This document shows positions 1 through 64,000 of a stretch of 64,000 bases of DNA, in pieces; the first letter of the stretch is position 1, and every line of letters starts with the position of its first letter. Made by a program: the position numbers and the translations under genes. The stretch comes from Bacteroidia bacterium (GTDB lineage: Bacteria > Bacteroidota > Bacteroidia > UKL13-3). The notes under the pieces were generated by a model that had not been told where the DNA came from, did not search any database, and saw nothing but the letters and a program-made list of their open reading frames with translations. Location: NCBI GenBank assembly GCA_019695215.1, contig JAIBAK010000011.1, forward strand, positions 1 to 64,000, given 5' to 3'.

Positions 1-140
1 CGAAAGGATGCCGACTGAACTTTAATCATCACATCAGGGTATTTGCGTATAAGTTCGAGGCATTGCTGCGGGCTCAGGGGCGTACGTAAGTCGGGGGGCT
101 GCTTTTCTTCACGAAGAATTCCAATTTTTAATTTGGTCAT
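1..140 (-). CDS. Saccharopine/alanine dehydrogenase-like protein (partial, N-terminus only)
   Basis: The reverse strand reads from an ATG at 140 and leaves the window after about 46 codons. The peptide begins MTKLKIGILREEKQPPD and continues with RTPLSPQQC and an ELIRKYP stretch. That is the usual N-terminus of the alanine dehydrogenase / NAD+ saccharopine dehydrogenase fold, where REE/K-PPD-R-PL(S/T)P-QC lines the substrate side. Enzymes of this fold reversibly oxidise an amino-acid C-N bond with NAD(P)+ in the cytoplasm. Only the first strands and helix of the N-terminal domain are visible, so the substrate (lysine, alanine or other) cannot be decided. A TANNTTTG box lies 8 nt upstream of the ATG. 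Confidence 0.7.
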   Translation of the reverse strand, partial: MTKLKIGILREEKQPPDLRTPLSPQQCLELIRKYPDVMIKVQSASF

Positions 141-148
141 ATCAAAAA

Positions 149-156
149 CAAAATTA
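149..156 (-). promoter_or_regulatory. -7 promoter box (TAATTTTG)
   Basis: Read on the minus strand, this octamer matches the Bacteroidota primary-sigma -7 consensus TANNTTTG and ends 8 nt before the ATG at 140. It lies just downstream of the terminator at 171-203, so the dehydrogenase-like gene has its own promoter. The leader would be only a few nucleotides long. Confidence 0.45.
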
Positions 157-170
157 GGCAGTTTTTCAAT

Positions 171-203
171 AAAAGAGGCCCCCGAGGTACGGGAGCCTTT
201 TTA
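171..203 (-). terminator. Rho-independent terminator of the T9SS beta-helix gene
   Basis: On the minus strand AGGCTCCCG and CGGGGGCCT pair across a 5-nt loop (TACCT). The single odd pair becomes a U-G wobble in minus-strand RNA but a C-A mismatch in plus-strand RNA, so the hairpin is built for minus transcription. A short U-rich run follows. It lies about 25 nt past the stop codon of the large secreted gene. Confidence 0.75.
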
Positions 204-225
204 TGATTTATTTCTTCGTTAGAGT

Positions 226-3200
226 TTATTTATGACCTTTCACCAAACGCAGGGTATAATTTTGTCCGTTAAGGTTAAAACGGGCATAATACAATCCGAC
301 ACTTAGGTGCTCAGCATTCCAGTTGATTTGGTGCTTACCTGCATTTTGTTGCTCAGCAGGAATATTCATTACCTCCCGACCCATTAAATCTACGATTTTA
401 ACAGACACGATAGTGGTCTGACTTATTGTATAATCAATGGTAACGTTGTTCTCAAATGGATTTGGATAAGCAGTAGCAATCATTCCATTCACTACTTTTC
501 CGCCTGTACCTACGGTACCTACAGTTACATTAGTAGTAGTTGAGTCTGAACAACCGGTGGTCGTATTCAGAACAACCAGCTTGACATTGTAATTTCCGTT
601 GGTAGTGTAAACACAGGTAGGACTTGCAGCAATTGAAGTAGTACTGTTTCCAAAATTCCAGTTGTAATTTACACCTGAAAGCGCATTTGCTTTGAAGGTA
701 ACCTGACCGGCCAGTTGTCCTAGAATAGTGAATGTTGCATCGGGTTTAGCATTAAAAGTAACCACGACCGGAGTTCTGCTGTCACTCGCACACACCCCAT
801 CGTAGGACTCTACATAAAATGTAGTTGTAGCGGTTATTCCTGAAACTAAAATTGATGCTCCTGTATCAATTGGGTTACCTCCCGTAGGACTTACATACCA
901 TTTGAATTGTGGCGAACCAGTAGCATTAAGCATAGCAGGATGACCTTGGCAAACTGATGTGGGGGCTGCTGTTGGTAAGGCAACCACAGTCACCGTCACC
1001 AAAACAGTATCTGTTGAAGTGAAACCCATAGTATCTTTAACTGTTACAACGAAAGAAGTAGTAGTAGCGGGATTAACAACCGGATTGGAAGTAGTAGCAG
1101 ATGAAGGATTCCAGACATATGAATATAATGGAATTCCACCCATAACGGTTGGCGTTCCTCCCAAAGTGATGGACTGTCCTTTACATATCGTTGCATTACT
1201 GCCTGCGTCAACAAGTAGATTAGAAAATGTTGTTGCCTCATGGGCACCCATATAAGTTATATCTTTCCCCCGATTAACCCCAAAATTATCTTCTGAAATT
1301 TCAATGATTGATTTACTCCGTAAATACAGATTACCGATTGATGCACCTGCCAAACGTAAATCAAAAGTAGAATCAACAAAGTTCAAATTCTGATTTTGTG
1401 AATACAAATCAGAACTAACAACGGATTTCCAATCAGAAAGATTATTGCGGTTAACACCATTAAAACTCCCAAGTATACCCTGGGCACTTGTTACGAAATA
1501 GTTATTGTAATTGATTCCAGAAAATGATGTTGTTGCAGTCGTAGCACTATAAATAGCGTAGGATGTTTGAGTACCACTTGAATTAACTATAGAATTACGG
1601 AAAATATTATTACGAACATCAAGATTGGTTGATGCAGATGAGGTAATAGCAAAGGCCGCACTTACATCAGAAGTGGCACCAGTTCGGTTCCAAATTCCAT
1701 ACATATTTACGGTGTTATGAAATAGCCTAACCCCACCTGATCCCCCTTTAATTCGTATACCTACATTGGCATCAGATGTAAGGATTGAGTTACCCTCACC
1801 CCCAATGTCAGAAACCATGTTGTTCGCGATTTCAATAGCCGAATTGACAAGTGAAGTATTTATATCTATCCCTTTCCCTCCTTTTCCACCTGAACCAGTA
1901 TGATTCACTTTATAAATGATGTTACGGCTGATAAACAAATTTGAATCCCCCAAACCCAAATAAATACCCCAAGAATTTTGATCAGATGAAATTACATTCC
2001 TGATAATATTGCGGGAGATAATTCCATTCCTAACGTTGCTATCTAGGGAAATGCCTAAAGGTGCCATACCAGAAATTGAAACAACCCGATTAATTTTGTT
2101 TGAATCGACAACCAGTGAACGAATGGAGGAAAGGAAAAATCCCCCTAAAGCAGCTGTATCAACCGTATTGCCTTTAATGCTAACTAAATCACATTCATTT
2201 CCAGGCGATCCGCTAATTATAAGACCTGCGGTAGAAGATAAGAAATGATTATTTAAAACACTCAAGGAGTCATTATCAGAACCAGGAGTTCCAATAGTCT
2301 CCCCTCCCACAGATATTGCATAGGAATTTACACCTGTGCGTGGCATATAAAAGTCACAATTACGAATGGTATTATTGCTTGCCCCATTTTGGTTTCCTTT
2401 ACTTATTAACTGAATACAACTTGCATTTGATGAAGTTTGATAATTTTTAATTGTGAATAAATTAACCGAGTCCATTGCTCCATAGTGTCCATCAATTTTG
2501 ATTCGGTCAGCCCCATTGATCCTGATTAATCCTCCAGCATAACTTCCACTTATTGTTCTTGGTAAAGTTGTGTCAGGAACTATTGATATGAAGTATCCTG
2601 AACCATTTATTTCAACTGTTGAATTCAAATCAATTGTACCCGTTTCATTGAGATTCGAGGTAATTTTTGCCGTTATGTTACCTGATACCACGTTTTTATT
2701 GACCAAGTCAAAGAACCCTCCTGAATTTGTAAGAGAAGTAATTTGTTGACCTTGTCCAATAAGATAAGTTCCGTTAAGTTGAATGGCAATTTTAAATGAT
2801 GCAATATTGCCTCCTAAAGGGAAATTTACCGCACTCAATGATACTGATACGGGAATAGTATTGAAAGCATAGAAATTTGGACTTCCCGTGTTCCAACCTA
2901 CATTTGGAGCAGACGCCATATCCTGTGCTATGACAAAATATTGAATGATATCACCTAGATTAACCCCACCTCCAGTTAACAAACTATAGTTAATTGTAAA
3001 ATCAAAAGGGGAACTGTTATTATTAGCCTCTACCCATTTCCACCCGTTATCCCCACTGGTGTTACCAGCATAGGCATTTGCTTCTGTATTTCTTTTAAAA
3101 TACAGCCTTGGTTTGGTACCAGACAATGTATCTATCCCTGAGGCATCCGAAATGGTAGCAAAGCTTGAAGTTATTCGATTAGTATATGAAATTGTATTGC

Positions 3201-5958
3201 TTAATGGAGTAAATGAAATGACCGGGGGTATAAATTCACCTCCAGCTTCATATGCCCCAATGGTTGGAGTGGTTCCACTACGTGTGGCTCCCATTAAATC
3301 AGTAGTTATACCTGACACAGGGGTTCCATTCCCAATTAAAACCGACCCTGACAAGGGTCGAAGATTAATATTGCTGTTAAAATTAGGTACGGTATTGATT
3401 GAGGATGTATCCCTTGGGGAGGCTATTGCTGATTTCCAATTAGCCAAGGTTGATTGATCTGCAGAACCTATGTATCCCAAAATACCATTCGGTCCGGAAA
3501 CGAAATAATCATTATTATTAGTTGTATTAACAAACGATGTATTACCTATAGTACTATATACCGCATAACTTTTTGCCCCGGATAATCCGGTTTGAGTATT
3601 AGCGAATACATTATTTCGTAAGTCAATTGTACAAGGAACCATAACCAAGAATGCAGAACTAAAGTGAGGAGTTGTACCTATATTAGGGACAGCGCCAAAA
3701 AGGCTAACCGAATTATGATAGATATTACAAGTTCCTGAAGCGGCAATACGAATCCCAAATGCATTATACGTAGTACTGCTTGTGCTGTAATTCACTGTGG
3801 AAACATCAGCAATATGATTATTTATAATATTTAAACCATTCATTGTTCCCGGACCCACCGAGATACCATAAGCTCCATATCCGTTACTATACTGGTTTCG
3901 GATTCCGGAAATAATATTACCAATAATATACCCTGAATTAATAGTGCCTCCGATACCTATAGCACAAATATTTGATGCCACTCCTCCGGGAATAGAAATA
4001 CCTGAAATATGATTTGATTTAACAAGTGCGACATTGACATGAGAAATCGAAATACCAAAATAAGATACGGTGTATAATGGATTAGCATCACCTAAAACAT
4101 TCTCAGAGATTACAAGATTATCTAATAAACCGGTGGAGGTTCCGGCAACATCAATCCCTATCCAAACTCGCTTAATATTGTTGTTCTTGATTGTAATGTT
4201 ATCATTATCCGGCCCTGTTGAAGTAGAAACAACAACTGTTCCTGCTACAAAAATACCATAAACATCCACTCTTGTTGATCCTCCAATAATATTACAATTC
4301 ATCACGGTATTATTTGTGGCTCCCGATAAGGTTCCTAAACTACCAAAAGCAATAACCGCTGAGGTATTGGTATCTTCATTAAGAATAGTTAAATCTGTTG
4401 TCTTACTGCCACTATTGGAACCATCGAGTGTAACGTAATCAGTTCCTTCAAACATAATGATTGATGAAGCTCTTCCTTTAATGGTAGGGGTTACCCCTGC
4501 ATTGGGTCTTATAGTGATACTATTTACCAAACTTGCTCCAGGAATTACTTTAAATTTAATTGGAAAAGTTTCCGAAGCCGAATAGTCTGCATCAATTAGC
4601 TTAAATATTACAGGGCCACTAACACCAGCCGTGTTGATCACATTGGCCGCCTTTGTAAGAGTTGAAAAATCTCCTCCTGTCCCTACAGTATACACTCCAT
4701 TCAATACCTTCATAATTGGACGCGACCCTGCAGGATCAGTCACGGTTGGAGTATAATTGTTTGCGGCAATCGTTAGTTGGGAACACTGTGCATCTAAATA
4801 ATTTCCGATAATTGCCCCGCTATCTATATCGTAGGCAACCCAAAAGTAATTTACCCCTTTTATGAGTTGTTGCGAACCGGTAATTAAAAACGAATCTGTA
4901 GGCGAATTCACCACCGAGCCAAACTGGTTTGTGGTAGAAAAAACTGAACTGGATCCCGTATAAAAAACCTTAGCCCTACGAATATCTGAAGCTAATGAAC
5001 TACCCGTAACCTTTAATTTGAGCGAAGTAAGACTAAGCGGTGAAGCTACTCCACCTGAAAGCATCACTTGAACTCCTATTATTTGTTGATTTGTTGATCC
5101 GGGAACAGCAAAATTGGTCGTAGCTTGAAAGGTGGTGGAGGATGAATAAGTCATGGGTAATGGAGTCCAGATAAAAGTAAGACCTGATGACGGGGCCACT
5201 GTAGTCGTTATGGTACATACATCTGCGTTAGTAGAACCTGCGGTGGTGGCAGCCCAATTGGTGGTTGTAGTTCGATTAATAAAACTTGAATTGGTATTAC
5301 CCCTTAAACCAACCTGGGCCCAGGCAGTCATTGAGGTGGTAAAACATGTACCATATACAAAGCTAATAAGTTGATTATTTATGACTCCATTTCCTTCATC
5401 TATCCTTAGCTGAAAACTGAACGTTTCCCCGGTATAATAATAAAGCCGAACGTTTGACCACTGAGCTACAAAAGTGCGGTTTGGTGAGCTCCCAAGTACT
5501 TGGTATCGCAATTCAGAACCAGACCCAATACCGGCTAAATCATATGAAAATGGCGCTGCAACTTCAAAACCCGAAACGGTGCTGCTAATTGCAAATTTAG
5601 TTGTAGCACCCGGATCGGTTGAACCGAAACTCATATACCCATTCTCGCTTAAATACACTTGTGAGTAATTAGTCCCATTAAAATTAAATGTGAAGGGTAA
5701 GGTTATTGGAAAGGTGGCATTATCCATTCCACCACCAGAAGAAAGTTGTGTGCCCCCTGTAATGGCTGTATATGTGCCAGAGGTAGAGCTAAAACCATAT
5801 CCAGGTTGAGCAAAAACACTTGAAACATTCACAAACATCATCAAACAGAGTAAAAACATAAAAATCACTGTTCGAAAAGAAACACAATTGAAAATTAATA
5901 CCCCGCCATGAACCCATTTTGTTCGAGCAGAAATTTCTTTTATAAGATTCGATTTCAT
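226..5958 (-). CDS. Giant secreted T9SS-sorted beta-helix protein
   Basis: About 1910 residues counted from the ATG at 5958. An earlier ATG at 5973 touches the -7 box, so I prefer 5958. A basic N-terminus and hydrophobic segment ending near VSSVFAQ form a signal peptide. Next comes a beta-sandwich-like domain with a LSENGYMSFG motif, then about 120 residues resembling the BNR-associated N-terminal (sialidase) domain. Two long right-handed parallel beta-helix regions follow, with many N-x-I and NN turns. Two Ig-like segments and a PKD domain (YNWNFGNSTTS) come next. The C-terminus is a T9SS type A sorting domain with YPNPF, DLMGREV and a final LRLVKGHK. The protein is probably exported by Sec, then across the outer membrane by T9SS, and anchored at the cell surface or released. 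A polysaccharide-binding or lyase role is only inferred from the fold, and no catalytic motif is recognised. Confidence 0.88.
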   Translation of the reverse strand: MKSNLIKEISARTKWVHGGVLIFNCVSFRTVIFMFLLCLMMFVNVSSVFAQPGYGFSSTSGTYTAITGGTQLSSGGGMDNATFPITLPFTFNFNGTNYSQVYLSENGYMSFGSTDPGATTKFAISSTVSGFEVAAPFSYDLAGIGSGSELRYQVLGSSPNRTFVAQWSNVRLYYYTGETFSFQLRIDEGNGVINNQLISFVYGTCFTTSMTAWAQVGLRGNTNSSFINRTTTTNWAATTAGSTNADVCTITTTVAPSSGLTFIWTPLPMTYSSSTTFQATTNFAVPGSTNQQIIGVQVMLSGGVASPLSLTSLKLKVTGSSLASDIRRAKVFYTGSSSVFSTTNQFGSVVNSPTDSFLITGSQQLIKGVNYFWVAYDIDSGAIIGNYLDAQCSQLTIAANNYTPTVTDPAGSRPIMKVLNGVYTVGTGGDFSTLTKAANVINTAGVSGPVIFKLIDADYSASETFPIKFKVIPGASLVNSITIRPNAGVTPTIKGRASSIIMFEGTDYVTLDGSNSGSKTTDLTILNEDTNTSAVIAFGSLGTLSGATNNTVMNCNIIGGSTRVDVYGIFVAGTVVVSTSTGPDNDNITIKNNNIKRVWIGIDVAGTSTGLLDNLVISENVLGDANPLYTVSYFGISISHVNVALVKSNHISGISIPGGVASNICAIGIGGTINSGYIIGNIISGIRNQYSNGYGAYGISVGPGTMNGLNIINNHIADVSTVNYSTSSTTYNAFGIRIAASGTCNIYHNSVSLFGAVPNIGTTPHFSSAFLVMVPCTIDLRNNVFANTQTGLSGAKSYAVYSTIGNTSFVNTTNNNDYFVSGPNGILGYIGSADQSTLANWKSAIASPRDTSSINTVPNFNSNINLRPLSGSVLIGNGTPVSGITTDLMGATRSGTTPTIGAYEAGGEFIPPVISFTPLSNTISYTNRITSSFATISDASGIDTLSGTKPRLYFKRNTEANAYAGNTSGDNGWKWVEANNNSSPFDFTINYSLLTGGGVNLGDIIQYFVIAQDMASAPNVGWNTGSPNFYAFNTIPVSVSLSAVNFPLGGNIASFKIAIQLNGTYLIGQGQQITSLTNSGGFFDLVNKNVVSGNITAKITSNLNETGTIDLNSTVEINGSGYFISIVPDTTLPRTISGSYAGGLIRINGADRIKIDGHYGAMDSVNLFTIKNYQTSSNASCIQLISKGNQNGASNNTIRNCDFYMPRTGVNSYAISVGGETIGTPGSDNDSLSVLNNHFLSSTAGLIISGSPGNECDLVSIKGNTVDTAALGGFFLSSIRSLVVDSNKINRVVSISGMAPLGISLDSNVRNGIISRNIIRNVISSDQNSWGIYLGLGDSNLFISRNIIYKVNHTGSGGKGGKGIDINTSLVNSAIEIANNMVSDIGGEGNSILTSDANVGIRIKGGSGGVRLFHNTVNMYGIWNRTGATSDVSAAFAITSSASTNLDVRNNIFRNSIVNSSGTQTSYAIYSATTATTSFSGINYNNYFVTSAQGILGSFNGVNRNNLSDWKSVVSSDLYSQNQNLNFVDSTFDLRLAGASIGNLYLRSKSIIEISEDNFGVNRGKDITYMGAHEATTFSNLLVDAGSNATICKGQSITLGGTPTVMGGIPLYSYVWNPSSATTSNPVVNPATTTSFVVTVKDTMGFTSTDTVLVTVTVVALPTAAPTSVCQGHPAMLNATGSPQFKWYVSPTGGNPIDTGASILVSGITATTTFYVESYDGVCASDSRTPVVVTFNAKPDATFTILGQLAGQVTFKANALSGVNYNWNFGNSTTSIAASPTCVYTTNGNYNVKLVVLNTTTGCSDSTTTNVTVGTVGTGGKVVNGMIATAYPNPFENNVTIDYTISQTTIVSVKIVDLMGREVMNIPAEQQNAGKHQINWNAEHLSVGLYYARFNLNGQNYTLRLVKGHK
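454..545 (-). repeat. 92-bp direct repeat, copy 1 (T9SS linker and start of sorting domain)
   Basis: This stretch encodes the end of the PKD domain, the linker TVGTGGKVVNG and the start of the sorting domain (ATAYPNPF). It aligns without gaps to 6451-6542 with five mismatches in 92 positions by my count. The rest of the two sorting domains is clearly more divergent, so similarity is concentrated here. Confidence 0.85.
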
Positions 5959-5973
5959 AGAAAAAAATATCAT

Positions 5974-5981
5974 CAAAAATA
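5974..5981 (-). promoter_or_regulatory. -7 promoter box (TATTTTTG) of the T9SS gene
   Basis: On the minus strand this TANNTTTG match abuts the first possible ATG (5973) and lies 15 nt before the preferred ATG at 5958. Transcription would start about where the upstream ATG is, which argues for translation from 5958. Confidence 0.45.
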
Positions 5982-6172
5982 TAAAAAAGATGAAACTATA
6001 AAAACCTCGGCTAAAATATTTGCTGGGAAAAAAATAATAACTTGAAAAGACTTCTTATTAGTTCTAACTGGAATATTTATGAATAAGTTGGTTAAAGTCT
6101 AATCGTGTTTGGCTGGTTACCTTCTTTCATTGATTAATTCAGACTTTGCCTTTATTGAGGTGGTGTAAATAT

Positions 6173-6206
6173 AAAAGCCCCTTCGTTTCACAACGAAGGG
6201 GCTTTT
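6173..6206. terminator. Strong bidirectional terminator hairpin
   Basis: AAAAGCCCCTTCGTT and AACGAAGGGGCTTTT form a perfect 15-bp stem with a 4-nt loop (TCAC), and T-rich sequence lies on both sides. It follows the remnant at 6223-6548 on the minus strand. Because that remnant is fused to the sugar-transferase gene, the hairpin now ends the polysaccharide operon. Confidence 0.9.
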
Positions 6207-6222
6207 TAGGAATTTGACAACT

Positions 6223-6548
6223 TTATTTACCTGCTTTAATGAGACGGAGAGTTTCAACCTGTCCATCTATTGTTAAACGAACATAATAAATTCCAGCAGC
6301 CAGATTAGCCGCATTCCAGTCAATTTCATGTTTACCAGCATCTTTACTTTCAGTCGGGATGCTGTATAATTCACGTCCGGTAATGTCAACAATGCTCGCA
6401 CCAACTTCAGCTGGTTTGCTAATAGTATATATAATCAAGGTATGCTGATCAAATGGATTTGGATAAGCAGTAGCCATCATTCCATTCACTACTTTTCCGC
6501 CAGTACCCACGGTACCTACGGTTACATTAGTAGTGGTTGAGTACAACC
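6223..6548 (-). pseudogene. Decapitated 3' remnant of a T9SS-sorted protein gene
   Basis: About 105 codons in one frame encode the tail of a PKD domain, the linker TVGTGGKVVNG and a complete T9SS type A sorting domain (AYPNPF, DITGRELYS, GIYYVRLTIDG, ending LRLIKAGK). There is no signal peptide and no upstream passenger. The frame runs straight back into the stop codon of the sugar transferase (6556-6558), with only a TTG as possible start. Alignment with the paralogous gene at 226-5958 suggests a 4-bp deletion near 6543, at the point where homology stops. A sorting domain without an export signal cannot reach the T9SS, so this is most likely the leftover end of a lost secreted protein gene. 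An assembly collapse between the two near-identical linkers is the alternative. Confidence 0.8.
6451..6542 (-). repeat. 92-bp direct repeat, copy 2 (inside the T9SS remnant)
   Basis: Partner of 454-545, about 95% identical over 92 bp and in the same orientation, roughly 6 kb apart. Such a direct repeat could support recombination that swaps or deletes T9SS passengers. Confidence 0.85.
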
Positions 6549-6555
6549 TTGCCGA

Positions 6556-7974
6556 TTACTTTCCCCTGCCCTGAACGATGATGAGAATGGTATAGATAAG
6601 TATTTTGAGATCAACTGCCAGAGACATGTTTTCGATATAGATAATATCAAATTTGAGTCGCTCTATCATTTGGTCAACGTTTTCGGCATAGCCATATTTT
6701 ACCTGCCCCCAAGAGGTTATTCCCGGTTTTACTTTATGCAGGTGTTTGTAATGCGGGGCCCTGGCTACAATCTGGTCAATAAAAAACTGGCGTTCGGGTC
6801 GGGGCCCTACCAAGCTCATCTCCCCTATAAGTACATTATAAAATTGTGGCAATTCGTCAAACCTGAACTTCCGCAGAAACAACCCGAATGGTGTAATGCG
6901 CTTATCATTCTTACTAGATAAGGCAGGACCTTCCTTTTCGGCATCCGTGTACATAGTACGAAACTTATGAATGAAAAATGGTTTGCCATGCAATCCAATT
7001 CGCTCCTGTTTAAAAAAAGCCGGTCCCTTAGACGATAACTTTACTCCTAAAGCAATGAGCAAATAAATTGGAGAACCTATTAGTAAAACAAAAAAGGAAA
7101 CAAAAATATCGAATCCCCGTTTAACAGCCTGTTGCCAGGAAGACATAATTTCATGCCTTATTTCAATGAGTGCTGTTCCGAAAATATGATTCATTTTTAC
7201 TGAACCCGAGACAATATCATACATATCAGGAATAATTTTTATGATCACATTTTCATCTTCCAGAATATTTATAATCTCGTTCAGCTTTTTATGTTCCGAA
7301 CTCTCAATAGCAATAATCACTTCTTCAATCTCATTTGAATGGATAAACTGAGGAAGTTGTGTGTAATCTCCCAATTGGGGTAAATGACCGGATAAAAGGT
7401 GCTGCTCGTCACTTCCCTTAACAGTAACAAACCCGTTTAAAAAATACCCCTGAGATCTTTTCTCAGATTGCAATTCGGTAAAAAGTTCGAGTGCCTTTTG
7501 GTTAGAACCTACTATTAGGGTATTAAATCCAATTTCCCTGTTTCGTATTTTTCGCCCTGTAATGGTGGTTAGAATAAAACGCCCGATAACAGTTAAAGTA
7601 AAATGCAGGGCAAACAGGGTTAAAAAAGTACGGTAATATGCACGGTACGATTGAACCTCATCATCCAAAAGCAATAGGAAAAATAAACCGAGTACTCCTA
7701 TAAATACCACTTGTAGCGTTTGCAGCACTTCATTGAGCCGGGCCTTGCGGTAAATATCGTGATAGGTACCTGTAGCAAAATAAACAGCAATCCAATAAAG
7801 GGGTATAAGCAACAAGCCAAGATAAAGTTTTGTATCAGGCTGTACAGGAATCTGGTCTCCGAATTTTTCGGTTTCAATTATTAGTTTACGATAAGCAAAA
7901 AACGAAAACCAGGCAACCGCTGCTGCCAGGTAATCGAGTGCCATGTATTTAAATACCTGTAGGCGCTTATTCAA
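6556..7974 (-). CDS. Undecaprenyl-phosphate sugar (glucose) phosphotransferase
   Basis: 472 residues. It transfers a sugar-1-phosphate from a nucleotide sugar to undecaprenyl phosphate, the first membrane step of exopolysaccharide or O-antigen unit assembly. Four hydrophobic segments lie in roughly the first 135 residues, followed by a soluble Rossmann-like region (about 145-260). A further membrane segment and the bacterial sugar transferase domain (about 285-472) follow, with KFRTM, DELPQFYNVL and MSLVGPRPE. The full-length C-terminus ends in IIVQGRGK, so it is intact despite the remnant fused 7 nt behind it. I keep the TTG start at 7974 because the N-terminus MNKRLQVFKY resembles homologues. 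It overlaps the previous stop codon by 8 nt, which suggests translational coupling. The next ATG is at 7944. Confidence 0.9.
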   Translation of the reverse strand: MNKRLQVFKYMALDYLAAAVAWFSFFAYRKLIIETEKFGDQIPVQPDTKLYLGLLLIPLYWIAVYFATGTYHDIYRKARLNEVLQTLQVVFIGVLGLFFLLLLDDEVQSYRAYYRTFLTLFALHFTLTVIGRFILTTITGRKIRNREIGFNTLIVGSNQKALELFTELQSEKRSQGYFLNGFVTVKGSDEQHLLSGHLPQLGDYTQLPQFIHSNEIEEVIIAIESSEHKKLNEIINILEDENVIIKIIPDMYDIVSGSVKMNHIFGTALIEIRHEIMSSWQQAVKRGFDIFVSFFVLLIGSPIYLLIALGVKLSSKGPAFFKQERIGLHGKPFFIHKFRTMYTDAEKEGPALSSKNDKRITPFGLFLRKFRFDELPQFYNVLIGEMSLVGPRPERQFFIDQIVARAPHYKHLHKVKPGITSWGQVKYGYAENVDQMIERLKFDIIYIENMSLAVDLKILIYTILIIVQGRGK

Positions 7975-8863
7975 AGCGTACGAGTTTTACGTTGTCAATA
8001 TAAATTTGCGGAGTATACCCCGTTGAAGTTTTAGCCGAGCCAAAGAAAATTTTGAATTTTGAATTTGGTTCCTGCGATGAAATATCCTCCTTCAAACTCA
8101 AATAAAGTTTATGCCAGGTAGTATCGGTTGGATATAAACTCAGAATGGGCACCTGCTGGACGTCTCCTGAATTTCCTTCAGTTACATAAAATCCTGTAGT
8201 GAACTGATAATTGCACCGGTAATCCAATTCCAGATAAACTTCATTTCCAGATGAGGGAAGCTGATATTCATTCAGTGTTGTTACTTCAACAATGGTAGTA
8301 TCATTTTTAATTTCAATTAATGCCGAACCTCCGCTACCTCCCCAGGCATAAGGTTTACCCGTTACCCTATAAAAAGTATCAAGCACTCCGTGTTTATATA
8401 ATTCAAATTTAGTACTGGGTTCATCAAAGGCCTCTATCAGTTCAAATTTAGTATTGGGTTTATACGAAATGGTAATGGGTCCAAGCGAATCGACAACTTT
8501 AGGTAATAACGTTGCGTATTTAACATACCCCGCATAAAACGGGTAGTAAATTCTCAGGTTACTTTGTCCGTTTTTTCTCACTCCTGCACGTATTTCTACT
8601 TTGGTGTAGCCGGTAGCTAAAACCGGAATAGTAGCCGGCAACTGGTAAACTCCCTGCAAGGCATCGTTAATATAGACCCACCCGTCTAATATTTGATTAG
8701 AGGCAGCACCCTGACTGCCGGAAGTGGTTAACGTAATTTGAGGAATGTAGAGGTAAGACGGAATCGACTCGTCAGGATTAATCACGTTGCAGCCAAATGG
8801 CGCAAGAATAATTGTACCGATTATTAGTCGGGCAAGCCACAGTTTAAATGGCATTTGGGTCAT
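7967..8863 (-). CDS. Predicted lipoprotein of unknown function in the polysaccharide operon
   Basis: 298 residues. The N-terminus has a hydrophobic segment ending in LAPFGC, a lipobox, so the mature protein should be lipidated at that cysteine and sit in the periplasm or on the outer membrane. The rest is rich in beta strands and aromatic residues (ILDGWVYIND, YYPFYAGYV). The C-terminal half, with SLYPTDTTWHKLYLSL and PQIYIDNVKLVRF, looks like a carbohydrate-binding jelly-roll, but I cannot assign a family. It lies between the Gfo/Idh-like gene (12 nt upstream) and the sugar transferase (8-nt overlap), so a part in polysaccharide export or attachment is reasonable inference only. Confidence 0.75.
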   Translation of the reverse strand: MTQMPFKLWLARLIIGTIILAPFGCNVINPDESIPSYLYIPQITLTTSGSQGAASNQILDGWVYINDALQGVYQLPATIPVLATGYTKVEIRAGVRKNGQSNLRIYYPFYAGYVKYATLLPKVVDSLGPITISYKPNTKFELIEAFDEPSTKFELYKHGVLDTFYRVTGKPYAWGGSGGSALIEIKNDTTIVEVTTLNEYQLPSSGNEVYLELDYRCNYQFTTGFYVTEGNSGDVQQVPILSLYPTDTTWHKLYLSLKEDISSQEPNSKFKIFFGSAKTSTGYTPQIYIDNVKLVRFE

Positions 8864-8875
8864 AGATATTATTTT

Positions 8876-9841
8876 TTAATCAAGTGCATTTTTACTGATT
8901 TTTTCCAAAATCAGCTGGGCAACGTACATGGCCTGATATGCATCGCTCACGCTTACAACCGGCCGGGTATTGCCTTTTATTGATTGCAAAAATAACTCTA
9001 ATTCTGTTTTTACCCTATTAGATTCTGCTACCGAATTTTCAAATACACTCACATGGTCATTTACCTTACCCGAAAGCAATTGCTGAAGTTCTATCGGAGT
9101 GAGTCGTCCGTTTTGCCTGTTATGCTGCACTACTTCGTAACTATTTTTGGCAAAGTCAATGGCAACGTAAGAGTTATATCCGAAAACTCTGATTTTGCTC
9201 ATTTGCTGACGGGAGATTCGGCTCGCAGTTAAGTTTACCACGCAACCGTTATCAAACTCCAATCGCACATTGGCCATATCATGATCAGCAGTAACTACCG
9301 AAACGCCACTGGCGCTCAATTTTTTAACATTTGAATTGACTAAATGAAGCACAATATCCAAATCATGTATCATATGATTCATAATAATTGAACCCTCGGC
9401 ACTATGGACATCAAAAGGCATAAGCCGATGCACTTCTATAAACATTGGTTTTTGAATATAGGCCCGCGCGGCAATAAATGCAGGATTTAAACGCTCGGAT
9501 AATCCTATTTGAAACTGAACATTTGCTTCGTGCGCAAGATTTTTCAATTTCCCGGCCTGCTCTACATTTACTTCAAACGGTACATCTAAAAACAGGTGTT
9601 TGGCTGAACGAAGAACGCTTTGGGCAATGTCAAATGAATAATGCGGACTTGAAACAACTACTGCATCTGAAGATCTTATTAATTCATTGGGAGAAGTAAC
9701 AAGTAGCGATTTGTGCTGGTCACTTAGTTTCACATCGCCTCCGATGTAGCACCCCACCGGATTTACTCCGGGTAACTCATTCAGCGTCTCAACCAGAGTA
9801 TTTACTTTAGCTGATGTGCCTACAATGCCAACGTTAATCAT
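8876..9841 (-). CDS. Gfo/Idh/MocA-family protein lacking the EKP lysine
   Basis: 321 residues. An N-terminal Rossmann fold (MINVGIVGTSAKVNTLV) is followed by the beta-sheet domain of Gfo/Idh/MocA oxidoreductases, which oxidise or reduce sugars, often nucleotide sugars, with NAD(P)(H). The family signature E-K-P, whose lysine helps catalysis, should fall after the AKHLFL strand near residue 93. Here it reads LDVPFEV, with no lysine. The dinucleotide loop is also relaxed. The GLSERLNPA and MNHMIHDLDIVLHL segments that shape the active site are kept. It may be a divergent enzyme or a sugar-binding regulator. It is first in the operon with the lipoprotein and sugar transferase, under a TAATTTTG box. 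Confidence 0.82.
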   Translation of the reverse strand: MINVGIVGTSAKVNTLVETLNELPGVNPVGCYIGGDVKLSDQHKSLLVTSPNELIRSSDAVVVSSPHYSFDIAQSVLRSAKHLFLDVPFEVNVEQAGKLKNLAHEANVQFQIGLSERLNPAFIAARAYIQKPMFIEVHRLMPFDVHSAEGSIIMNHMIHDLDIVLHLVNSNVKKLSASGVSVVTADHDMANVRLEFDNGCVVNLTASRISRQQMSKIRVFGYNSYVAIDFAKNSYEVVQHNRQNGRLTPIELQQLLSGKVNDHVSVFENSVAESNRVKTELELFLQSIKGNTRPVVSVSDAYQAMYVAQLILEKISKNALD

Positions 9842-9860
9842 GCATGCATATGGTTTGAAA

Positions 9861-9868
9861 CAAAATTA
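9861..9868 (-). promoter_or_regulatory. -7 promoter box (TAATTTTG) of the polysaccharide operon
   Basis: Minus-strand match to TANNTTTG ending 19 nt before the ATG at 9841. It lies in the 76-nt gap shared with the divergent pcm gene. Confidence 0.45.
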
Positions 9869-9917
9869 CCTTAATTTGCAGCCCCTTTAAGAGAAGGTTA
9901 TTAACGAACGGAGGGTC

Positions 9918-10571
9918 ATGGCGACTTTTGAGGACAGCTACAAACACCAGGGACAAAGAAAACAGTTGGTCAGTGAGTTAAAAAAGAAAGGCATCAGCGA
10001 TGCGGGTGTGCTTAACGCTATAGGAAAAGTTCCGCGCCATTTTTTCTTTGACCGTACATTTCATGAGTTTGCCTATAAAGATCAGGCCTTCCCAATTGGG
10101 GACGGACAAACTATTTCGCATCCATTTACTGTTGCTTACCAAAGTCAGGTATTGCATGTACAAAAAGGAGAAAAAATATTAGAAATAGGAACTGGCTCAG
10201 GATATCAAACCTGTGTGTTACTTGAATTGGGAGCAAAGGTTTACACTATAGAAAGGCAAGCCAATCTGTACCACAAAACCAAATCGTTTTTGAATGAAAT
10301 TGGTTACCGGGCTCATTTCTTTTTGGGAGATGGTTCTAAAGGACTGCCTAATTTTGCTCCTTTTGATAAAATTATTGTAACTGCCGGAGCACCTTTTATT
10401 CCTGCATCATTAGTAGCCCAATTAACATCGGGCGGTGTAATGATTATTCCGGTAGGGGACGAAAAGAATCAACGTATGGTTAGTGTAATTAAAAAAGCAG
10501 ATGGCAGCTTTGATCAGATTGAATTGGACAGTTTCAGATTTGTTCCGCTAATAGGAGATAATGCCTGGTAA
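9918..10571 (+). CDS. pcm: Protein-L-isoaspartate O-methyltransferase
   Basis: 217 residues, normal for the family. The cytoplasmic enzyme methylates isoaspartyl residues of damaged proteins with S-adenosylmethionine, starting their repair. Characteristic pieces are VPRHFFFD, the substrate loop DGQTISHPFTVA, and the SAM-binding motif ILEIGTGSGYQT followed by the acidic strand end VYTIERQ. A late ITAGAP-like segment reads IVTAGAPFIP. Unusually for this window, a good Shine-Dalgarno sequence (GGAGGG) stands about 4 nt before the ATG. The gene is transcribed alone, divergent from the polysaccharide operon and ending in the hairpin at 10574. Confidence 0.95.
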   Translation: MATFEDSYKHQGQRKQLVSELKKKGISDAGVLNAIGKVPRHFFFDRTFHEFAYKDQAFPIGDGQTISHPFTVAYQSQVLHVQKGEKILEIGTGSGYQTCVLLELGAKVYTIERQANLYHKTKSFLNEIGYRAHFFLGDGSKGLPNFAPFDKIIVTAGAPFIPASLVAQLTSGGVMIIPVGDEKNQRMVSVIKKADGSFDQIELDSFRFVPLIGDNAW

Positions 10572-10573
10572 AT

Positions 10574-10607
10574 AAAAAAGGCCTCCGTTGGTACGAAGGC
10601 CTTTTTT
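10574..10607. terminator. Bidirectional terminator between pcm and the barrel gene
   Basis: AAAAAAGGCCT and AGGCCTTTTTT pair around a loop of about 12 nt between two convergent genes. A and T runs on both flanks let it work in both directions. Confidence 0.85.
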
Positions 10608-10625
10608 ATTTACTATAATTCTTAA

Positions 10626-11153
10626 TTACAGTTTCATGCTTAATCCAACAGTGAAGATAGCTAGACCATAACCAAGTTCAGCATTAATGCCGAATTTGTC
10701 GCTCAGGTAATAGCGCATACCTAAAGTACCGCCCCAAAGAAGGCTACTTGCCGGAGCAGCAGTTCCGATACCACTACCAGAAACTTTGCCTGAAGCAATG
10801 TTGTAACCCAAAGTTAAGGCCCCATAAGCATCCATTTTATCAGTGTTCATGAAGTGATAATACGCACGACCACCAACCAGAATGTATGAATAAGTTACTT
10901 TAACTCCAAAGCCTTCCCACTTAGAACCGGCATAACCAAGTAATCCACCAACACCGATTTTTTCGCTCATCGGAAACTCCAATTGAACCTGAAGAGGAGG
11001 AAGAGTTGCATCAGAACCGGAGTACATGAAGGCAGAACCACCAAAACCGGCACCGAAACTTAATACTTTGTTGTCACCAAATGATTGGGCTTGTGTTGCA
11101 AGGGCAGCAATGCAGAAAACTGCAACTGCTAAAAGTTTTTTTGTTGTTTTCAT
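10626..11153 (-). CDS. Small outer-membrane beta-barrel protein
   Basis: 175 residues with a signal peptide (MKTTKKLLAVAVFCIAALATQAQ). The mature part has alternating amphipathic strands and many Gly and Tyr residues (GFGGSAFMYSG, VGGLLGYAG, YSYILVGGRAYYHF), typical of an eight-stranded OmpW/OmpA-like barrel. It ends in strand-forming GLAIFTVGLSMKL. Function is not determinable. Such barrels are often abundant structural proteins in Bacteroidota, in keeping with the near-canonical promoter at 11184-11214. It is monocistronic between the terminator at 10574 and the smpB operon. Confidence 0.8.
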   Translation of the reverse strand: MKTTKKLLAVAVFCIAALATQAQSFGDNKVLSFGAGFGGSAFMYSGSDATLPPLQVQLEFPMSEKIGVGGLLGYAGSKWEGFGVKVTYSYILVGGRAYYHFMNTDKMDAYGALTLGYNIASGKVSGSGIGTAAPASSLLWGGTLGMRYYLSDKFGINAELGYGLAIFTVGLSMKL

Positions 11154-11183
11154 AAATGTTTTTTGGTTAGAAATTTTCTAAAG

Positions 11184-11214
11184 CAAACATAAACGGAAAT
11201 ACCATAAATCAAAA
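11184..11214 (-). promoter_or_regulatory. Full promoter: TTTTG, 18-nt spacer, TATGTTTG
   Basis: On the minus strand a -33 element (TTTTG, 11210-11214) and a -7 element (TATGTTTG, 11184-11191) are separated by 18 nt, close to the Bacteroides sigma consensus. The leader to the ATG at 11153 is about 24 nt. Confidence 0.6.
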
Positions 11215-11335
11215 CTATGGTTGTTAACAAAAGAATGTTAACCAAAATAAACAAGCAACGTTATCAGCGTTTTAAAAATAGACATGACTTTTATCACTCG
11301 CTAAACTACCTGTTTTTCTCGCCAGAACTTCCCAT

Positions 11336-11809
11336 TTAATCCTGAATCGCCCTGCGAATTTCCCGGTCTGTATCCCTCCTTTTTAAATCCTCGCGTTTGT
11401 CAAATGCCTTTTTTCCGCGGGCAATCGCAATTTCTACTTTAATAAAGGCCGTTTCCGAAACAAAAAAACGAATGGGTACAATGGTTAATCCCTTTTCAGC
11501 TAATTTTTGTCTCACCTTTTTTAGTTCTGTTTTTTTGAGAAGTAATTTCCTTTTGCGCAAAGGCTCATGATTTAAATAGCCCCCGGTTTTAAACTCTGAT
11601 ATATGCAGGTTTTTTATAAATAAATCTTCTCCTTCAAAAACGCAATATGCTTCACTCATATTTACATGTCCGCCCCTAACCGATTTTACTTCGGTGCCCA
11701 TTAATTGGATACCGGCTATAAACTTAGCAATAAAAGCATATTCGAATGAAGCCTTTCGGTTTACCAGATTCAGATTTTGTACACTGCGCTTTTTCTTTTC
11801 TTCGCTCAT
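11336..11809 (-). CDS. smpB: SsrA-binding protein SmpB
   Basis: 157 residues. SmpB binds tmRNA and brings it to stalled ribosomes for trans-translation. The oligonucleotide-binding barrel shows NRKASFEY, the highly conserved GTEVKSVRGG and ISEF..GGYLNHEP.RKRKLLL. The basic C-terminal tail (GKKAFDKREDLKRRDTDREI) mimics mRNA in the decoding centre. No tmRNA gene is seen in the window. It is the last gene of the metal-transport operon, overlapping the thioesterase stop by 4 nt (ATGA). That is an unexpected place for a translation-rescue factor and suggests co-expression. Confidence 0.96.
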   Translation of the reverse strand: MSEEKKKRSVQNLNLVNRKASFEYAFIAKFIAGIQLMGTEVKSVRGGHVNMSEAYCVFEGEDLFIKNLHISEFKTGGYLNHEPLRKRKLLLKKTELKKVRQKLAEKGLTIVPIRFFVSETAFIKVEIAIARGKKAFDKREDLKRRDTDREIRRAIQD

Positions 11810-12195
11810 AAATTATTAAACAACTGCTCCAGTTTGCTTTTCTTAAGTATTTTCTGACCCGTTTCACCCGATGCAATCAACCTGCCTTCTACCCTTGCCT
11901 CAAAGCTGCAGATGATCTCATTTTTTTTTACACTTTTTAGCTTCGCTTCAAAAACAACTTCGCTACCCACTAATGCCGGGGCATGATGGTTTACGCGTAA
12001 GAAAGTTCCAATCCCTTCTTCATCGGGTTCTTTCATCTCTAACACAAATAACCGACAGGTCCACTCCGCATCTCGGCCTAAAGAAAATGTGGCATATACA
12101 GGATGCACCTGCCCCGAGTCAAAAAAAGCGGTATCCTGCGGAGCCACCACATACTTATAAATTTTCATATCTCCCGGGTGAAACGGATTTATCAT
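11806..12195 (-). CDS. FlK-like hotdog thioesterase
   Basis: 129 residues, a single hotdog domain. The sequence VHPVYATFSLGRDAEW and the later RVNHHAPALVGSEV resemble the fluoroacetyl-CoA thioesterase (FlK) family, where a Thr, a Glu and a His near these positions form the catalytic set. The H-x-AP-x-x-G motif is the clearest match. Such proteins hydrolyse small acyl-CoAs in the cytoplasm, and the substrate here is unknown. The gene overlaps its neighbours on both sides by 4 nt, so it is translationally coupled between the metal transporter and smpB. Confidence 0.78.
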   Translation of the reverse strand: MINPFHPGDMKIYKYVVAPQDTAFFDSGQVHPVYATFSLGRDAEWTCRLFVLEMKEPDEEGIGTFLRVNHHAPALVGSEVVFEAKLKSVKKNEIICSFEARVEGRLIASGETGQKILKKSKLEQLFNNL

Positions 12196-14063
12196 GATTT
12201 TACAATCATTACAGGTACATTTACAATATGCCGAACCTCATCAGCTGTGCTTCCAAAGATAATATCTTTAATTCCTTTGTGACCGTGCGCTCCCATTATC
12301 ACTAAATCGCAATTCTGCTGACTTACAATTTCGGCAATTTTTTTCACTGGGCTCCCGAAGTCAAGAAAGGTCTCACATTGATATCCTAATTTGCCCAGAG
12401 CTGAACAATAACCGTTAAGTAAATCCATATCGGCTTTTGTTTCCATATCAATAATTTCCTCACCCATCATTCGTGCCCCGGCCGATTCAACTATATGAAT
12501 CAACAGGTATTTGATTGACTTCCCTCCAATGGAGGTTGCATATTCAATGATTGTCTTTTCGGATCCTGTAAAATCTAAAGCAACCGCCACTTTACTAAAT
12601 GATTTAGGTTGCAAATGGCTAAGCTCACCTATACTTTCATGAGGCAGTTTTCTGATTTCCTCTTTTCGTTTTACCATCGGGAAAAAGATGACATAACCCA
12701 ACAGCATTGATACTGCCAAAATTACCAACCCCAATAATCCTTTCCATACAAATGCAATACTTTCGCTGGTAAATACAGGGATAGTTTCACTTATAACCAA
12801 CCGGATATTTAGTGCCACAATAATAAAAGCTACCAGCCAGGCAAGCCATTTTACTCCGGGTTTTACATAAAACTCGCGCATGTATTTTTTATCACTTACC
12901 AAATGAATAAGCGGGATTATTGCGAACCCTAATTGTAAACTCAAAATCACCTGACTTAACACCAGCAACTCGCCAAGATTCTCCTCTCCCATGACTAAAA
13001 TAGTCAGTGCTGCAGGAATAATTGCAATGAGGCGGGTAATAATTCTGCGCACCCAGGGTCTGATACGCAGGTTAAGGTATCCTTCCATTACAATTTGCCC
13101 GGCTAAGGTGCCGGTAATGGTTGAACTTTGTCCGGCAGCAATAAGCGCAATAGCAAATAAGGCCGGGGCAAGTGTACCAAAGAGGTTTTGAAGCAGTAAA
13201 TGTGCATCCTGAATTTCGGCCACCTGATTTAAACCCTGAGTATGAAAGGCGGCAGCAGCAAGAATAAGAATAGAAGCATTAACAAAAAAAGCAAGATTAA
13301 GGGCAATAGCCGAATCGATAAGGTTGAATTTTAATGCCTGTTTAATTCCTTCCATTTCCCTGCTGAATTTGCGCGATTGCACCAAAGATGAATGCAGGTA
13401 TAAATTATGGGGCATTACCGTTGCTCCTATGATACCAATGGCAATATACAATGACTTATTCTCTAAAAACGAGGGAACAAATCCCTGAATAATTTCTGCA
13501 CCATGAGGTTTTACAATTAACATTTCAAGAATAAAAGCCAATCCTATAATACTTATGAGTGCAATTATGAAAGCTTCCATTTTGCGAATGCCCTTATTCA
13601 TGAGAAATAACAACACAAATGAATCGAGAATAGTGAGTGCCACGCCCCACAACATCGGAAGTCTGAATAATAAATTTAACCCGATGGCCATTCCAATTAC
13701 CTCGGCCAAATCAGTGGCGGCAATGGCAATTTCAGCCAATACATATAAACCAATATTGACCGGTGCCGGATAAGTCTGCCTGCTGGCCTGTGCCAAATCA
13801 AGTCCGCGCACTATACCTAATCGAGCACTAAAACTTTGTAACAACAGCGCCATGAGGTTCGACATAAGCAATACCCATATAAGCTGATAACCGAATGAGC
13901 TTCCTCCGGCAATATCGGTTGCCCAGTTACCCGGATCCATATATCCTACACTTACCATATAAGCCGGGCCAAGAAATGCCAGCAGTGTCTTAAAAAAACT
14001 CCTGCTCTTTGGAATGGTTACCGATTCATGAACTTCGGCCAGTGACTTGTGCTGCTCAGACAT
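12192..14063 (-). CDS. Nramp divalent-metal transporter fused to a universal stress protein domain
   Basis: 623 residues, about 200 longer than a plain MntH. Residues 1-460 hold 11-12 membrane helices of the Nramp fold, which imports Mn2+/Fe2+ with protons. The helix 1 metal site DPGN is at 43-46 and the helix 6 site MPHN at 217-220. After residue about 485 comes a UspA domain: VAVALDFTGSEKT, and the ATP-binding G-2X-G-9X-G-S/T pattern in GAHGHKGIKDIIFGST. The stress domain should be cytoplasmic and may gate transport by nucleotide binding, which is inference. The gene starts 4 nt after the repressor gene and is co-transcribed with it. Confidence 0.93.
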   Translation of the reverse strand: MSEQHKSLAEVHESVTIPKSRSFFKTLLAFLGPAYMVSVGYMDPGNWATDIAGGSSFGYQLIWVLLMSNLMALLLQSFSARLGIVRGLDLAQASRQTYPAPVNIGLYVLAEIAIAATDLAEVIGMAIGLNLLFRLPMLWGVALTILDSFVLLFLMNKGIRKMEAFIIALISIIGLAFILEMLIVKPHGAEIIQGFVPSFLENKSLYIAIGIIGATVMPHNLYLHSSLVQSRKFSREMEGIKQALKFNLIDSAIALNLAFFVNASILILAAAAFHTQGLNQVAEIQDAHLLLQNLFGTLAPALFAIALIAAGQSSTITGTLAGQIVMEGYLNLRIRPWVRRIITRLIAIIPAALTILVMGEENLGELLVLSQVILSLQLGFAIIPLIHLVSDKKYMREFYVKPGVKWLAWLVAFIIVALNIRLVISETIPVFTSESIAFVWKGLLGLVILAVSMLLGYVIFFPMVKRKEEIRKLPHESIGELSHLQPKSFSKVAVALDFTGSEKTIIEYATSIGGKSIKYLLIHIVESAGARMMGEEIIDMETKADMDLLNGYCSALGKLGYQCETFLDFGSPVKKIAEIVSQQNCDLVIMGAHGHKGIKDIIFGSTADEVRHIVNVPVMIVKS

Positions 14064-14067
14064 GGAT

Positions 14068-14730
14068 TCAAACCTCCGATACTAAAATATTTTTTGCCAC
14101 TTCATTACTCACCAGAATTTTTGTCCCTTTATCAACCATCAACACCATACTTCGGTCAAATTCATGAACTTCATGAATCTTTATTTTTTTCCCTAAACTC
14201 AACTCCATCTTATTTAAATGCTGAAGAAACGAAACCGAATGCTCTTTAACACCCGACATAACCACCTGTGTATTTTTTTTGCATTCGACCAGCGGAGTGA
14301 GTTTCTGGTTTTTTATAGTACCGTCTTTTCTCGGAATCGGGTCACCGTGCGGATCAACGGTCGGATAGTTTAAAAAGGCGTCTAACTTTTCAATCAGATT
14401 ATCCGATTGAATATGCTCCAGTTGTTCAGCTACTTCGTGCACTTCATCCCATCCGAATTTAAGTTTGTCAAATAAAAACACCTCCCACAACCGGTGTTTT
14501 CGCACGGTACCAATAGCTACCTTTCTCCCTTTTTCGGTAAGATTCACTCCCTGATACTTTACATATGAAATCAGCTTTTTGTCTGAAAGTTTTTTTAACA
14601 TATCAGTGACCGATGCCGCCTTGGTTTGCAATAACTCGGCAATAGCATTGGTGGTCACACTTTCGGGGTGTTTCTGCTGCGAAAGATGATAAATAGTCTT
14701 CAAATAATTTTCTTCGGTAAACGAATACAT
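14068..14730 (-). CDS. DtxR/MntR-family metal-dependent repressor
   Basis: 220 residues. The N-terminus SFTEENYLKTIYHL starts the winged helix-turn-helix (1-65). A dimerisation/metal domain follows, with HRLWEVFL, HEVAEQLEHIQS and the YPTVDPHGDPIP loop. A FeoA/SH3-like C-terminal domain covers about 150-220. The family binds DNA when loaded with Fe2+ or Mn2+ and represses metal uptake genes. It is first in an operon with the Nramp transporter, and a perfect inverted repeat lies 15 nt upstream of its start, so autoregulation is likely. The -7 box ends only 4 nt before the ATG, so the mRNA is probably leaderless. Whether it senses iron or manganese cannot be read from the sequence; the Nramp partner favours Mn. 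Confidence 0.92.
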   Translation of the reverse strand: MYSFTEENYLKTIYHLSQQKHPESVTTNAIAELLQTKAASVTDMLKKLSDKKLISYVKYQGVNLTEKGRKVAIGTVRKHRLWEVFLFDKLKFGWDEVHEVAEQLEHIQSDNLIEKLDAFLNYPTVDPHGDPIPRKDGTIKNQKLTPLVECKKNTQVVMSGVKEHSVSFLQHLNKMELSLGKKIKIHEVHEFDRSMVLMVDKGTKILVSNEVAKNILVSEV

Positions 14731-14734
14731 GCGA

Positions 14735-14742
14735 CAAATATA
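14735..14742 (-). promoter_or_regulatory. -7 promoter box (TATATTTG) of the metal operon
   Basis: Exact TANNTTTG match on the minus strand, 4 nt before the repressor ATG. Its -33 region falls inside the operator at 14745-14770, so a bound repressor would block RNA polymerase. Confidence 0.6.
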
Positions 14743-14744
14743 GC

Positions 14745-14770
14745 CTATTTTTAGATAAGCCTAAAAATAG
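14745..14770. promoter_or_regulatory. Metal-repressor operator (perfect 10-bp inverted repeat)
   Basis: CTATTTTTAG and CTAAAAATAG are perfect inverted copies around a 6-nt centre (ATAAGC). The core TTAGATAAGCCTAA resembles the DtxR-family box TTAGGTTAGCCTAA. It lies between two divergent -7 boxes (14735-14742 minus and 14790-14797 plus) and covers the -33 area of at least the minus promoter. It is the obvious target of the repressor encoded next door. Confidence 0.8.
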
Positions 14771-14789
14771 TTTTAGCGGTTAAAATATT

Positions 14790-14797
14790 TACCTTTG
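14790..14797 (+). promoter_or_regulatory. -7 promoter box (TACCTTTG) of the divergent small-protein gene
   Basis: Exact TANNTTTG match 24 nt before the ATG at 14822. The -33 position expected about 20 nt upstream lies at the edge of the operator, so this promoter may respond to the same repressor. Confidence 0.55.
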
Positions 14798-14821
14798 CCT
14801 GTATTGATAAACAACCCGATT

Positions 14822-14977
14822 ATGTTAAAGAAAATATGGAGTTACATTACCTTTTGGAAGCCACAGGATGACCATGGGAATGGATACCTCAAAGCCATGC
14901 ATACCATTAATAAAATTTCAATTGTAGTTTTCCTGATTGCCCTTATGGTTATGCTTACCCGCATATTGATGGCCTGA
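14822..14977 (+). CDS. 51-residue membrane protein (DUF6728-like)
   Basis: Start at the ATG at 14822, since the upstream codons have no initiation context and lie close to the promoter. The first half is polar and aromatic (IWSYITFWKPQDD). Then comes an AMHTINKISI motif and one membrane helix (IVVFLIALMVMLTRIL). It resembles the short Bacteroidota family DUF6728, which has no known function. It is divergent from the metal-repressor operon and shares its operator region, so metal-responsive expression is possible. Confidence 0.7.
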   Translation: MLKKIWSYITFWKPQDDHGNGYLKAMHTINKISIVVFLIALMVMLTRILMA

Positions 14978-14994
14978 ATATCCTGAATATAATT

Positions 14995-16311
14995 GTGATT
15001 CGCTTTAAAACACCACAGCTGTTACCCAAATTTTTACTTTTACCTGTAATGGTAATTATGTATGCCCTCATGGCTAAAAATGCCACCGGCCAGCATCTTT
15101 CGGTGAGTTTAAATACAAGCATCAAAAATGATATTTTCGAAAAATCACTAAACCCGCTTCCTGTTTTCAAATTAAGCAACAGTGAAATGGAAATGACCGA
15201 AGCCGAGGGAAGAAAGGAACCTGTAAAATTCAAAGCTGTTTTGCCTGCTATTCCCGCAGCAAGTGATACTTCCTATTTTTTCCTCTATTTCGGAGCTAAT
15301 ATTCATAAAAATCATGGCGGGTATATCGCGGTGGTGGTTATAAATTCATGTAACCGAAAAGACCCCATACTGTATGTTGACCGCAATCTGAATTATAATT
15401 TTACAGATGACGGGGAGCCATTGCTATTTAAACGCGGGGATGCAGAACTTGTAATAAATCTGGTGAACCCTTCTGATTCATTGGCCAATTTATCATACCG
15501 AATAACCCGGTTTAATCTGGTGGGCAAAGACCATTATCGCGATATGATGGATGAGTTTTACCGCATGCAGGAAAAATCAAGAGTTTTCAGAGGACTGCGT
15601 TGTTCGTTCAGAGAGCAGCGATATAACTGCAAAGGGGGAACGTACTATTCATCCCTTGATTCCATAACCATTGGATTGATGGATGTAAATTGCAACGGGG
15701 TATTTACCGATGCCGGAGTAGATAAAATTCTTGTAGCTGATGCAGGTGCACCTTTTCTTCCTACCGAAACCGGTTTTGGTGCAAGCCTGATGCCTGAAAA
15801 AAAAGCTGAAGTACTTGTGGAATTTAAAAACACCCAGTACCGCATTACTAAAATTGATCCTTACGGAAATTCAATCGAAGTGGAGCGAATTCCTGACGAA
15901 CTAATTACCTTAAAACTGGCTGAAGGAAGTAAAGCCCCTAAGATAATTTTTACCAAAGCGAGCGGAAGAAAATTTAAACTTAACCGCTACAGGAGGCAAT
16001 CTGTTTATCTCTATTTTGTGCGTTTCCCTTATGAAAATTTCACCGAAGATACTACGGCATTTGTGGCGTTAAGAAAGAAATACCCGAAGCTTAAATTAGT
16101 GTGGATTCATTACGGGGGAAATCCCAAATCGTTGCAAATTATTGCCGGACTCCCTAATGTAGATTGGTATTGCGCATACTCCAACCGGAACATTAATAAA
16201 TTAGTGGGCATAGGGCATTTCCCAATGGGTATTTTGCTCGAGAAAAAACGAAAGGTGAAAAAATTTGATATTAGCCCTCAGGAAGTTGAAAAATATTTAC
16301 CTCAAAACTAA
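14995..16311 (+). CDS. Secreted thioredoxin-fold protein without redox cysteines
   Basis: 438 residues from a GTG at 14995, 17 nt after the previous stop; an ATG at 15052 is an alternative that would shorten the signal peptide. A hydrophobic stretch ending near AKNATGQ suggests export. The middle (about 60-300) is unassigned but has calcium-loop-like stretches (DVNCNGVFTDAG, YVDRNLNYNFTDDG). From about residue 300 it has the layout of TlpA/thioredoxin proteins (GSKAPKIIF, SVYLYFVRFPYE, GHFPMGILLEK with the cis-proline). The usual C-x-x-C after the first strand is missing, so it is probably not a disulphide oxidoreductase. It precedes the TonB-dependent receptor by 72 nt and may be co-transcribed. 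Confidence 0.65.
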   Translation: MIRFKTPQLLPKFLLLPVMVIMYALMAKNATGQHLSVSLNTSIKNDIFEKSLNPLPVFKLSNSEMEMTEAEGRKEPVKFKAVLPAIPAASDTSYFFLYFGANIHKNHGGYIAVVVINSCNRKDPILYVDRNLNYNFTDDGEPLLFKRGDAELVINLVNPSDSLANLSYRITRFNLVGKDHYRDMMDEFYRMQEKSRVFRGLRCSFREQRYNCKGGTYYSSLDSITIGLMDVNCNGVFTDAGVDKILVADAGAPFLPTETGFGASLMPEKKAEVLVEFKNTQYRITKIDPYGNSIEVERIPDELITLKLAEGSKAPKIIFTKASGRKFKLNRYRRQSVYLYFVRFPYENFTEDTTAFVALRKKYPKLKLVWIHYGGNPKSLQIIAGLPNVDWYCAYSNRNINKLVGIGHFPMGILLEKKRKVKKFDISPQEVEKYLPQN

Positions 16312-16383
16312 ACCCTCAATCCCAATTAACTGTCTGTGTTATTGATTTACGAAAAGACTATATTCGTGCCGCCCAAAAATTTT

Positions 16384-18678
16384 ATGAAACTTAAACATTA
16401 TTACTTTTTTATATTATTCTTATTTGCAAACCTATACGCTCTTGCCCAATCGGGAGAGATACGGGGGTTTGTATATGATAAAGCCACTGCCGAACCTATG
16501 GGGTTTGTAACTGTATTTATACAGGGCACATCAAATGGAACAGCCACCGATTTAACCGGATTTTTTAGTTTAAGTAAATTAAAGCCCGGCTCTTATATAT
16601 TGGTAATCATTGCCATGGGGTACGACACCCTTAGTCATCATTTTGATATTTCAGATAAAAAAGTAATTAATACATCCTTTTACATTACGGCCCGTTCAAG
16701 GCAATTAAAAGAAGTCAGTATATCGGCCGAGAAGCAAAAACTGCAAACTCAGGTAGAGATTTCAAAAATTACCATTACACCCAAAGACCTGAAATATATC
16801 CCTACCGTTGGTGGTGAGCCTGATCTTATCCAGTACCTTCAGGTTTTACCGGGGGTTACTTTTAGCGGAGACCAGGGCGGTCAGCTTTATATACGTGGCG
16901 GCCCCCCCATTCAAAATAAAATGCTGCTTGACGGAATGGTGATTTATAATCCGTTCCATTCTATTGGTCTTTTTTCGGTTTATGATGCCGATATTATCCG
17001 CAGTGCCGATGTGTATGCCGGGGGATTTAACTCTCAGTATGGCGGAAGAGTATCGGCAGTGGTTGATGTGCAAACCAGGGAAGGAAATAAAATAAAACCA
17101 TCTGGAAAATTTGCCGTCAACCCGTTTACATCTAAGGTATTACTTGAGGGGCCTTTAAAAGCATATAAAGAAGGAGAAGCAACCGCATCGTACATATTGT
17201 CATACAAAACATCGTATCTGGATAAAACTTCAAAGATGTTTTACAATTATGCCGACACGAATGGTTTGCCCTATCATTTCGATGATTTCTACAGCAAAAT
17301 TTCTTTTGTGGCGCCTAACGGAAGCAAAACAAATTTTTTCGGATTTAATTTCAGTGACCGGGTAAATTTTTCAACTACCAATTATGGCTGGAATGCTTTT
17401 GGAATGGGCGGCAACTTTTCTATTATTCCGGAAGGTAGCAGCACGCTGATAAATGCTGTGGTAGCCTACTCAAAATATGGAATGGATCAAAAAGAAGCCG
17501 ATTTAAAACCTCGTTTCAGCGATATAAGCGGGTTTAATGCTTCCTTAAATTTTACCTATTATCTGGGTAAGGACGACATGAAATACGGAATTGAAATGGA
17601 AGGATTCCGTACCAGCTACAAAACCTTCTCTACAGGAAATTTACCGGTGGAGCAATATGAAAACACCAGTCAACTGGCTGCATATATGAAATATAAACTT
17701 ACGGCAGGAAGGGTTTTAATAGAGCCCGGTGTACGTTTTAATTATTATGCCTCACTTGGGAACAAATCTATTGAGCCGCGTTTAGGTTTAAAATGGAACG
17801 TAACCAGCCGCATCCGTGTTAAAGCCGGGGCCGGAATTTATTCTCAGAATCTTATTGCGGCCGTTTCAGACCGCGATGTGGTAAACCTGTTTTACGGATT
17901 TCTTTCAGGACCCGATAACCTGCCCACCACCTTCAAAGGAAAACCTGTAAAAAACTACCTGCAATGGTCGCAACAGGGAGTTTTAGGGGCCGAAATTGAA
18001 CTAGGCAAACACGGACTTATAAACGTGGAGGGATTTTGGAAACACTATCCGCAACTCATTAATGTAAACCGGGATAAAATCTACGATGACGTTCCACAGT
18101 ACTTTAATAAACCGGCTTATTTGCGTACCGATTTTATTGTAGAAACAGGAAATGCCTATGGCGGTGATATCAGCTACCGCTACGAATATAAAAAACTTTA
18201 CCTGTGGGCGGTTTACTCCCTCACATTTGTGGAGCGTACCGATGAATTAAGAACTTATTTCCCAAGCTTTGACCGCAGGCATAACGTAAACCTTGTTGGT
18301 TCCTACACCTTTGGAAAAGAAAAGCAATATACAATAAACCTGCGTTGGAATCTGGCATCCGGTTTTCCGTTTACCCAAACCCAGGGTTATTACATGCAAA
18401 TTCCGTTTGGCGGCATTTCTACCGATTACACTAATCAGAACGGAAACCTTGGCATTCACTATGCCGATTACAACAACGGGCGCCTTCCGTACTACCACCG
18501 GTTAGATGCTTCGGCCGAAAAAAGAATCACGTTTAAGAACAAAACCAAAATGGCCATTATTGCCAGCGCAACCAATGTTTACAACCGCGAAAACATTTTT
18601 TACTTTGAACGGGTGACCAACAGACGCATCAATCAGCTGCCAATTATGCCCAGTCTGGGGATAAATTACACCTTTTAA
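16384..18678 (+). CDS. TonB-dependent outer-membrane receptor with CarboxypepD_reg-like domain
   Basis: 764 residues from the ATG at 16384, chosen because it starts a clean signal peptide ending in YALAQ; the frame continues 16 codons upstream without need. Order: CarboxypepD_reg-like beta-sandwich (about 23-105: IRGFVYD, TDLTGFFSLSKL, PGSYILVI), plug domain (about 140-235: DLIQYLQVLPGV, LYIRGGPP, MLLDGMVIYNPFH, RVSAVVDV), then a beta-barrel to the end (LPSLGINYTF-like final strand). It imports or moves a substrate across the outer membrane using TonB energy. There is no SusD partner, so it is not a classical glycan-uptake pair, and the substrate is unknown. Confidence 0.9.
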   Translation: MKLKHYYFFILFLFANLYALAQSGEIRGFVYDKATAEPMGFVTVFIQGTSNGTATDLTGFFSLSKLKPGSYILVIIAMGYDTLSHHFDISDKKVINTSFYITARSRQLKEVSISAEKQKLQTQVEISKITITPKDLKYIPTVGGEPDLIQYLQVLPGVTFSGDQGGQLYIRGGPPIQNKMLLDGMVIYNPFHSIGLFSVYDADIIRSADVYAGGFNSQYGGRVSAVVDVQTREGNKIKPSGKFAVNPFTSKVLLEGPLKAYKEGEATASYILSYKTSYLDKTSKMFYNYADTNGLPYHFDDFYSKISFVAPNGSKTNFFGFNFSDRVNFSTTNYGWNAFGMGGNFSIIPEGSSTLINAVVAYSKYGMDQKEADLKPRFSDISGFNASLNFTYYLGKDDMKYGIEMEGFRTSYKTFSTGNLPVEQYENTSQLAAYMKYKLTAGRVLIEPGVRFNYYASLGNKSIEPRLGLKWNVTSRIRVKAGAGIYSQNLIAAVSDRDVVNLFYGFLSGPDNLPTTFKGKPVKNYLQWSQQGVLGAEIELGKHGLINVEGFWKHYPQLINVNRDKIYDDVPQYFNKPAYLRTDFIVETGNAYGGDISYRYEYKKLYLWAVYSLTFVERTDELRTYFPSFDRRHNVNLVGSYTFGKEKQYTINLRWNLASGFPFTQTQGYYMQIPFGGISTDYTNQNGNLGIHYADYNNGRLPYYHRLDASAEKRITFKNKTKMAIIASATNVYNRENIFYFERVTNRRINQLPIMPSLGINYTF

Positions 18679-18694
18679 GCGCGATTGACATTTC

Positions 18695-18702
18695 TACTTT
18701 TG
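18695..18702 (+). promoter_or_regulatory. -7 promoter box (TACTTTTG) of the TPR gene
   Basis: TANNTTTG match 24 nt before the ATG at 18727, in the 48-nt gap after the receptor gene. The TPR/barrel pair can therefore be transcribed independently. Confidence 0.45.
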
Positions 18703-18726
18703 AATAAGTAGTAATCAATCCGTTTC

Positions 18727-21700
18727 ATGCTTATACGTTTCAAAAGGCTGTTACCCGTGCTGCTTATGCTGGCTTTTGGAGCCTCAAAAGCACAAATAAC
18801 CCAAACTCAGGATCACCAAATCCGGTTTTACAACAAAGGAATCGAACTGTTTGATAAGGAAAAATTCGGTGCTGCTCAAAGGCAGTTCAGTATTTTTCTC
18901 GACAAATGCGATGACCCGCTCCTGAAAATTAATACCGAGTATTACATTGCCACCTGCGCTTTGGAATTAATGAATCCGGATGCATTAACCATGTTTACAC
19001 GCATCATAGAAAAATACCCTGAAAGTCCGAAAGCTAAAGCATCGGCTTATCAATTAGGAAGGTATTATTTCAGGCAAAAGGAATATCGCAATGCCCTTGA
19101 ACAAATGGAAACGGTTGATACCGGGTTCCTTTCTCCCGAAGAAGTATCGGAATATAATTTTATCATTGGCTACTGCCACTTCAGAAAAGACAATTTCGCA
19201 CAGGCAAAACTGGCTTTTGCAAAAACCACCGAAATAAAGAACAAATACTACTTCCCGGCCAACTATTACTACGGTTTTCTGCTTTACAACGAGTCGGACT
19301 GGGACAATTCCCTTAAACATTTTGAACGGGTAACCACTTCAAAAATTTATGGCCCTGTAGTTCCTCTGTATATTGCCCAGATTTACTACATCAAAGGGCA
19401 ATACAATACACTCATCTCGTATGCCGATACAATAACTAATAAAGAAATTGTAAACGATGTGGCATTAGTGCTGGCGCAGGCTCACTACGAAGCAGGAAAT
19501 TTTGAAAAGGCTCAAACCTATTTCGAAAAATATAAGGCTACTAATAAACCAATGACCAATCAGGAAGTTTATAAAATGGCCTACACCTTTTACCAGAATA
19601 AAAATTACGATAAAGCCTATCTGGAATTTCAAAAAGTAGCCGAGGGAAACGATACTCTGGCTCAATACGCCAGTTTTAATCTGGCCGATTGTTATCTTAA
19701 ACTCGGTAAAAAACAAAATGCGCGGCTTGCCTTTGAACGCGCCCACCACCTGGGATTCATTGAAGACGTAACTTCCGAAGCCTTATTTAATGCCGGGAAA
19801 TTATCCTACGAATTATCTTTTCACCAGCAGGGAAGCAAGCAGCTTGTTGAATTCATAAACACCTACCCCGAACATAAAAATGCAGATGAAGCCAAAAAAG
19901 TACTAAGCGATCTGTTGCTGAACACCAAAAACTATAAGCAGGCCATTCCGGTTCTGGAAAGCATAAAAGTAAAAAACAACGATATTAAAATGGCTTACCA
20001 GCGGGTAACCTACTACCAGGGCGAACAGGAATACCTCGATAATAATTTTGCGGAAGCAAACCGTTTGTTTGCCAAATCGGCCGAATACAACTTTGATAAA
20101 AAGCTGTACTCGCTGGCAAATTTCTGGCTGGGCGAAATGCTTTACAAAGAAGGTAAATATTCCGAAGCTGAAAGCAAGTTCAATATTTGTTTAAACTACT
20201 ACCCAAGCGAAATTAAAGACACCAAATACCTTTCTCTTTGCTATTACAATATTGCTTATTGTGAATTCAAGACCGAACATTACGGAACAGCTGCTTCCAG
20301 TTTCGAAAAGTTTAAAGATTTGGAAAGTGCTTATGGAAAGCAGCCGCAACTGTTTCTGGATGCGTGTGTGCGCATTGGCGATTGTTATTTCCAGACTAAA
20401 AGTTATGGCAAAGCAATGGATGCTTATGAATATGCAGTAACAAAAAATGCAGCAGCCAGCGATTATGCCCTTTATCAGAAAGGAATGATTGAAGGCATAC
20501 TGAACAAACCTGACGATAAAGTAAAATCCATGCGAACGATTACCAGTAAATATCCCCGCTCAGGATTTATTGATGATGCCTTATTTGAAATAGCAAATAC
20601 GCGGTTGCAACAGGAAGAGTATCCAAGTGCAATCCGGGAGTTTGAATATATCCTCTCTGAATACCCAAACAGTATTCACACCCGCAGAGCCCGTTTGAGT
20701 TTGGGTTTGGTTTACTACAACAAACACGAGGATGATAAAGCTCTGGAACAGTTTAAAAAGGTGGCCGAACTGTATTCTAAAACCGATGAAGGCAAAGAAG
20801 CATTAAATACCATTCGTGCCATTTACGTAGCCCGCGGAGAAGCCGATTTATATTTTGACTATTTAAAAACCATCCCCGGTGCGGCAGCCAGTTTATCTGA
20901 AGAAGATTCTGTTTCTTACCAATCGGCACTGGCAGTGTACCAAAAGGGAAATTGCTCTAAAGCGATTCCCTCCTTTTCTAAATACCTGCGCAGTTTTCAG
21001 GAAGGTTATTTCAGAACTCAGGCCAGTTTTTACAGAGCTGAATGCCTTTACAAAGACAAGTCATACGATTCGGCCTTTGCCGATTACCAATACGTATTAC
21101 AGCAACCCCGAAATGAATTCAGTGAAATATCGGCCCGCAAGGCAGCGGTTATTCAATACCTGAAAAAAGATTATAACTACGCCCTGAGTTATTACATGCT
21201 GCTCGAAGAGCTTGCTCAGAACAAAGAAAATCAAATGGTGGCTTATCTGGGAGAATTACGAAGCAGTTACCGCCTCATGAAATTTGACACCAGCTTTCTG
21301 GCAGCAAAAAAACTGGTAAACTTTACCGAAAGCACTAAAGAAGCTTTAACAGAAAGTCATTTAATTCTCGGAAGAATTTTCCTTGAAAATTATAACCAGC
21401 CCGATTCGGCTAAACCGGAGTTTGAATATGTGCTGAAGGAAACCCGAAATGTAAATGCTGCCGAAGCAAAATACAATCTCGCTTATATAGCCTATTTGAA
21501 AAACGATTTGAAAAATTCGGAAAAAATCATTTTCCAGTTGTCAGAAGATTTTTCGACTTATGAATACTGGCTTGCAAAAGGCTATTTGCTGCTGGCCGAT
21601 GTTTATTTACAGAAAAACGATGCCTTTCAATCGAAAGCAACGTTGCGAAGCATAATTGAAAACTACAAAGGTGAGGATTTGAAAAAGGTAGCCATTGATA

Positions 21701-21777
21701 AACTGGCCGCGATTGAGGCAAAAGAAAAAGCCGAAAAAGAATTAAAGGATAAACAACAAAATCAAACGGAGGAGTAA
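18727..21777 (+). CDS. Large secreted tetratricopeptide-repeat protein
   Basis: 1016 residues. A signal peptide (RFKRLLPVLLMLAFGASKAQ) is followed by at least 20 TPR units over nearly the full length, recognisable from recurring W/Y-LG-x-x-Y and A-F-x-x-A spacing. Examples are AKASAYQLGRYYFRQ, ANFWLGEMLYKEGK and FIDDALFEIANTRL. The tail is highly charged (KEKAEKELKDKQQ). It should be periplasmic and act as a scaffold, much like the YfgC/BamD-type TPR proteins, though no partner is known. It ends 5 nt before the barrel gene, with a strong GGAGG site inside its last codons, so the two are coupled. Confidence 0.85.
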   Translation: MLIRFKRLLPVLLMLAFGASKAQITQTQDHQIRFYNKGIELFDKEKFGAAQRQFSIFLDKCDDPLLKINTEYYIATCALELMNPDALTMFTRIIEKYPESPKAKASAYQLGRYYFRQKEYRNALEQMETVDTGFLSPEEVSEYNFIIGYCHFRKDNFAQAKLAFAKTTEIKNKYYFPANYYYGFLLYNESDWDNSLKHFERVTTSKIYGPVVPLYIAQIYYIKGQYNTLISYADTITNKEIVNDVALVLAQAHYEAGNFEKAQTYFEKYKATNKPMTNQEVYKMAYTFYQNKNYDKAYLEFQKVAEGNDTLAQYASFNLADCYLKLGKKQNARLAFERAHHLGFIEDVTSEALFNAGKLSYELSFHQQGSKQLVEFINTYPEHKNADEAKKVLSDLLLNTKNYKQAIPVLESIKVKNNDIKMAYQRVTYYQGEQEYLDNNFAEANRLFAKSAEYNFDKKLYSLANFWLGEMLYKEGKYSEAESKFNICLNYYPSEIKDTKYLSLCYYNIAYCEFKTEHYGTAASSFEKFKDLESAYGKQPQLFLDACVRIGDCYFQTKSYGKAMDAYEYAVTKNAAASDYALYQKGMIEGILNKPDDKVKSMRTITSKYPRSGFIDDALFEIANTRLQQEEYPSAIREFEYILSEYPNSIHTRRARLSLGLVYYNKHEDDKALEQFKKVAELYSKTDEGKEALNTIRAIYVARGEADLYFDYLKTIPGAAASLSEEDSVSYQSALAVYQKGNCSKAIPSFSKYLRSFQEGYFRTQASFYRAECLYKDKSYDSAFADYQYVLQQPRNEFSEISARKAAVIQYLKKDYNYALSYYMLLEELAQNKENQMVAYLGELRSSYRLMKFDTSFLAAKKLVNFTESTKEALTESHLILGRIFLENYNQPDSAKPEFEYVLKETRNVNAAEAKYNLAYIAYLKNDLKNSEKIIFQLSEDFSTYEYWLAKGYLLLADVYLQKNDAFQSKATLRSIIENYKGEDLKKVAIDKLAAIEAKEKAEKELKDKQQNQTEE

Positions 21778-21782
21778 CAGAT

Positions 21783-23498
21783 ATGAAATTATATTCAATT
21801 CAAATTTGCCTTTTTGCTTTTGTTTTCGCATTGATAGGAAATGCAAACAGAGTTGCAGCACAGGATACCCTCAGGTCGGATAATATTGTGCTTATCTCTA
21901 CACCTTCGGTGGTAATTGCCAATGCCATTAAAGAAAAAACACTACCCAATCCGGAGGTGCCGGCTACCAAAGCTCCTGAATTATCTTACACAGGGGTTCC
22001 CGGATTGCAATTAGGAATAAAACCTTCAATCAATCCGGTCAAACCAATGATGATTGGAAGCAACTCGTACACAAAACTCAAAAACAATTACACCAAACTG
22101 GGATTTGGTAATTACAGTTCGCCTTTGATAGAGTTTTATATGAACAGCCTGCGCTCTCGCAGTTACCATGGCAATGTATTTTTCAAACACTATTCGGCTA
22201 AAGGCGATGAAGCATACAACAATTTCAGCGATAATCAGCTGGGAGGTGAAGTGAAAAGATTCTTTAAAAAGAGTACCCTGAGTATGCAGGGAAATTACCA
22301 GCGCAATGGCTTCCGGGCTTATGGTCTTCCTGACAGTATTACTGACAAAAACAACCCGTTTTTTATTGACCCCGCCAAACGCATTTTAAGTACCTTTAAC
22401 CTGAGCGGCAAACTGAGCAATGTACAGCACGACAGTGCCTCTACCCGATACGATATCGGATTAAATTATTATTTGTTTAATGGCTCCTCTTATAGTTCCG
22501 ATCCTAAAGAACATGATTTACTCATTGATGGAAATTTTTCAAAACTGATTCAGGGTGTACATCATGTTGAATTATATACCGGGCTAAATGTAGTGAGCAA
22601 CAGTTATCCGTTTACGCGTACTTATTTCCGGTTTAATCCGGTGTACAACCTCAGCATTCAGTCTAATTTACACATGAAATTAGGAATGAATACTACTTAC
22701 TATAAAGACGATGCTAACAGCGGATTTTATCCCTTTCTGGTGGTGGATACCCGATATGAGCTGATTCCTAAAAAAACCATTTCATTTGTTGGAATAACCG
22801 GAGACGTTATAAAAAATACCAATAGAACCGTATTGGGTGAAAACCGGTTTACCGATCCCATAGGAAGTGTAAATACTGCACTAATCCCGAATCCGTCTCA
22901 GCCTGTTTTTACCAATACCCGTTATACTCAAATGTACTTTGGGCTGAAAGGTAACCTGTCATCAACCCTGGGTTATTTAGTGCGATATAACTACCGTACA
23001 GCAAAAGACATGTTGTTTTTTGTAAATGATTATTCATACAGCCGGGGAGCAAATTTTACAGCAGTTGCCGCAGATGCTAAAATTACCACCATTACCGCAG
23101 AAATCAATTACCAGTTCTCGGAAAAAATACGACTGGCAGCCACCGGAAATATATACGGCTACAAGGTTTCAGGGCTAAGTAAAGCCCCGCAATTGCCTAC
23201 CAGCGATCTTCGTTTGAATGGCACATATAATATCGGAGACAAATTTTTACTCAAAACCGATATTTATTTTATGAATCAGCGGTATGCCTACATTGCCGAC
23301 CCTATTTCCTCGCCTGCCGGGAAATTTGAAAAAATGAAAAGTTTACTCGATTTGAATATGGGAATTGATTACAGATACAACAAAACCGTATCCCTTTTCT
23401 TGAATGTCAACAATATAACTGCAAACAGGTATATGCGCTGGTACAATTATCAGGTATATGGAATAAACGTACACGGAGGGCTTGCCTTTACATTATAA
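21783..23498 (+). CDS. Outer-membrane beta-barrel protein (TonB-receptor-like, no plug)
   Basis: 571 residues with a signal peptide ending in NRVAAQ. After a proline-rich linker (PNPEVPATKAPEL) the remainder is a series of amphipathic strands: VELYTGLNVVSN, LHMKLGMNTTYYKDD, LSSTLGYLVRYNYRTA. It ends in INVHGGLAFTL, a typical last barrel strand. It resembles the barrel of TonB-dependent receptors but no plug domain is present. It is translated right after the 1016-residue TPR protein, a GGAGGAG site standing 8 nt before the ATG. The pair may form one outer-membrane complex. Confidence 0.75.
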   Translation: MKLYSIQICLFAFVFALIGNANRVAAQDTLRSDNIVLISTPSVVIANAIKEKTLPNPEVPATKAPELSYTGVPGLQLGIKPSINPVKPMMIGSNSYTKLKNNYTKLGFGNYSSPLIEFYMNSLRSRSYHGNVFFKHYSAKGDEAYNNFSDNQLGGEVKRFFKKSTLSMQGNYQRNGFRAYGLPDSITDKNNPFFIDPAKRILSTFNLSGKLSNVQHDSASTRYDIGLNYYLFNGSSYSSDPKEHDLLIDGNFSKLIQGVHHVELYTGLNVVSNSYPFTRTYFRFNPVYNLSIQSNLHMKLGMNTTYYKDDANSGFYPFLVVDTRYELIPKKTISFVGITGDVIKNTNRTVLGENRFTDPIGSVNTALIPNPSQPVFTNTRYTQMYFGLKGNLSSTLGYLVRYNYRTAKDMLFFVNDYSYSRGANFTAVAADAKITTITAEINYQFSEKIRLAATGNIYGYKVSGLSKAPQLPTSDLRLNGTYNIGDKFLLKTDIYFMNQRYAYIADPISSPAGKFEKMKSLLDLNMGIDYRYNKTVSLFLNVNNITANRYMRWYNYQVYGINVHGGLAFTL

Positions 23499-23594
23499 GC
23501 CTCACATGTTCAAAACTTTGGTATAAACTGTAAAAAGCAAAATTGTTTGTCAATTAGTTTTCAGATATTTTTACCTCGTTCAGTACACTGAAAA

Positions 23595-24776
23595 ATGGCG
23601 AATTCTGAGATAAGTACTTTTATACGCGAACTGCTTTATGATTACGATTGCGTAATTATACCCGGCTTTGGTGGCTTAGTAGGCCAGCCACAGGCGGCAA
23701 CCGTTAATCCTGTATCGAAACAATTATTTCCTCCGTCAAAAAAGATTGCTTTCAATCAAAACCTGCAACATAATGACGGGTTGCTCACCAGTTATATTAG
23801 CAGAAAAAAATCGTGCTCTTATGCCGAGGCCTTACTTGCCGCTAACCGATTTACTCAGGAAATTCAGAAACTGCTGCAGGCAAACCAGAATATTGTAATT
23901 GACGGTGTAGGCTCATTCAGAATTGATGCAGCCGAAAAATTAATTTTCTCTCCCGAAAAAACAGACACTTTCTTATATGAGAGTTTCGGACTAAAACCTG
24001 TGGCAGCTATTCCGGTTACTGTGGCTGCTGAGAAAGAAAACAAAGCTCCCAAAATTATTGAACGGGCAGATACCGTGGCGCCTTTGCTCATAACCGAACC
24101 AACTAAACCTGTTGTAGCTGAAACTCCTGCAGAAAAAGCTGAAAAAGTTCGTAAGAAAAAACTTGGCGCACCATTCATCATTGCATCATCAGTGGTGGTG
24201 TTGTTTTCGTTTTTCACCATGTTTTTGGCCAGCTATAATATTCAACTGCCTTTCTTACAAAACGACAGCAGCCAAACATCGTCATTTGCCAATACCACCT
24301 ATGTGCATACCAAACCTGTTACAGAGGTAAAAACAGAACCAAAAGCCACACTTACCGAAGAGCAAACACAAACCCAGCAAGCTATTAATGAAATAAAGCC
24401 CGAGCAACATACAGTTGCAACCACACCTGTTACGGAAAACGAACCGATAAAAACAACAGAAGTAAAAAAAGACGTTACCACCCCTGCTGAAACGACTTCC
24501 GGTCAATTGCCATTTACCCGGGAAGAAGATTTAGCTGAAGGTTACTACGTAATTGCCGGAGCATTTTACTATGAGAAAAATGCTGTAAAAATGCTCGACA
24601 AACTAAAAAGCAATGGATACACCGAAGCCATGTTTGCGGGAAAAACAGCAGAAACGCAATTGCTGCGCGTGGCTTACCTTCGGGTTGATTCAAGGCTGGA
24701 AGCAGAACGCGAATTGAACAAAATACGCGGAGAAAAAAATCAGGATGCATGGGTTTTACATCTTCGTCACCGATAG
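23595..24776 (+). CDS. HU-CCDC81 / transmembrane / SPOR-domain protein
   Basis: 393 residues, no signal peptide. Residues 1-130 hold two HU-like (CCDC81-type prokaryotic) domains: FIRELLYDYDCVIIPGFGG, then an ISRKKSCSYAEAL stretch and IDGVGSFRID. A lysine-rich stretch (KVRKKK, 185-189) precedes one membrane helix (about 192-213). A Thr/Glu-rich linker of about 95 residues leads to a SPOR domain (about 313-393: GYYVIAGAFYYEKNAVKMLDKL) that in other proteins binds denuded septal peptidoglycan. The predicted topology puts the HU part in the cytoplasm and SPOR in the periplasm. Whether the HU part binds DNA is unknown. It is followed by a TonB-like gene after 41 nt. Confidence 0.85.
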   Translation: MANSEISTFIRELLYDYDCVIIPGFGGLVGQPQAATVNPVSKQLFPPSKKIAFNQNLQHNDGLLTSYISRKKSCSYAEALLAANRFTQEIQKLLQANQNIVIDGVGSFRIDAAEKLIFSPEKTDTFLYESFGLKPVAAIPVTVAAEKENKAPKIIERADTVAPLLITEPTKPVVAETPAEKAEKVRKKKLGAPFIIASSVVVLFSFFTMFLASYNIQLPFLQNDSSQTSSFANTTYVHTKPVTEVKTEPKATLTEEQTQTQQAINEIKPEQHTVATTPVTENEPIKTTEVKKDVTTPAETTSGQLPFTREEDLAEGYYVIAGAFYYEKNAVKMLDKLKSNGYTEAMFAGKTAETQLLRVAYLRVDSRLEAERELNKIRGEKNQDAWVLHLRHR

Positions 24777-24817
24777 ATACAATACCAAAACTATGTTCAA
24801 CACGTTAACACAAGTGT

Positions 24818-25603
24818 ATGACAACAATAAGTGCCCAACAACAAAAAGCTGAAAGAGCCCATAAAATTACCAGTATGGTAATTACGGTGGTGTTTCATGC
24901 CCTTTTAATAGGGTTACTGGTTACCTTGTTTTTGCGTCCGCCAAATCCTCCATTAGGACACGAAGAAACCATGATGGAAATAAGCTTGGGTGAACCCGAT
25001 CAGGGAGGCCCCGACAATACCCCGGCTGCCGAACAACCGGAAGTAACCGCAAGTGCACCTCAAACTACCGATGAAGAAAATATATTAACCAGCGATGCAG
25101 AAGAAGCTCCTGTAGTTAAAACTAATCCCGAGAAAAAGAACCCTGTTGAAAAAACACAAACTACCACCAATACCGAAGAACCGCAGCCAAAAGTGAATAC
25201 CAAAGCTTTGTTTCCCGGAAGTCGTACTAATGGCGACCCCAACTCACAAGGCATGGGCGATGGTGATGTGCCCGGAAATCAGGGCGACCCCAATGGCTCG
25301 GAAAACGGAGATCCGGATGGAGTTGTGGGAGGCAGCGGCCATTTAAAAGGTCGTAACCTCAAGTATAAACCCCAATTTAACTGCAATTCAAAAACTACCG
25401 GACGTGTAATGGTAACCATTTATGTTGACCGCAATGGAAATGTAACCAAGGCTGAGCCGGGAGGAAGAAACTCAACCACCACCGATCCTGAATTATGGGA
25501 ATGTGCCCGAAGGGTAGCCATGCAAATCAAATACAACCCCAAACCCGATGCTCCCAGCCTGCAGGTAGGTACCATCCCTATTGAATTCAACTACAAACCG
25601 TAG
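24818..25603 (+). CDS. TonB-like energy transducer
   Basis: 261 residues. A single helix near residues 17-39 (SMVITVVFHALLIGLLVTLF) anchors it in the inner membrane. A long linker rich in Pro, Glu, Thr and then Gly/Asp (QGMGDGDVPGNQGDPNG) would span the periplasm. The C-terminal domain (about 175-261) has GRVMVTIYVDRNGNV and ends in GTIPIEFNYKP, as in TonB-C proteins of Bacteroidota that touch outer-membrane receptors. No ExbB or ExbD gene is adjacent. Those are usually just upstream, so the proton-motive partners must be elsewhere. The two barrel proteins upstream are plausible clients. Confidence 0.8.
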   Translation: MTTISAQQQKAERAHKITSMVITVVFHALLIGLLVTLFLRPPNPPLGHEETMMEISLGEPDQGGPDNTPAAEQPEVTASAPQTTDEENILTSDAEEAPVVKTNPEKKNPVEKTQTTTNTEEPQPKVNTKALFPGSRTNGDPNSQGMGDGDVPGNQGDPNGSENGDPDGVVGGSGHLKGRNLKYKPQFNCNSKTTGRVMVTIYVDRNGNVTKAEPGGRNSTTTDPELWECARRVAMQIKYNPKPDAPSLQVGTIPIEFNYKP

Positions 25604-25679
25604 TTCCAATTTAATTTTATCGTAAAAGTTCCCTGCTCCTTGCAACATTAAGAAGGCAGAGTGTTTTCTTTGCAAACAG

Positions 25680-26966
25680 ATGAATTATTCCGAAACACTC
25701 GAATATTTATTTAGTCGCCTGCCTATGTTTACACGCATTGGTGCCGCTGCCCTAAAACCCGATCTTACCAATACCATTGCGCTATGTAGTTTACTTGGCA
25801 ATCCGCAACATAAATTTAAAACCATCCATGTGGCCGGCACTAATGGAAAAGGTTCGGTTTCACATATGCTTGCCTCGGTACTTCAAAATGCCGGATACAA
25901 AACCGGTCTCTACACCTCTCCTCACCTCAAAGATTTCAGAGAACGTATTCGTATAAACGGGGCGATGATTCCGCAACAATATGTAATTGATTTTGTACAT
26001 AAACATAAAGCCGCCTTTGAACAGATACAGCCATCGTTTTTTGAAATGACTGTTGCTTTATGCTTTGATTATTTTGCTCACGAAAACGTAGAAATAGCTG
26101 TTATTGAAACCGGACTTGGCGGGCGACTTGATTCAACGAATATTATTGCACCCGAACTGAGCGTTATCACCAATATTGGCTGGGATCACACCGATTTACT
26201 TGGCGATACACTGGCTAAAATTGCGAGCGAAAAAGCCGGTATAATTAAACCTCATACCCCTGTTGTCATAGGAGAAACACAACCCGAAACAAAACAGGTT
26301 TTTCTTGAAAAAGCAGAACAGGAAAGTGCTCCCGTATTTTTTGCCGATGAACAGAACAGGTGTACCGAAATCTCTTTTGCAGGATCGGGCCTTTCGTGTA
26401 CCATTACAGTAGACAGCCAAATTAAATACCGCAATTTATTTTGCGAACTGGGCGGAATGTATCAGCAAAAAAACATCATTACCGTGATTGAATCCGTTCA
26501 TCAGTTGCAACAAAAGGGTTTCGAAATTGGCACTACGCACTTATATCAGGGACTTGCTCAGGTAAAAAAACAAACCGGCCTTGCAGGACGATGGCATCAG
26601 TTAGGAGACAACCCTTTAATAATATGCGATACCGGTCATAATGTAAACGGGATGGAATATGTAGTAAAACAACTAAAGGTATTGCCTTACAAAAAACTGC
26701 ATATGGTAATAGGGATGGTGAAAGATAAAGACATTACCAAGGTATTGGCTCTGCTGCCACCTAATGCATGCTACTATTTTACACAGGCTGATTTACCCCG
26801 CGCATTAGATGCAAACCTGCTGCAAAAGGAAGCATCGGTTTATGGCCTGAAAGGTGTAGTAGTGTCAAAAGTGAGCGATGCCCTGCAAGCCGCTAAAAAT
26901 AATTCCACACCCGAAGATTGCATTTTTATTGGAGGAAGCACCTTTGTTGTGGCAGAAATCATTTAA
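25680..26966 (+). CDS. folC: Folylpolyglutamate synthase / dihydrofolate synthase
   Basis: 428 residues. A Mur-ligase-fold enzyme that joins glutamate to dihydropteroate or folates with ATP in the cytoplasm. The P-loop GTNGKGSV is at 53-60, followed by GLYTSPHLKDFRERI, the conserved ETGLGGRLDSTN segment and the ITNIGWDHTDLLG strand. The Mur C-terminal domain includes GRWHQL and CDTGHNVNGM. Length and motifs are complete. Whether it has one or both activities cannot be told. A TTG then TTTTCTTTG arrangement just upstream may be its promoter, separating it from the TonB-like gene. Confidence 0.93.
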   Translation: MNYSETLEYLFSRLPMFTRIGAAALKPDLTNTIALCSLLGNPQHKFKTIHVAGTNGKGSVSHMLASVLQNAGYKTGLYTSPHLKDFRERIRINGAMIPQQYVIDFVHKHKAAFEQIQPSFFEMTVALCFDYFAHENVEIAVIETGLGGRLDSTNIIAPELSVITNIGWDHTDLLGDTLAKIASEKAGIIKPHTPVVIGETQPETKQVFLEKAEQESAPVFFADEQNRCTEISFAGSGLSCTITVDSQIKYRNLFCELGGMYQQKNIITVIESVHQLQQKGFEIGTTHLYQGLAQVKKQTGLAGRWHQLGDNPLIICDTGHNVNGMEYVVKQLKVLPYKKLHMVIGMVKDKDITKVLALLPPNACYYFTQADLPRALDANLLQKEASVYGLKGVVVSKVSDALQAAKNNSTPEDCIFIGGSTFVVAEII

Positions 26967-26976
26967 TTTGAAACTT

Positions 26977-27495
26977 ATGAAGAAAATTGCATTTGCACTG
27001 GCTCTTATTTTATCGGCAGGAGTTGTAGGTGCCCAACAAACTATTTCAGGTACACACACGTATACCTATACTCCCGAATCGTCACTGCAAATTGAAGAAT
27101 TGGAAGACGGACGTCTGAGTGTAAGCATAGAGCGAGGTAAAAACATGGTATTTACCTACGAATTTCGCAAAAAAGACGACCCTGCCATTGCCGATGATGA
27201 ATACACCATGCGCATTATTTTTGAAGTGCCGCTTGGAGGCACAAGTTTTAAGTACGATGCCAAAGACATTAAAATAGTATTGATGAAAGGATGTTTTTGT
27301 ACCGACAGAGGATACCATCGCATTGTTTCGGGTTATGTGTCGGGAGAAAAAACCTGCAAAGGCTGGAAAGTAAAATGGAAACTGGAAACGAAAACAGTGC
27401 CGGAAAGTGAAGGAAACAACTGGAACAGCGAAACAAAAAAACCGGCCAGCTTTATTCGTCCGAAAGCCGTTAAACAAAAGGGAAAAACTAATTGA
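26977..27495 (+). CDS. Small secreted protein of unknown function
   Basis: 172 residues from the ATG at 26977, 10 nt after folC. The start is fixed by a signal peptide, MKKIAFALALILSAGVVGAQ, while the longer reading frame would lie inside folC. The mature protein has short beta-rich stretches and one Cys-x-Cys (GCFCTDRGYHR) plus another cysteine, so a disulphide or metal site is possible. The tail is basic (RPKAVKQKGKTN). I do not recognise a family. It overlaps rnhA by 4 nt. Confidence 0.65.
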   Translation: MKKIAFALALILSAGVVGAQQTISGTHTYTYTPESSLQIEELEDGRLSVSIERGKNMVFTYEFRKKDDPAIADDEYTMRIIFEVPLGGTSFKYDAKDIKIVLMKGCFCTDRGYHRIVSGYVSGEKTCKGWKVKWKLETKTVPESEGNNWNSETKKPASFIRPKAVKQKGKTN

Positions 27496-27947
27496 ACATT
27501 AAAATATTTACTGACGGCTCATCTAGGGGAAATCCGGGTCCGGGTGGATACGGTGCTGTGCTGATATATGGCAAACACCGAAAAGAACTGAACGCAGGTT
27601 ATAAAGAAACCACCAACAACCGCATGGAACTAATGGCAGTGATTGCCGCATTAAAAGCACTTACCCGAACAGGATTGCACATTGACATTTATACCGACTC
27701 GAAATACGTGTGTGAAGCTGTAGAAAAAGGGTGGTTGTTTGGATGGGAAAAGAAGAGTTTCAAAGACAAAAAAAATCCGGATTTATGGATGCAGTTTTTA
27801 CCGCTCTACCGAAAACATCATATTAAATTTCATTGGATAAAAGGCCATGCCGGACACCGGGAAAATGAACGATGCGATGTGCTGGCCACATTTGCTGCCG
27901 ATAATGGCCCCTGGAAAGAAGATACAGGGTTTATTTCACAGACATAA
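27492..27947 (+). CDS. rnhA: Ribonuclease HI
   Basis: 151 residues from a TTG start that overlaps the upstream stop (TTGA). No ATG is available before the catalytic core. The enzyme cuts RNA in RNA-DNA hybrids. All active-site residues are visible: D8 (IFTDGSSRGNPGPGG), E46 (NNRMELMA), D69 (IYTDSKYV), and the late H-x-G/D pair at GHAGHRENERCDVLA (D129). The basic handle loop of the E. coli type is present (GWEKKSFKDKKNPDLW). The 4-nt overlap suggests translational coupling. Confidence 0.94.
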   Translation: MNIKIFTDGSSRGNPGPGGYGAVLIYGKHRKELNAGYKETTNNRMELMAVIAALKALTRTGLHIDIYTDSKYVCEAVEKGWLFGWEKKSFKDKKNPDLWMQFLPLYRKHHIKFHWIKGHAGHRENERCDVLATFAADNGPWKEDTGFISQT

Positions 27948-27966
27948 CATCAAATTCAACCCGATT

Positions 27967-28242
27967 TTACCGTTCAATCACAAATCCGTTAAAAATAGTA
28001 AGCGGAGTTTCAATTACGTCTACCTTATCTACATGAGCCAGCATAGGACCATCCTTACACCAGTTTACAAATGCCATTACGTCTTCTTCGTCTCCGGTTG
28101 CATGAATAAAAACGGTGCCTTCGGGCCGGTTGCGTACCATGCCGGTAATTCCTAATTCAAGGGCCCTTTTTTGAGCACTTTGCCGATAATATACCCCCTG
28201 CACTTTTCCAAAAACCTCTATGGTAACCGTTTTTAATCCCAT
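27967..28242 (-). CDS. Acylphosphatase
   Basis: 91 residues, the usual size. It hydrolyses carboxyl-phosphate bonds of small acyl phosphates in the cytoplasm. The signature GKVQGVYYRQSAQKRALELG carries the phosphate-binding arginine, and VRNRPEGTVFIHATG contains the catalytic asparagine (N in the V-R-N segment). The gene overlaps the end of the tyrosine phosphatase gene by 10 nt and is co-transcribed with it, so two small phosphatases share one unit. Confidence 0.93.
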   Translation of the reverse strand: MGLKTVTIEVFGKVQGVYYRQSAQKRALELGITGMVRNRPEGTVFIHATGDEEDVMAFVNWCKDGPMLAHVDKVDVIETPLTIFNGFVIER

Positions 28243-28709
28243 TGGTGTTTTGATTTTAAATATTGAAGAAACTGATTACAACTGCGATGTAAAATAGTAT
28301 AGCAACTTTCAAAACCATCTAAATCTCCATACCACGGGTCGGGAACTTCTGCCCCTTTTTCTGCTAAATCAAATTCTCGCATTAAATAAATGCTTGCGCG
28401 TGCTCCGGCTGTTTTCTTTTTTACTACTTCCCGGTAGTTTTGATTATCCATTACAAGAATATAATCAAATGCTTCCCAATCCTTTTCTTTAAAAGACCGT
28501 GCCCTGTGCGTTAGCTGAATAGCGTGTTTTAAAGCTGTCTTTCTCATTCGCTCATCGGGCAATTCCCCGATATGATAAGAATTGGTACCGGCCGAGTCGC
28601 ATGCCACCTTTTGATTCCATTTGGCATCTTCTATCATACGCGCAAAGATGCCCTCGGCCATTGGCGAGCGACAAATATTTCCTAAACATACAAATAGTAC
28701 CTGAATCAT
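28233..28709 (-). CDS. Low-molecular-weight protein-tyrosine phosphatase
   Basis: 158 residues from the ATG at 28709. The longer frame adds 35 hydrophobic residues that lie in the divergent promoter region and are not part of the family. The P-loop C8-x5-R14-S (VCLGNICRSPMAEG) starts directly after the first strand, and the general acid is in VPDPWYGD. It removes phosphate from tyrosine residues and in bacteria often controls polysaccharide kinases. Coupled with the acylphosphatase behind it and divergent from the PagL-like gene, with 58 nt between the start codons. Confidence 0.93.
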   Translation of the reverse strand: MIQVLFVCLGNICRSPMAEGIFARMIEDAKWNQKVACDSAGTNSYHIGELPDERMRKTALKHAIQLTHRARSFKEKDWEAFDYILVMDNQNYREVVKKKTAGARASIYLMREFDLAEKGAEVPDPWYGDLDGFESCYTILHRSCNQFLQYLKSKHQWD

Positions 28710-28767
28710 TACTGCAATAATAAAGAATGCGCAGCAAAGGGATAAAAAGAATTGTAAATTGCAGCCC

Positions 28768-29913
28768 ATGCTGAAACGGGGGGGAATTATCCTTTTAATT
28801 ATTATCAGAATCATGTCGGTGGCAAAAGCCCAGGACAGTACCCGTTTTTTATATCGTTTTATACATGACGGCCACTTAGGAATAGCTGTTAATGACTTAC
28901 CGGGTTTTATTTGGGCACACAGCGATAAAAATAAAAATATTTATGGCCCCGGCAATTCATTTGAATTGCAATTCATCAAAAAAACAAGCGGAACCAGCGC
29001 GTGGGAAATAAAGTACAAATTGCCCCGCATAAGTGTTTCGTTTTTATACAGCGATTTCGGGAAACCTAATCTTACCGGAAAAGCCTATTCCGTTATTCCG
29101 CAATTTGAATTTGGTGTGATCCGAAAACCAAATGCTGAACTGAATTTTAAACTCGGCACCGGATTAGGTTACCTTACAAAAATTTTTGATGCACAGGATA
29201 ATTATAAAAATACAACTATTGGTTCTCCGTTAAATCTTGCTTTCCAGGCCATGCTGGTTTACCATCACCGGGTATATAAAAATATTGAGCTCAATGCCGG
29301 CTTCGGACTAATGCATTTCTCCTGTGGCAATATCCGGTTGCCCAACCTTGGAATTAATTACCCATCGGCATCGGTTGGATTTAGTTATTTTCTCAGCAAT
29401 CCATACCTGCGCCAGATTCCGAAAATGGATAGCCTGCATCAAAAAATGGATACGGTAAAAAAATGGGGGTACTACTTTTTTGGAGGCTGGGCTTACAAAG
29501 AACAGGGGAACGAACGATTCCGCAGATTTGATGTGTTTACCCTTTCGTCAAATTTACAATACAAGGTGAGTATGCGCAGTACATGGCTTACCGGAATAGA
29601 TGTATTTTATGACAAATCGTATTTTTATTTAAGTACCCCCGACTTGCAGAATTACACCAGTACCCGGATAAAAGATAATATTCAGGCGGCAGTTACAGTG
29701 GGGCATGAAATAAAAGCAGGCAGGGTGAGTATGATTACACAATTAGGAGTTTATGCCTATTATCCGCATAAAGTAAAAAAAGCGATCTATGAACGTATCG
29801 GACTAAAAACTGAAGTATATAAAGGTTTTTTTATCGGCAGTTTTCTCAAAACTCATTTTATGCAGGCCGATTTTGTAGAATGGGTCGCAGGGTATCAGTT
29901 TTATCATAAATGA
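28768..29913 (+). CDS. PagL-like lipid A deacylase / acyloxyacyl hydrolase
   Basis: 381 residues. Start at ATG 28768, giving a signal peptide ending SVAKAQ. The first half matches outer-membrane PagL-type barrels, which cut a 3-O-acyl chain from lipid A. The H-x-S of the catalytic site is seen in GLMHFSCGN followed by PNLGINYPSASVG. The residue after serine is Cys instead of Asn, and the position of the third catalytic residue (Glu in Pseudomonas PagL) appears to be Asn, so activity is uncertain. The second half (about 230-381) adds further barrel strands and roughly doubles the length of PagL. It overlaps the GIN-domain gene by 4 nt. Confidence 0.78.
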   Translation: MLKRGGIILLIIIRIMSVAKAQDSTRFLYRFIHDGHLGIAVNDLPGFIWAHSDKNKNIYGPGNSFELQFIKKTSGTSAWEIKYKLPRISVSFLYSDFGKPNLTGKAYSVIPQFEFGVIRKPNAELNFKLGTGLGYLTKIFDAQDNYKNTTIGSPLNLAFQAMLVYHHRVYKNIELNAGFGLMHFSCGNIRLPNLGINYPSASVGFSYFLSNPYLRQIPKMDSLHQKMDTVKKWGYYFFGGWAYKEQGNERFRRFDVFTLSSNLQYKVSMRSTWLTGIDVFYDKSYFYLSTPDLQNYTSTRIKDNIQAAVTVGHEIKAGRVSMITQLGVYAYYPHKVKKAIYERIGLKTEVYKGFFIGSFLKTHFMQADFVEWVAGYQFYHK

Positions 29914-30656
29914 AGAAGCAGATTAGTATATTTTTTTACCTCTTTATATCATTTACGCTGAGTACATGCACCGGTGAACAAATGGATGATTGCATTACCT
30001 CAGCCGGGAAAAAACGAACTGAAACACGTTACCTTTCTAACTTCACCGATATTCATGCAGGAAATTATTTTGACATTTACCTAAAACAAGATCTCTCCAA
30101 ACCTCCTTACATAAAAATAACAGCAGGCAGCAACTTACTTGGACAAATAATTACTGACGTTGACCGCGGTGTGCTTTACCTCGATAATCAGAATGTGTGC
30201 AACTGGGTACGGAGTTTTCAAAACAGAATTCCGGTTGAAATTAATGTACACACCCTTGGCATGATACATACTATTGAAGATGCAGCCGTAATCGGATCTG
30301 ATTCACTTGCTCAGGGTGTAGTAACATTACTTAATGAAAGCTCAAATGACATGTATGTATATGGCAGTTTCGAATACCTAATTGTAAACCAAAAATTACA
30401 GGGGGATGTTGCTGCTGACGGAACTGCAGGTATTTTGATAGTAAATCAGGAGGGGGTTGGGAAAACTAATCTACAGGGAATTTTAGGGGCATATGTATTT
30501 GTGAATCATTACGGCAAGAATGACATTCAGGTTGATGCATTCAAAGGTCTTGAAGTATACATTTACAATTCGGGAAATGTGTATTACCTGAATCATGAGC
30601 CACTCGAATTTAAAAAGTTAGCCCGGCTTGGGACAGGTTACTGCCTTCGAAAGTGA
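29910..30656 (+). CDS. Head GIN-domain (DUF2807) lipoprotein-like protein
   Basis: 248 residues. The N-terminus is a signal sequence with a possible lipobox (TLSTC, then TGEQ). The mature part is a short right-handed beta-helix, the GIN or DUF2807 fold: YLSNFTDIHAGNYFDIYLKQ, KITAGSNLLGQI, VEINVHTLGMIHTIEDAA. The fold is common in secreted Bacteroidota proteins and was named as an auto-transporter adhesin head, but its function is not established. It is translationally coupled (ATGA) to the PagL-like gene, so both probably work at the outer membrane. Confidence 0.8.
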   Translation: MKKQISIFFYLFISFTLSTCTGEQMDDCITSAGKKRTETRYLSNFTDIHAGNYFDIYLKQDLSKPPYIKITAGSNLLGQIITDVDRGVLYLDNQNVCNWVRSFQNRIPVEINVHTLGMIHTIEDAAVIGSDSLAQGVVTLLNESSNDMYVYGSFEYLIVNQKLQGDVAADGTAGILIVNQEGVGKTNLQGILGAYVFVNHYGKNDIQVDAFKGLEVYIYNSGNVYYLNHEPLEFKKLARLGTGYCLRK

Positions 30657-32099
30657 TTACAGCTTTATACAAATGTTTTTGGGCTCGGTAAAAAATCGCA
30701 TGGCCTCCCATCCACCTTCTCGCCCTACACCTGAATTTTTTACTCCGCCAAACGGAGTGCGCAGGTCTCGCAGTAACCAGCAGTTAATCCAAACTATTCC
30801 GCTTTTTACTTCAGCAGCTATACGATGTGCCCGTGTTAAATTTTCGGTCCATAAGGTAGCTGCAAGTCCGTATTCAGTAGAGTTGGCAAACGCCAGTACT
30901 TCCTCTTCGGTATCAAATGGTGTTATGGTTACTACCGGCCCGAAAATTTCTTCCTGATTGGTGCGGCAGTCAAAGCTTAATCCCTCTATAACGGTAGGTG
31001 CAATAAACCATCCTTCACTGCAACGGCCTTCAGGCTTTACCGTATAGCCCCCGCACAAAACAGTTCCTCCTTCCTGTTTGGCCAGTTCAATATAGCTCAT
31101 CACCTTTTCGAAATGCATTTTTGAGGCAATAGCACCAACCAGTGTACTGTCAAGCAGCGGATCGCCAATAGTGCGCGCTTTTACCTTTTCTACAAATGCC
31201 TCTTTAAACCTGGTGTAAATGCTGCGTTCAATAAAAATACGTGACCCGCACAGGCAAATTTCTCCCTGATTCAAGAACGAGGAGCGTAAAGTTTCATTGA
31301 GCATTTTATCAAAATCACAATCGGCAAAAATGATATTCGGGTTTTTGCCCCCCAATTCGAGTGAAAGCTTTTTAAACATTGGAGCGGCAGTGCGGGCTAT
31401 TTCAGCGCCCGTTTTGGTGCCGCCTGTAAATGAGATGGCTTTAATTTGTTTGTGAACTGTAATAGCCGATCCCACCTTTGGCCCAAGACCGTGAACAATA
31501 TTCAAAACCCCTTTAGGTAAGCCGGCTTCAATACAAATTTCCGCCAGCAGGTAAGCGGTCATGGGAGTTATCTCTGAAGGTTTGGCAACCACACAATTTC
31601 CTGATGCAAGAGCAGGAGCAATTTTCCAGGTGAACAAATACAAGGGTAAATTCCACGGAGAGATACAACCTACCACCCCAATTGGCGTTCGCAATGTGTA
31701 ATTGATGGCATGACCCGGCATAGGATGAGCTTCGCTCGCAAAATGTTCAATGGCGGTACCAAAAAAACGGATATTGGAAATTGCACGGGGGATTTCACCA
31801 TTTTTGGCAAGCCATTTTGGTTTACCCTGATCAATACTCTCGGCCTCGGCAAGTACATCCAGCTTTTTTTCTATCAACTCAGCAATACGCAACATAATGC
31901 GAGATCTTTTTTCGGGGGCCATTACACTCCACGAAGCAAATGCCTGCAATGCCGCCTTTGTGGCCAGTTCCACATCGCGTTCATCACTATCCGGACACAG
32001 GGAATATACTTTACCTGTTGACGGGTCAAAATTATCGAGGTAATCGCCCGAAACCGGCTCCATCAATTGTCCGTTGATATAATTTAAAATCTTTTTCAT
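30657..32099 (-). CDS. Aldehyde dehydrogenase (ALDH8 / muconic-semialdehyde type)
   Basis: 480 residues from the ATG at 32099. It oxidises an aldehyde to an acid with NAD(P)+. Seen are the NAD-site asparagine and lysine in SPWNLPLYLFTWKIAPALASGNCVVAKPSE (given by position, about 150-180), FTGGTKTGAEIA, the catalytic glutamate in LELGGKN, the catalytic cysteine in NQGEICLCGSR and EIFGPV near the end. The ICLCGSR form of the cysteine motif is typical of aminomuconate/hydroxymuconic semialdehyde dehydrogenases. No other aromatic degradation gene is nearby, so the substrate is open. It ends convergently against the GIN gene without a gap. Confidence 0.92.
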   Translation of the reverse strand: MKKILNYINGQLMEPVSGDYLDNFDPSTGKVYSLCPDSDERDVELATKAALQAFASWSVMAPEKRSRIMLRIAELIEKKLDVLAEAESIDQGKPKWLAKNGEIPRAISNIRFFGTAIEHFASEAHPMPGHAINYTLRTPIGVVGCISPWNLPLYLFTWKIAPALASGNCVVAKPSEITPMTAYLLAEICIEAGLPKGVLNIVHGLGPKVGSAITVHKQIKAISFTGGTKTGAEIARTAAPMFKKLSLELGGKNPNIIFADCDFDKMLNETLRSSFLNQGEICLCGSRIFIERSIYTRFKEAFVEKVKARTIGDPLLDSTLVGAIASKMHFEKVMSYIELAKQEGGTVLCGGYTVKPEGRCSEGWFIAPTVIEGLSFDCRTNQEEIFGPVVTITPFDTEEEVLAFANSTEYGLAATLWTENLTRAHRIAAEVKSGIVWINCWLLRDLRTPFGGVKNSGVGREGGWEAMRFFTEPKNICIKL

Positions 32100-32108
32100 T
32101 TGTAACAA

Positions 32109-34637
32109 TTAAAATCCCAAACCAAAACGTATTCCGTGCCTCAGTTGCCCGTATACCGTGGTAAACGAAGAAACGTAATCAATACGTAAAAACCCAGGCA
32201 TAAAATCACCCAAACCAATATGCTCAATTCCTATACTTAACTCTGTGTAATTTGTGCTTTGGTTGCAAAGAAGATAATGAACATCCACCACTTCCTGCAA
32301 CCGGGTTTTGCGCAGCAAAGGTAATTTATTTACCAGAAAGCCGTTAAAATGATGTTCGGCATGAGCTTCAAAAAAAGGTTTAGTGGTGCTGAACACATAA
32401 TAATCGCACAACATAAATCCGGCAATGGTAGCCTGCTCCCCTCCCACGTCTCCCGGGTCTTTAAGCTTGTTAAGAGCAAATGTACGGTTCCCATTTACGT
32501 GGTAATAATCCATAAAATACATGTTGCGGGCATTGACAAACCCACCGGCTGTAATCTGATAACTGAGTGTTCCCCATAATCCCAAATGCACATCATCTTT
32601 TACCATTGCCCGTATAAAATCATAATTCACTCCGCTTCCGGCTATTTGCGAAATCCCCTTTTTGTAATACAGAGTAAGGGAAGGATATTTTGAGCCGGTA
32701 ATAATTTTCTGATTTGGTCTTAAGTCGTAGGTTTGTTTAAACCTGAATACTGCACTTAATGTAACTGAAAAAGCCTGATGCGGTTTAAAGGACGGTCCGT
32801 GGTTGGCTGTATCACGCGGATCATTTGATGTAAAATCGCCATATACATCATCTACCAGTTTATAGTAAGAAGTATTTTGCAATGCATAGCGGTGCGCCCA
32901 CTCTGCTTCAGTGCGCAGGTAAACTCCGTTTGTTACTTCCTTCCGGTACCCCCCACGTACAAAAACTTTCTCATAGGTTTTCATAAAATTCTGCTCATTG
33001 AGCAGCGTATAAAAAGTATTCAAAAACGGAGTGATGGGTTGCTGGTTATTAAACTGCATCACATCACTTCCACCGTTAATAAAAATACTGGTAAAGTTTT
33101 CGTTATTCAGCAATTTGTAAGCAAGCAATTTGGGATTAAAATGTCTGTTGCTAAAACCATATCTGAATGTAGGGGAAAGGAAAAAACGTTGTTTGCTTTC
33201 AGTGCGTTTGTCATAACTCATGTTCAGATTAATCACAGCCCCTTCTACCGTATTAAACTGAAAGCTGGGAGCAAGTCCGCTAATGCTCCATACTTCTTTC
33301 CGATACCTGTTTTTATATCCGTAGCCTGATACAAGCAGCGAAAAAACACCCGGTTTGTTAAATTTTTTATCAAGCGAATCGAGGTAGGTTTTTGACTCAA
33401 GAACCGTTTGCAGACTGTCCTTTTTCCGGTAATCGGTACGCTCTTCTTCTGTTAGCTTATATGGTCTGATACTGTCCCAGTATACCGAATCCTTTTTGTT
33501 CGACTCCTCCAGTACTTTCCATTGAGGGCCTGAGAATGTTTTTTTTGTAAACTCCGGTTGCAGATTGTAATTGCTGTTGATTCCCTGATAATATCCGTTG
33601 CCGCGAATACCCATTACACTAAAAGAAAAATCAAAACGGTTGGATACGGGCATCCATACCTCTTTGGTAAGCGGAGCAAATACCTGCTGAAGCCTGAGTG
33701 TATCCACAAAATCTATTTGTGCATTGGAAGTAATCACTACATTTATACTATGGAGCCGCCATTCTTTTTCTACAATATATATGTTTCCTGAAAAGCAGGG
33801 ATCGTGTTTTCGCTTTGGTATAACCTGAATTTTATTAATGAGGTATCCGTCTTCAACAAAAGCACCAAGTAATTTATACCGGTAATAAAACATGGCATTG
33901 TAAGCAATGGGTGATATAAAATCGCGCTCGCTAATGGCATCAATATGCAGTTTATTCTCATAAAAATCGAACAGCATATCCGAAGCTTTGTTATAGCTGA
34001 ATGCATTGTTTTTACCACTTACCCTTGACGAAATCATCTCTTCCTGAATTTTGCCGGGAACAGCGTAGTTAAATTTGGAAACCGATTCCGACAAATAAAT
34101 TATTCCCTGCAGGTTGCTATCATTAGCTGCCATACCGTTTATCACTATGTTAGATGTAGGCAATCCCATAATACGTTCGGGCATTTCAATTAACCGCTGC
34201 ACCCCTTTTATATACACCTGGCATGAATATGCATTAACCTGACTTTGGTAATAACTCCTTTTTTTGATGGCTTCTCTGATAATAGCGTAGGCAGGGTCTT
34301 CATCACCGGCTTTCACCGTGATAGTGTTTAATTCCATTTTTTCGGCAAATAGTTCAACATTAAGTTCAATGTCGGCCTGCTTCAATTGTATCCGTTTTTC
34401 AGTGCTTCGATAACCAAGGTAACGGAAAACAATGGTGTAATCTCCATCGGGTAAATACAAATCATATGCTCCATTTCCATTAGTAACTGTTCCCGATTGC
34501 CCCGCTTTTACATATACATTGGCATAAGGCAAAGGCTCGTGTGAAACGGCATCGGTAACCAGCCCGCGCACATGGTTTCCCCACGAAAACTGATACGAAA
34601 AAAAAAGTATAAAAACAGATAATGCGACCCGCCACAT
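32109..34637 (-). CDS. DUF5686 outer-membrane protein with carboxypeptidase-like regulatory domain
   Basis: 842 residues with a signal peptide (RVALSVFILFFSYQFSWG). First a CarboxypepD_reg-like sandwich (about 22-105: GLVTDAVSHEPLPYANVYV, DGDYTIVFRYLGYRS). A DUF5686 region follows with IREAIKKRSYYQSQVNAYSC and then long barrel-type strands to the end (GIRFGLGF). This pairing is common in Bacteroidota and probably makes an outer-membrane transporter or assembly factor; no TonB plug is visible. It is followed by the aldehyde dehydrogenase 9 nt later on the same strand. Confidence 0.82.
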   Translation of the reverse strand: MWRVALSVFILFFSYQFSWGNHVRGLVTDAVSHEPLPYANVYVKAGQSGTVTNGNGAYDLYLPDGDYTIVFRYLGYRSTEKRIQLKQADIELNVELFAEKMELNTITVKAGDEDPAYAIIREAIKKRSYYQSQVNAYSCQVYIKGVQRLIEMPERIMGLPTSNIVINGMAANDSNLQGIIYLSESVSKFNYAVPGKIQEEMISSRVSGKNNAFSYNKASDMLFDFYENKLHIDAISERDFISPIAYNAMFYYRYKLLGAFVEDGYLINKIQVIPKRKHDPCFSGNIYIVEKEWRLHSINVVITSNAQIDFVDTLRLQQVFAPLTKEVWMPVSNRFDFSFSVMGIRGNGYYQGINSNYNLQPEFTKKTFSGPQWKVLEESNKKDSVYWDSIRPYKLTEEERTDYRKKDSLQTVLESKTYLDSLDKKFNKPGVFSLLVSGYGYKNRYRKEVWSISGLAPSFQFNTVEGAVINLNMSYDKRTESKQRFFLSPTFRYGFSNRHFNPKLLAYKLLNNENFTSIFINGGSDVMQFNNQQPITPFLNTFYTLLNEQNFMKTYEKVFVRGGYRKEVTNGVYLRTEAEWAHRYALQNTSYYKLVDDVYGDFTSNDPRDTANHGPSFKPHQAFSVTLSAVFRFKQTYDLRPNQKIITGSKYPSLTLYYKKGISQIAGSGVNYDFIRAMVKDDVHLGLWGTLSYQITAGGFVNARNMYFMDYYHVNGNRTFALNKLKDPGDVGGEQATIAGFMLCDYYVFSTTKPFFEAHAEHHFNGFLVNKLPLLRKTRLQEVVDVHYLLCNQSTNYTELSIGIEHIGLGDFMPGFLRIDYVSSFTTVYGQLRHGIRFGLGF

Positions 34638-34767
34638 AAATGGCCGAATATACTACATGAATGGCGCACGAACACAAAGAAATAAATGAGGAATATATTG
34701 ATGCAGGCGGATAACGGGTAACAAGGTGAAATTAATTCACCCCGAAAAAGGTTGAATTCCGGTTAAT

Positions 34768-34923
34768 TCAGGCTACCAAACCGATGTAAAGCAAACTCAG
34801 TAAAAACATCGTTAAATAAATGACAAACGTCTTTATATTAAAGATGTTTCGACCGTACTGCCTTGACGGGGCAAAACCGAATCCGGTAGAACTGTTGTAA
34901 CGAAGCTGCCTTCTGTTGTACAT
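34768..34923 (-). CDS. 51-residue membrane protein (short ORF)
   Basis: An ATG at 34923 opens a 51-codon frame ending in TGA at 34768, in what would otherwise be a 546-nt gap. The peptide starts MYNRRQLRYNSSTGFGFAP, with several arginines. It ends with one membrane helix (VIYLTMFLLSLLYIGLV), so the basic half should stay inside. A possible -7 box (AAGATTTG, one mismatch) lies 27 nt upstream. No family is recognised. The basic-head/helix-tail pattern argues for a real gene, but conservation has not been tested. The flanks 34638-34767 and 34924-35155 show no other clear feature. Confidence 0.5.
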   Translation of the reverse strand: MYNRRQLRYNSSTGFGFAPSRQYGRNIFNIKTFVIYLTMFLLSLLYIGLVA

Positions 34924-35155
34924 AGTGTTTTAAGAATTATTATCAGTTAGCAAATCTTTCTCAAAGCTATTCTCTTTAATACCCTGATACAACAGCGCAT
35001 TTCAACATATACACAAAATAAGACACCACTATTTATAAAAAATAGACACTTTTATAACTATCTGCAAATTAAGCTTGTGAAAATATGTGCTCCGCCACTT
35101 GCAACTATGTATTAAAAAAGCCCGTCACAAGACCATGAATCCCGTGCGGCAGTTA

Positions 35156-35163
35156 TATATTTG
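35156..35163 (+). promoter_or_regulatory. -7 promoter box (TATATTTG) of glyA
   Basis: TANNTTTG match 20 nt before the ATG at 35184. No clear TTG is found at -33. Confidence 0.45.
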
Positions 35164-35183
35164 ACTCGTTAACATTTTTATAT

Positions 35184-36455
35184 ATGAAACGAGATAATAT
35201 TCTTTTTAAACTCATAAATCAGGAAGCAAAACGTCAGGAACACGGAATTGAGCTGATTGCATCTGAAAATTTTGTAAGCCCGCAGGTAATGGAAGCCATG
35301 GGCAGTGTGCTGACGAATAAATATGCTGAAGGATTGCCGGGACGGAGGTACTACGGAGGTTGCGAAGTGGTAGACGAAATAGAACAACTTGCTATTGACA
35401 GAGCGTGTAAATTATTTGGGGCAGCATGGGCAAACGTGCAACCCCATTCGGGGGCACAAGCCAATGCAGCAGTTATGCTTGGTTGCTTAAATCCGGGTGA
35501 TACCATTCTTGGTTTTGATTTATCGCATGGAGGGCATTTAACTCATGGCTCACCGGTAAATTTCTCAGGTAAATTGTATCGCCCCGTTTTTTACGGAGTA
35601 GAAAAATCAACCGGACGAATTGATTTTAACAAAGTAGAACAGATAGCCGTTAAAGAAAAACCAAAAATGATTATTTGCGGTGCATCAGCTTATCCGCGCG
35701 ACTGGGATTATAAAAAACTGCGTGAGATTGCCGATAAAGTGGGCGCTATTTTACTGGCCGATATTTCGCATCCATCGGGATTAATTGCCACCAAACTATT
35801 GAATAACCCAATGCCCCATTGCCATGTAGTAACCACTACAACCCATAAAACGCTGCGAGGCCCGAGAGGTGGGTTGATTATGATTGGAAACGATTTCGAT
35901 AACCCGTTTAACCAACGTACGCTTAAAGGCGAAATAAAGCCCATGTCGGCAGTGCTTGACGGTGCTGTTTTCCCCGGTACACAAGGCGGCCCCCTTGAGC
36001 ACGTTATTGCAGCGAAAGCCGTGGCCTTTGGTGAGGCACTAACCAAAAATTATCAGGCATACTGCAAACAGGTAATTAAAAATGCACAGGCATTAGCCAA
36101 GGGCTTAACCGATGCAGGTTATCAGTTAACCACCGGGGGTACCGATAATCATTTAATGCTGATTGACCTTCGAAATAAAAACATTTCGGGCAAGGCAGCT
36201 GAAAATGCATTGGTGCGTGCCGATATTACCTTAAATAAAAACATGGTTCCGTTTGATGATAAATCCCCTTTTGTTACATCCGGTATTCGTATTGGATCAG
36301 CTGCCATCACCACCCGCGGAATGAAAGAAAAGCAAATGGGCTTAATTGTTGAGTTAATTGATGAAGTGCTCATGAATCACGAAAATGAAAAAATAATTAA
36401 ATCCGTTCGCAAACGGGTAAACACTTTAATGAAAGCTTTCCCACTATATGCGTAA
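35184..36455 (+). CDS. glyA: Serine hydroxymethyltransferase
   Basis: 423 residues, full length. The PLP enzyme interconverts serine and glycine with tetrahydrofolate, supplying one-carbon units; FolC from this window works on the same cofactor. Landmarks are [36 protein letters not shown], and the PLP lysine K222 in [14 protein letters not shown]. The folate-side residues follow in the C-terminal part ([13 protein letters not shown]). It starts a four-gene plus-strand run and overlaps the next gene by 8 nt. Confidence 0.97.
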
Positions 36456-37296
36456 ACTGCTTTTTACCCTTGTATGTTTTGTTTTTGCAAGCTATGCCAT
36501 TGCCCAAACCCGTAAAATAAATCCGGCAGCAAGGCAGCAATATGATGTAGCTAATGGTTTACTGAATAAAGGGAAATATAAGGAGTGCATTGTTCAGTTT
36601 AATAAAGCACTGCAAACCGACCCCAACTTTACCGAATGCCATATGGGATTAGGTATTGCTTACACCAACCTGAAACAATTAAAAACCGCTAACGAACATT
36701 TTACACAGGTAATTAACCGTTTTCCAAAAGACCATGAAGCATACCTGCTGCGGGGACTTAACTATTATGAGATGGGCGACACCGCAACCGCATTCCGGGA
36801 TATAGATGCGGCCGTGCTTAGCAAACCCGATTATGCCAAAGGCTATTTTAACCGGGGAGTTATTTTATTTACCAATGGTTTTAATGACGAAGCGCTGGCC
36901 GATTTAAATAATGCCGTTTTTTATGAAAAGAAAAATGCTGAATACCATTTTCAGCGGGCAATGATTTATGAAGCCATGGGCAACTACCGGAGTGCCATGG
37001 CCGATTATGATACTGTGATAACACTAAATCCCGATTTATATCAGATGAAAGCGTATAATAACAGGGCTTCGTGTAGAAAGTTTTTTAAAGATGTTAACGG
37101 AGCCATTGATGATTATTCAGCCATTCTAAAAAAATATCCGGGAAATACGGTGGTGCTTATCAATCGGGCATTTGCACGTTTGTCTTTAAAAGACGGTGAA
37201 GGTGCCTGCGAAGATTTTAAAACTGCCGAAGCGCTTGGTAACAATGCAGCCAAAGGTTTTTTACAGAAATATTGTAAAGATTACTTCGATAAATAA
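36448..37296 (+). CDS. Secreted TPR protein
   Basis: 282 residues with a signal peptide ([19 protein letters not shown]). About seven TPR units follow: [66 protein letters not shown] and others. It ends in the common closing repeat [16 protein letters not shown]. It should be a periplasmic scaffold without enzymatic role. It is coupled to glyA by an 8-nt overlap and abuts the next gene without a single spacer base. Confidence 0.85.
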
Positions 37297-37785
37297 ATGG
37301 CCACGCTTGTCCGTTCACTTATTTTTTCATTGATTGTGCCCTTAACAGTTGCGGTACTCATTCCGCGCTACCTTTTGCCGCATTATTATATTAATTGTGG
37401 GATGTGGTCATTTCGCATATCACTTGTTATTATGGCAATCGCACTATTGGTTTACCTGTGGTGCGTGCTGGCATTTGTGGTGCAGGGAAAAGGTACTCCT
37501 GCCGTTTGGTTTACCAAAAAACTTTCTTTTCTGCTGGGAGAAGAACCTCAGAAAACAGTGACCGGTGGACTGTATAAACTTTCGCGCAATCCAATGTATT
37601 TGAGCGTGTGCCTTTTTATTATTGGGCTGGCGTATTTTGAAGAAAACCTTTTCATATTCATTTACGCATTAGTGGTATTTGCCTTTTTCCACTGGGTAGT
37701 TGTAAAATTTGAAGAGCCTCACCTGAAGAAAAAATTCGGGGAGGAATACTTTTCATACATAAAAAAATCAAGACGCTGGTTGTAA
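37297..37785 (+). CDS. ICMT/PEMT-like integral membrane methyltransferase
   Basis: 162 residues with four or five hydrophobic segments. The motif GLYKLSRNPMYLS near residue 91 and EEPHLKKKFGEEYFSYIKKSRRWL at the end (seen here as the R-x-NPMY and E-x(n)-Y-x-x-Y-x-x-x-x-x-R-W pattern) are typical of isoprenylcysteine carboxyl methyltransferases and bacterial relatives. They methylate a lipophilic substrate with S-adenosylmethionine in the membrane. The bacterial substrate is unknown, and there is no prenylated protein to propose. It starts one base after the previous stop. Confidence 0.85.
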   Translation: MATLVRSLIFSLIVPLTVAVLIPRYLLPHYYINCGMWSFRISLVIMAIALLVYLWCVLAFVVQGKGTPAVWFTKKLSFLLGEEPQKTVTGGLYKLSRNPMYLSVCLFIIGLAYFEENLFIFIYALVVFAFFHWVVVKFEEPHLKKKFGEEYFSYIKKSRRWL

Positions 37786-37792
37786 CCGATAC

Positions 37793-38311
37793 ATGCGTAA
37801 CCTGATAAATCCCCTCCTTTTGTGTTTTACTATTGTATTAACCGGATGGTACCATTACGAACCGCAGCCCACCAACTCATTTTCGATAACCGGAAAAGTA
37901 AAAAATGAACTTACCCTAACACTTTCTGATCTTATATCAATTGGAGGGAAACCGGTTGGAAATATTTTAATCACCAATCACCGGGGCGAAGTGAAAGAGG
38001 AAATTAAACAGGCAACCGGAGTTCCGCTAAAGCCATTACTAACCAAAGCAGGCATATTCACCTATAAACCCCATGAATTAAACACTTTTTACATTGTGTG
38101 TATTTCAGCCGATACCCATCAGGTGGTATTCTCGTGGAATGAACTGTTCAATACCGAAGTGGGCAATAATGTTTATCTGATTACCGAAAAAAACGGAGTG
38201 AAACTTAAAGATATGTCTGAACGGATTTTACTTATTTCCAAAAGCGATTCCCTAAGCGGAAGACGATACCTGAAGAACCTGAAAGAAATACGGGTAGAGC
38301 GGGTAAATTAA
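37793..38311 (+). CDS. Minimal sulfite-oxidase-fold (molybdopterin-binding-like) protein
   Basis: 172 residues. After a hydrophobic N-terminus (INPLLLCFTIVLTGW) the sequence SFSITGKVKNELTLTLSDLISIGG, TGVPLKPLLTKAGI and NTFYIVCISADTHQVVFSWNEL follows the order of the oxidoreductase molybdopterin-binding domain. At about 130 mature residues it has only the core. The cysteine that ligates molybdenum in sulfite oxidases, normally before the first half of this motif, is not evident. It may bind something else or be structural. It follows the ICMT-like gene by 7 nt and ends 10 nt before the convergent acyltransferase gene. Confidence 0.6.
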   Translation: MRNLINPLLLCFTIVLTGWYHYEPQPTNSFSITGKVKNELTLTLSDLISIGGKPVGNILITNHRGEVKEEIKQATGVPLKPLLTKAGIFTYKPHELNTFYIVCISADTHQVVFSWNELFNTEVGNNVYLITEKNGVKLKDMSERILLISKSDSLSGRRYLKNLKEIRVERVN

Positions 38312-38321
38312 GTCCTGAACA

Positions 38322-39383
38322 TTATTTGTATTTCTGCATCCTTTGTTCAAAGTAAAAATAACTGAGGTGTGCAATGCCTATTGTAAACAAAACACAAATC
38401 CCCATATCCAAAGCAATAATGCCTGTTGTAAAATAATGCGCGGCCACATTTAACACCAATATATGCCACACATATATTCCATAACTGATTTTGCCAAGCC
38501 ACTGCACTACTCTTAACCGTAACCATCCGTTATAAAAATTTGTTTCAGGATGCAGTATAAGCAACCCGATAAGGGAAAAAAACAACAAGCCAAGAAAAGT
38601 ATATTTTGCTGTTTCTTTTAATACAGGAATGGCATTTTGATTAATGTACAGCCATATAATTGAGAGCAACGCACACCATAGCAGTAATTGAAAAAACCTC
38701 TTAAAAAATTGGGTATTCCTTTTAAGGGCCCCTTCAAATTCGTAGCAGGCTAATAAGGCTCCCAAAAGCAATTGATCAAATCGGGCAAAGGAATTACGGT
38801 CAACAGGAATGCCATGCGACAGAAAATAGATTTTTAAAGGCACAGCCAGCAGAACCAATAAAATGATAAGATGTTTCAGGTATTTATTTGGGGTAATATA
38901 AACCATTAGCGGCCAGATAAGGTAAAAATGTTCTTCAATGGCAAGCGACCAATAGTGCCCGGGACCATAAGGAACCAATCCGGTTAGCCATTCCATATTT
39001 TGAAGTCCCGTATAAAATGGCAGTTGATTGAAAAACGGAGTAATAACTGCTGATTTCCCTGAAATAATAAAAGGCATCACAAAATACCAGATTAGCAGAA
39101 AGGCATAATAAAGAGGGAAAATCCGTAACACCCGTCTCCGGTAAAATTGCCTGAAATAGAATGGCTCGTTTTGGGTATTTAGGAGAATACGGGTAATCAC
39201 AAAACCCGACAACACAAAAAACAGCGACACCCCGTGCTGAGTGAATTCGGTAAGTTTACTAAACCTGTCAGTAGTAATATAAGCCGTAACCGGATGCCGG
39301 AAAAAGTGAAATACAAGCACCATGAGGGCTGCCAAACCACGTAAACCATCTAAATGCTCGTAATAAGGTAATTTTTGTTTCAC
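38322..39383 (-). CDS. Acyltransferase family 3 (OafA/YrhL-like)
   Basis: 353 residues from the GTG at 39383; a TTG directly before it (39386) is the alternative, and an AGGAG site stands 6-9 nt upstream. About ten membrane helices. Typical features are HLDGLRGLAALMVLVFHF near the start with the catalytic histidine, SLFFVLSGFVITRILL, and WSLAIEEHFYLIWPL. Such enzymes O-acylate surface polysaccharides or other envelope glycans. No glycan gene is next to it, so the target is unknown. Confidence 0.9.
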   Translation of the reverse strand: MKQKLPYYEHLDGLRGLAALMVLVFHFFRHPVTAYITTDRFSKLTEFTQHGVSLFFVLSGFVITRILLNTQNEPFYFRQFYRRRVLRIFPLYYAFLLIWYFVMPFIISGKSAVITPFFNQLPFYTGLQNMEWLTGLVPYGPGHYWSLAIEEHFYLIWPLMVYITPNKYLKHLIILLVLLAVPLKIYFLSHGIPVDRNSFARFDQLLLGALLACYEFEGALKRNTQFFKRFFQLLLWCALLSIIWLYINQNAIPVLKETAKYTFLGLLFFSLIGLLILHPETNFYNGWLRLRVVQWLGKISYGIYVWHILVLNVAAHYFTTGIIALDMGICVLFTIGIAHLSYFYFEQRMQKYK

Positions 39384-39518
39384 CAACTCTTACTCCTGAT
39401 TATTGTGGAAGAAATAGAATTTGTGGTGTATATCCATGCCTGTAAAATTTGAAATAAAACCTGAGAAAACAAAGTCATAGAGAGATAATGATCCCGAATT
39501 CTAATTTTAAAACGTTTC

Positions 39519-39989
39519 TTATTTCCCTGATGCATGAATTTTCTTGATCAGCACAATTTGTCCAAGGTGGTAATGCAAATGCTCAATTATACCCTGTATA
39601 TTCCGGTAATAACTTCCATACTTTTCATTTGTAAAATTATCGATGAGTATATTGTCAGGAAGCCGCTCAATTAATTTTGCAGCCTCCTCTCCCTCTTCCC
39701 ATAGTTTAGCAAGCAGTTGCTCCCAATCTTGCTGCGAGGTAAGAGAAGGTAATATAAAACTGAGTTCATCTTTGGCATTCAGAGGCTGGCCCTTCAATAC
39801 ATTTATGAGGGTACTTACATAGTAAGTGCTGTGGCAGGTGAGCGAAGCAATGGAGTTAAACCCATACACCTGCATAGTTGCCTGCTGCCAGGTTATTCCG
39901 GTTAAGTGCTCTTTCAAACTTGAGACTGTCCAGTTGCCCCCGAAATAAATAGCCCGTAAGTGATTTGCTATTTGTTTTGTTATGCTCAT
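39519..39989 (-). CDS. DinB-superfamily protein
   Basis: 156 residues forming a four-helix bundle. Metal-ligand histidines fit the DinB/YfiT pattern: one near the start of helix 2 (TCHSTYYVSTLI) and two in IIEHLHYHLGQIVLIKK near the end. Family members bind a divalent metal and some are thiol transferases or related to damage response, but this one has no assigned activity. It stands alone, 130 nt after the acyltransferase start. Confidence 0.82.
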   Translation of the reverse strand: MSITKQIANHLRAIYFGGNWTVSSLKEHLTGITWQQATMQVYGFNSIASLTCHSTYYVSTLINVLKGQPLNAKDELSFILPSLTSQQDWEQLLAKLWEEGEEAAKLIERLPDNILIDNFTNEKYGSYYRNIQGIIEHLHYHLGQIVLIKKIHASGK

Positions 39990-40029
39990 GCAGTAAAAAT
40001 GATAAATATAAGGTTGATTCGCATTTAAT

Positions 40030-40634
40030 CTATTTTGTCAACTTGATATTTACACCAAGCATCAGGTAACCAAGAATAAAATGATTTGTACCAAGATGAA
40101 TATTTATTGGCCTTAATTCTAAAGCAAATCTGCTTTTTCCGGGATTAATACCTAACCCTAACGACATATTATTTCCAAAATATATAGAGTGAAAATATTC
40201 AGATTGGTTGTGATTTGCTTCGGGCCAGCCACCTGTACCAAGCAATCCGCGTGAGTAATTCCCGAACGCTCCAACAGTTGTAACAAGGGATAAAGCTTTA
40301 TATTTAATTAAATCGTAATGAAAATTTAAACCTAAAGTGGTTATCCGGTAAAATTGATCACGTGTATCACTAATTCCAAATGGCCAAAAACCCCCGGTCA
40401 TCATATAGGGATTGACACGCAGTTTATTTTTTTTACCAAAACTCTTTTGCCAGCCTATTGAGTATATTAATCCCATTCCAACTTCTTTCGCCCCCCATTA
40501 AATCCAATACCAACACCTGTGGTTATGGATGTTTTTCTAAATTCAGATTCTTGGGAGTAAATTTTATTCCCTGCAAAAAGAATGGTTAAAAAGCACAGAA
40601 AAAAATACCTGATAAATTTAGTTAATTCTGACAT
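40030..40634 (-). pseudogene. Frameshifted outer-membrane protein gene (C6 tract)
   Basis: Two overlapping frames make one protein. Codons from the ATG at 40634 give a signal peptide (RYFFLCFLTILFAGNKIYSQ) and SITTGVGIGFNGG, then run into a stop at 40467. The next frame carries on from KEVGMGLIYSIGWQKSFGKK through strand-like sequence to the stop at 40030, ending MLGVNIKLTK. The shift falls in a run of six G on the coding strand (C6 on plus at 40491-40496). One more G would give NGGAKEVGMG and a protein of about 201 residues. The rest is barrel-like. It can be a sequencing error, a decaying gene, or a contingency locus switched by the homopolymer. Confidence 0.75.
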
Positions 40635-40793
40635 CAGGTTAAAAGGGCGTATTTGTACTGTCGGAAAGTATAGTGTCATCATGTCTCGTTAAAAAGGTAT
40701 TAAACTATTTTGTCATCCTTGCTGATACAAGTTTACATAAAAAAGTTCCAAATCAGGCTCACTGTTTTATGTTTCAGTATCTAAAATATTGCG

Positions 40794-40825
40794 TTTGGAA
40801 AAAAAACTACTTTACCGCACCTTTG
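40794..40825 (+). promoter_or_regulatory. Candidate murI promoter (TTTG, 20-nt spacer, CACCTTTG)
   Basis: A -33 TTTG at 40794-40797 and a near-consensus -7 CACCTTTG at 40818-40825. The box ends 4 nt before the murI ATG, so the transcript would be leaderless or almost so. The TA of the -7 box is CA here, lowering confidence. Confidence 0.4.
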
Positions 40826-40829
40826 AAAC

Positions 40830-41657
40830 ATGGCAGATAAAGCAGGGCCAATCGGAGTATTTGATTCAGGTTATGGCGGACTCACCGTTCTCAATAATTT
40901 TGTGGAGCAATTGCCTCAATACGATTACCTGTACTTAGGCGATAATGCCCGGGCTCCTTATGGCAACCGCTCGTTCGATACAGTTTATCACTATACACTT
41001 GAGTGCGTAAACCTGCTCTTTAGCCGCGGGTGCAGTTTGGTTATCTTAGCCTGCAACACAGCCTCGGCTAAAGCCCTGCGCACCATTCAGCAAAAAGATT
41101 TACCAAAAATAAATTCTGAGCTACGGGTATTGGGTGTGATACGACCTACCACCGAACTGGCCGGAAATTACTCTACCAGCAAACATATTGGGGTGTTGGG
41201 TACAGCAGGTACTGTTGCCTCACAATCATACCCGGTTGAGCTGCACAAATTTTTCCCTGAAGTAAAAGTTTTTCAGGAGGCCTGCCCCATGTGGGTGCCA
41301 TTAGTGGAGAATAATGAATTTAACAGTCCGGGTGCCGACTATTTTATCAAAAAGCATATTGACCACCTGATGCAGCAATCTCCCTTAATTGATACGGTAA
41401 TTTTGGGTTGCACCCACTATCCATTGCTTATTGATAAGATAAAAAAATATTTATCCCCTCAGGTATCGGTTCTTTCACAGGGAGAAATTGTGGCACATAG
41501 TCTGGGCAGTTATCTGTACCGCCACCCCGAAATGGAAGCACGTTGCAGCAAGAACGGAACGCGTGAATTTCTGACCACCGATGATACCGAAAATTTTGAC
41601 CGTCATGCTGCCATCTTTTTTGGCAAACCGGTTCAATCAAAACATATAGCGTTGTAA
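40830..41657 (+). CDS. murI: Glutamate racemase
   Basis: 275 residues. The cofactor-free cytoplasmic enzyme makes D-glutamate for peptidoglycan. Both catalytic cysteines are present: C75 in LACNTASAKALR and C194 in GCTHYPLL. The N-terminal FDSGYGGLTV loop and GDNARAPYGN segment that bind substrate are intact. It is transcribed alone; the convergent 910-residue gene ends 4 nt away. No transcription terminator is seen between them. Confidence 0.96.
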   Translation: MADKAGPIGVFDSGYGGLTVLNNFVEQLPQYDYLYLGDNARAPYGNRSFDTVYHYTLECVNLLFSRGCSLVILACNTASAKALRTIQQKDLPKINSELRVLGVIRPTTELAGNYSTSKHIGVLGTAGTVASQSYPVELHKFFPEVKVFQEACPMWVPLVENNEFNSPGADYFIKKHIDHLMQQSPLIDTVILGCTHYPLLIDKIKKYLSPQVSVLSQGEIVAHSLGSYLYRHPEMEARCSKNGTREFLTTDDTENFDRHAAIFFGKPVQSKHIAL

Positions 41658-41661
41658 AAAT

Positions 41662-44394
41662 TTATTTGAGCAGGTACAGGTTAATATACCCGTGCGTGTC
41701 GCCCACCACCATGTAACGGTTTCCGTTCTGGTAAAAATCAGAAGTCATAAAAGATGTTACCCCGTTTACCGGAAACGATGAATAGGCAGTGCCGTTGCTA
41801 TGGAATAAATACACTTTATTATGAGCCGGTGAAGCAATACCTATTTTCAATTTTCCGTTGAGCTCAATAAAAAACGGTTCGGTAGCCGCTGTGTCATCTG
41901 CATTAAATCGTGAAATTTCTTTACCACTTTCGCTTAAGAGACGATAACTGCCGGCACCTCCTACTAAAAACTCCGTATGCCCGTCAAAATCTACATCAAT
42001 AGCTTCCATATAGGTTCCGGCTCCTGCAAAAACAGGTTTAAGTGAATCGGCTTTAGCCCCGAAAATATAACTGTAGATATATCCGTTGGTGTCTAAAGCA
42101 AATAAACGGGCCGAACTGGTATCAAGAACTTTTACGCTATATGGCGTGGTGAAAACTGTTGACTTTTTATAATTAAACGGAGCCCTCAATCCTTTTTGTT
42201 GCCATATATACACAGTTCCCCGCTCGGTGGATGAATACAGAAACTGCTTTGCCCCCATACGGAAAGTACGAATGCGGTAAGCTACATTGTATTCCAGCGT
42301 GCGCGGATTCCATCCGTCAAGTAATTTTCCTTTTACCGAATACCCGTAGGCATTTTGGTTTTCACAGGGAATATAATAACGAATATCTCCGGTATCGGGT
42401 TTTAATACAGTAAGTCCGGCAGAGGCTTTGGCCCCAAGCTTCATCGGGTAATTAAGCATATTTCGCCCTGCCGCATCAAGCAGGTACACATAGTCGGCTG
42501 TATTAAACAGGTATTGCCGCTGCCCGTTATTCATGGCATCTACTTCTACAATATCTCCCAAAATGCGCCCTTCCAATTTTTTATCCCAGCGCAGGTTACC
42601 ATTGTTTTCGTACAGGTAAACAGTGTTAAGTACATCCTGCACCAGCACCACATACTGCCGTGTTTCCGAATCGTAGAGTACGTAAGGTTTAATGGCAGGT
42701 GTAGTATCCAGTTGTACATTCCAAAGTTTTCGGGTCTCTTCGGTAAATGACTGGGCAAATTTGTAATTAATATTAGAGTAGAACATCTTATTGTTGGTAC
42801 TGCTATACTGTAATGTTACATACTCAAATTTTTTATAAAACGACTGATTGCGGCTGATGCTGCTGATGATTCCTTCGGAACCTGATACAGAAGGCAAAAA
42901 CAAACATTTAGGAATATTAAACATTACAGAAACATTGGCTGGTGATGCATTGATATCGGCATAGGTTTTATAACTCTCGCTGTTGATAAGCGTTTGCCCG
43001 TCTTTATATCCGTCAATCACCTGCTTCAGGGTATTGTAGTTATTAGCCATTACCACATATTCATCTAATACCGCAATAAACGGTGATTGAATTTCATTGA
43101 ATATTCCTCCGTAGATAAGTTTGAGGTAATTGCCCAGCGGCAGTCGGGTTACCGGAATTCCGTTATAGGTAATGGATACTGAATCGGCACTGCTTTTTGC
43201 GGCCACGGCCCGTTTAAGGTTGCCGATATTTTGCAATGCAATGTCCTTATTGTTTGATTTTATCACCGTATAGATATCGCGGGTATAATCGGCCGAACTG
43301 TTTTCATTCATCACTAAGGCAACTTCATTACCCATTACCGGAATCAGGTTTTCTTCAACCCGTATTTTATAAAGGTTATAAAGGCTGTCGGAAAAACTCC
43401 GGTACTCGTTTGTTAATCCTTTCGAGGATAAAAACTCCTTAAGGTCTTTCGTAAAGGAAACGGGATCTCCAATTCCCATGTGCAGCATAAAAGCGGTGGA
43501 ATTAGGTACCAGTTTAGTGATGGTATTTTTTTGCGGCATTTGCTGCCTGAATAAATCAAGGTAGTTGAATTTTTTGATACTGGTATTTGTAACTCCGGTA
43601 AGTAAAATTCCCGCCTGATTCACCCGTAAGTCAAGTGCCGATGTATGGGCAAAATCACTGATAAAATTAAATAGTGTCGGGTTTTGTTTATTGCTGAAGC
43701 AGCGGAAAAAAGCGGGCAGGTTTCCGTAATTGAGGTAAATATTGGCCTGCACATTGGGTGTGGAAAGGGTGCGTACAGGCTCAAAAATTTTCTTTTGTTC
43801 AGGCGTACCTGAAATCATTTTTCGGAGTGCATCATCTACCAGCGAACCTGTTTCGGAGAATATAAGCAACCCGTCATAAATGGTAAATGAGAGAACAGGA
43901 TGTTTTTGCTCATCATTCAATTCGTGAATTTTAACTTTGTTAAACACCCGGTTGCCAACACTTGTTCCCTTACCAGCGTTTTGCTTCAGCCATTTGTCAA
44001 TATAGTCTAGATCCAGTTTTTTGTTGAGCTCAATTACGAAGAGGTATTGCAACTTTCCGGATGGCGATGGATGAATAGAAAAAAACAATTTATAGTTCTT
44101 CAACACCTTTCTGAAGTCGGTATTGTTGAAAACCAAAGAATCCAGAGAAACCAGTTTTGCGCTGAATTGACTAAAATCATCCGATTTTTTCAGATCCTTC
44201 CACATGCCGGTATTATATAAATTGGCCCAGCCCTGCGAAGCATCATTAATTTCAAAAACAATGGCAGCGTCATCCGGAACGGCCTCTAAGGCGGGGGTTT
44301 CGCGCACACTTACCTGCGTATTGTAAAAATAATAGATAAGCCCTCCGATAATGGATGCAGTAATTATTACCCCTAAAACCAGCGACTTATTCAT
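41662..44394 (-). CDS. Large membrane-anchored protein (DUF3352-like and beta-propeller)
   Basis: 910 residues. An N-terminal anchor (SLVLGVIITASIIGGLIYYF) is followed by ALEAVPDDAAIVFEINDASQGW, the opening of DUF3352-like proteins, which runs to about residue 560. From about 600 to the end a repeat of strand pairs (YVVLVQDVLNTVYLYENNG, RGTVYIWQQKGLRAPF, GRNMLNYPMKLG) looks like a WD/PQQ-type propeller, with a closing VVGDTHGYINLYLLK blade. It should face the periplasm. Function is unknown; the combination suggests protein or ligand sensing. Divergent from the DUF423 gene. Confidence 0.65.
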   Translation of the reverse strand: MNKSLVLGVIITASIIGGLIYYFYNTQVSVRETPALEAVPDDAAIVFEINDASQGWANLYNTGMWKDLKKSDDFSQFSAKLVSLDSLVFNNTDFRKVLKNYKLFFSIHPSPSGKLQYLFVIELNKKLDLDYIDKWLKQNAGKGTSVGNRVFNKVKIHELNDEQKHPVLSFTIYDGLLIFSETGSLVDDALRKMISGTPEQKKIFEPVRTLSTPNVQANIYLNYGNLPAFFRCFSNKQNPTLFNFISDFAHTSALDLRVNQAGILLTGVTNTSIKKFNYLDLFRQQMPQKNTITKLVPNSTAFMLHMGIGDPVSFTKDLKEFLSSKGLTNEYRSFSDSLYNLYKIRVEENLIPVMGNEVALVMNENSSADYTRDIYTVIKSNNKDIALQNIGNLKRAVAAKSSADSVSITYNGIPVTRLPLGNYLKLIYGGIFNEIQSPFIAVLDEYVVMANNYNTLKQVIDGYKDGQTLINSESYKTYADINASPANVSVMFNIPKCLFLPSVSGSEGIISSISRNQSFYKKFEYVTLQYSSTNNKMFYSNINYKFAQSFTEETRKLWNVQLDTTPAIKPYVLYDSETRQYVVLVQDVLNTVYLYENNGNLRWDKKLEGRILGDIVEVDAMNNGQRQYLFNTADYVYLLDAAGRNMLNYPMKLGAKASAGLTVLKPDTGDIRYYIPCENQNAYGYSVKGKLLDGWNPRTLEYNVAYRIRTFRMGAKQFLYSSTERGTVYIWQQKGLRAPFNYKKSTVFTTPYSVKVLDTSSARLFALDTNGYIYSYIFGAKADSLKPVFAGAGTYMEAIDVDFDGHTEFLVGGAGSYRLLSESGKEISRFNADDTAATEPFFIELNGKLKIGIASPAHNKVYLFHSNGTAYSSFPVNGVTSFMTSDFYQNGNRYMVVGDTHGYINLYLLK

Positions 44395-44475
44395 CTAATT
44401 TACGTTCTCTCAAAATTCCTTTTAAAAAGGTTATAAATTGCTGTTATTTGTCAACAAGCTGTATAGTAAAGTAGA

Positions 44476-44880
44476 ATGCAACAACAAGGAATCAAAACCA
44501 TGCAACTGGCCGCGTATTTAATCAGTGCGGCAATAGCCTTAGGTGCTTTTGGAAAACATGGGCTCACCGGAAAGGTGGGAGAACGTGAATTGGAAATTTT
44601 TGAGACAGCTGCAAGGTATCATATGTACAATGCACTTGCCCTCCTTATACTTGGGTTGGCACATGCACACTACAAGCTTCCGCGTTTCTCAGCTATTCGG
44701 GTACTTATCCTCACCGGGCTCTCGGTTTTTTGCGTCAGTCTGTATGTAATGAGCACTGCTCCGTTATTTACCGTCACAAGTTTACGCTGGCTTGGTGCCA
44801 TTACTCCCATTGGCGGAGTTTGCCTGATAAGCGGATGGCTGATGGCAGGAATTTCATTTGGGAAAATACTAAAAAAATGA
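44476..44880 (+). CDS. DUF423 membrane protein (YgdD family)
   Basis: 134 residues with four membrane helices. The family hallmarks LGAFGKHGL near the start and ETAARYHMYNALALL are complete, and it ends with GAITPIGGVCLISGWL. These inner-membrane proteins are widespread and have no established function. The next gene (sixA) starts inside its stop codon (ATGA), so the pair is coupled. Confidence 0.9.
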   Translation: MQQQGIKTMQLAAYLISAAIALGAFGKHGLTGKVGERELEIFETAARYHMYNALALLILGLAHAHYKLPRFSAIRVLILTGLSVFCVSLYVMSTAPLFTVTSLRWLGAITPIGGVCLISGWLMAGISFGKILKK

Positions 44881-45383
44881 AACAACTGGTACTGGTTCGT
44901 CATGCAAAATCAGATTGGGCAAATCCCGAACTGAAAGACTTTGACCGCCCGCTTAATGAACGGGGCAAACAAAACGCTCCCGAAATGGGTAAACGTTTGG
45001 CTGCAAAAAAATGGCCTGTTGATTTAATTGTAACAAGCCCTGCCAAACGTGCCCTTAAAACAGCCCGTTTGCTGGCAAAAGAGCTCAATTATGCCACGGA
45101 TGATATTGACCGGAATCATGATATTTACGAAGCAACAATTGATGATTTAAAAGAAGTACTGCGCACACAGCCTGATACAGCGAACAGCATTGTACTGGTT
45201 GGTCACAATCCCGGTATCAGTTATTTTCTGGGGTTCTTAGCCGGAGAATTTATGATGGACTTTCCAACCTGCGGAATGGCTTACCTTGAATTAAATATTG
45301 CAAGCTGGAAACAACTCAAAATGGCTTGCGCCCGGGTTGTGGAGCTGGATTACCCCAAACGGACTCAACAAGACACCAACTGA
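44877..45383 (+). CDS. sixA: SixA-like phosphohistidine phosphatase
   Basis: 168 residues from the ATG at 44877. A histidine-phosphatase superfamily member with the R-H motif in LVLVRHAKSDW (catalytic His about residue 8), SPAKRALKTA, and the second histidine in VGHNPGISYFLG. SixA removes phosphate from histidine residues of phosphorelay or PTS proteins. It overlaps DUF423 by 4 nt and ends 2 nt before the first usable priA start, so DUF423, sixA and priA form one unit. Confidence 0.9.
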   Translation: MKQLVLVRHAKSDWANPELKDFDRPLNERGKQNAPEMGKRLAAKKWPVDLIVTSPAKRALKTARLLAKELNYATDDIDRNHDIYEATIDDLKEVLRTQPDTANSIVLVGHNPGISYFLGFLAGEFMMDFPTCGMAYLELNIASWKQLKMACARVVELDYPKRTQQDTN

Positions 45384-45385
45384 TT

Positions 45386-47875
45386 TTGCTCGAACTCAAC
45401 ACCGATACCAATCACCATGAGCGGGAAACTTTGTTTGCTGAGGTGATTCTTCCGCTCGCATTGCCTAAGACATTTACCTACCGCATTCCGTTTGAAATGA
45501 ACAATGACGTAAAACAAGGAATGCGTGTCACCGTTCAGTTCGGAAAGAAAAAATTGTATTCGGCCATTGTACACTCAGTACACAGCAAAGCACCCGAAGG
45601 ATACGAAGCAAAATTTTTGCACGCCATCATTGATGAACATCCGGTGGTAAACGCCAGGCAACTGCAATTGTGGGAGTGGATGGCATCGTACTATATGTGT
45701 TCATTGGGCGAAGTAATGAATGCGGCCCTGCCTGCAGGATTAAAATTGGAAAGTGAATCGAAAGTTTTTTTAAACCGCGAAACGGAAATTGATTATGGTT
45801 CGCTAAATGATAAACAGTACCTTATTGTAGAAGCCTTAGAGAAAAACAATGAACTCACCATTTCACAAATAGCAGAAATTGTTCAGCAAAAACAGGTACA
45901 TCACCTGCTCAAAGATTTATTATCGGCAAACCTTATTCTGATACATGAAGAATTAAAAAATGCCTACAAGCCAAAAACGATTGCCTGTGTTAAAATGGGG
46001 AAACACTACACAGGAGAAGAAGCGTTGAAAGAACTCTTTGACAAACTTGAAAAAAAAGCTCCCAAACAACTTGATCTGGTGATGGCCTTTGTACAAATGA
46101 GCTTCAACAAGTCGCGTATTACAAAAAAAGAATTGCTGGAACAAAGCCGTTCGTCAGATGCCATTTTTAAGGCGTTGTGCGAAAAAGAAATTTTTGAAAT
46201 ATATACTTTAAAAGAAGATGAGTTTTTGATTCCGGCAGCAATGAATATTCAGTTTGACCTGAATGAAGAACAGGAATCGGCTCTGGTAAAAACTAAACAC
46301 CTTTTTGCCGAAAAAAACGTGGTTTTACTGCATGGCATTACCGGAAGCGGAAAAACACATGTGTATGTTAAACTCATCGAAGAAGAATTGAATAAAGGGA
46401 AACAGGTATTATATCTGCTCCCCGAAATTGCGCTCACTTCTCAGGTAATTATGAGGCTGCGAAGGTATTTCGGGAATCATATTGTTACCTTTCACTCCCG
46501 GTTGAGCGACCGTGAACGTATTGATAACTGGCAACGCATTGCCAGCGGAAAAGCTCAGTTAGTGCTTGGGCCACGTTCCTCAATGTTTCTTCCCTATAAA
46601 AATCTGGGACTTGTCATAGTAGATGAAGAGCACGAAAATTCTTTCAAACAGCAAGACCCTGCCCCACGCTACCATGCACGTGATACAGCCATTTATTTAG
46701 CATCCATCTGGAAGGCTCCCGTTCTGCTTGGCTCGGCCACTCCCTCTTATGAAACCTACTTTAATGCCAATACAGGCAAATACGGACTGGTAGAGTTAAT
46801 GAAACGTTTTAGCGAACTGGATTTACCCGAAATGGTACTGGCCGATGTGAGTCACGATAAAAAGAAAAAAACTATGCGCGCCATGTTTGGCGAACTATTG
46901 CTGAATGAACTGGAACAATGCATGCAGACCGGTGAACAGGCTATTTTATTCCAAAACAGACGGGGTTATGCTCCTATGCTCGAGTGTGCCATTTGCAGCT
47001 GGGTACCTAAATGCGTTAACTGCGATATACACCTCACATATCATAAACTGTCGCATAAAGTGCATTGCCATTTTTGCGGATATAGTGAAACACCACCGGT
47101 AAAATGCAAACAATGCGGCAGCAGCCAGATGAGTATGGTGGGCTTTGGCACAGAGCGCGTGGAAGATGAATTAAACATGCTCATTCCTACAGCAAGATTA
47201 CTCCGATTGGATTTAGATGCAACACGAACTAAAAACAGTCACACCGATATTCTTCACGATTTTGAACAACATAAAGCCGATGTACTTATTGGCACGCAAA
47301 TGATTTCGAAAGGACTTGATTTTGCTAAAGTAAATCTGGTTGGCATTGTGAATGCCGATAGCCTGTTGAATTTCCCCGATTTCAGAGCCAACGAAAAAGC
47401 ATTTCAATTAATTGAGCAGGTAGCAGGAAGAGCAGGGCGCACCCACCGAAAAGGCAAAGTAATTATTCAAACTTCCAATCCCATGCACCGTGTGCTGCAA
47501 CTGCTGGTAAATCATGATTACTTCAGGCTATACACTATTGAAATGCACGACAGGGAGCAGTTTCACTATCCGCCTTATTACCGGTTAATAAGATTAACAC
47601 TTAGACATAAAGAGGAAAAACTGGTGAAGCAGGGAGCCGAAGAATTAGCCAAACTTTTGCGTGCGCAAATGGGTAAACGAATTATTGGCCCTGAAAGTCC
47701 TTATGTAGGCAAGATAAAAAACAAGTATCTGCAACAGTTTCTTATAAAATTTGAAAAGGGAAATACCTCTCCGGCTAAAGTGAAACAACTTATTCATGAA
47801 GTAATCGAACAATGGCATCAATCGGATAAACTATTTCGCAGTATTGATTTGATACCTGATGTAGACCCCTACTAG
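45386..47875 (+). CDS. priA: Primosomal replication-restart helicase PriA
   Basis: About 829 residues from a TTG at 45386; a second TTG at 45431 gives MFAEVILPLALPKTFTYRIP, closer to homologues. No ATG is available until inside the DNA-binding domain. PriA reloads DnaB at collapsed forks. Order: 3'-DNA-binding N-terminal domain, winged helix, Walker A LHGITGSGKTHVY, the DEEH box (VIVDEEHENSF), and eight zinc-binding cysteines in four C-x-x-C pairs (CAIC, CVNC, CHFC, CKQC). Motif V/VI includes GTQMISKGLDF and QVAGRAGR. A convergent lipoprotein gene overlaps its last 4 nt. Confidence 0.95.
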   Translation: MLELNTDTNHHERETLFAEVILPLALPKTFTYRIPFEMNNDVKQGMRVTVQFGKKKLYSAIVHSVHSKAPEGYEAKFLHAIIDEHPVVNARQLQLWEWMASYYMCSLGEVMNAALPAGLKLESESKVFLNRETEIDYGSLNDKQYLIVEALEKNNELTISQIAEIVQQKQVHHLLKDLLSANLILIHEELKNAYKPKTIACVKMGKHYTGEEALKELFDKLEKKAPKQLDLVMAFVQMSFNKSRITKKELLEQSRSSDAIFKALCEKEIFEIYTLKEDEFLIPAAMNIQFDLNEEQESALVKTKHLFAEKNVVLLHGITGSGKTHVYVKLIEEELNKGKQVLYLLPEIALTSQVIMRLRRYFGNHIVTFHSRLSDRERIDNWQRIASGKAQLVLGPRSSMFLPYKNLGLVIVDEEHENSFKQQDPAPRYHARDTAIYLASIWKAPVLLGSATPSYETYFNANTGKYGLVELMKRFSELDLPEMVLADVSHDKKKKTMRAMFGELLLNELEQCMQTGEQAILFQNRRGYAPMLECAICSWVPKCVNCDIHLTYHKLSHKVHCHFCGYSETPPVKCKQCGSSQMSMVGFGTERVEDELNMLIPTARLLRLDLDATRTKNSHTDILHDFEQHKADVLIGTQMISKGLDFAKVNLVGIVNADSLLNFPDFRANEKAFQLIEQVAGRAGRTHRKGKVIIQTSNPMHRVLQLLVNHDYFRLYTIEMHDREQFHYPPYYRLIRLTLRHKEEKLVKQGAEELAKLLRAQMGKRIIGPESPYVGKIKNKYLQQFLIKFEKGNTSPAKVKQLIHEVIEQWHQSDKLFRSIDLIPDVDPY

Positions 47876-48531
47876 AAAAGAATTTTCATTTGCCACCCCG
47901 ACTTTTTTGTCCGGTAAAAAAGAAAAAAACGGGCATAATCATTTTCCGACCTTCCGTAATACTGCTCATAAAAATGAATCACATTTCCCTCTCTGTTCAT
48001 AACAGGTTTTGATAACACAATATAACCGTGCGGAAACAGACTTCGGGCTAGCTCCTGCCTTGCAGCATACCCTGCACTAATAAAAACTTTATTTACTGAA
48101 TCTACCAGTTGATGCGGAACAATCCTCGCTCCCTTCAATAACTCAGCGGTCCACACCCACGTGGTATCATGCACAAAAAAAGCCTTTCTGAAATCATCGG
48201 AGGTATGGATATTTACAGGATGCATATTAAGGCTTGAGTCCATGTAATCTATTTCGGCCGGCTTCAGGCTAAGACTGTCGCGCAAAAAAGGCCGCACAAT
48301 TGTTTCAAATTCGTTGTGCATTATATACCACCCGCCATATTCAAAAAATAGCAAAGGAGTATCAGGGTAACGTATTTCGGGCAAATAAAAATTATTTAGC
48401 AAACAATAAATATTGGTAGGATCCTGACATGGAGAAGTTTTAATTTCTCCCCGTTCTTCAGATAAAGAGCAGGCTGTTAACAGCAGTATACTAAAAAAAA
48501 ATATCCTTTTTATATACTTAATGCAGTCCAT
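47872..48531 (-). CDS. Lipoprotein of unknown function
   Basis: 219 residues. The N-terminus (KRIFFFSILLLTAC) is a clear lipobox, so the protein is lipidated and periplasmic or outer-membrane. The mature part is rich in aromatic residues (LLFFEYGGWYIMHNEF, FYEQYYGRSENDYARFFLF) with a central amphipathic pattern. I do not recognise a family. It lies on its own, convergent with priA and divergent from the VWA-like gene. Confidence 0.7.
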   Translation of the reverse strand: MDCIKYIKRIFFFSILLLTACSLSEERGEIKTSPCQDPTNIYCLLNNFYLPEIRYPDTPLLFFEYGGWYIMHNEFETIVRPFLRDSLSLKPAEIDYMDSSLNMHPVNIHTSDDFRKAFFVHDTTWVWTAELLKGARIVPHQLVDSVNKVFISAGYAARQELARSLFPHGYIVLSKPVMNREGNVIHFYEQYYGRSENDYARFFLFYRTKKSGWQMKILF

Positions 48532-48620
48532 TCACCACAAAATTAATCCAAAAACCCGGTTCATTTTCAAAGCCCGACAAGATTCTAACTATCATTTAGC
48601 TTTTTTAGTATCTTGCCCTA

Positions 48621-49895
48621 ATGATTAAGGCTTGGTACAACAAGCAGGCAGGTGCGATTAAGATAGTGCTTTTGATGACGGCACTTATCCTGTTTAGTAA
48701 TAATGTTACGGCTCAATCTGTCATACCATACGTTCTAAATAAATCTGCGGTATATGTTTCAGCAGTATCTGTAAAACCTGCTCACGATACCCTCTACCTG
48801 TCAACTGATTTTGCCTCTCCTGCCATTTTGTTTCCTGAGCAATGTAATCTTATTTCGGGAAGAGTAATTGAAAAAATAGAGCTCGTTTACACCACTTTTC
48901 GCGAATCAGATTCATTTAACCAGTACCAGTTGAATTACCAGCGTTTGTTATCTTTTCAAAAAGCAGCGCCCGAAGTATTTCTGAACAATACAATTGAATG
49001 GAAACTGGTAGCTCAAACCGGTTGCCGGTCATCTGCACAGGGTAAAAAAATGTTTCACGGTTTTGTAGTTTACCTGCGACCCGAACAAAATGAAAAATTA
49101 ACTGAATCCGAATTGTTTTTTCTGGATACACTAAGCAGAAGTATCAGTAAAATAGTGGACGAAGATTCTATTTTATATTTCATGAAATCGAAATGGGATA
49201 AACAGAAAGGATTTGTTCCGGACAGCGCCACAGCAGTGTATTTTTCAAAAAAGCATATGCCCTATTTTAACCTGCATGATTCGACTGTCATAAATGTACT
49301 TAACCGAAACAAATGGAACAAAATGCTGATGGTGGTTGACGTAACCGGAAGTATGGCTCAGTCAACTGCGCAGCTGATGATTTGGCATAAAGAGCATTTT
49401 AAAAAAGAACGAATCAGGCATTTTGTATTTTTTAATGATGGAGATCAAAAGGGCAATAGTCAAAAAAGAGAATTGACTACCGGAGGTATTTACCACTTGA
49501 ATGCCGCAACGGCTGCCGATATCGCACAGGGTGTGGCTCAAGCTATGCAAAAAGGAAACGGGGGCGATGCGCCCGAAAATGATGTGGAAGCTATTTTGGA
49601 AGGAATAAAAAATTGCCCCGAATGCAACGATGTAGTGCTGATTGCCGATAACCTGGCCAATATGCGCGACTTTGCCTATATCACCAGTATCGGGAAACCG
49701 GTACATATAATTCTTGCCAATCAGCGTGCAGGAATAAATCCACAGTATTTAGCCTTAGCCTATGCCACTCACGGCTCCATTCACACTGCCTATGAGGACA
49801 TCACGGCCATCCATTTAATTCCCGTTTCGGGCAGCATTACTATCGGAGGTATTGTATATAAATTTAACGGAACCGAATTTATCCCCGAGTTTTAG
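48621..49895 (+). CDS. Secreted VWA-like protein
   Basis: 424 residues with a signal peptide ending NNVTAQ. The N-terminal 200 residues are beta-rich and unassigned; a segment TIEWKLVAQTGCRSSAQGKKMFHGF suggests an OmpA-like order of loops (ETGCR and an amphipathic helix), which I would not call firmly. The C-terminal half is a von Willebrand A-type domain with the MIDAS start MLMVVDVTGSMAQST, the later FFNDGDQKGN and VVLIADNLANM. It may bind ligands through a divalent metal outside the cytoplasm. It precedes dnaG by 91 nt with no evident common role. Confidence 0.72.
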   Translation: MIKAWYNKQAGAIKIVLLMTALILFSNNVTAQSVIPYVLNKSAVYVSAVSVKPAHDTLYLSTDFASPAILFPEQCNLISGRVIEKIELVYTTFRESDSFNQYQLNYQRLLSFQKAAPEVFLNNTIEWKLVAQTGCRSSAQGKKMFHGFVVYLRPEQNEKLTESELFFLDTLSRSISKIVDEDSILYFMKSKWDKQKGFVPDSATAVYFSKKHMPYFNLHDSTVINVLNRNKWNKMLMVVDVTGSMAQSTAQLMIWHKEHFKKERIRHFVFFNDGDQKGNSQKRELTTGGIYHLNAATAADIAQGVAQAMQKGNGGDAPENDVEAILEGIKNCPECNDVVLIADNLANMRDFAYITSIGKPVHIILANQRAGINPQYLALAYATHGSIHTAYEDITAIHLIPVSGSITIGGIVYKFNGTEFIPEF

Positions 49896-49986
49896 GATAT
49901 TACCTTCAATTTCAGTTACAAAATGTTTTCCGGTAATCTTTCACCATAATCCCGAAAACGTTAATTTGCACCTCCCGTAACAACCC

Positions 49987-51903
49987 ATGATACCACAGCC
50001 AAAAGTTGAAGAAATCATTAATGCTTCCCGCATTGAGGAAGTGGTGGGCGATTACGTAAACTTAAAAAAACGGGGAGCCAATTTACTTGGGCTTTGTCCG
50101 TTTCACAATGAAAAAACTCCCTCCTTCACGGTTTCTCCCGCCAAAGGAATTTACAAATGTTTTGGCTGCGGAAAAGCAGGCGACAGTGTAAGGTTCATCA
50201 TGGAACATGATAGCCTCAGTTATCCCGATGCCCTGAAATACTTAGCCAATAAATACAATATTGAAGTAGAAGAAATAAAACTGAGTGACGAGGCACTGCA
50301 ATCGCAAAACGAGCGGGAAAGCGTGCTCATTGCCCTCCGGTTTGCTTCTGATTATTTCACGCAACAGTTATGGGAAGATGAAGAAGGACAAACCGTAGGA
50401 CTCTCCTACTTTGAAGAACGAGGTTTCCGCCACGAAACCATTCGTAAATTCGGGTTAGGCTACAGCAAGGAAGGCTGGAATCATTTTTACGATCATGCCA
50501 TTGCATCGGGTTACAAGGAAGAGTATTTAAAACGGGCCGGGCTTATCACCATTACTGAACAAGGAAAAATATTTGATTTGTTCAGAGGAAGGGTAATGTT
50601 TCCGGTGCACGACCTGAGCGGGCGCGTGGTGGCCTTTGGCGGGCGCATCATGAAAAAGGATCCGAAAGCGCCCAAATATGTAAACTCCCCCGAAACAGAA
50701 GTATATCATAAAAGCGACATTCTGTATGGATACTTTTTCGCAAAACAGGAAATACGCAAACAGGACCGTTGCTATCTGGTGGAAGGATACACCGATGTTA
50801 TCACATTACATCAGGGTGGAATTGAAAACGTAGTTGCTTCATCAGGCACTTCGCTCACTGAAGGACAGATTAAACTCATTAAACGTTTTACCGAAAATGT
50901 AACCGTGCTATATGACGGAGACCCGGCAGGATTGAAAGCTTCGTTGCGCGGGGTAGACATGATTTTGGAGCAGGGGCTGAACGTAAAAGTGGTTACATTT
51001 CCGGAGGGAGAAGACCCCGACTCCTATTGTAAAGCACAAGGCGGAGAAGCCTTTTCTCAGTACATAAAATCAAATGAAAAGGATTTTATCATTTTCAAAT
51101 CAAATCTGCTGCTGGCCGATGCAGCCAACGACCCGGTAAAACGGGCCGAAGTAATCAGAGATATTGTTGAAAGCATTTCCAAAATCCCGGATAATATAAA
51201 ACGTTCGGTATTTGTAAAAGAGTGCAGCAAACTGCTCGACATAAACGAACAGGTTTTAATCAATGAGCTGAATAAAATTTTCAGAAACCGGAGAAAAGAA
51301 GAAAAAGAACTCATTAAACCCACTCAGGAAGAACCACTAAACTACGAGGAACTGCTTGAACAAAACGAAGTCGAGTTTAGAAGTAAAGAGAATCAGGAAC
51401 GTGACATCATTCGCATTCTGATACAAAATGGCTTTGAATTGCTTGAAGAAAATAAAAACATAGCTTCTTTTATTCTCGAAGAATTTGAAGCCCATGAACT
51501 GAATTTTGATAATGTTTTGTATCAAAAAATTATGGATGCGGTAAAAGAAGTAATTGCTCAAAATCAAACCATAAATCATCAATGGTTTATAACACACGAG
51601 GATGAACACATAAGCCGGTTTGCTTCCGATATTTTACTTAGCCGGCATGAGTTAAGCAAAAAATGGGGCGACCGTTATGCCCATCTGGACGGGGAACGTG
51701 AAGAATTTTTAAGACGTGACCTTCATGCATCGCTAACCCGTTTAAAGCTAAAACGCATTGATGACTTATTGAATGAAAATCTGGAGCAAATAAAACAAGC
51801 CGAAACAGAAGAACAAATAAATGAGGCCATGCAAGTACATCAGTACCTAACTGAGATGCGCAAAGGGCTAAGTGATGAAATGGGTACAGTGGTAGTGAAG
51901 TAG
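49987..51903 (+). CDS. dnaG: DNA primase
   Basis: 638 residues. It synthesises RNA primers for replication. The CHC2 zinc finger is complete (C37, H40, C58, C61). The catalytic core has RGRVMFPVHDLSGRVVAFGGR and the TOPRIM motifs VEGYTDVITLHQGG and LYDGDPAGLKASLRG. The last part (about 440-638) is a helical DnaB-interacting domain rich in Glu and Lys. A TTAATTTG stretch (one mismatch to the -7 box) lies 15-20 nt upstream of the ATG. Confidence 0.96.
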   Translation: MIPQPKVEEIINASRIEEVVGDYVNLKKRGANLLGLCPFHNEKTPSFTVSPAKGIYKCFGCGKAGDSVRFIMEHDSLSYPDALKYLANKYNIEVEEIKLSDEALQSQNERESVLIALRFASDYFTQQLWEDEEGQTVGLSYFEERGFRHETIRKFGLGYSKEGWNHFYDHAIASGYKEEYLKRAGLITITEQGKIFDLFRGRVMFPVHDLSGRVVAFGGRIMKKDPKAPKYVNSPETEVYHKSDILYGYFFAKQEIRKQDRCYLVEGYTDVITLHQGGIENVVASSGTSLTEGQIKLIKRFTENVTVLYDGDPAGLKASLRGVDMILEQGLNVKVVTFPEGEDPDSYCKAQGGEAFSQYIKSNEKDFIIFKSNLLLADAANDPVKRAEVIRDIVESISKIPDNIKRSVFVKECSKLLDINEQVLINELNKIFRNRRKEEKELIKPTQEEPLNYEELLEQNEVEFRSKENQERDIIRILIQNGFELLEENKNIASFILEEFEAHELNFDNVLYQKIMDAVKEVIAQNQTINHQWFITHEDEHISRFASDILLSRHELSKKWGDRYAHLDGEREEFLRRDLHASLTRLKLKRIDDLLNENLEQIKQAETEEQINEAMQVHQYLTEMRKGLSDEMGTVVVK

Positions 51904-52024
51904 TTTATTAATGACTATATACCCTACGTGATCTTCGGGATTTTTACAAATTCACTCGATAATAAAATATTCAAAAATTGCCTCCCGCTTCCTTAAAAAT
52001 GGCTTTCCGGTGAGCATAACTAAA

Positions 52025-53200
52025 TCAGGATTGTTCAGCCAGTTTATCTTTTCGTCTTGTTCCGCTATACAATTCAATTTTAAGTAATCGACATTCTAAT
52101 GCCCCATTGAATAATTTAATTCTGCGTGAAGGATTGAGGCGAATAGCTTTTACCGCTTCCATATTTGAGGTAATAATCCATGCCTCATATCCGGCCCATT
52201 TCTTTTTGAGTGTATCCCCGATTGATTTGTACAAGGCCATAATATCTTCGTCTTTATCCATGCGCTCGCCATAAGGAGGGTTTATTACTAATATTCCCCC
52301 GCCATCAGGAACTTCCAAATCATCAAATGCCGAAGTACGAATAGTGATTACATCATCCACTTTGGCTTCATGAATATTTACGATAGCCTTACGCGCCACG
52401 TTCTTTGATATTTCACCACCTAATATTTTAACCCTATCTCCTTCCTTTATTTTGGCCACAGCCGAGTCGAGTATTTTATTCCAGAGTTCTTCATCAAAGT
52501 TTTTCCATCGCATAAAACCAAATGATTTGCGGTAATAACCTGCCGGAATATTTAAAGCCTGCAGGGCCGCCTCAATCAAAATGGTTCCCGAGCCGCACAT
52601 TGGGTCGACAAAATTACGGAAACCATCCCAGCCCGTAAGTTTTACAATACCCGCTGCCAGTACTTCATTTATTGGAGCCAGATTGGTCATATCACGGTAT
52701 CCGCGTTTATGCAGGGATTCTCCCGAACTGTCTAAAGAAATCATACAGGTATCCTGCGATACAAACAAATGAATGCGTAAGGTGGGTTGATCCAAATCAA
52801 CAGACGGGCGCTTGTTATATTTTTCCCGGAACTGGTCTACAATAGCATCTTTGGTTTTTTGAGAAAGAAACTGCGAGTGATTAAACAATTCCGAATTGAG
52901 CGAACAATTAACCGCGAGTGTATCGTCAACGCCCATATAAGTTTCCCAGTTTATATTTTTTATTTCATCATATAAATCCTGCTCATTGCGCACATGAAAG
53001 GTTTTTATAGGAACCAAAATGCGAAGTGCGGTGTATAAGCACAAATTAGCTTTGTACATAAAGCCGATATCTCCCACAAAACTTACAGCCCGGTTGTGCT
53101 GCTCTACATCGCGCGCACCAAGTTTTCGCAATTCGGTAGCCAGCACTTCTTCCAAACCAAACATGGTTTGCGCGGTCATTTTATAATCTCCTGATGCCAT
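52025..53200 (-). CDS. THUMP-domain RlmL/Trm-type rRNA (guanine-N2) methyltransferase
   Basis: 391 residues. An N-terminal THUMP region (FGLEEVLATELRKLGARDVEQ) that binds RNA is followed by a SAM-dependent methyltransferase with VDPMCGSGTILIEAAL and the catalytic NPPYGERM. It corresponds to the methyltransferase half of RlmL, which makes m2G in 23S rRNA. The second RlmK half of the E. coli enzyme is missing, as is normal in Bacteroidota. The C-terminus is basic. It is monocistronic. Confidence 0.9.
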   Translation of the reverse strand: MASGDYKMTAQTMFGLEEVLATELRKLGARDVEQHNRAVSFVGDIGFMYKANLCLYTALRILVPIKTFHVRNEQDLYDEIKNINWETYMGVDDTLAVNCSLNSELFNHSQFLSQKTKDAIVDQFREKYNKRPSVDLDQPTLRIHLFVSQDTCMISLDSSGESLHKRGYRDMTNLAPINEVLAAGIVKLTGWDGFRNFVDPMCGSGTILIEAALQALNIPAGYYRKSFGFMRWKNFDEELWNKILDSAVAKIKEGDRVKILGGEISKNVARKAIVNIHEAKVDDVITIRTSAFDDLEVPDGGGILVINPPYGERMDKDEDIMALYKSIGDTLKKKWAGYEAWIITSNMEAVKAIRLNPSRRIKLFNGALECRLLKIELYSGTRRKDKLAEQS

Positions 53201-53316
53201 ACTTCCTTATTTCGCACAAAAGTAAGGTTATTCAGCTAAAGTAACTCCCCATGGTTCATCAGTACTAAATACTCTGAGTTGCTGAAGAATTAAACAACAA
53301 TATGTACTTTTGCCAA

Positions 53317-54192
53317 GTGAGAAAAAAAATAACGTTCATTATCAACCCCATTTCAGGCGGTATCAGCAAAAAAACACTGCCCGATATTATTGAGCGTCAT
53401 CTGAATCATGAGCTTTATCAAGCCGAAATTCTTTTTACCCAAAAAGCCGATGATACCCGCCTCCTTACTCTTCAGTCAATTGAAAAATTAACTAATATTA
53501 TTGTAGCCGCTGGCGGAGACGGAACCATAAATCAGGTTGCAAAATGCCTGATCAATAAACCAATTTCGCTTGGCATCATTCCTCAGGGATCTGGAAATGG
53601 TTTTGCCCGTTATCTTAAAATTCCTCTGACTGCCGGGCAGGCTATTAACGTGCTGAACCACGGAAAAAGCAAGACAATTGATACGGCCATGGCTAATGAA
53701 CATTTTTTTGTAAATGTTTCGGGTGTGGGTTTTGACGCCCATGTGGCCGCCCAATTCGCTAATGCCTCAAAACGGGGTTTCTGGTCGTATGCAAAAATTA
53801 CCGTAAATGAATTCCGCAACTATCAATTGCAAAACTACTATCTGGAAATTGACGGAAAAACATATAACAAACGTGCCTTTTTAATTACCTTCTCCAATGG
53901 CGACCAATATGGAAACAATGCTTTTATTGCTCCGGGAGCCGATATGCAGGATGGTTTGCTTGATATTGCGATTTTAAAAAATGTTAAGGTAACCACTATG
54001 CCCCGATTAGCCTTTGAAATGTTTACTCAGCGTTTTAATCGCTCGAAAGATGTAGAGATAGTGAAAGGGAAACACATCAGGGTGTTGCGCGAAAATGCCG
54101 GCATGGTGAATATAGATGGTGAGCCTTTCGAAATGGGAAAAGAAATAATGATTAAAGTAATCCCTTCCTCTCTGAGCGTAGTAGTTCCTTAA
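53317..54192 (+). CDS. Diacylglycerol-kinase-family lipid kinase
   Basis: 291 residues from the GTG at 53317, giving MRKKITFIINPISGG, which fits the family. The ATG at 53302 (15 nt earlier) overlaps a TACTTTTG promoter box and would precede the transcript start. It phosphorylates a lipid (diacylglycerol, sphingoid base or undecaprenol) with ATP. Motifs: the nucleotide loop NPISGG, GGDGTINQVAKCL, IPQGSGNGFAR and the later GADMQDGLLDIAIL. The final DGEPF segment is complete. Its stop is 1 nt from that of the convergent T9SS gene. Confidence 0.92.
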   Translation: MRKKITFIINPISGGISKKTLPDIIERHLNHELYQAEILFTQKADDTRLLTLQSIEKLTNIIVAAGGDGTINQVAKCLINKPISLGIIPQGSGNGFARYLKIPLTAGQAINVLNHGKSKTIDTAMANEHFFVNVSGVGFDAHVAAQFANASKRGFWSYAKITVNEFRNYQLQNYYLEIDGKTYNKRAFLITFSNGDQYGNNAFIAPGADMQDGLLDIAILKNVKVTTMPRLAFEMFTQRFNRSKDVEIVKGKHIRVLRENAGMVNIDGEPFEMGKEIMIKVIPSSLSVVVP

Positions 54193-54193
54193 G

Positions 54194-57100
54194 TTATTTC
54201 ACCAATTTTACCTGCTGCAACCCGTCATTTGTTATCAAACGCAACAAATAAACTCCCGAAGGTAAATAACCCAATCCGGATAACTGAAATCTGTTATCAC
54301 TGTCCGAACTAATGACCACATGCCATTCGTTTCCTTTCATATCAATAAGTGCCATCGACTGCATCTTTTTTTCTAAAGATAACTGAACAACAATCTTATC
54401 AGAAAACGGATTGGGATAGACAAAATCCTGATTCATTTTTTCATTTTCCTGCTGTTGAACTGAAACTATGGAAGAGTAATCGAAGTCACCATTGTAATCT
54501 ACCTGCTTAATCCGGTAAAATAAAACCGGCCATTGAGTCTCAACAGTATTATCAGTAAACAAATAAGTTGAAACCGAATTGGTAGTTCCTTTAGCAAGTA
54601 TATTGCCTACGGTTTCAAAATCAACCCCGTTAACCGAACGCTGAATTTCGAAATAGTCATTATTGATTTCGCTTGAAGTAATCCAGTTTATGTCAACACT
54701 ACCATCTGGTAAACGTTTGGCCGAAACATTTAGCCACGTTACGGGAAGTGCGGAGGACTCTCCTGCGGTAAAATCGGAAAACCCGGTAACTGTACCGGTA
54801 ATGAGGTTTGATGCCGCTGTTACACCTCCCAGATTTATCCAACTTCCTGAAGAAAACTTACCACCTACAAGATTGGTTTCGGTGCCGTTAATGTCAGCAT
54901 CAAGATAGGTAGATGAAACAGTACAGGAAAAACTGCTGATATTACTTTGAGTAACGGACCAGTAGCGTGTCAGAAAATCGGTAGTGGAGGTATTTGACGG
55001 GTGCTTCGCATCACTCAGATTAACTCCGGCCAATGCTCCCGAGCCAAAAGTTCCGGAAGTAAAATTTAAAGTAATCGGAGAAAACTCAAAAGTACCTATA
55101 TCATCTCCCACCGGAAAAGTGAATGAACCCGATGAAGTGAATTTTTTTCTGAGCTGACCTGTTCCGGTAGCAATAATCATTTTTGATGCGGATGGAGTCC
55201 CATTAATGGTTGCCGCTGATTCGAGTGTGCAATTGAAACTCCCTAAAAACAAATTTCCGTTTGAAAGAATAAGTGTGTTGGTTACGGTAACATCTCCGTT
55301 TAACTGAGTTCCCTGATTGCGGTTAATATTTAAGTTGGCAAATGTGCCCCCGTTTAATTGAAAAGTACGGCTGGTGCCTGCAATTTCCAGCTCAGAACCG
55401 GTTGTACTCCCGTCAATAGTTGAGGTGTTTACCAATGTTACCCCATTCACAGTTAACTTAAAACCATTCAGATTAATTGTTGCATTAGAAAAATTGACAT
55501 TTGTAATTGACAAGCTGGCCCCCAGAGATACAATATCGGAAGCGGTGCGTGTTACATTAAGCACAGCCAATCCGTTTACAAAAGCAGGGATAGTAATATT
55601 CCCTGTTCCGCTTAGCAGCAATTCTGATTTTGGGGTTGAGGAAACAACACCACCGGTAAATGTTCCTCCTGAAGTTATTCCTCCTGCAACTTCAAGTGTA
55701 AAATATTTACCAAGAGTCAGTCCGTTTCCAGATGTAACCGATAATGTACCACTAACTGCAAAATCACTCTCAAGAGTTAGAGTTTTATTTCCGGTAACAG
55801 TTAAATTCTGAAAGGTTGTTTTATGCGAACTATACAAACTGCCTGCACCCGGAGAAATAAATGTGAGGTTTGCCCCAACAGATGTACTGCCCGAAATGGT
55901 TGAAGGAGGAATAATAATTTTATCCCCATCTGATGATGCAGAAAGAGCGTTAGCAAATGAGGAATAATTTCCCTGATAAGTATTGGAACTGTTCAATCGT
56001 ATAAATTCTCCTGTTGTTAAGGTTCCTGATATGGTACTGCTTCCACTGCTGTTGGGAGTCGATACATCAACCGGCCCGGAAAAGGCGGTATTTGTACCTG
56101 CTGCCCCACCGCCAAAATAACAATTCACCACATTAATGTTGCGGGTAGTAACATTTCGAACTCCAAAATGATTATATGTTTGATAAGTGCCTCCGGTATT
56201 GGATTGAATAATACAGTTCCGGATTTCCATCGTACCACTTCCATAGGAGGCATTTTCTCCCGAACCTGTACCTGATCCGTTATTTGATTCGCCAAAACGT
56301 ATACCTGCATTATTGTTTTTGAAGATACAGCCATTGATACTAAATGTTCCGCTAAAAGAAGCGGGCGTACCTGCATAGCTGCCAAAATCTCTTGATTTAA
56401 ATAATATAGCTGCTCCGTTTACATCAGTTCCGGAATTTGGAATGGCGCAGGCATTAAAATAAGAATTCTTAATTTGAATAGCTCCACTGTAAGTATTCCA
56501 CTTCAAATTAATATCAATTGCTGCCGGGTGTCCGTAAGTAGTTTTACCAACATCGTTAAACGAACAGTTTTCTACGGTGAGATTATCAATTCTCTCCGCA
56601 TAAATAGCCTTATTTCCCATATCAATAAATGTGCAGTTAGTGAACGTAATATTATCTGCATTCACTTTAGAAGAAGGTACAGAACCCTGAGCTATATAGA
56701 CTCCAATAAAATCCTCAGAAAACACACAATTTCTGAAAGAAACATTGTAAAGATTCTTCCCGTTGTCAGATCGGAAAACATGCCCGTTTTCACCGGAAGT
56801 ATATTTGGCAGTCCAGCTCCAAACCTTGCTTATATTACACTTTTCAATTTCAATTCCTGATGCCTGATCTGCATTTTTCCAGACTTGCTGAAAATAGGTT
56901 GAATCTCCCACAACAGAAAGATTATAAAAAAAAGAATTACTGTCAACCTGATCAAAAAAATACGAAAACGCTGATATGTAAAGATTCCAAACCTCCATTC
57001 TGTTGGTTGAGGATGCCCCTTTTGCCATGGTTAAAAAGGTACTTCCTGAACCTGCTCCTGATATAACAGTTGAAGTGGCTGGATTAGTTCCATTGCCTGA

Positions 57101-57361
57101 ACCAATAATCTTTAAATATTTTGTTCCTAAATTAATTCCGCTAAATCCTGAACCCGAAAAACTGCCGGGACCAATTTGAATAATATCTCCGGCCGATGCC
57201 GCACTAACTGCTGCCGACAAGGTGGCTTTGGCACCTGCGGATGTATTGCTGTTGCCGACATTTCCATCATTGCCATCGCTCCGTACATAATAAATACTTT
57301 GAGCCGATGCCTGTAAAGAAAACAATACGAATAATAAGGGTAGGTGATATTTTTTATGCAT
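54194..57361 (-). CDS. Secreted T9SS-sorted beta-helix protein
   Basis: 1055 residues from the ATG at 57361, chosen for its signal peptide (HKKYHLPLLFVLFSLQASAQ); upstream codons coincide with the promoter box. A right-handed parallel beta-helix covers about 25-430 (IKIIGSGNGTNPAT, FRNCVFSEDFIGVYIAQG). A long beta-solenoid/adhesion part follows, made of repeated Thr/Ser-rich strands (GLTLGKYFTLEVAGG). An FN3-like domain (VDINWITSSEINNDYFEIQR) and a T9SS type A sorting domain (FVYPNPFSDKIVVQL, SGVYLLRLITNDG, QQVKLVK) end the protein. The repeats and substrate are not recognisable; the protein should be exported and surface-attached or released. No enzyme domain is visible. Confidence 0.88.
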   Translation of the reverse strand: MHKKYHLPLLFVLFSLQASAQSIYYVRSDGNDGNVGNSNTSAGAKATLSAAVSAASAGDIIQIGPGSFSGSGFSGINLGTKYLKIIGSGNGTNPATSTVISGAGSGSTFLTMAKGASSTNRMEVWNLYISAFSYFFDQVDSNSFFYNLSVVGDSTYFQQVWKNADQASGIEIEKCNISKVWSWTAKYTSGENGHVFRSDNGKNLYNVSFRNCVFSEDFIGVYIAQGSVPSSKVNADNITFTNCTFIDMGNKAIYAERIDNLTVENCSFNDVGKTTYGHPAAIDINLKWNTYSGAIQIKNSYFNACAIPNSGTDVNGAAILFKSRDFGSYAGTPASFSGTFSINGCIFKNNNAGIRFGESNNGSGTGSGENASYGSGTMEIRNCIIQSNTGGTYQTYNHFGVRNVTTRNINVVNCYFGGGAAGTNTAFSGPVDVSTPNSSGSSTISGTLTTGEFIRLNSSNTYQGNYSSFANALSASSDGDKIIIPPSTISGSTSVGANLTFISPGAGSLYSSHKTTFQNLTVTGNKTLTLESDFAVSGTLSVTSGNGLTLGKYFTLEVAGGITSGGTFTGGVVSSTPKSELLLSGTGNITIPAFVNGLAVLNVTRTASDIVSLGASLSITNVNFSNATINLNGFKLTVNGVTLVNTSTIDGSTTGSELEIAGTSRTFQLNGGTFANLNINRNQGTQLNGDVTVTNTLILSNGNLFLGSFNCTLESAATINGTPSASKMIIATGTGQLRKKFTSSGSFTFPVGDDIGTFEFSPITLNFTSGTFGSGALAGVNLSDAKHPSNTSTTDFLTRYWSVTQSNISSFSCTVSSTYLDADINGTETNLVGGKFSSGSWINLGGVTAASNLITGTVTGFSDFTAGESSALPVTWLNVSAKRLPDGSVDINWITSSEINNDYFEIQRSVNGVDFETVGNILAKGTTNSVSTYLFTDNTVETQWPVLFYRIKQVDYNGDFDYSSIVSVQQQENEKMNQDFVYPNPFSDKIVVQLSLEKKMQSMALIDMKGNEWHVVISSDSDNRFQLSGLGYLPSGVYLLRLITNDGLQQVKLVK

Positions 57362-57367
57362 ATTTCT

Positions 57368-57375
57368 CAAATCTA
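57368..57375 (-). promoter_or_regulatory. -7 promoter box (TAGATTTG) of the second T9SS gene
   Basis: TANNTTTG match on the minus strand, only 6 nt before the ATG at 57361, so the transcript should be nearly leaderless. Confidence 0.45.
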
Positions 57376-57414
57376 CCCTAAATGAGTTAAAAAAATCAGG
57401 CTACTATCGCGAAA

Positions 57415-57446
57415 CTTGCAAATTGCCAGTTAAATACCCATTTTTG
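57415..57446 (+). promoter_or_regulatory. Candidate SUI1 promoter (CTTG, 20-nt spacer, CATTTTTG)
   Basis: CTTG at 57415-57418 and CATTTTTG at 57439-57446, one mismatch from TANNTTTG, 8 nt before the ATG at 57455. Confidence 0.4.
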
Positions 57447-57454
57447 CAGGACGA

Positions 57455-57796
57455 ATGAATCATAAACGTAAAACGGGAGATGGAATTGTGTATTCAACTG
57501 ATAGCAGTTTTGAATACAGGAGCGATGATACTGAGGAAACAGAAAGCCTTCCTCCTCAAAAACAAAATTTAAAAATTTACCTTGAAAGGTTAGGAGGCGG
57601 AAAAATGGTTTCCCGCATTTCGGGATTTGTTGGAAATGAGGCCGACCTGAATGAGTTAGGTAAAATATTAAAACAAAAATGTGGTGTAGGCGGCTCGGTA
57701 AAAAATGGGGAAATTCTACTACAGGGTGATCACCGGGATAAAATTCTTACAGCACTTTCACAATCGGGATACAAAGCTAAAAAAGCGGGCGGGTAA
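57455..57796 (+). CDS. Translation initiation factor SUI1/eIF1-like protein (YciH)
   Basis: 113 residues. A charged 35-residue N-terminal arm precedes the SUI1 domain: LKIYLERLGGGKMVSRISGF, then LGKILKQKCGVGGSVKNGEILLQGDH, which is the conserved core. Bacterial YciH proteins bind the 30S subunit and influence start-codon fidelity. That is noteworthy because several genes in this window begin with TTG or GTG and most lack a Shine-Dalgarno sequence, though no direct link is shown. It is monocistronic. Confidence 0.9.
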   Translation: MNHKRKTGDGIVYSTDSSFEYRSDDTEETESLPPQKQNLKIYLERLGGGKMVSRISGFVGNEADLNELGKILKQKCGVGGSVKNGEILLQGDHRDKILTALSQSGYKAKKAGG

Positions 57797-57963
57797 TATT
57801 GTCTGAGATTAACATTCTGTCAGGTCATTTAATACTTCTTGTAACCAGAATCGTTCGGTATTATCCGGTGAAATAATTAGGAATGCTTGGCCACAAAAAA
57901 GTAAGTTTAAGTTGATAGCCTCTTAATTTTCAATGGATTAAAGCAATTTGTTGAAGATTTAAA

Positions 57964-57980
57964 TTTCTGTTTAACAGAAA
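57964..57980. promoter_or_regulatory. Inverted repeat upstream of pckA (possible operator)
   Basis: TTTCTGTT and AACAGAAA are perfect inverted copies around one T, 89 nt before the pckA ATG. The gap 57797-58069 holds no gene. A catabolite-type regulator could bind here, but no regulator is known and the repeat is short enough to arise by chance. Confidence 0.35.
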
Positions 57981-58069
57981 CTTACATATTACGCGGTCAA
58001 AGCTGAGTTAAATCATTCTTACAATAGAATTGGAATAGCTATTTTCGCTGCTTTCATCCATAAAAAGAA

Positions 58070-59668
58070 ATGAGTACTACACAATCTGTAATTGAGAAAA
58101 TTATGAGCAAGGCAGGTACGGTTCACATGAACCTGAAGCCTGCTGAATTAGTTGCTGCATCCATTAAGCGTGGCGAAGGAGTGTTAACTGATACGGGAGC
58201 CTTAATGGCCGACACGGGTGAGTTCACCGGTCGTTCACCGAAAGATAAATTTTCGGTAGTTGACAGCAAAACCGAAAACACGGTATGGTGGGGCGATGTG
58301 AATCAAAAATTTGATCCGGCCAAATTTGAGAAATTGCTTAACAAAGTAATTGATCACCTTGGTGGCAAAGAAATTTTTGCGCGTGATGCTTATGCCTGTG
58401 CCGACCCCTCATACAAATTAAACATTCGTGTATTTACCGAAACCGCGTTTAATAATTTGTTTTGCCACAACCTCTTTTTAAGACCTGAGGGAGAAGAAGC
58501 AAAAAACTTTACCCCTGAGTGGTTAATTATTAATGCCCCAAGTTTTAAAGCTGTACCTGCCGAAGACGGAACGCGTCAGCATAATTTCTCCATCATTGAT
58601 TTCAGCCGTAAAATTATTTTGATTGGCGGAAGCGGATATACCGGAGAAATGAAAAAAGGAATCTTCACTGTGCTCAACTATATTTTGCCTGAAGAAAAGG
58701 GTGTACTCTCTATGCACTGCTCGGCTAATATTGGAGAAAAAGGAGATACCGCCATTTTCTTTGGACTGTCAGGAACCGGTAAAACTACTTTATCGGCCGA
58801 CCCTCACCGTAAATTAATCGGAGATGATGAGCACGGATGGGCCGATAGCAGCGTGTTCAATTTTGAAGGAGGTTGCTATGCCAAATGCGTTGACCTAACT
58901 AAGGAAAAAGAACCACAAATTTTTGATGCCATCAAATTTGGTTCGCTGCTTGAAAATACCCGTTTCATTCCGGGTACCAACACGGTTGATTACACCAATA
59001 TTTCGGTAACTGAAAATACACGCGCTGCATATCCAATTTACCTCATCGACAATATTGCGGTACCTTCCATTGGAAAAACACCTGAAAATATTTTCTTCCT
59101 TACTGCCGATGCTTTTGGTGTGTTACCTCCCATCTCTAAATTAAACCCGCAGCAGGCCATGTACCACTTTATTAGCGGATACACTGCTAAGGTTGCCGGA
59201 ACTGAAGCAGGAGTTACCGAACCACAAGCCACCTTCTCGGCCTGTTTTGGAAAAGCATTTTTACCATTACATCCGGGTAAATATGCCAAAATGCTTGGTG
59301 CCAAATTAAAAGCACATACCGAAATAAATGTGTGGCTGGTAAACACCGGCTGGACAGGCGGACCATACGGAATAGGCTCAAGAATGAAACTTGCTTACAC
59401 CCGCGCCATGATTACCGCAGCATTAAAAGGTGAATTAAATCATGTAGCATATGAAGCTCACCCTGTATTTGGCATTCAAATGCCTAAGACCTGCCCTAAC
59501 GCACCATCAGAAATTCTGAATCCGCGCAACACCTGGAGTGATAAGGCTGCGTATGATGCAAAGGCAAATCATCTGGCCGAATTGTTTAACAAAAATTTCA
59601 CCCAATATGCCGATGGTGTAGATGCTGAAATTTTGAGTGCCGCACCCAAAGCCTCTCAAAACGCCTAA
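58070..59668 (+). CDS. pckA: Phosphoenolpyruvate carboxykinase (ATP)
   Basis: 532 residues, full length. It converts oxaloacetate and ATP to phosphoenolpyruvate, the first step of gluconeogenesis, or the reverse CO2-fixing direction common in Bacteroidota. The substrate site is seen in EFTGRSPKDKF, the P-loop in GLSGTGKTTL (232-241), kinase motif 2 in DDEHGW, FNFEGGCYAKC, and the metal residues in the central HNLFLRPEGEE segment. It is monocistronic, ending at the terminator at 59698. Confidence 0.97.
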   Translation: MSTTQSVIEKIMSKAGTVHMNLKPAELVAASIKRGEGVLTDTGALMADTGEFTGRSPKDKFSVVDSKTENTVWWGDVNQKFDPAKFEKLLNKVIDHLGGKEIFARDAYACADPSYKLNIRVFTETAFNNLFCHNLFLRPEGEEAKNFTPEWLIINAPSFKAVPAEDGTRQHNFSIIDFSRKIILIGGSGYTGEMKKGIFTVLNYILPEEKGVLSMHCSANIGEKGDTAIFFGLSGTGKTTLSADPHRKLIGDDEHGWADSSVFNFEGGCYAKCVDLTKEKEPQIFDAIKFGSLLENTRFIPGTNTVDYTNISVTENTRAAYPIYLIDNIAVPSIGKTPENIFFLTADAFGVLPPISKLNPQQAMYHFISGYTAKVAGTEAGVTEPQATFSACFGKAFLPLHPGKYAKMLGAKLKAHTEINVWLVNTGWTGGPYGIGSRMKLAYTRAMITAALKGELNHVAYEAHPVFGIQMPKTCPNAPSEILNPRNTWSDKAAYDAKANHLAELFNKNFTQYADGVDAEILSAAPKASQNA

Positions 59669-59688
59669 TTAATCTGATACTACATCCC

Positions 59689-59696
59689 TATATTTG
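59689..59696 (+). promoter_or_regulatory. -7 promoter box (TATATTTG) of rsmE
   Basis: Exact TANNTTTG match 20 nt after the pckA stop. Its transcript would begin around 59701-59705, inside the 5' arm of the terminator hairpin, so rsmE RNA would lack a full hairpin. Confidence 0.5.
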
Positions 59697-59697
59697 T

Positions 59698-59728
59698 AAG
59701 GACGCTGTTGCCAGCGTCCTTATTTTTT
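59698..59728 (+). terminator. pckA terminator overlapping the rsmE leader
   Basis: AAGGACGCTG and CAGCGTCCTT pair perfectly around TTGC, followed by ATTTTTT. The U-run ends directly at the rsmE ATG (59729). Confidence 0.88.
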
Positions 59729-60436
59729 ATGCACGTATTTTATCAGCCCGACATCAGCAATAATAGTGTTACCTTAAGCGAAGAAGAGAGCAAACACTGT
59801 ACACGTGTGCTTCGTTTAAAAAAAGGAGATACCGTTCACCTGACCAGCGGTAGAGGTATTCAGGCTATTGCTTCCATTGCTGATGATAACCCGAAAAAAT
59901 GTGTATTAACCATTCACGAGCGTATTGCTCATACACCTCGTCTCACTCATTTGCATGTAGCCATTGCCCCTACCAAAAACTTCGACCGCATGGAATGGTT
60001 TATTGAGAAAGCAACCGAAATTGGAATTGAAGAAATAACTTTTATTGAATGTGAACACAGCGAGCGAAACAAAATAAATAAAGAGCGTTGCGAAAAAGTA
60101 GCTGTGAGTGCAATGAAACAAAGCAAACAATGGTGGCTCCCGAAAATACATAACATCATTCCGCTAAAAAAATTTATAGAATCTCCCGAAAAAAAATCTC
60201 TGAAACTGATAGCCTGGTGCGAAACCAATCAAACCAATTTACTTCAAGAAGAAATTCGTAAGTCCTCTGCCGGCAACTTCACATTCCTTATTGGCCCCGA
60301 AGGTGATTTTACCGCTCAAGAAGTTGAACTCGCTAAAGCTGCGGGTTTCATACCTGTGTCGCTGGGAGAAAACATACTTAGAACTGAAACAGCAGCGTTG
60401 TATGGGTGTGCAATTGTAAAAACGTTTTCTAAATGA
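59729..60436 (+). CDS. rsmE: 16S rRNA (uracil-1498-N3)-methyltransferase
   Basis: 235 residues from the ATG at 59729; the seven upstream codons lie in the terminator. A PUA-like RNA-binding N-terminus (MHVFYQPDIS, SKHCTRVLRLKKGD) is followed by a SPOUT knot: the SAM-site LIGPEGDFTAQEVELA and SLGENILRTETAAL are complete. It methylates U1498 of 16S rRNA. The next gene starts inside its stop (ATGA). Confidence 0.94.
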   Translation: MHVFYQPDISNNSVTLSEEESKHCTRVLRLKKGDTVHLTSGRGIQAIASIADDNPKKCVLTIHERIAHTPRLTHLHVAIAPTKNFDRMEWFIEKATEIGIEEITFIECEHSERNKINKERCEKVAVSAMKQSKQWWLPKIHNIIPLKKFIESPEKKSLKLIAWCETNQTNLLQEEIRKSSAGNFTFLIGPEGDFTAQEVELAKAAGFIPVSLGENILRTETAALYGCAIVKTFSK

Positions 60437-60948
60437 AATTTTACACAACCATTTGTTTCTCTATTCTCCTGTTAGCATGTGAAAATCATGATGAAAAGCT
60501 CATGTTACAGATATTAAAAGCGAATAATCTTTCCTGTGAAGCATCCATCTCAAAAGCTCAAAACGACTTGAAACTTGTTAGAAAATATTTTTTTCATGGA
60601 AATATAGAACGCGGTAATAAAATAATAGAAGAATATGAAAGAATAGTAAACCCCATTTATCATTTTAGGAATGCATTAAAGACAATTCCGAAGGATAGCA
60701 TTCTCATTGCTTTTAGTGTTGCTGCTGATAGTGTTGGTTTGTATTTGGATATTATCTCTTACGATTGTGCTACTTTTAATCAATTTACAATAAAATACTA
60801 CAAACAATTGGCTCAGGAAGGATTGAAAAAATATAGCAATGACGAGATTCAGAGAAATTTTGCTCTGAATTGTTTATATCACATACCAGATTGTTATGTC
60901 AAAACAATAAATGTTGGAAAATACATGCCTTCCCATGGTTATTGGTAA
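60433..60948 (+). CDS. Small AT-rich lipoprotein of unknown function
   Basis: 171 residues. The N-terminus (FYTTICFSILLLACENHDEK) has a lipobox, so the product is probably a lipoprotein. The mature part is helical and charged, with several cysteines (DLKLVRKYFFHGN, LNCLYHIPDCYVKT). I do not recognise a family. The coding sequence is visibly richer in A and T than its neighbours. It is coupled to rsmE by 4 nt, but base composition suggests a younger addition. Confidence 0.65.
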   Translation: MKFYTTICFSILLLACENHDEKLMLQILKANNLSCEASISKAQNDLKLVRKYFFHGNIERGNKIIEEYERIVNPIYHFRNALKTIPKDSILIAFSVAADSVGLYLDIISYDCATFNQFTIKYYKQLAQEGLKKYSNDEIQRNFALNCLYHIPDCYVKTINVGKYMPSHGYW

Positions 60949-61051
60949 ATTGTCTCTTAAAATAATTAATTAAAGCATAATATTTTACGAAACACTCCTT
61001 TCATATTATTAGGAATTATAATTATCCTTAATGAATTATCGGAAAGGTAAC

Positions 61052-63106
61052 TTACTTCTGTATTCTTATTCGCGCATCCACTGCAGTCACATGCTTCATC
61101 GTTCCCAGCAGCGGGTTAATGTCCATTTCCGCTATCTCGGGGGCGGCCTTCAGCAAAGCCGATAGTTTCACTATTATTTCGCATAATAACTGTTCGTTTA
61201 CACCCTCCCTGCCTCTTATACCTTTAATGATGGGATACGATTGCAGGTAGCGAATCATTGACTTGGATTCTTCCATTCCTACCGGTGCCAGACCTGCAGA
61301 TACATCTTTAAAAACTTCTACGAAAATGCCACCCAGTCCGCATAAAATAATATGTCCGAATTTATCTTCCTTTTTTGCACCCATAAAAATTTCGTGCCCG
61401 GTAAGTTGTTCCTGCATTACAACTCCTATTGCCCCATCTATACTCATCAGCTCTTTAAAAATAAGTTCTACCTGCTGCAAATCGCAAACTCCTAAACGTA
61501 CCCCACCCACTTCTGTTTTGTGTACCGGCCCTATTACTTTCATTACTAACGGAAAATCTATTTTTGAGGCAATAATTAATGCGTCTGTTTTTGAAGAAAC
61601 CGTAAATTGTTTTGCCTGCGGAATATGTGCCGCATTTAACAAACGTTCCACTTCTTCCGGCAATAAATATCCATTTTCAGCCTTGGCTATAACATCTCTT
61701 ATTAGTTGTTCATCTACCTTTGGTAATACCGGGTCAGCAAAAGGCTTTCCGATACGCTGGGCACGCGCGAGCACATACCCAAAGCTCACTTCATCGGTAA
61801 AATTAATGCGTCCGAAAGCCTGAAAATTGCTTACCTCCTCGGCAGCCAGAATTACAGAAGGCAGAATTGGGAAAATTGGCTTTTTACACGTCTTCATTTT
61901 TTGATGCAACACCTCGTACACGTTGTTTACACTCCACATACCGGTTGTGCCAAATACCACTACCGAGCCATCAATTTCATCAAATTCATTGTCGACATAA
62001 TCGAGAATTGCTCCTAACTGCTCGGCTGTTCCTGTAGCTAAAAAATCTATCGGGTTGGCAACCGATGAACCCGGGAATAATTTCGTTTTTAATTCGTCAG
62101 CTTTCACCCCTTCCAAATGGGGCACCTGCATACCTCCGCGGGTTAAAATATCGGTAAGCATTACCCCCGGACCACCGGCATGTGTTATAACCGCAATGCG
62201 ATTTCCGTGTAATTGTTTATGTGCAAAAACGGCAGCTGCATAAACCAACTCCACCCGACTGTGGCAACGTAAAATTCCGGCTTTCCGGAACAGGGCATTC
62301 ACGGCAGTATTTGAACCGGCCAAGGAGCCGGTATGTGACGACACCGCGCGGGAACCTGCTTCGGTAGAGCCTGCTTTAATAGCAGCAATACGACACCCCT
62401 TTTCTACCAGCGATCGGGCGTGTTTATAGAATTTAAGAGGATTGTTTATTTCCTCCATATATAACAATTTGATACGTGAACTGGTTGATGAATCAAATGT
62501 AGTGTCCCAGTATTCCAGTATTTCCTCTACCCCTATTTGCGCACTATTCCCAACCGAAAAAATACTGGAGAATGTTAATCCGCGCGGAATAGCTTCTTCT
62601 AATAAGAAAACAAGTGTTGCACCCGAGGCCGACACGCAGTCGCAACCGGCAGGATCGAAATTGGGAATAGGCCCGGCAAAAACTCCTTTGTATCGCGGGG
62701 TGAGTACCCCAATGCAATTAGGCCCAATTAATGTTCCCCCAACCGATTCTATAATGGACGTACAACGTTGCTCTAATGCCTTACCCTCTTCCCCTATTTC
62801 ACCAAATCCGGATGAAAAAATTATAAATGCCCTGCAGCCTTTTTTCAGAGCAAGTATACGAATGCAATCTTCAACCAGAGGTGCTGCAATGGCAATAATT
62901 GCAAGATTAACCTCAGGCAAAACATCACATGATTCATAACAGACCACGCCCTGCATCGCAAAAGGTTTAGGATTTACCGCATATAATTTCCCATCATAGT
63001 GATGTTCGAGAATATTCTTAAGCACCTTCCCCCCCGGTTTGGCGGTATCGTGCGAAGCTCCTACTACTACAATACTGTCAGGACTAATTAATTCGGGTAC
63101 AATCAT
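61052..63106 (-). CDS. ADP-forming acyl-CoA (acetate-CoA) ligase, fused alpha-beta type
   Basis: 684 residues. It makes ATP and an organic acid from acyl-CoA, ADP and phosphate, or the reverse. The order is CoA-binding (SIVVVGASHDTAKPGGKVL), succinyl-CoA-synthetase-like ligase domain (FSSGFGEIGEEG), catalytic His258 in SSHTGSLAGSN, and a C-terminal ATP-grasp half (about 465-684: FPLVMKVIGPVHKTEVGGVRLG, EIAEMDINPLLG). Alpha and beta parts are on one chain, as in many archaeal and some bacterial enzymes. Substrate specificity is unknown. Confidence 0.92.
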   Translation of the reverse strand: MIVPELISPDSIVVVGASHDTAKPGGKVLKNILEHHYDGKLYAVNPKPFAMQGVVCYESCDVLPEVNLAIIAIAAPLVEDCIRILALKKGCRAFIIFSSGFGEIGEEGKALEQRCTSIIESVGGTLIGPNCIGVLTPRYKGVFAGPIPNFDPAGCDCVSASGATLVFLLEEAIPRGLTFSSIFSVGNSAQIGVEEILEYWDTTFDSSTSSRIKLLYMEEINNPLKFYKHARSLVEKGCRIAAIKAGSTEAGSRAVSSHTGSLAGSNTAVNALFRKAGILRCHSRVELVYAAAVFAHKQLHGNRIAVITHAGGPGVMLTDILTRGGMQVPHLEGVKADELKTKLFPGSSVANPIDFLATGTAEQLGAILDYVDNEFDEIDGSVVVFGTTGMWSVNNVYEVLHQKMKTCKKPIFPILPSVILAAEEVSNFQAFGRINFTDEVSFGYVLARAQRIGKPFADPVLPKVDEQLIRDVIAKAENGYLLPEEVERLLNAAHIPQAKQFTVSSKTDALIIASKIDFPLVMKVIGPVHKTEVGGVRLGVCDLQQVELIFKELMSIDGAIGVVMQEQLTGHEIFMGAKKEDKFGHIILCGLGGIFVEVFKDVSAGLAPVGMEESKSMIRYLQSYPIIKGIRGREGVNEQLLCEIIVKLSALLKAAPEIAEMDINPLLGTMKHVTAVDARIRIQK

Positions 63107-63198
63107 CTTTCAACGCAATATTAAATGCGGTTGCAAGATATACTAAGGTCATCATTCAAAAACTGATATGCATCAGGTATCAAAAAAACATGGAAGCA

Positions 63199-64000
63199 CT
63201 ATTTAAAACAAACTTCTAAAAACTCGAGTGTCTTAAAGATATTATCAAAATCTTTATAGGTACTTTGTGATTTTTTATCAAGCGTAAGGTAGTTTTCACA
63301 ACCCATTAGGTAACCATCAATTAAATCTTTGTATGAGTCCTTTACTACAATCGCTTTATCATTCGTTTTTTTGTTCAACAAAATCCATTCTCTCTTATAA
63401 ATAACAACACTTTTGGCCGCCTGCATTCCAACAATTCTTGTAATTACAGCGGCTCGCCTTTTCTTTGCCCAATCAGGTGCCGACTCATTAAACTTTTCTT
63501 CCGAACCGCCTCCATAGCGTTTTACAAGTTCTTTTTCAACTTCCATAAGCTGTTCTAGCGACAAAGAGTTGATAACGCTATCCACATCCCCATTTCCTTT
63601 TTCAAATTCGCTAACTGCCGCCTGACTCCCAACATTAGCGGCACCTTTAGCGAGCGAAGTAGCCGTTTTATTCACTGTGGTAGGATATGGATTACGATAA
63701 AAAGCGAATACTGCTCCATCAAATTCTACCTGTATCAGAAAGTCTTTTATTTTTATGTACCTAACCGGTTTCCCATCAATTTGCTGAACAGCTGATTCTA
63801 TTTTATCTGTTTTGTAAATAGTAGCGATTCCTGAAGAAGCTTTAAACCTCACCTGAGTATAAAACTCAGGCTGCGACCCGGTGGCCATCATCGCCAATTC
63901 TCCTTCTGCTTCGGTTCCGTCAGAAAATTTTATGCTCCCTTTTTGCATCACCTTTGCGGCCATCACGTTTGCACCGGGCACTTCCAAAACAAAAGTTCCA
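63199..64000 (-). CDS. Unknown protein, 5' end outside the window
   Basis: About 266 codons of an open frame that runs off the right edge (reading GTFVLEVPGANVMAA at the edge). The true start is likely beyond base 64000, where a signal peptide may lie. The visible part has GSIKFSDGTEAEGELAMM, a possible beta sandwich up to about residue 120. A charged helical region with EKELVKRYGGGSEEK follows, ending LEFLEVCFK. No family is recognised. Confidence 0.6.
   Translation of the reverse strand, partial: GTFVLEVPGANVMAAKVMQKGSIKFSDGTEAEGELAMMATGSQPEFYTQVRFKASSGIATIYKTDKIESAVQQIDGKPVRYIKIKDFLIQVEFDGAVFAFYRNPYPTTVNKTATSLAKGAANVGSQAAVSEFEKGNGDVDSVINSLSLEQLMEVEKELVKRYGGGSEEKFNESAPDWAKKRRAAVITRIVGMQAAKSVVIYKREWILLNKKTNDKAIVVKDSYKDLIDGYLMGCENYLTLDKKSQSTYKDFDNIFKTLEFLEVCFK

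Follow-up and report, generated by a model that had tools for sequence, protein, structure and literature searches.

At the hagA-kgp locus of Porphyromonas gingivalis, recombination between tandem T9SS cargo genes whose 3′ ends are nearly identical leads to loss of kgp, and in strain HG66 remnants of both hagA and kgp lie between them (PMC9328147). This locus (variants BE1 and BR1; strain HG66) is the nearest documented case to the one described here (PMC9328147). Both involve tandem T9SS cargo genes, with near-identical sorting-domain-encoding 3′ ends at hagA-kgp, and the loss of one gene at hagA-kgp has its probable counterpart here. However, homologous recombination at hagA-kgp leaves an in-frame shortened hagA, whereas here a tail alone is left and the apparent breakpoint lies outside the repeat; furthermore, the repeat is the whole 3′ end in P. 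gingivalis and the linker here.

Surface proteins of P. gingivalis also undergo domain rearrangement and allelic exchange between strains (PMC5266723). There, as in the genes described below, recombination puts parts of T9SS-exported surface proteins together in new ways, but that exchange takes place between strains and affects other domains, while ours concerns paralogs in one genome and has its boundary at the sorting domain. The literature searched, outside which most subscription journals lie, gave no description of sorting-domain exchange among dispersed and tandem paralogs, and no paper dealing with T9SS sorting domains together with domain shuffling or tandem paralogous recombination.

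An orphan sorting domain behind a glycosylphosphotransferase gene

The window is the whole stretch of DNA that was analysed, 64,000 nucleotides in length. On its minus strand the gene order is transferase, orphan sorting domain, terminator hairpin, a 1916-residue cargo gene and the start of a dehydrogenase-like gene:

6556..7974, minus strand: exopolysaccharide (EPS) polyprenyl glycosylphosphotransferase gene (TIGR03025, 409.5 bits)
6543..6555, minus strand: putative junction of the deletion; roughly 5 nt following the transferase stop are in common with MAG SW_8 (TAATYGGC), then comes GGTTGT from the end of a PKD domain
6449..6542, minus strand: linker tract, 95% identical to 452-545, ending at the codon after YPNPF
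6226..6465, minus strand: orphan type A T9SS C-terminal sorting domain, YPNPF to LIKAGK, intact (TIGR04183, PF18962, AlphaFold model)
6173..6206, minus strand: strong rho-independent terminator hairpin of the putative lost gene (fold -25.4 kcal/mol, z -7.5)
226..5976, minus strand: tandem T9SS cargo paralog, 1916 aa from the first start codon (BNR_assoc_N, Ig_7, PKD, sorting domain)
452..545, minus strand: partner copy of the linker

The orphan reading frame (6223-6546, minus strand, from the ORF list and the sequence) encodes 107 amino acids from a TTG start, which lies 9 nt 3′ of the transferase TAA (6556-6558). It holds a complete type A T9SS sorting domain, scoring 50.9 bits against TIGR04183 (cut-off 23; model positions 1-71 of 72) and 36.1 bits against PF18962 (cut-off 27). 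A linker of approximately 25 residues precedes the domain and nothing precedes the linker. Reading the sequence directly, we found that the frame begins in the linker without an N-terminal Sec signal peptide, that the passenger is absent, with a stop-to-stop frame of 110 codons, and that there is no coding sequence between the transferase stop and the orphan. An earlier note had described a complete sorting domain lacking both signal peptide and passenger, and this description holds. The orphan is thus like a T9SS type A sorting domain in its scores above the curated cut-offs, its YPNPF motif, its predicted Ig-like fold and its lysine-containing end, but without signal peptide and passenger it is not T9SS cargo.

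The AlphaFold model of the orphan (pLDDT 77.6 overall, around 80-89 across the domain) predicts seven strands in an Ig-like β-sandwich. Its best fold match in the PDB is PorU (6za2, E 4e-4), and comparison with the C-terminal domain of mirolase (8qb1) gave a TM score of 0.65 by target length. The orphan sequence itself found no significant match in the PDB, and only two matches, both weak and partial, among viral contigs. The genome encodes around 150 sorting domains and an intact PorU. Among the 151 sorting-domain ORFs collected from it the orphan is the shortest, the next shortest having 164 codons from stop to stop; it is known from one genome of the species.

For comparison we used two congeners, MAG SW_8 (G001), whose transferase is 92% identical, and MAG Gw_SlAct_bin_253 (G002), whose transferase is 75% identical. 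The transferase C-terminus is complete (model position 443 of 445) and is the same in both congeners, so the transferase was not truncated by the event. At its stop the window has TAATYGGC in common with G001 and then diverges from it, continuing with GGTTGT and then the linker, with 4 nt missing relative to the paralog. Judged from this alignment, the left breakpoint appears to lie about 5 nt past the transferase stop and in no repeat, a position that favours plain deletion over recombination between C-terminal ends.

Translation through the transferase TAA gives S-A-R-L-Y-STTTNV..., in agreement with the earlier observation that the orphan shares the frame of the transferase stop. The suggestion that read-through might fuse the sorting domain to the transferase is not credible. 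The stop is TAA followed by T; moreover, the transferase is presumably, as is usual in its family, an inner-membrane enzyme with a cytoplasmic catalytic C-terminus, and a periplasmic sorting domain fused there could not work.

The hairpin at 6173-6206 is the first terminator now met 3′ of the transferase gene, and may now end the transferase transcript. It was not detected by a generic terminator scan, although the fold shows it clearly. Promoter matches were no more numerous than in shuffled sequences, and Rfam gave no match within positions 1-9000. At the other end, positions 1-140 of the window hold an AlaDh_PNT_N-type dehydrogenase gene cut by the contig start. Residues 36-401 of the dehydrogenase are encoded at the start of another contig (G000:C46:1-1098), which makes C55 and C46 neighbours.

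The shared linker and the slot in related genomes

The orphan linker is identical to 452-545 at 89 of 94 bases, and four of the five mismatches are synonymous. The tract is therefore 94 bp rather than the 92 bp first noted, with the same five mismatches, and the partner gene named earlier is confirmed, although its length is 1916 rather than 1910 residues from the first start codon. The homology may extend a further 6 nt upstream (GGTTGT) across the 4-nt deletion. The copy at 452-545 is the only other one in the 3.3-Mb genome, the next matches being chance ones of 15-23 nt, and this answers the call for a search for further copies. By alignment the longest exact run common to both linkers is at most 27 bp.

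The remainder of the sorting domain differs, as had been noted, and the transition is sharp. A change point falls at nt 92 of the 315-nt alignment, at YPNPF-D/E, with identity 0.95 before and 0.56 after it (0.83 and 0.32 at third codon positions), and its likelihood was reached by none of 2000 permutations. Only the 3′ end of the high-identity tract is visible, the 5′ end being deleted. In the linker dS is 0.19 and dN 0.015, whereas in the remaining domain dN is 0.45 and dS is saturated; neighbouring genes compared with G001 have dS of 1.0-1.5. Hence the copy from which both linkers descend is much younger than the species split, while the common copy of the two sorting domains is far older than that of the linkers. 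When more than 220 domains were compared, the sorting domains of the orphan and the 1916-residue protein nonetheless matched each other best (score 195), with the G002 gene in the syntenic position as the second-best match of both (153 and 164). Derivation of the orphan domain from an unrelated gene was rejected on these matches, since the adjacent gene comes first and the syntenic gene next. The two sorting domains are thus local paralogs of long standing whose linker was exchanged recently.

The gene order before the transferase is the same in the window genome and both congeners, and a dehydrogenase-like (AlaDh_PNT-like) gene lies beyond the slot in all three. The slot itself differs. In G002 it holds one intact T9SS gene of 2269 residues between the transferase and the dehydrogenase-like gene, whose product is 47% identical to the 1916-residue protein across most of its length. 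In G001 there is no intact gene, only a 510-bp scar, which retains a shred of PKD/linker sequence, TCGSDSTTTALNVVSIG, with a score of 46; none of 1000 randomised scars reached this score, the maximum being 39. The window has the orphan tail and the whole 1916-aa gene, and the orphan is absent at this place in both congeners. The comparison with relatives proposed earlier therefore finds a full-length T9SS gene in exactly the same slot of one congener and a scar in the other, which backs the view of the orphan as the remnant of a T9SS cargo gene. Large T9SS cargo genes come and go repeatedly in this slot. A CotH-domain T9SS cargo gene directly follows the same transferase in three MAGs of Flavobacteriales/Vicingaceae that are more distant (L130, L139 and L164), an arrangement which indicates that a cargo gene behind the transferase recurs with other passengers.

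Origin of the orphan

Very probably the 1916-residue gene once had a tandem neighbour, and the orphan is the end of that neighbour, left behind by a plain deletion, with the exchange of the linker as a separate event. Two cargo genes would first have stood in tandem in the slot of this lineage, their sorting domains already old and diverged. Recent recombination, by gene conversion or unequal crossover, could then have made the linkers alike up to the YPNPF motif, and the DNA upstream was probably made alike by the same recombination. A separate deletion from about 5 nt past the transferase stop to just before the linker would have taken the first gene's promoter along with the parts for its signal peptide and passenger, while the linker, sorting domain and terminator stayed. 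We infer both this order of exchange and deletion and the nature of the lost passenger. The relic would have no function in secretion. As a gene relic it is ordinary, and it belongs with cases of the hagA-kgp type.

A false join between the transferase contig and the end of a full-length T9SS gene, which would mean that no real orphan exists, is highly improbable. The genome is a draft of 82 contigs, 90% complete and with many T9SS repeats, and the contig itself ends 226 bp past the 1916-aa gene. However, exact identity between the linkers never extends beyond 27 bp, and the join is beside the transferase stop rather than in the repeat. G001, an independent assembly, likewise has no intact gene in the slot, and truncated tails occur in the single-contig genome G023, so that short orphan domains as a class are not an assembly artefact. 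Still less probable is that the orphan works as a small protein in its own right, translated from TTG 6546 or an internal ATG, with the free-standing sorting domain acting on the T9SS. Its frame is undamaged, predicted to fold and in an operon position in a genome with an intact PorU; the absence of stops or frameshifts agrees with a recent deletion, but would suit an expressed peptide as well. Yet a product without a signal peptide has no route to the periplasm, both congeners lack the orphan at this place, and the frame begins inside a truncated linker.

The least probable origin is recombination between repeated C-terminal ends alone, the deletion route proposed in the earlier note. The linker tract is indeed a 94-bp near-identical repeat, and tandem cargo genes of P. 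gingivalis do lose DNA via repeated ends (PMC9328147). But a crossover between tails would yield one fused gene, with passenger A and sorting domain B. Nor could it account for a left breakpoint 5 nt past the transferase stop, a place that lacks the repeat. The other route offered there, gene conversion of the linker, is compatible with the recent exchange between the two local paralogs, which the linker dS of 0.19 supports. Plain deletion of a tandem neighbour, with linker exchange apart from it, is the reading we retain.

Mosaic cargo genes and truncated tails

Among the 151 sorting-domain ORFs of the genome, at least four further groups of genes are mosaics of passenger and sorting domain, as judged by BLAST and by eye rather than by a formal recombination test. 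In these the passenger and the sorting domain have different nearest relatives, and the joint coincides with the point where the sorting domain begins or is close to it. The mosaic loci are on contigs C70, C58, C60, C76, C44 and C18 of G000 (L284, L297, L055, L056, L245, L290 and L281).

The gene at C70:6971-11167 is 84-90% identical in nucleotides to C58:4301-7120 as far as +32 nt into the sorting domain; from there on the figure is 46%. Its sorting domain is instead 90% identical in nucleotides to that of C70:3301-6084, the gene in tandem with it, whereas the passengers of these two are only about 50% identical. The tandem genes of C60 (11587-13035 and 13032-14477) have sorting domains 94% identical in nucleotides (dS 0.14) and passengers near background. 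A pair on C76 (25345-27618 and 27691-30063) has sorting domains at 87% and passengers likewise near background, and between C44 and C18 the linker and domain are 87% identical. The C70 mosaic recurs on C84 of G001, an independent assembly, and hence predates the split of the two species.

These groups bear out the earlier hint of recombination near the boundary of passenger and sorting domain. We lean towards the view that this boundary is a recurrent recombination joint in the lineage, with sorting domains passing as modules from one T9SS cargo gene to another. Among 71 domains sampled in G001, one match was confined to the sorting domain, and its partner was a fragment truncated at a contig end; no boundary mosaics were seen in the sampled part of G023 (55 domains), so we do not claim the exchange to be universal.

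The use of the orphan is as a pointer to several clean cases in which a T9SS export tag and the exported protein have different histories, one of which dates from before two species separated. If the exchange is real, it would offer Bacteroidota, with 100-150 cargo genes per genome, a route to build new cargo and to homogenise tags, and trees of sorting domains would differ from trees of the proteins that carry them.

Truncated sorting-domain tails are common in the family. G023, a family genome in a single contig, contains nine frames for sorting domains with fewer than 135 codons each, of which some may be simple frameshifts. Two of its orphan sorting-domain frames (L404 and L405; G023:C1:1357985-1358314 and 699289-699630) directly adjoin or overlap the ends of 336-codon ORFs; these ORFs are nearly identical and resemble transposase copies, and one of the tails is in frame with the stop of its ORF. 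In G001 a 65-codon tail (L350; G001:C65:4997-5191) lies beside the signal-peptide stub of a protease-like gene whose body was apparently deleted, and a further truncated sorting-domain tail is found in a decaying gene at C84:693-1004. G023 also carries three tandem T9SS genes of approximately 3050 residues each with partial similarity to one another (L399; G023:C1:239001-259659).
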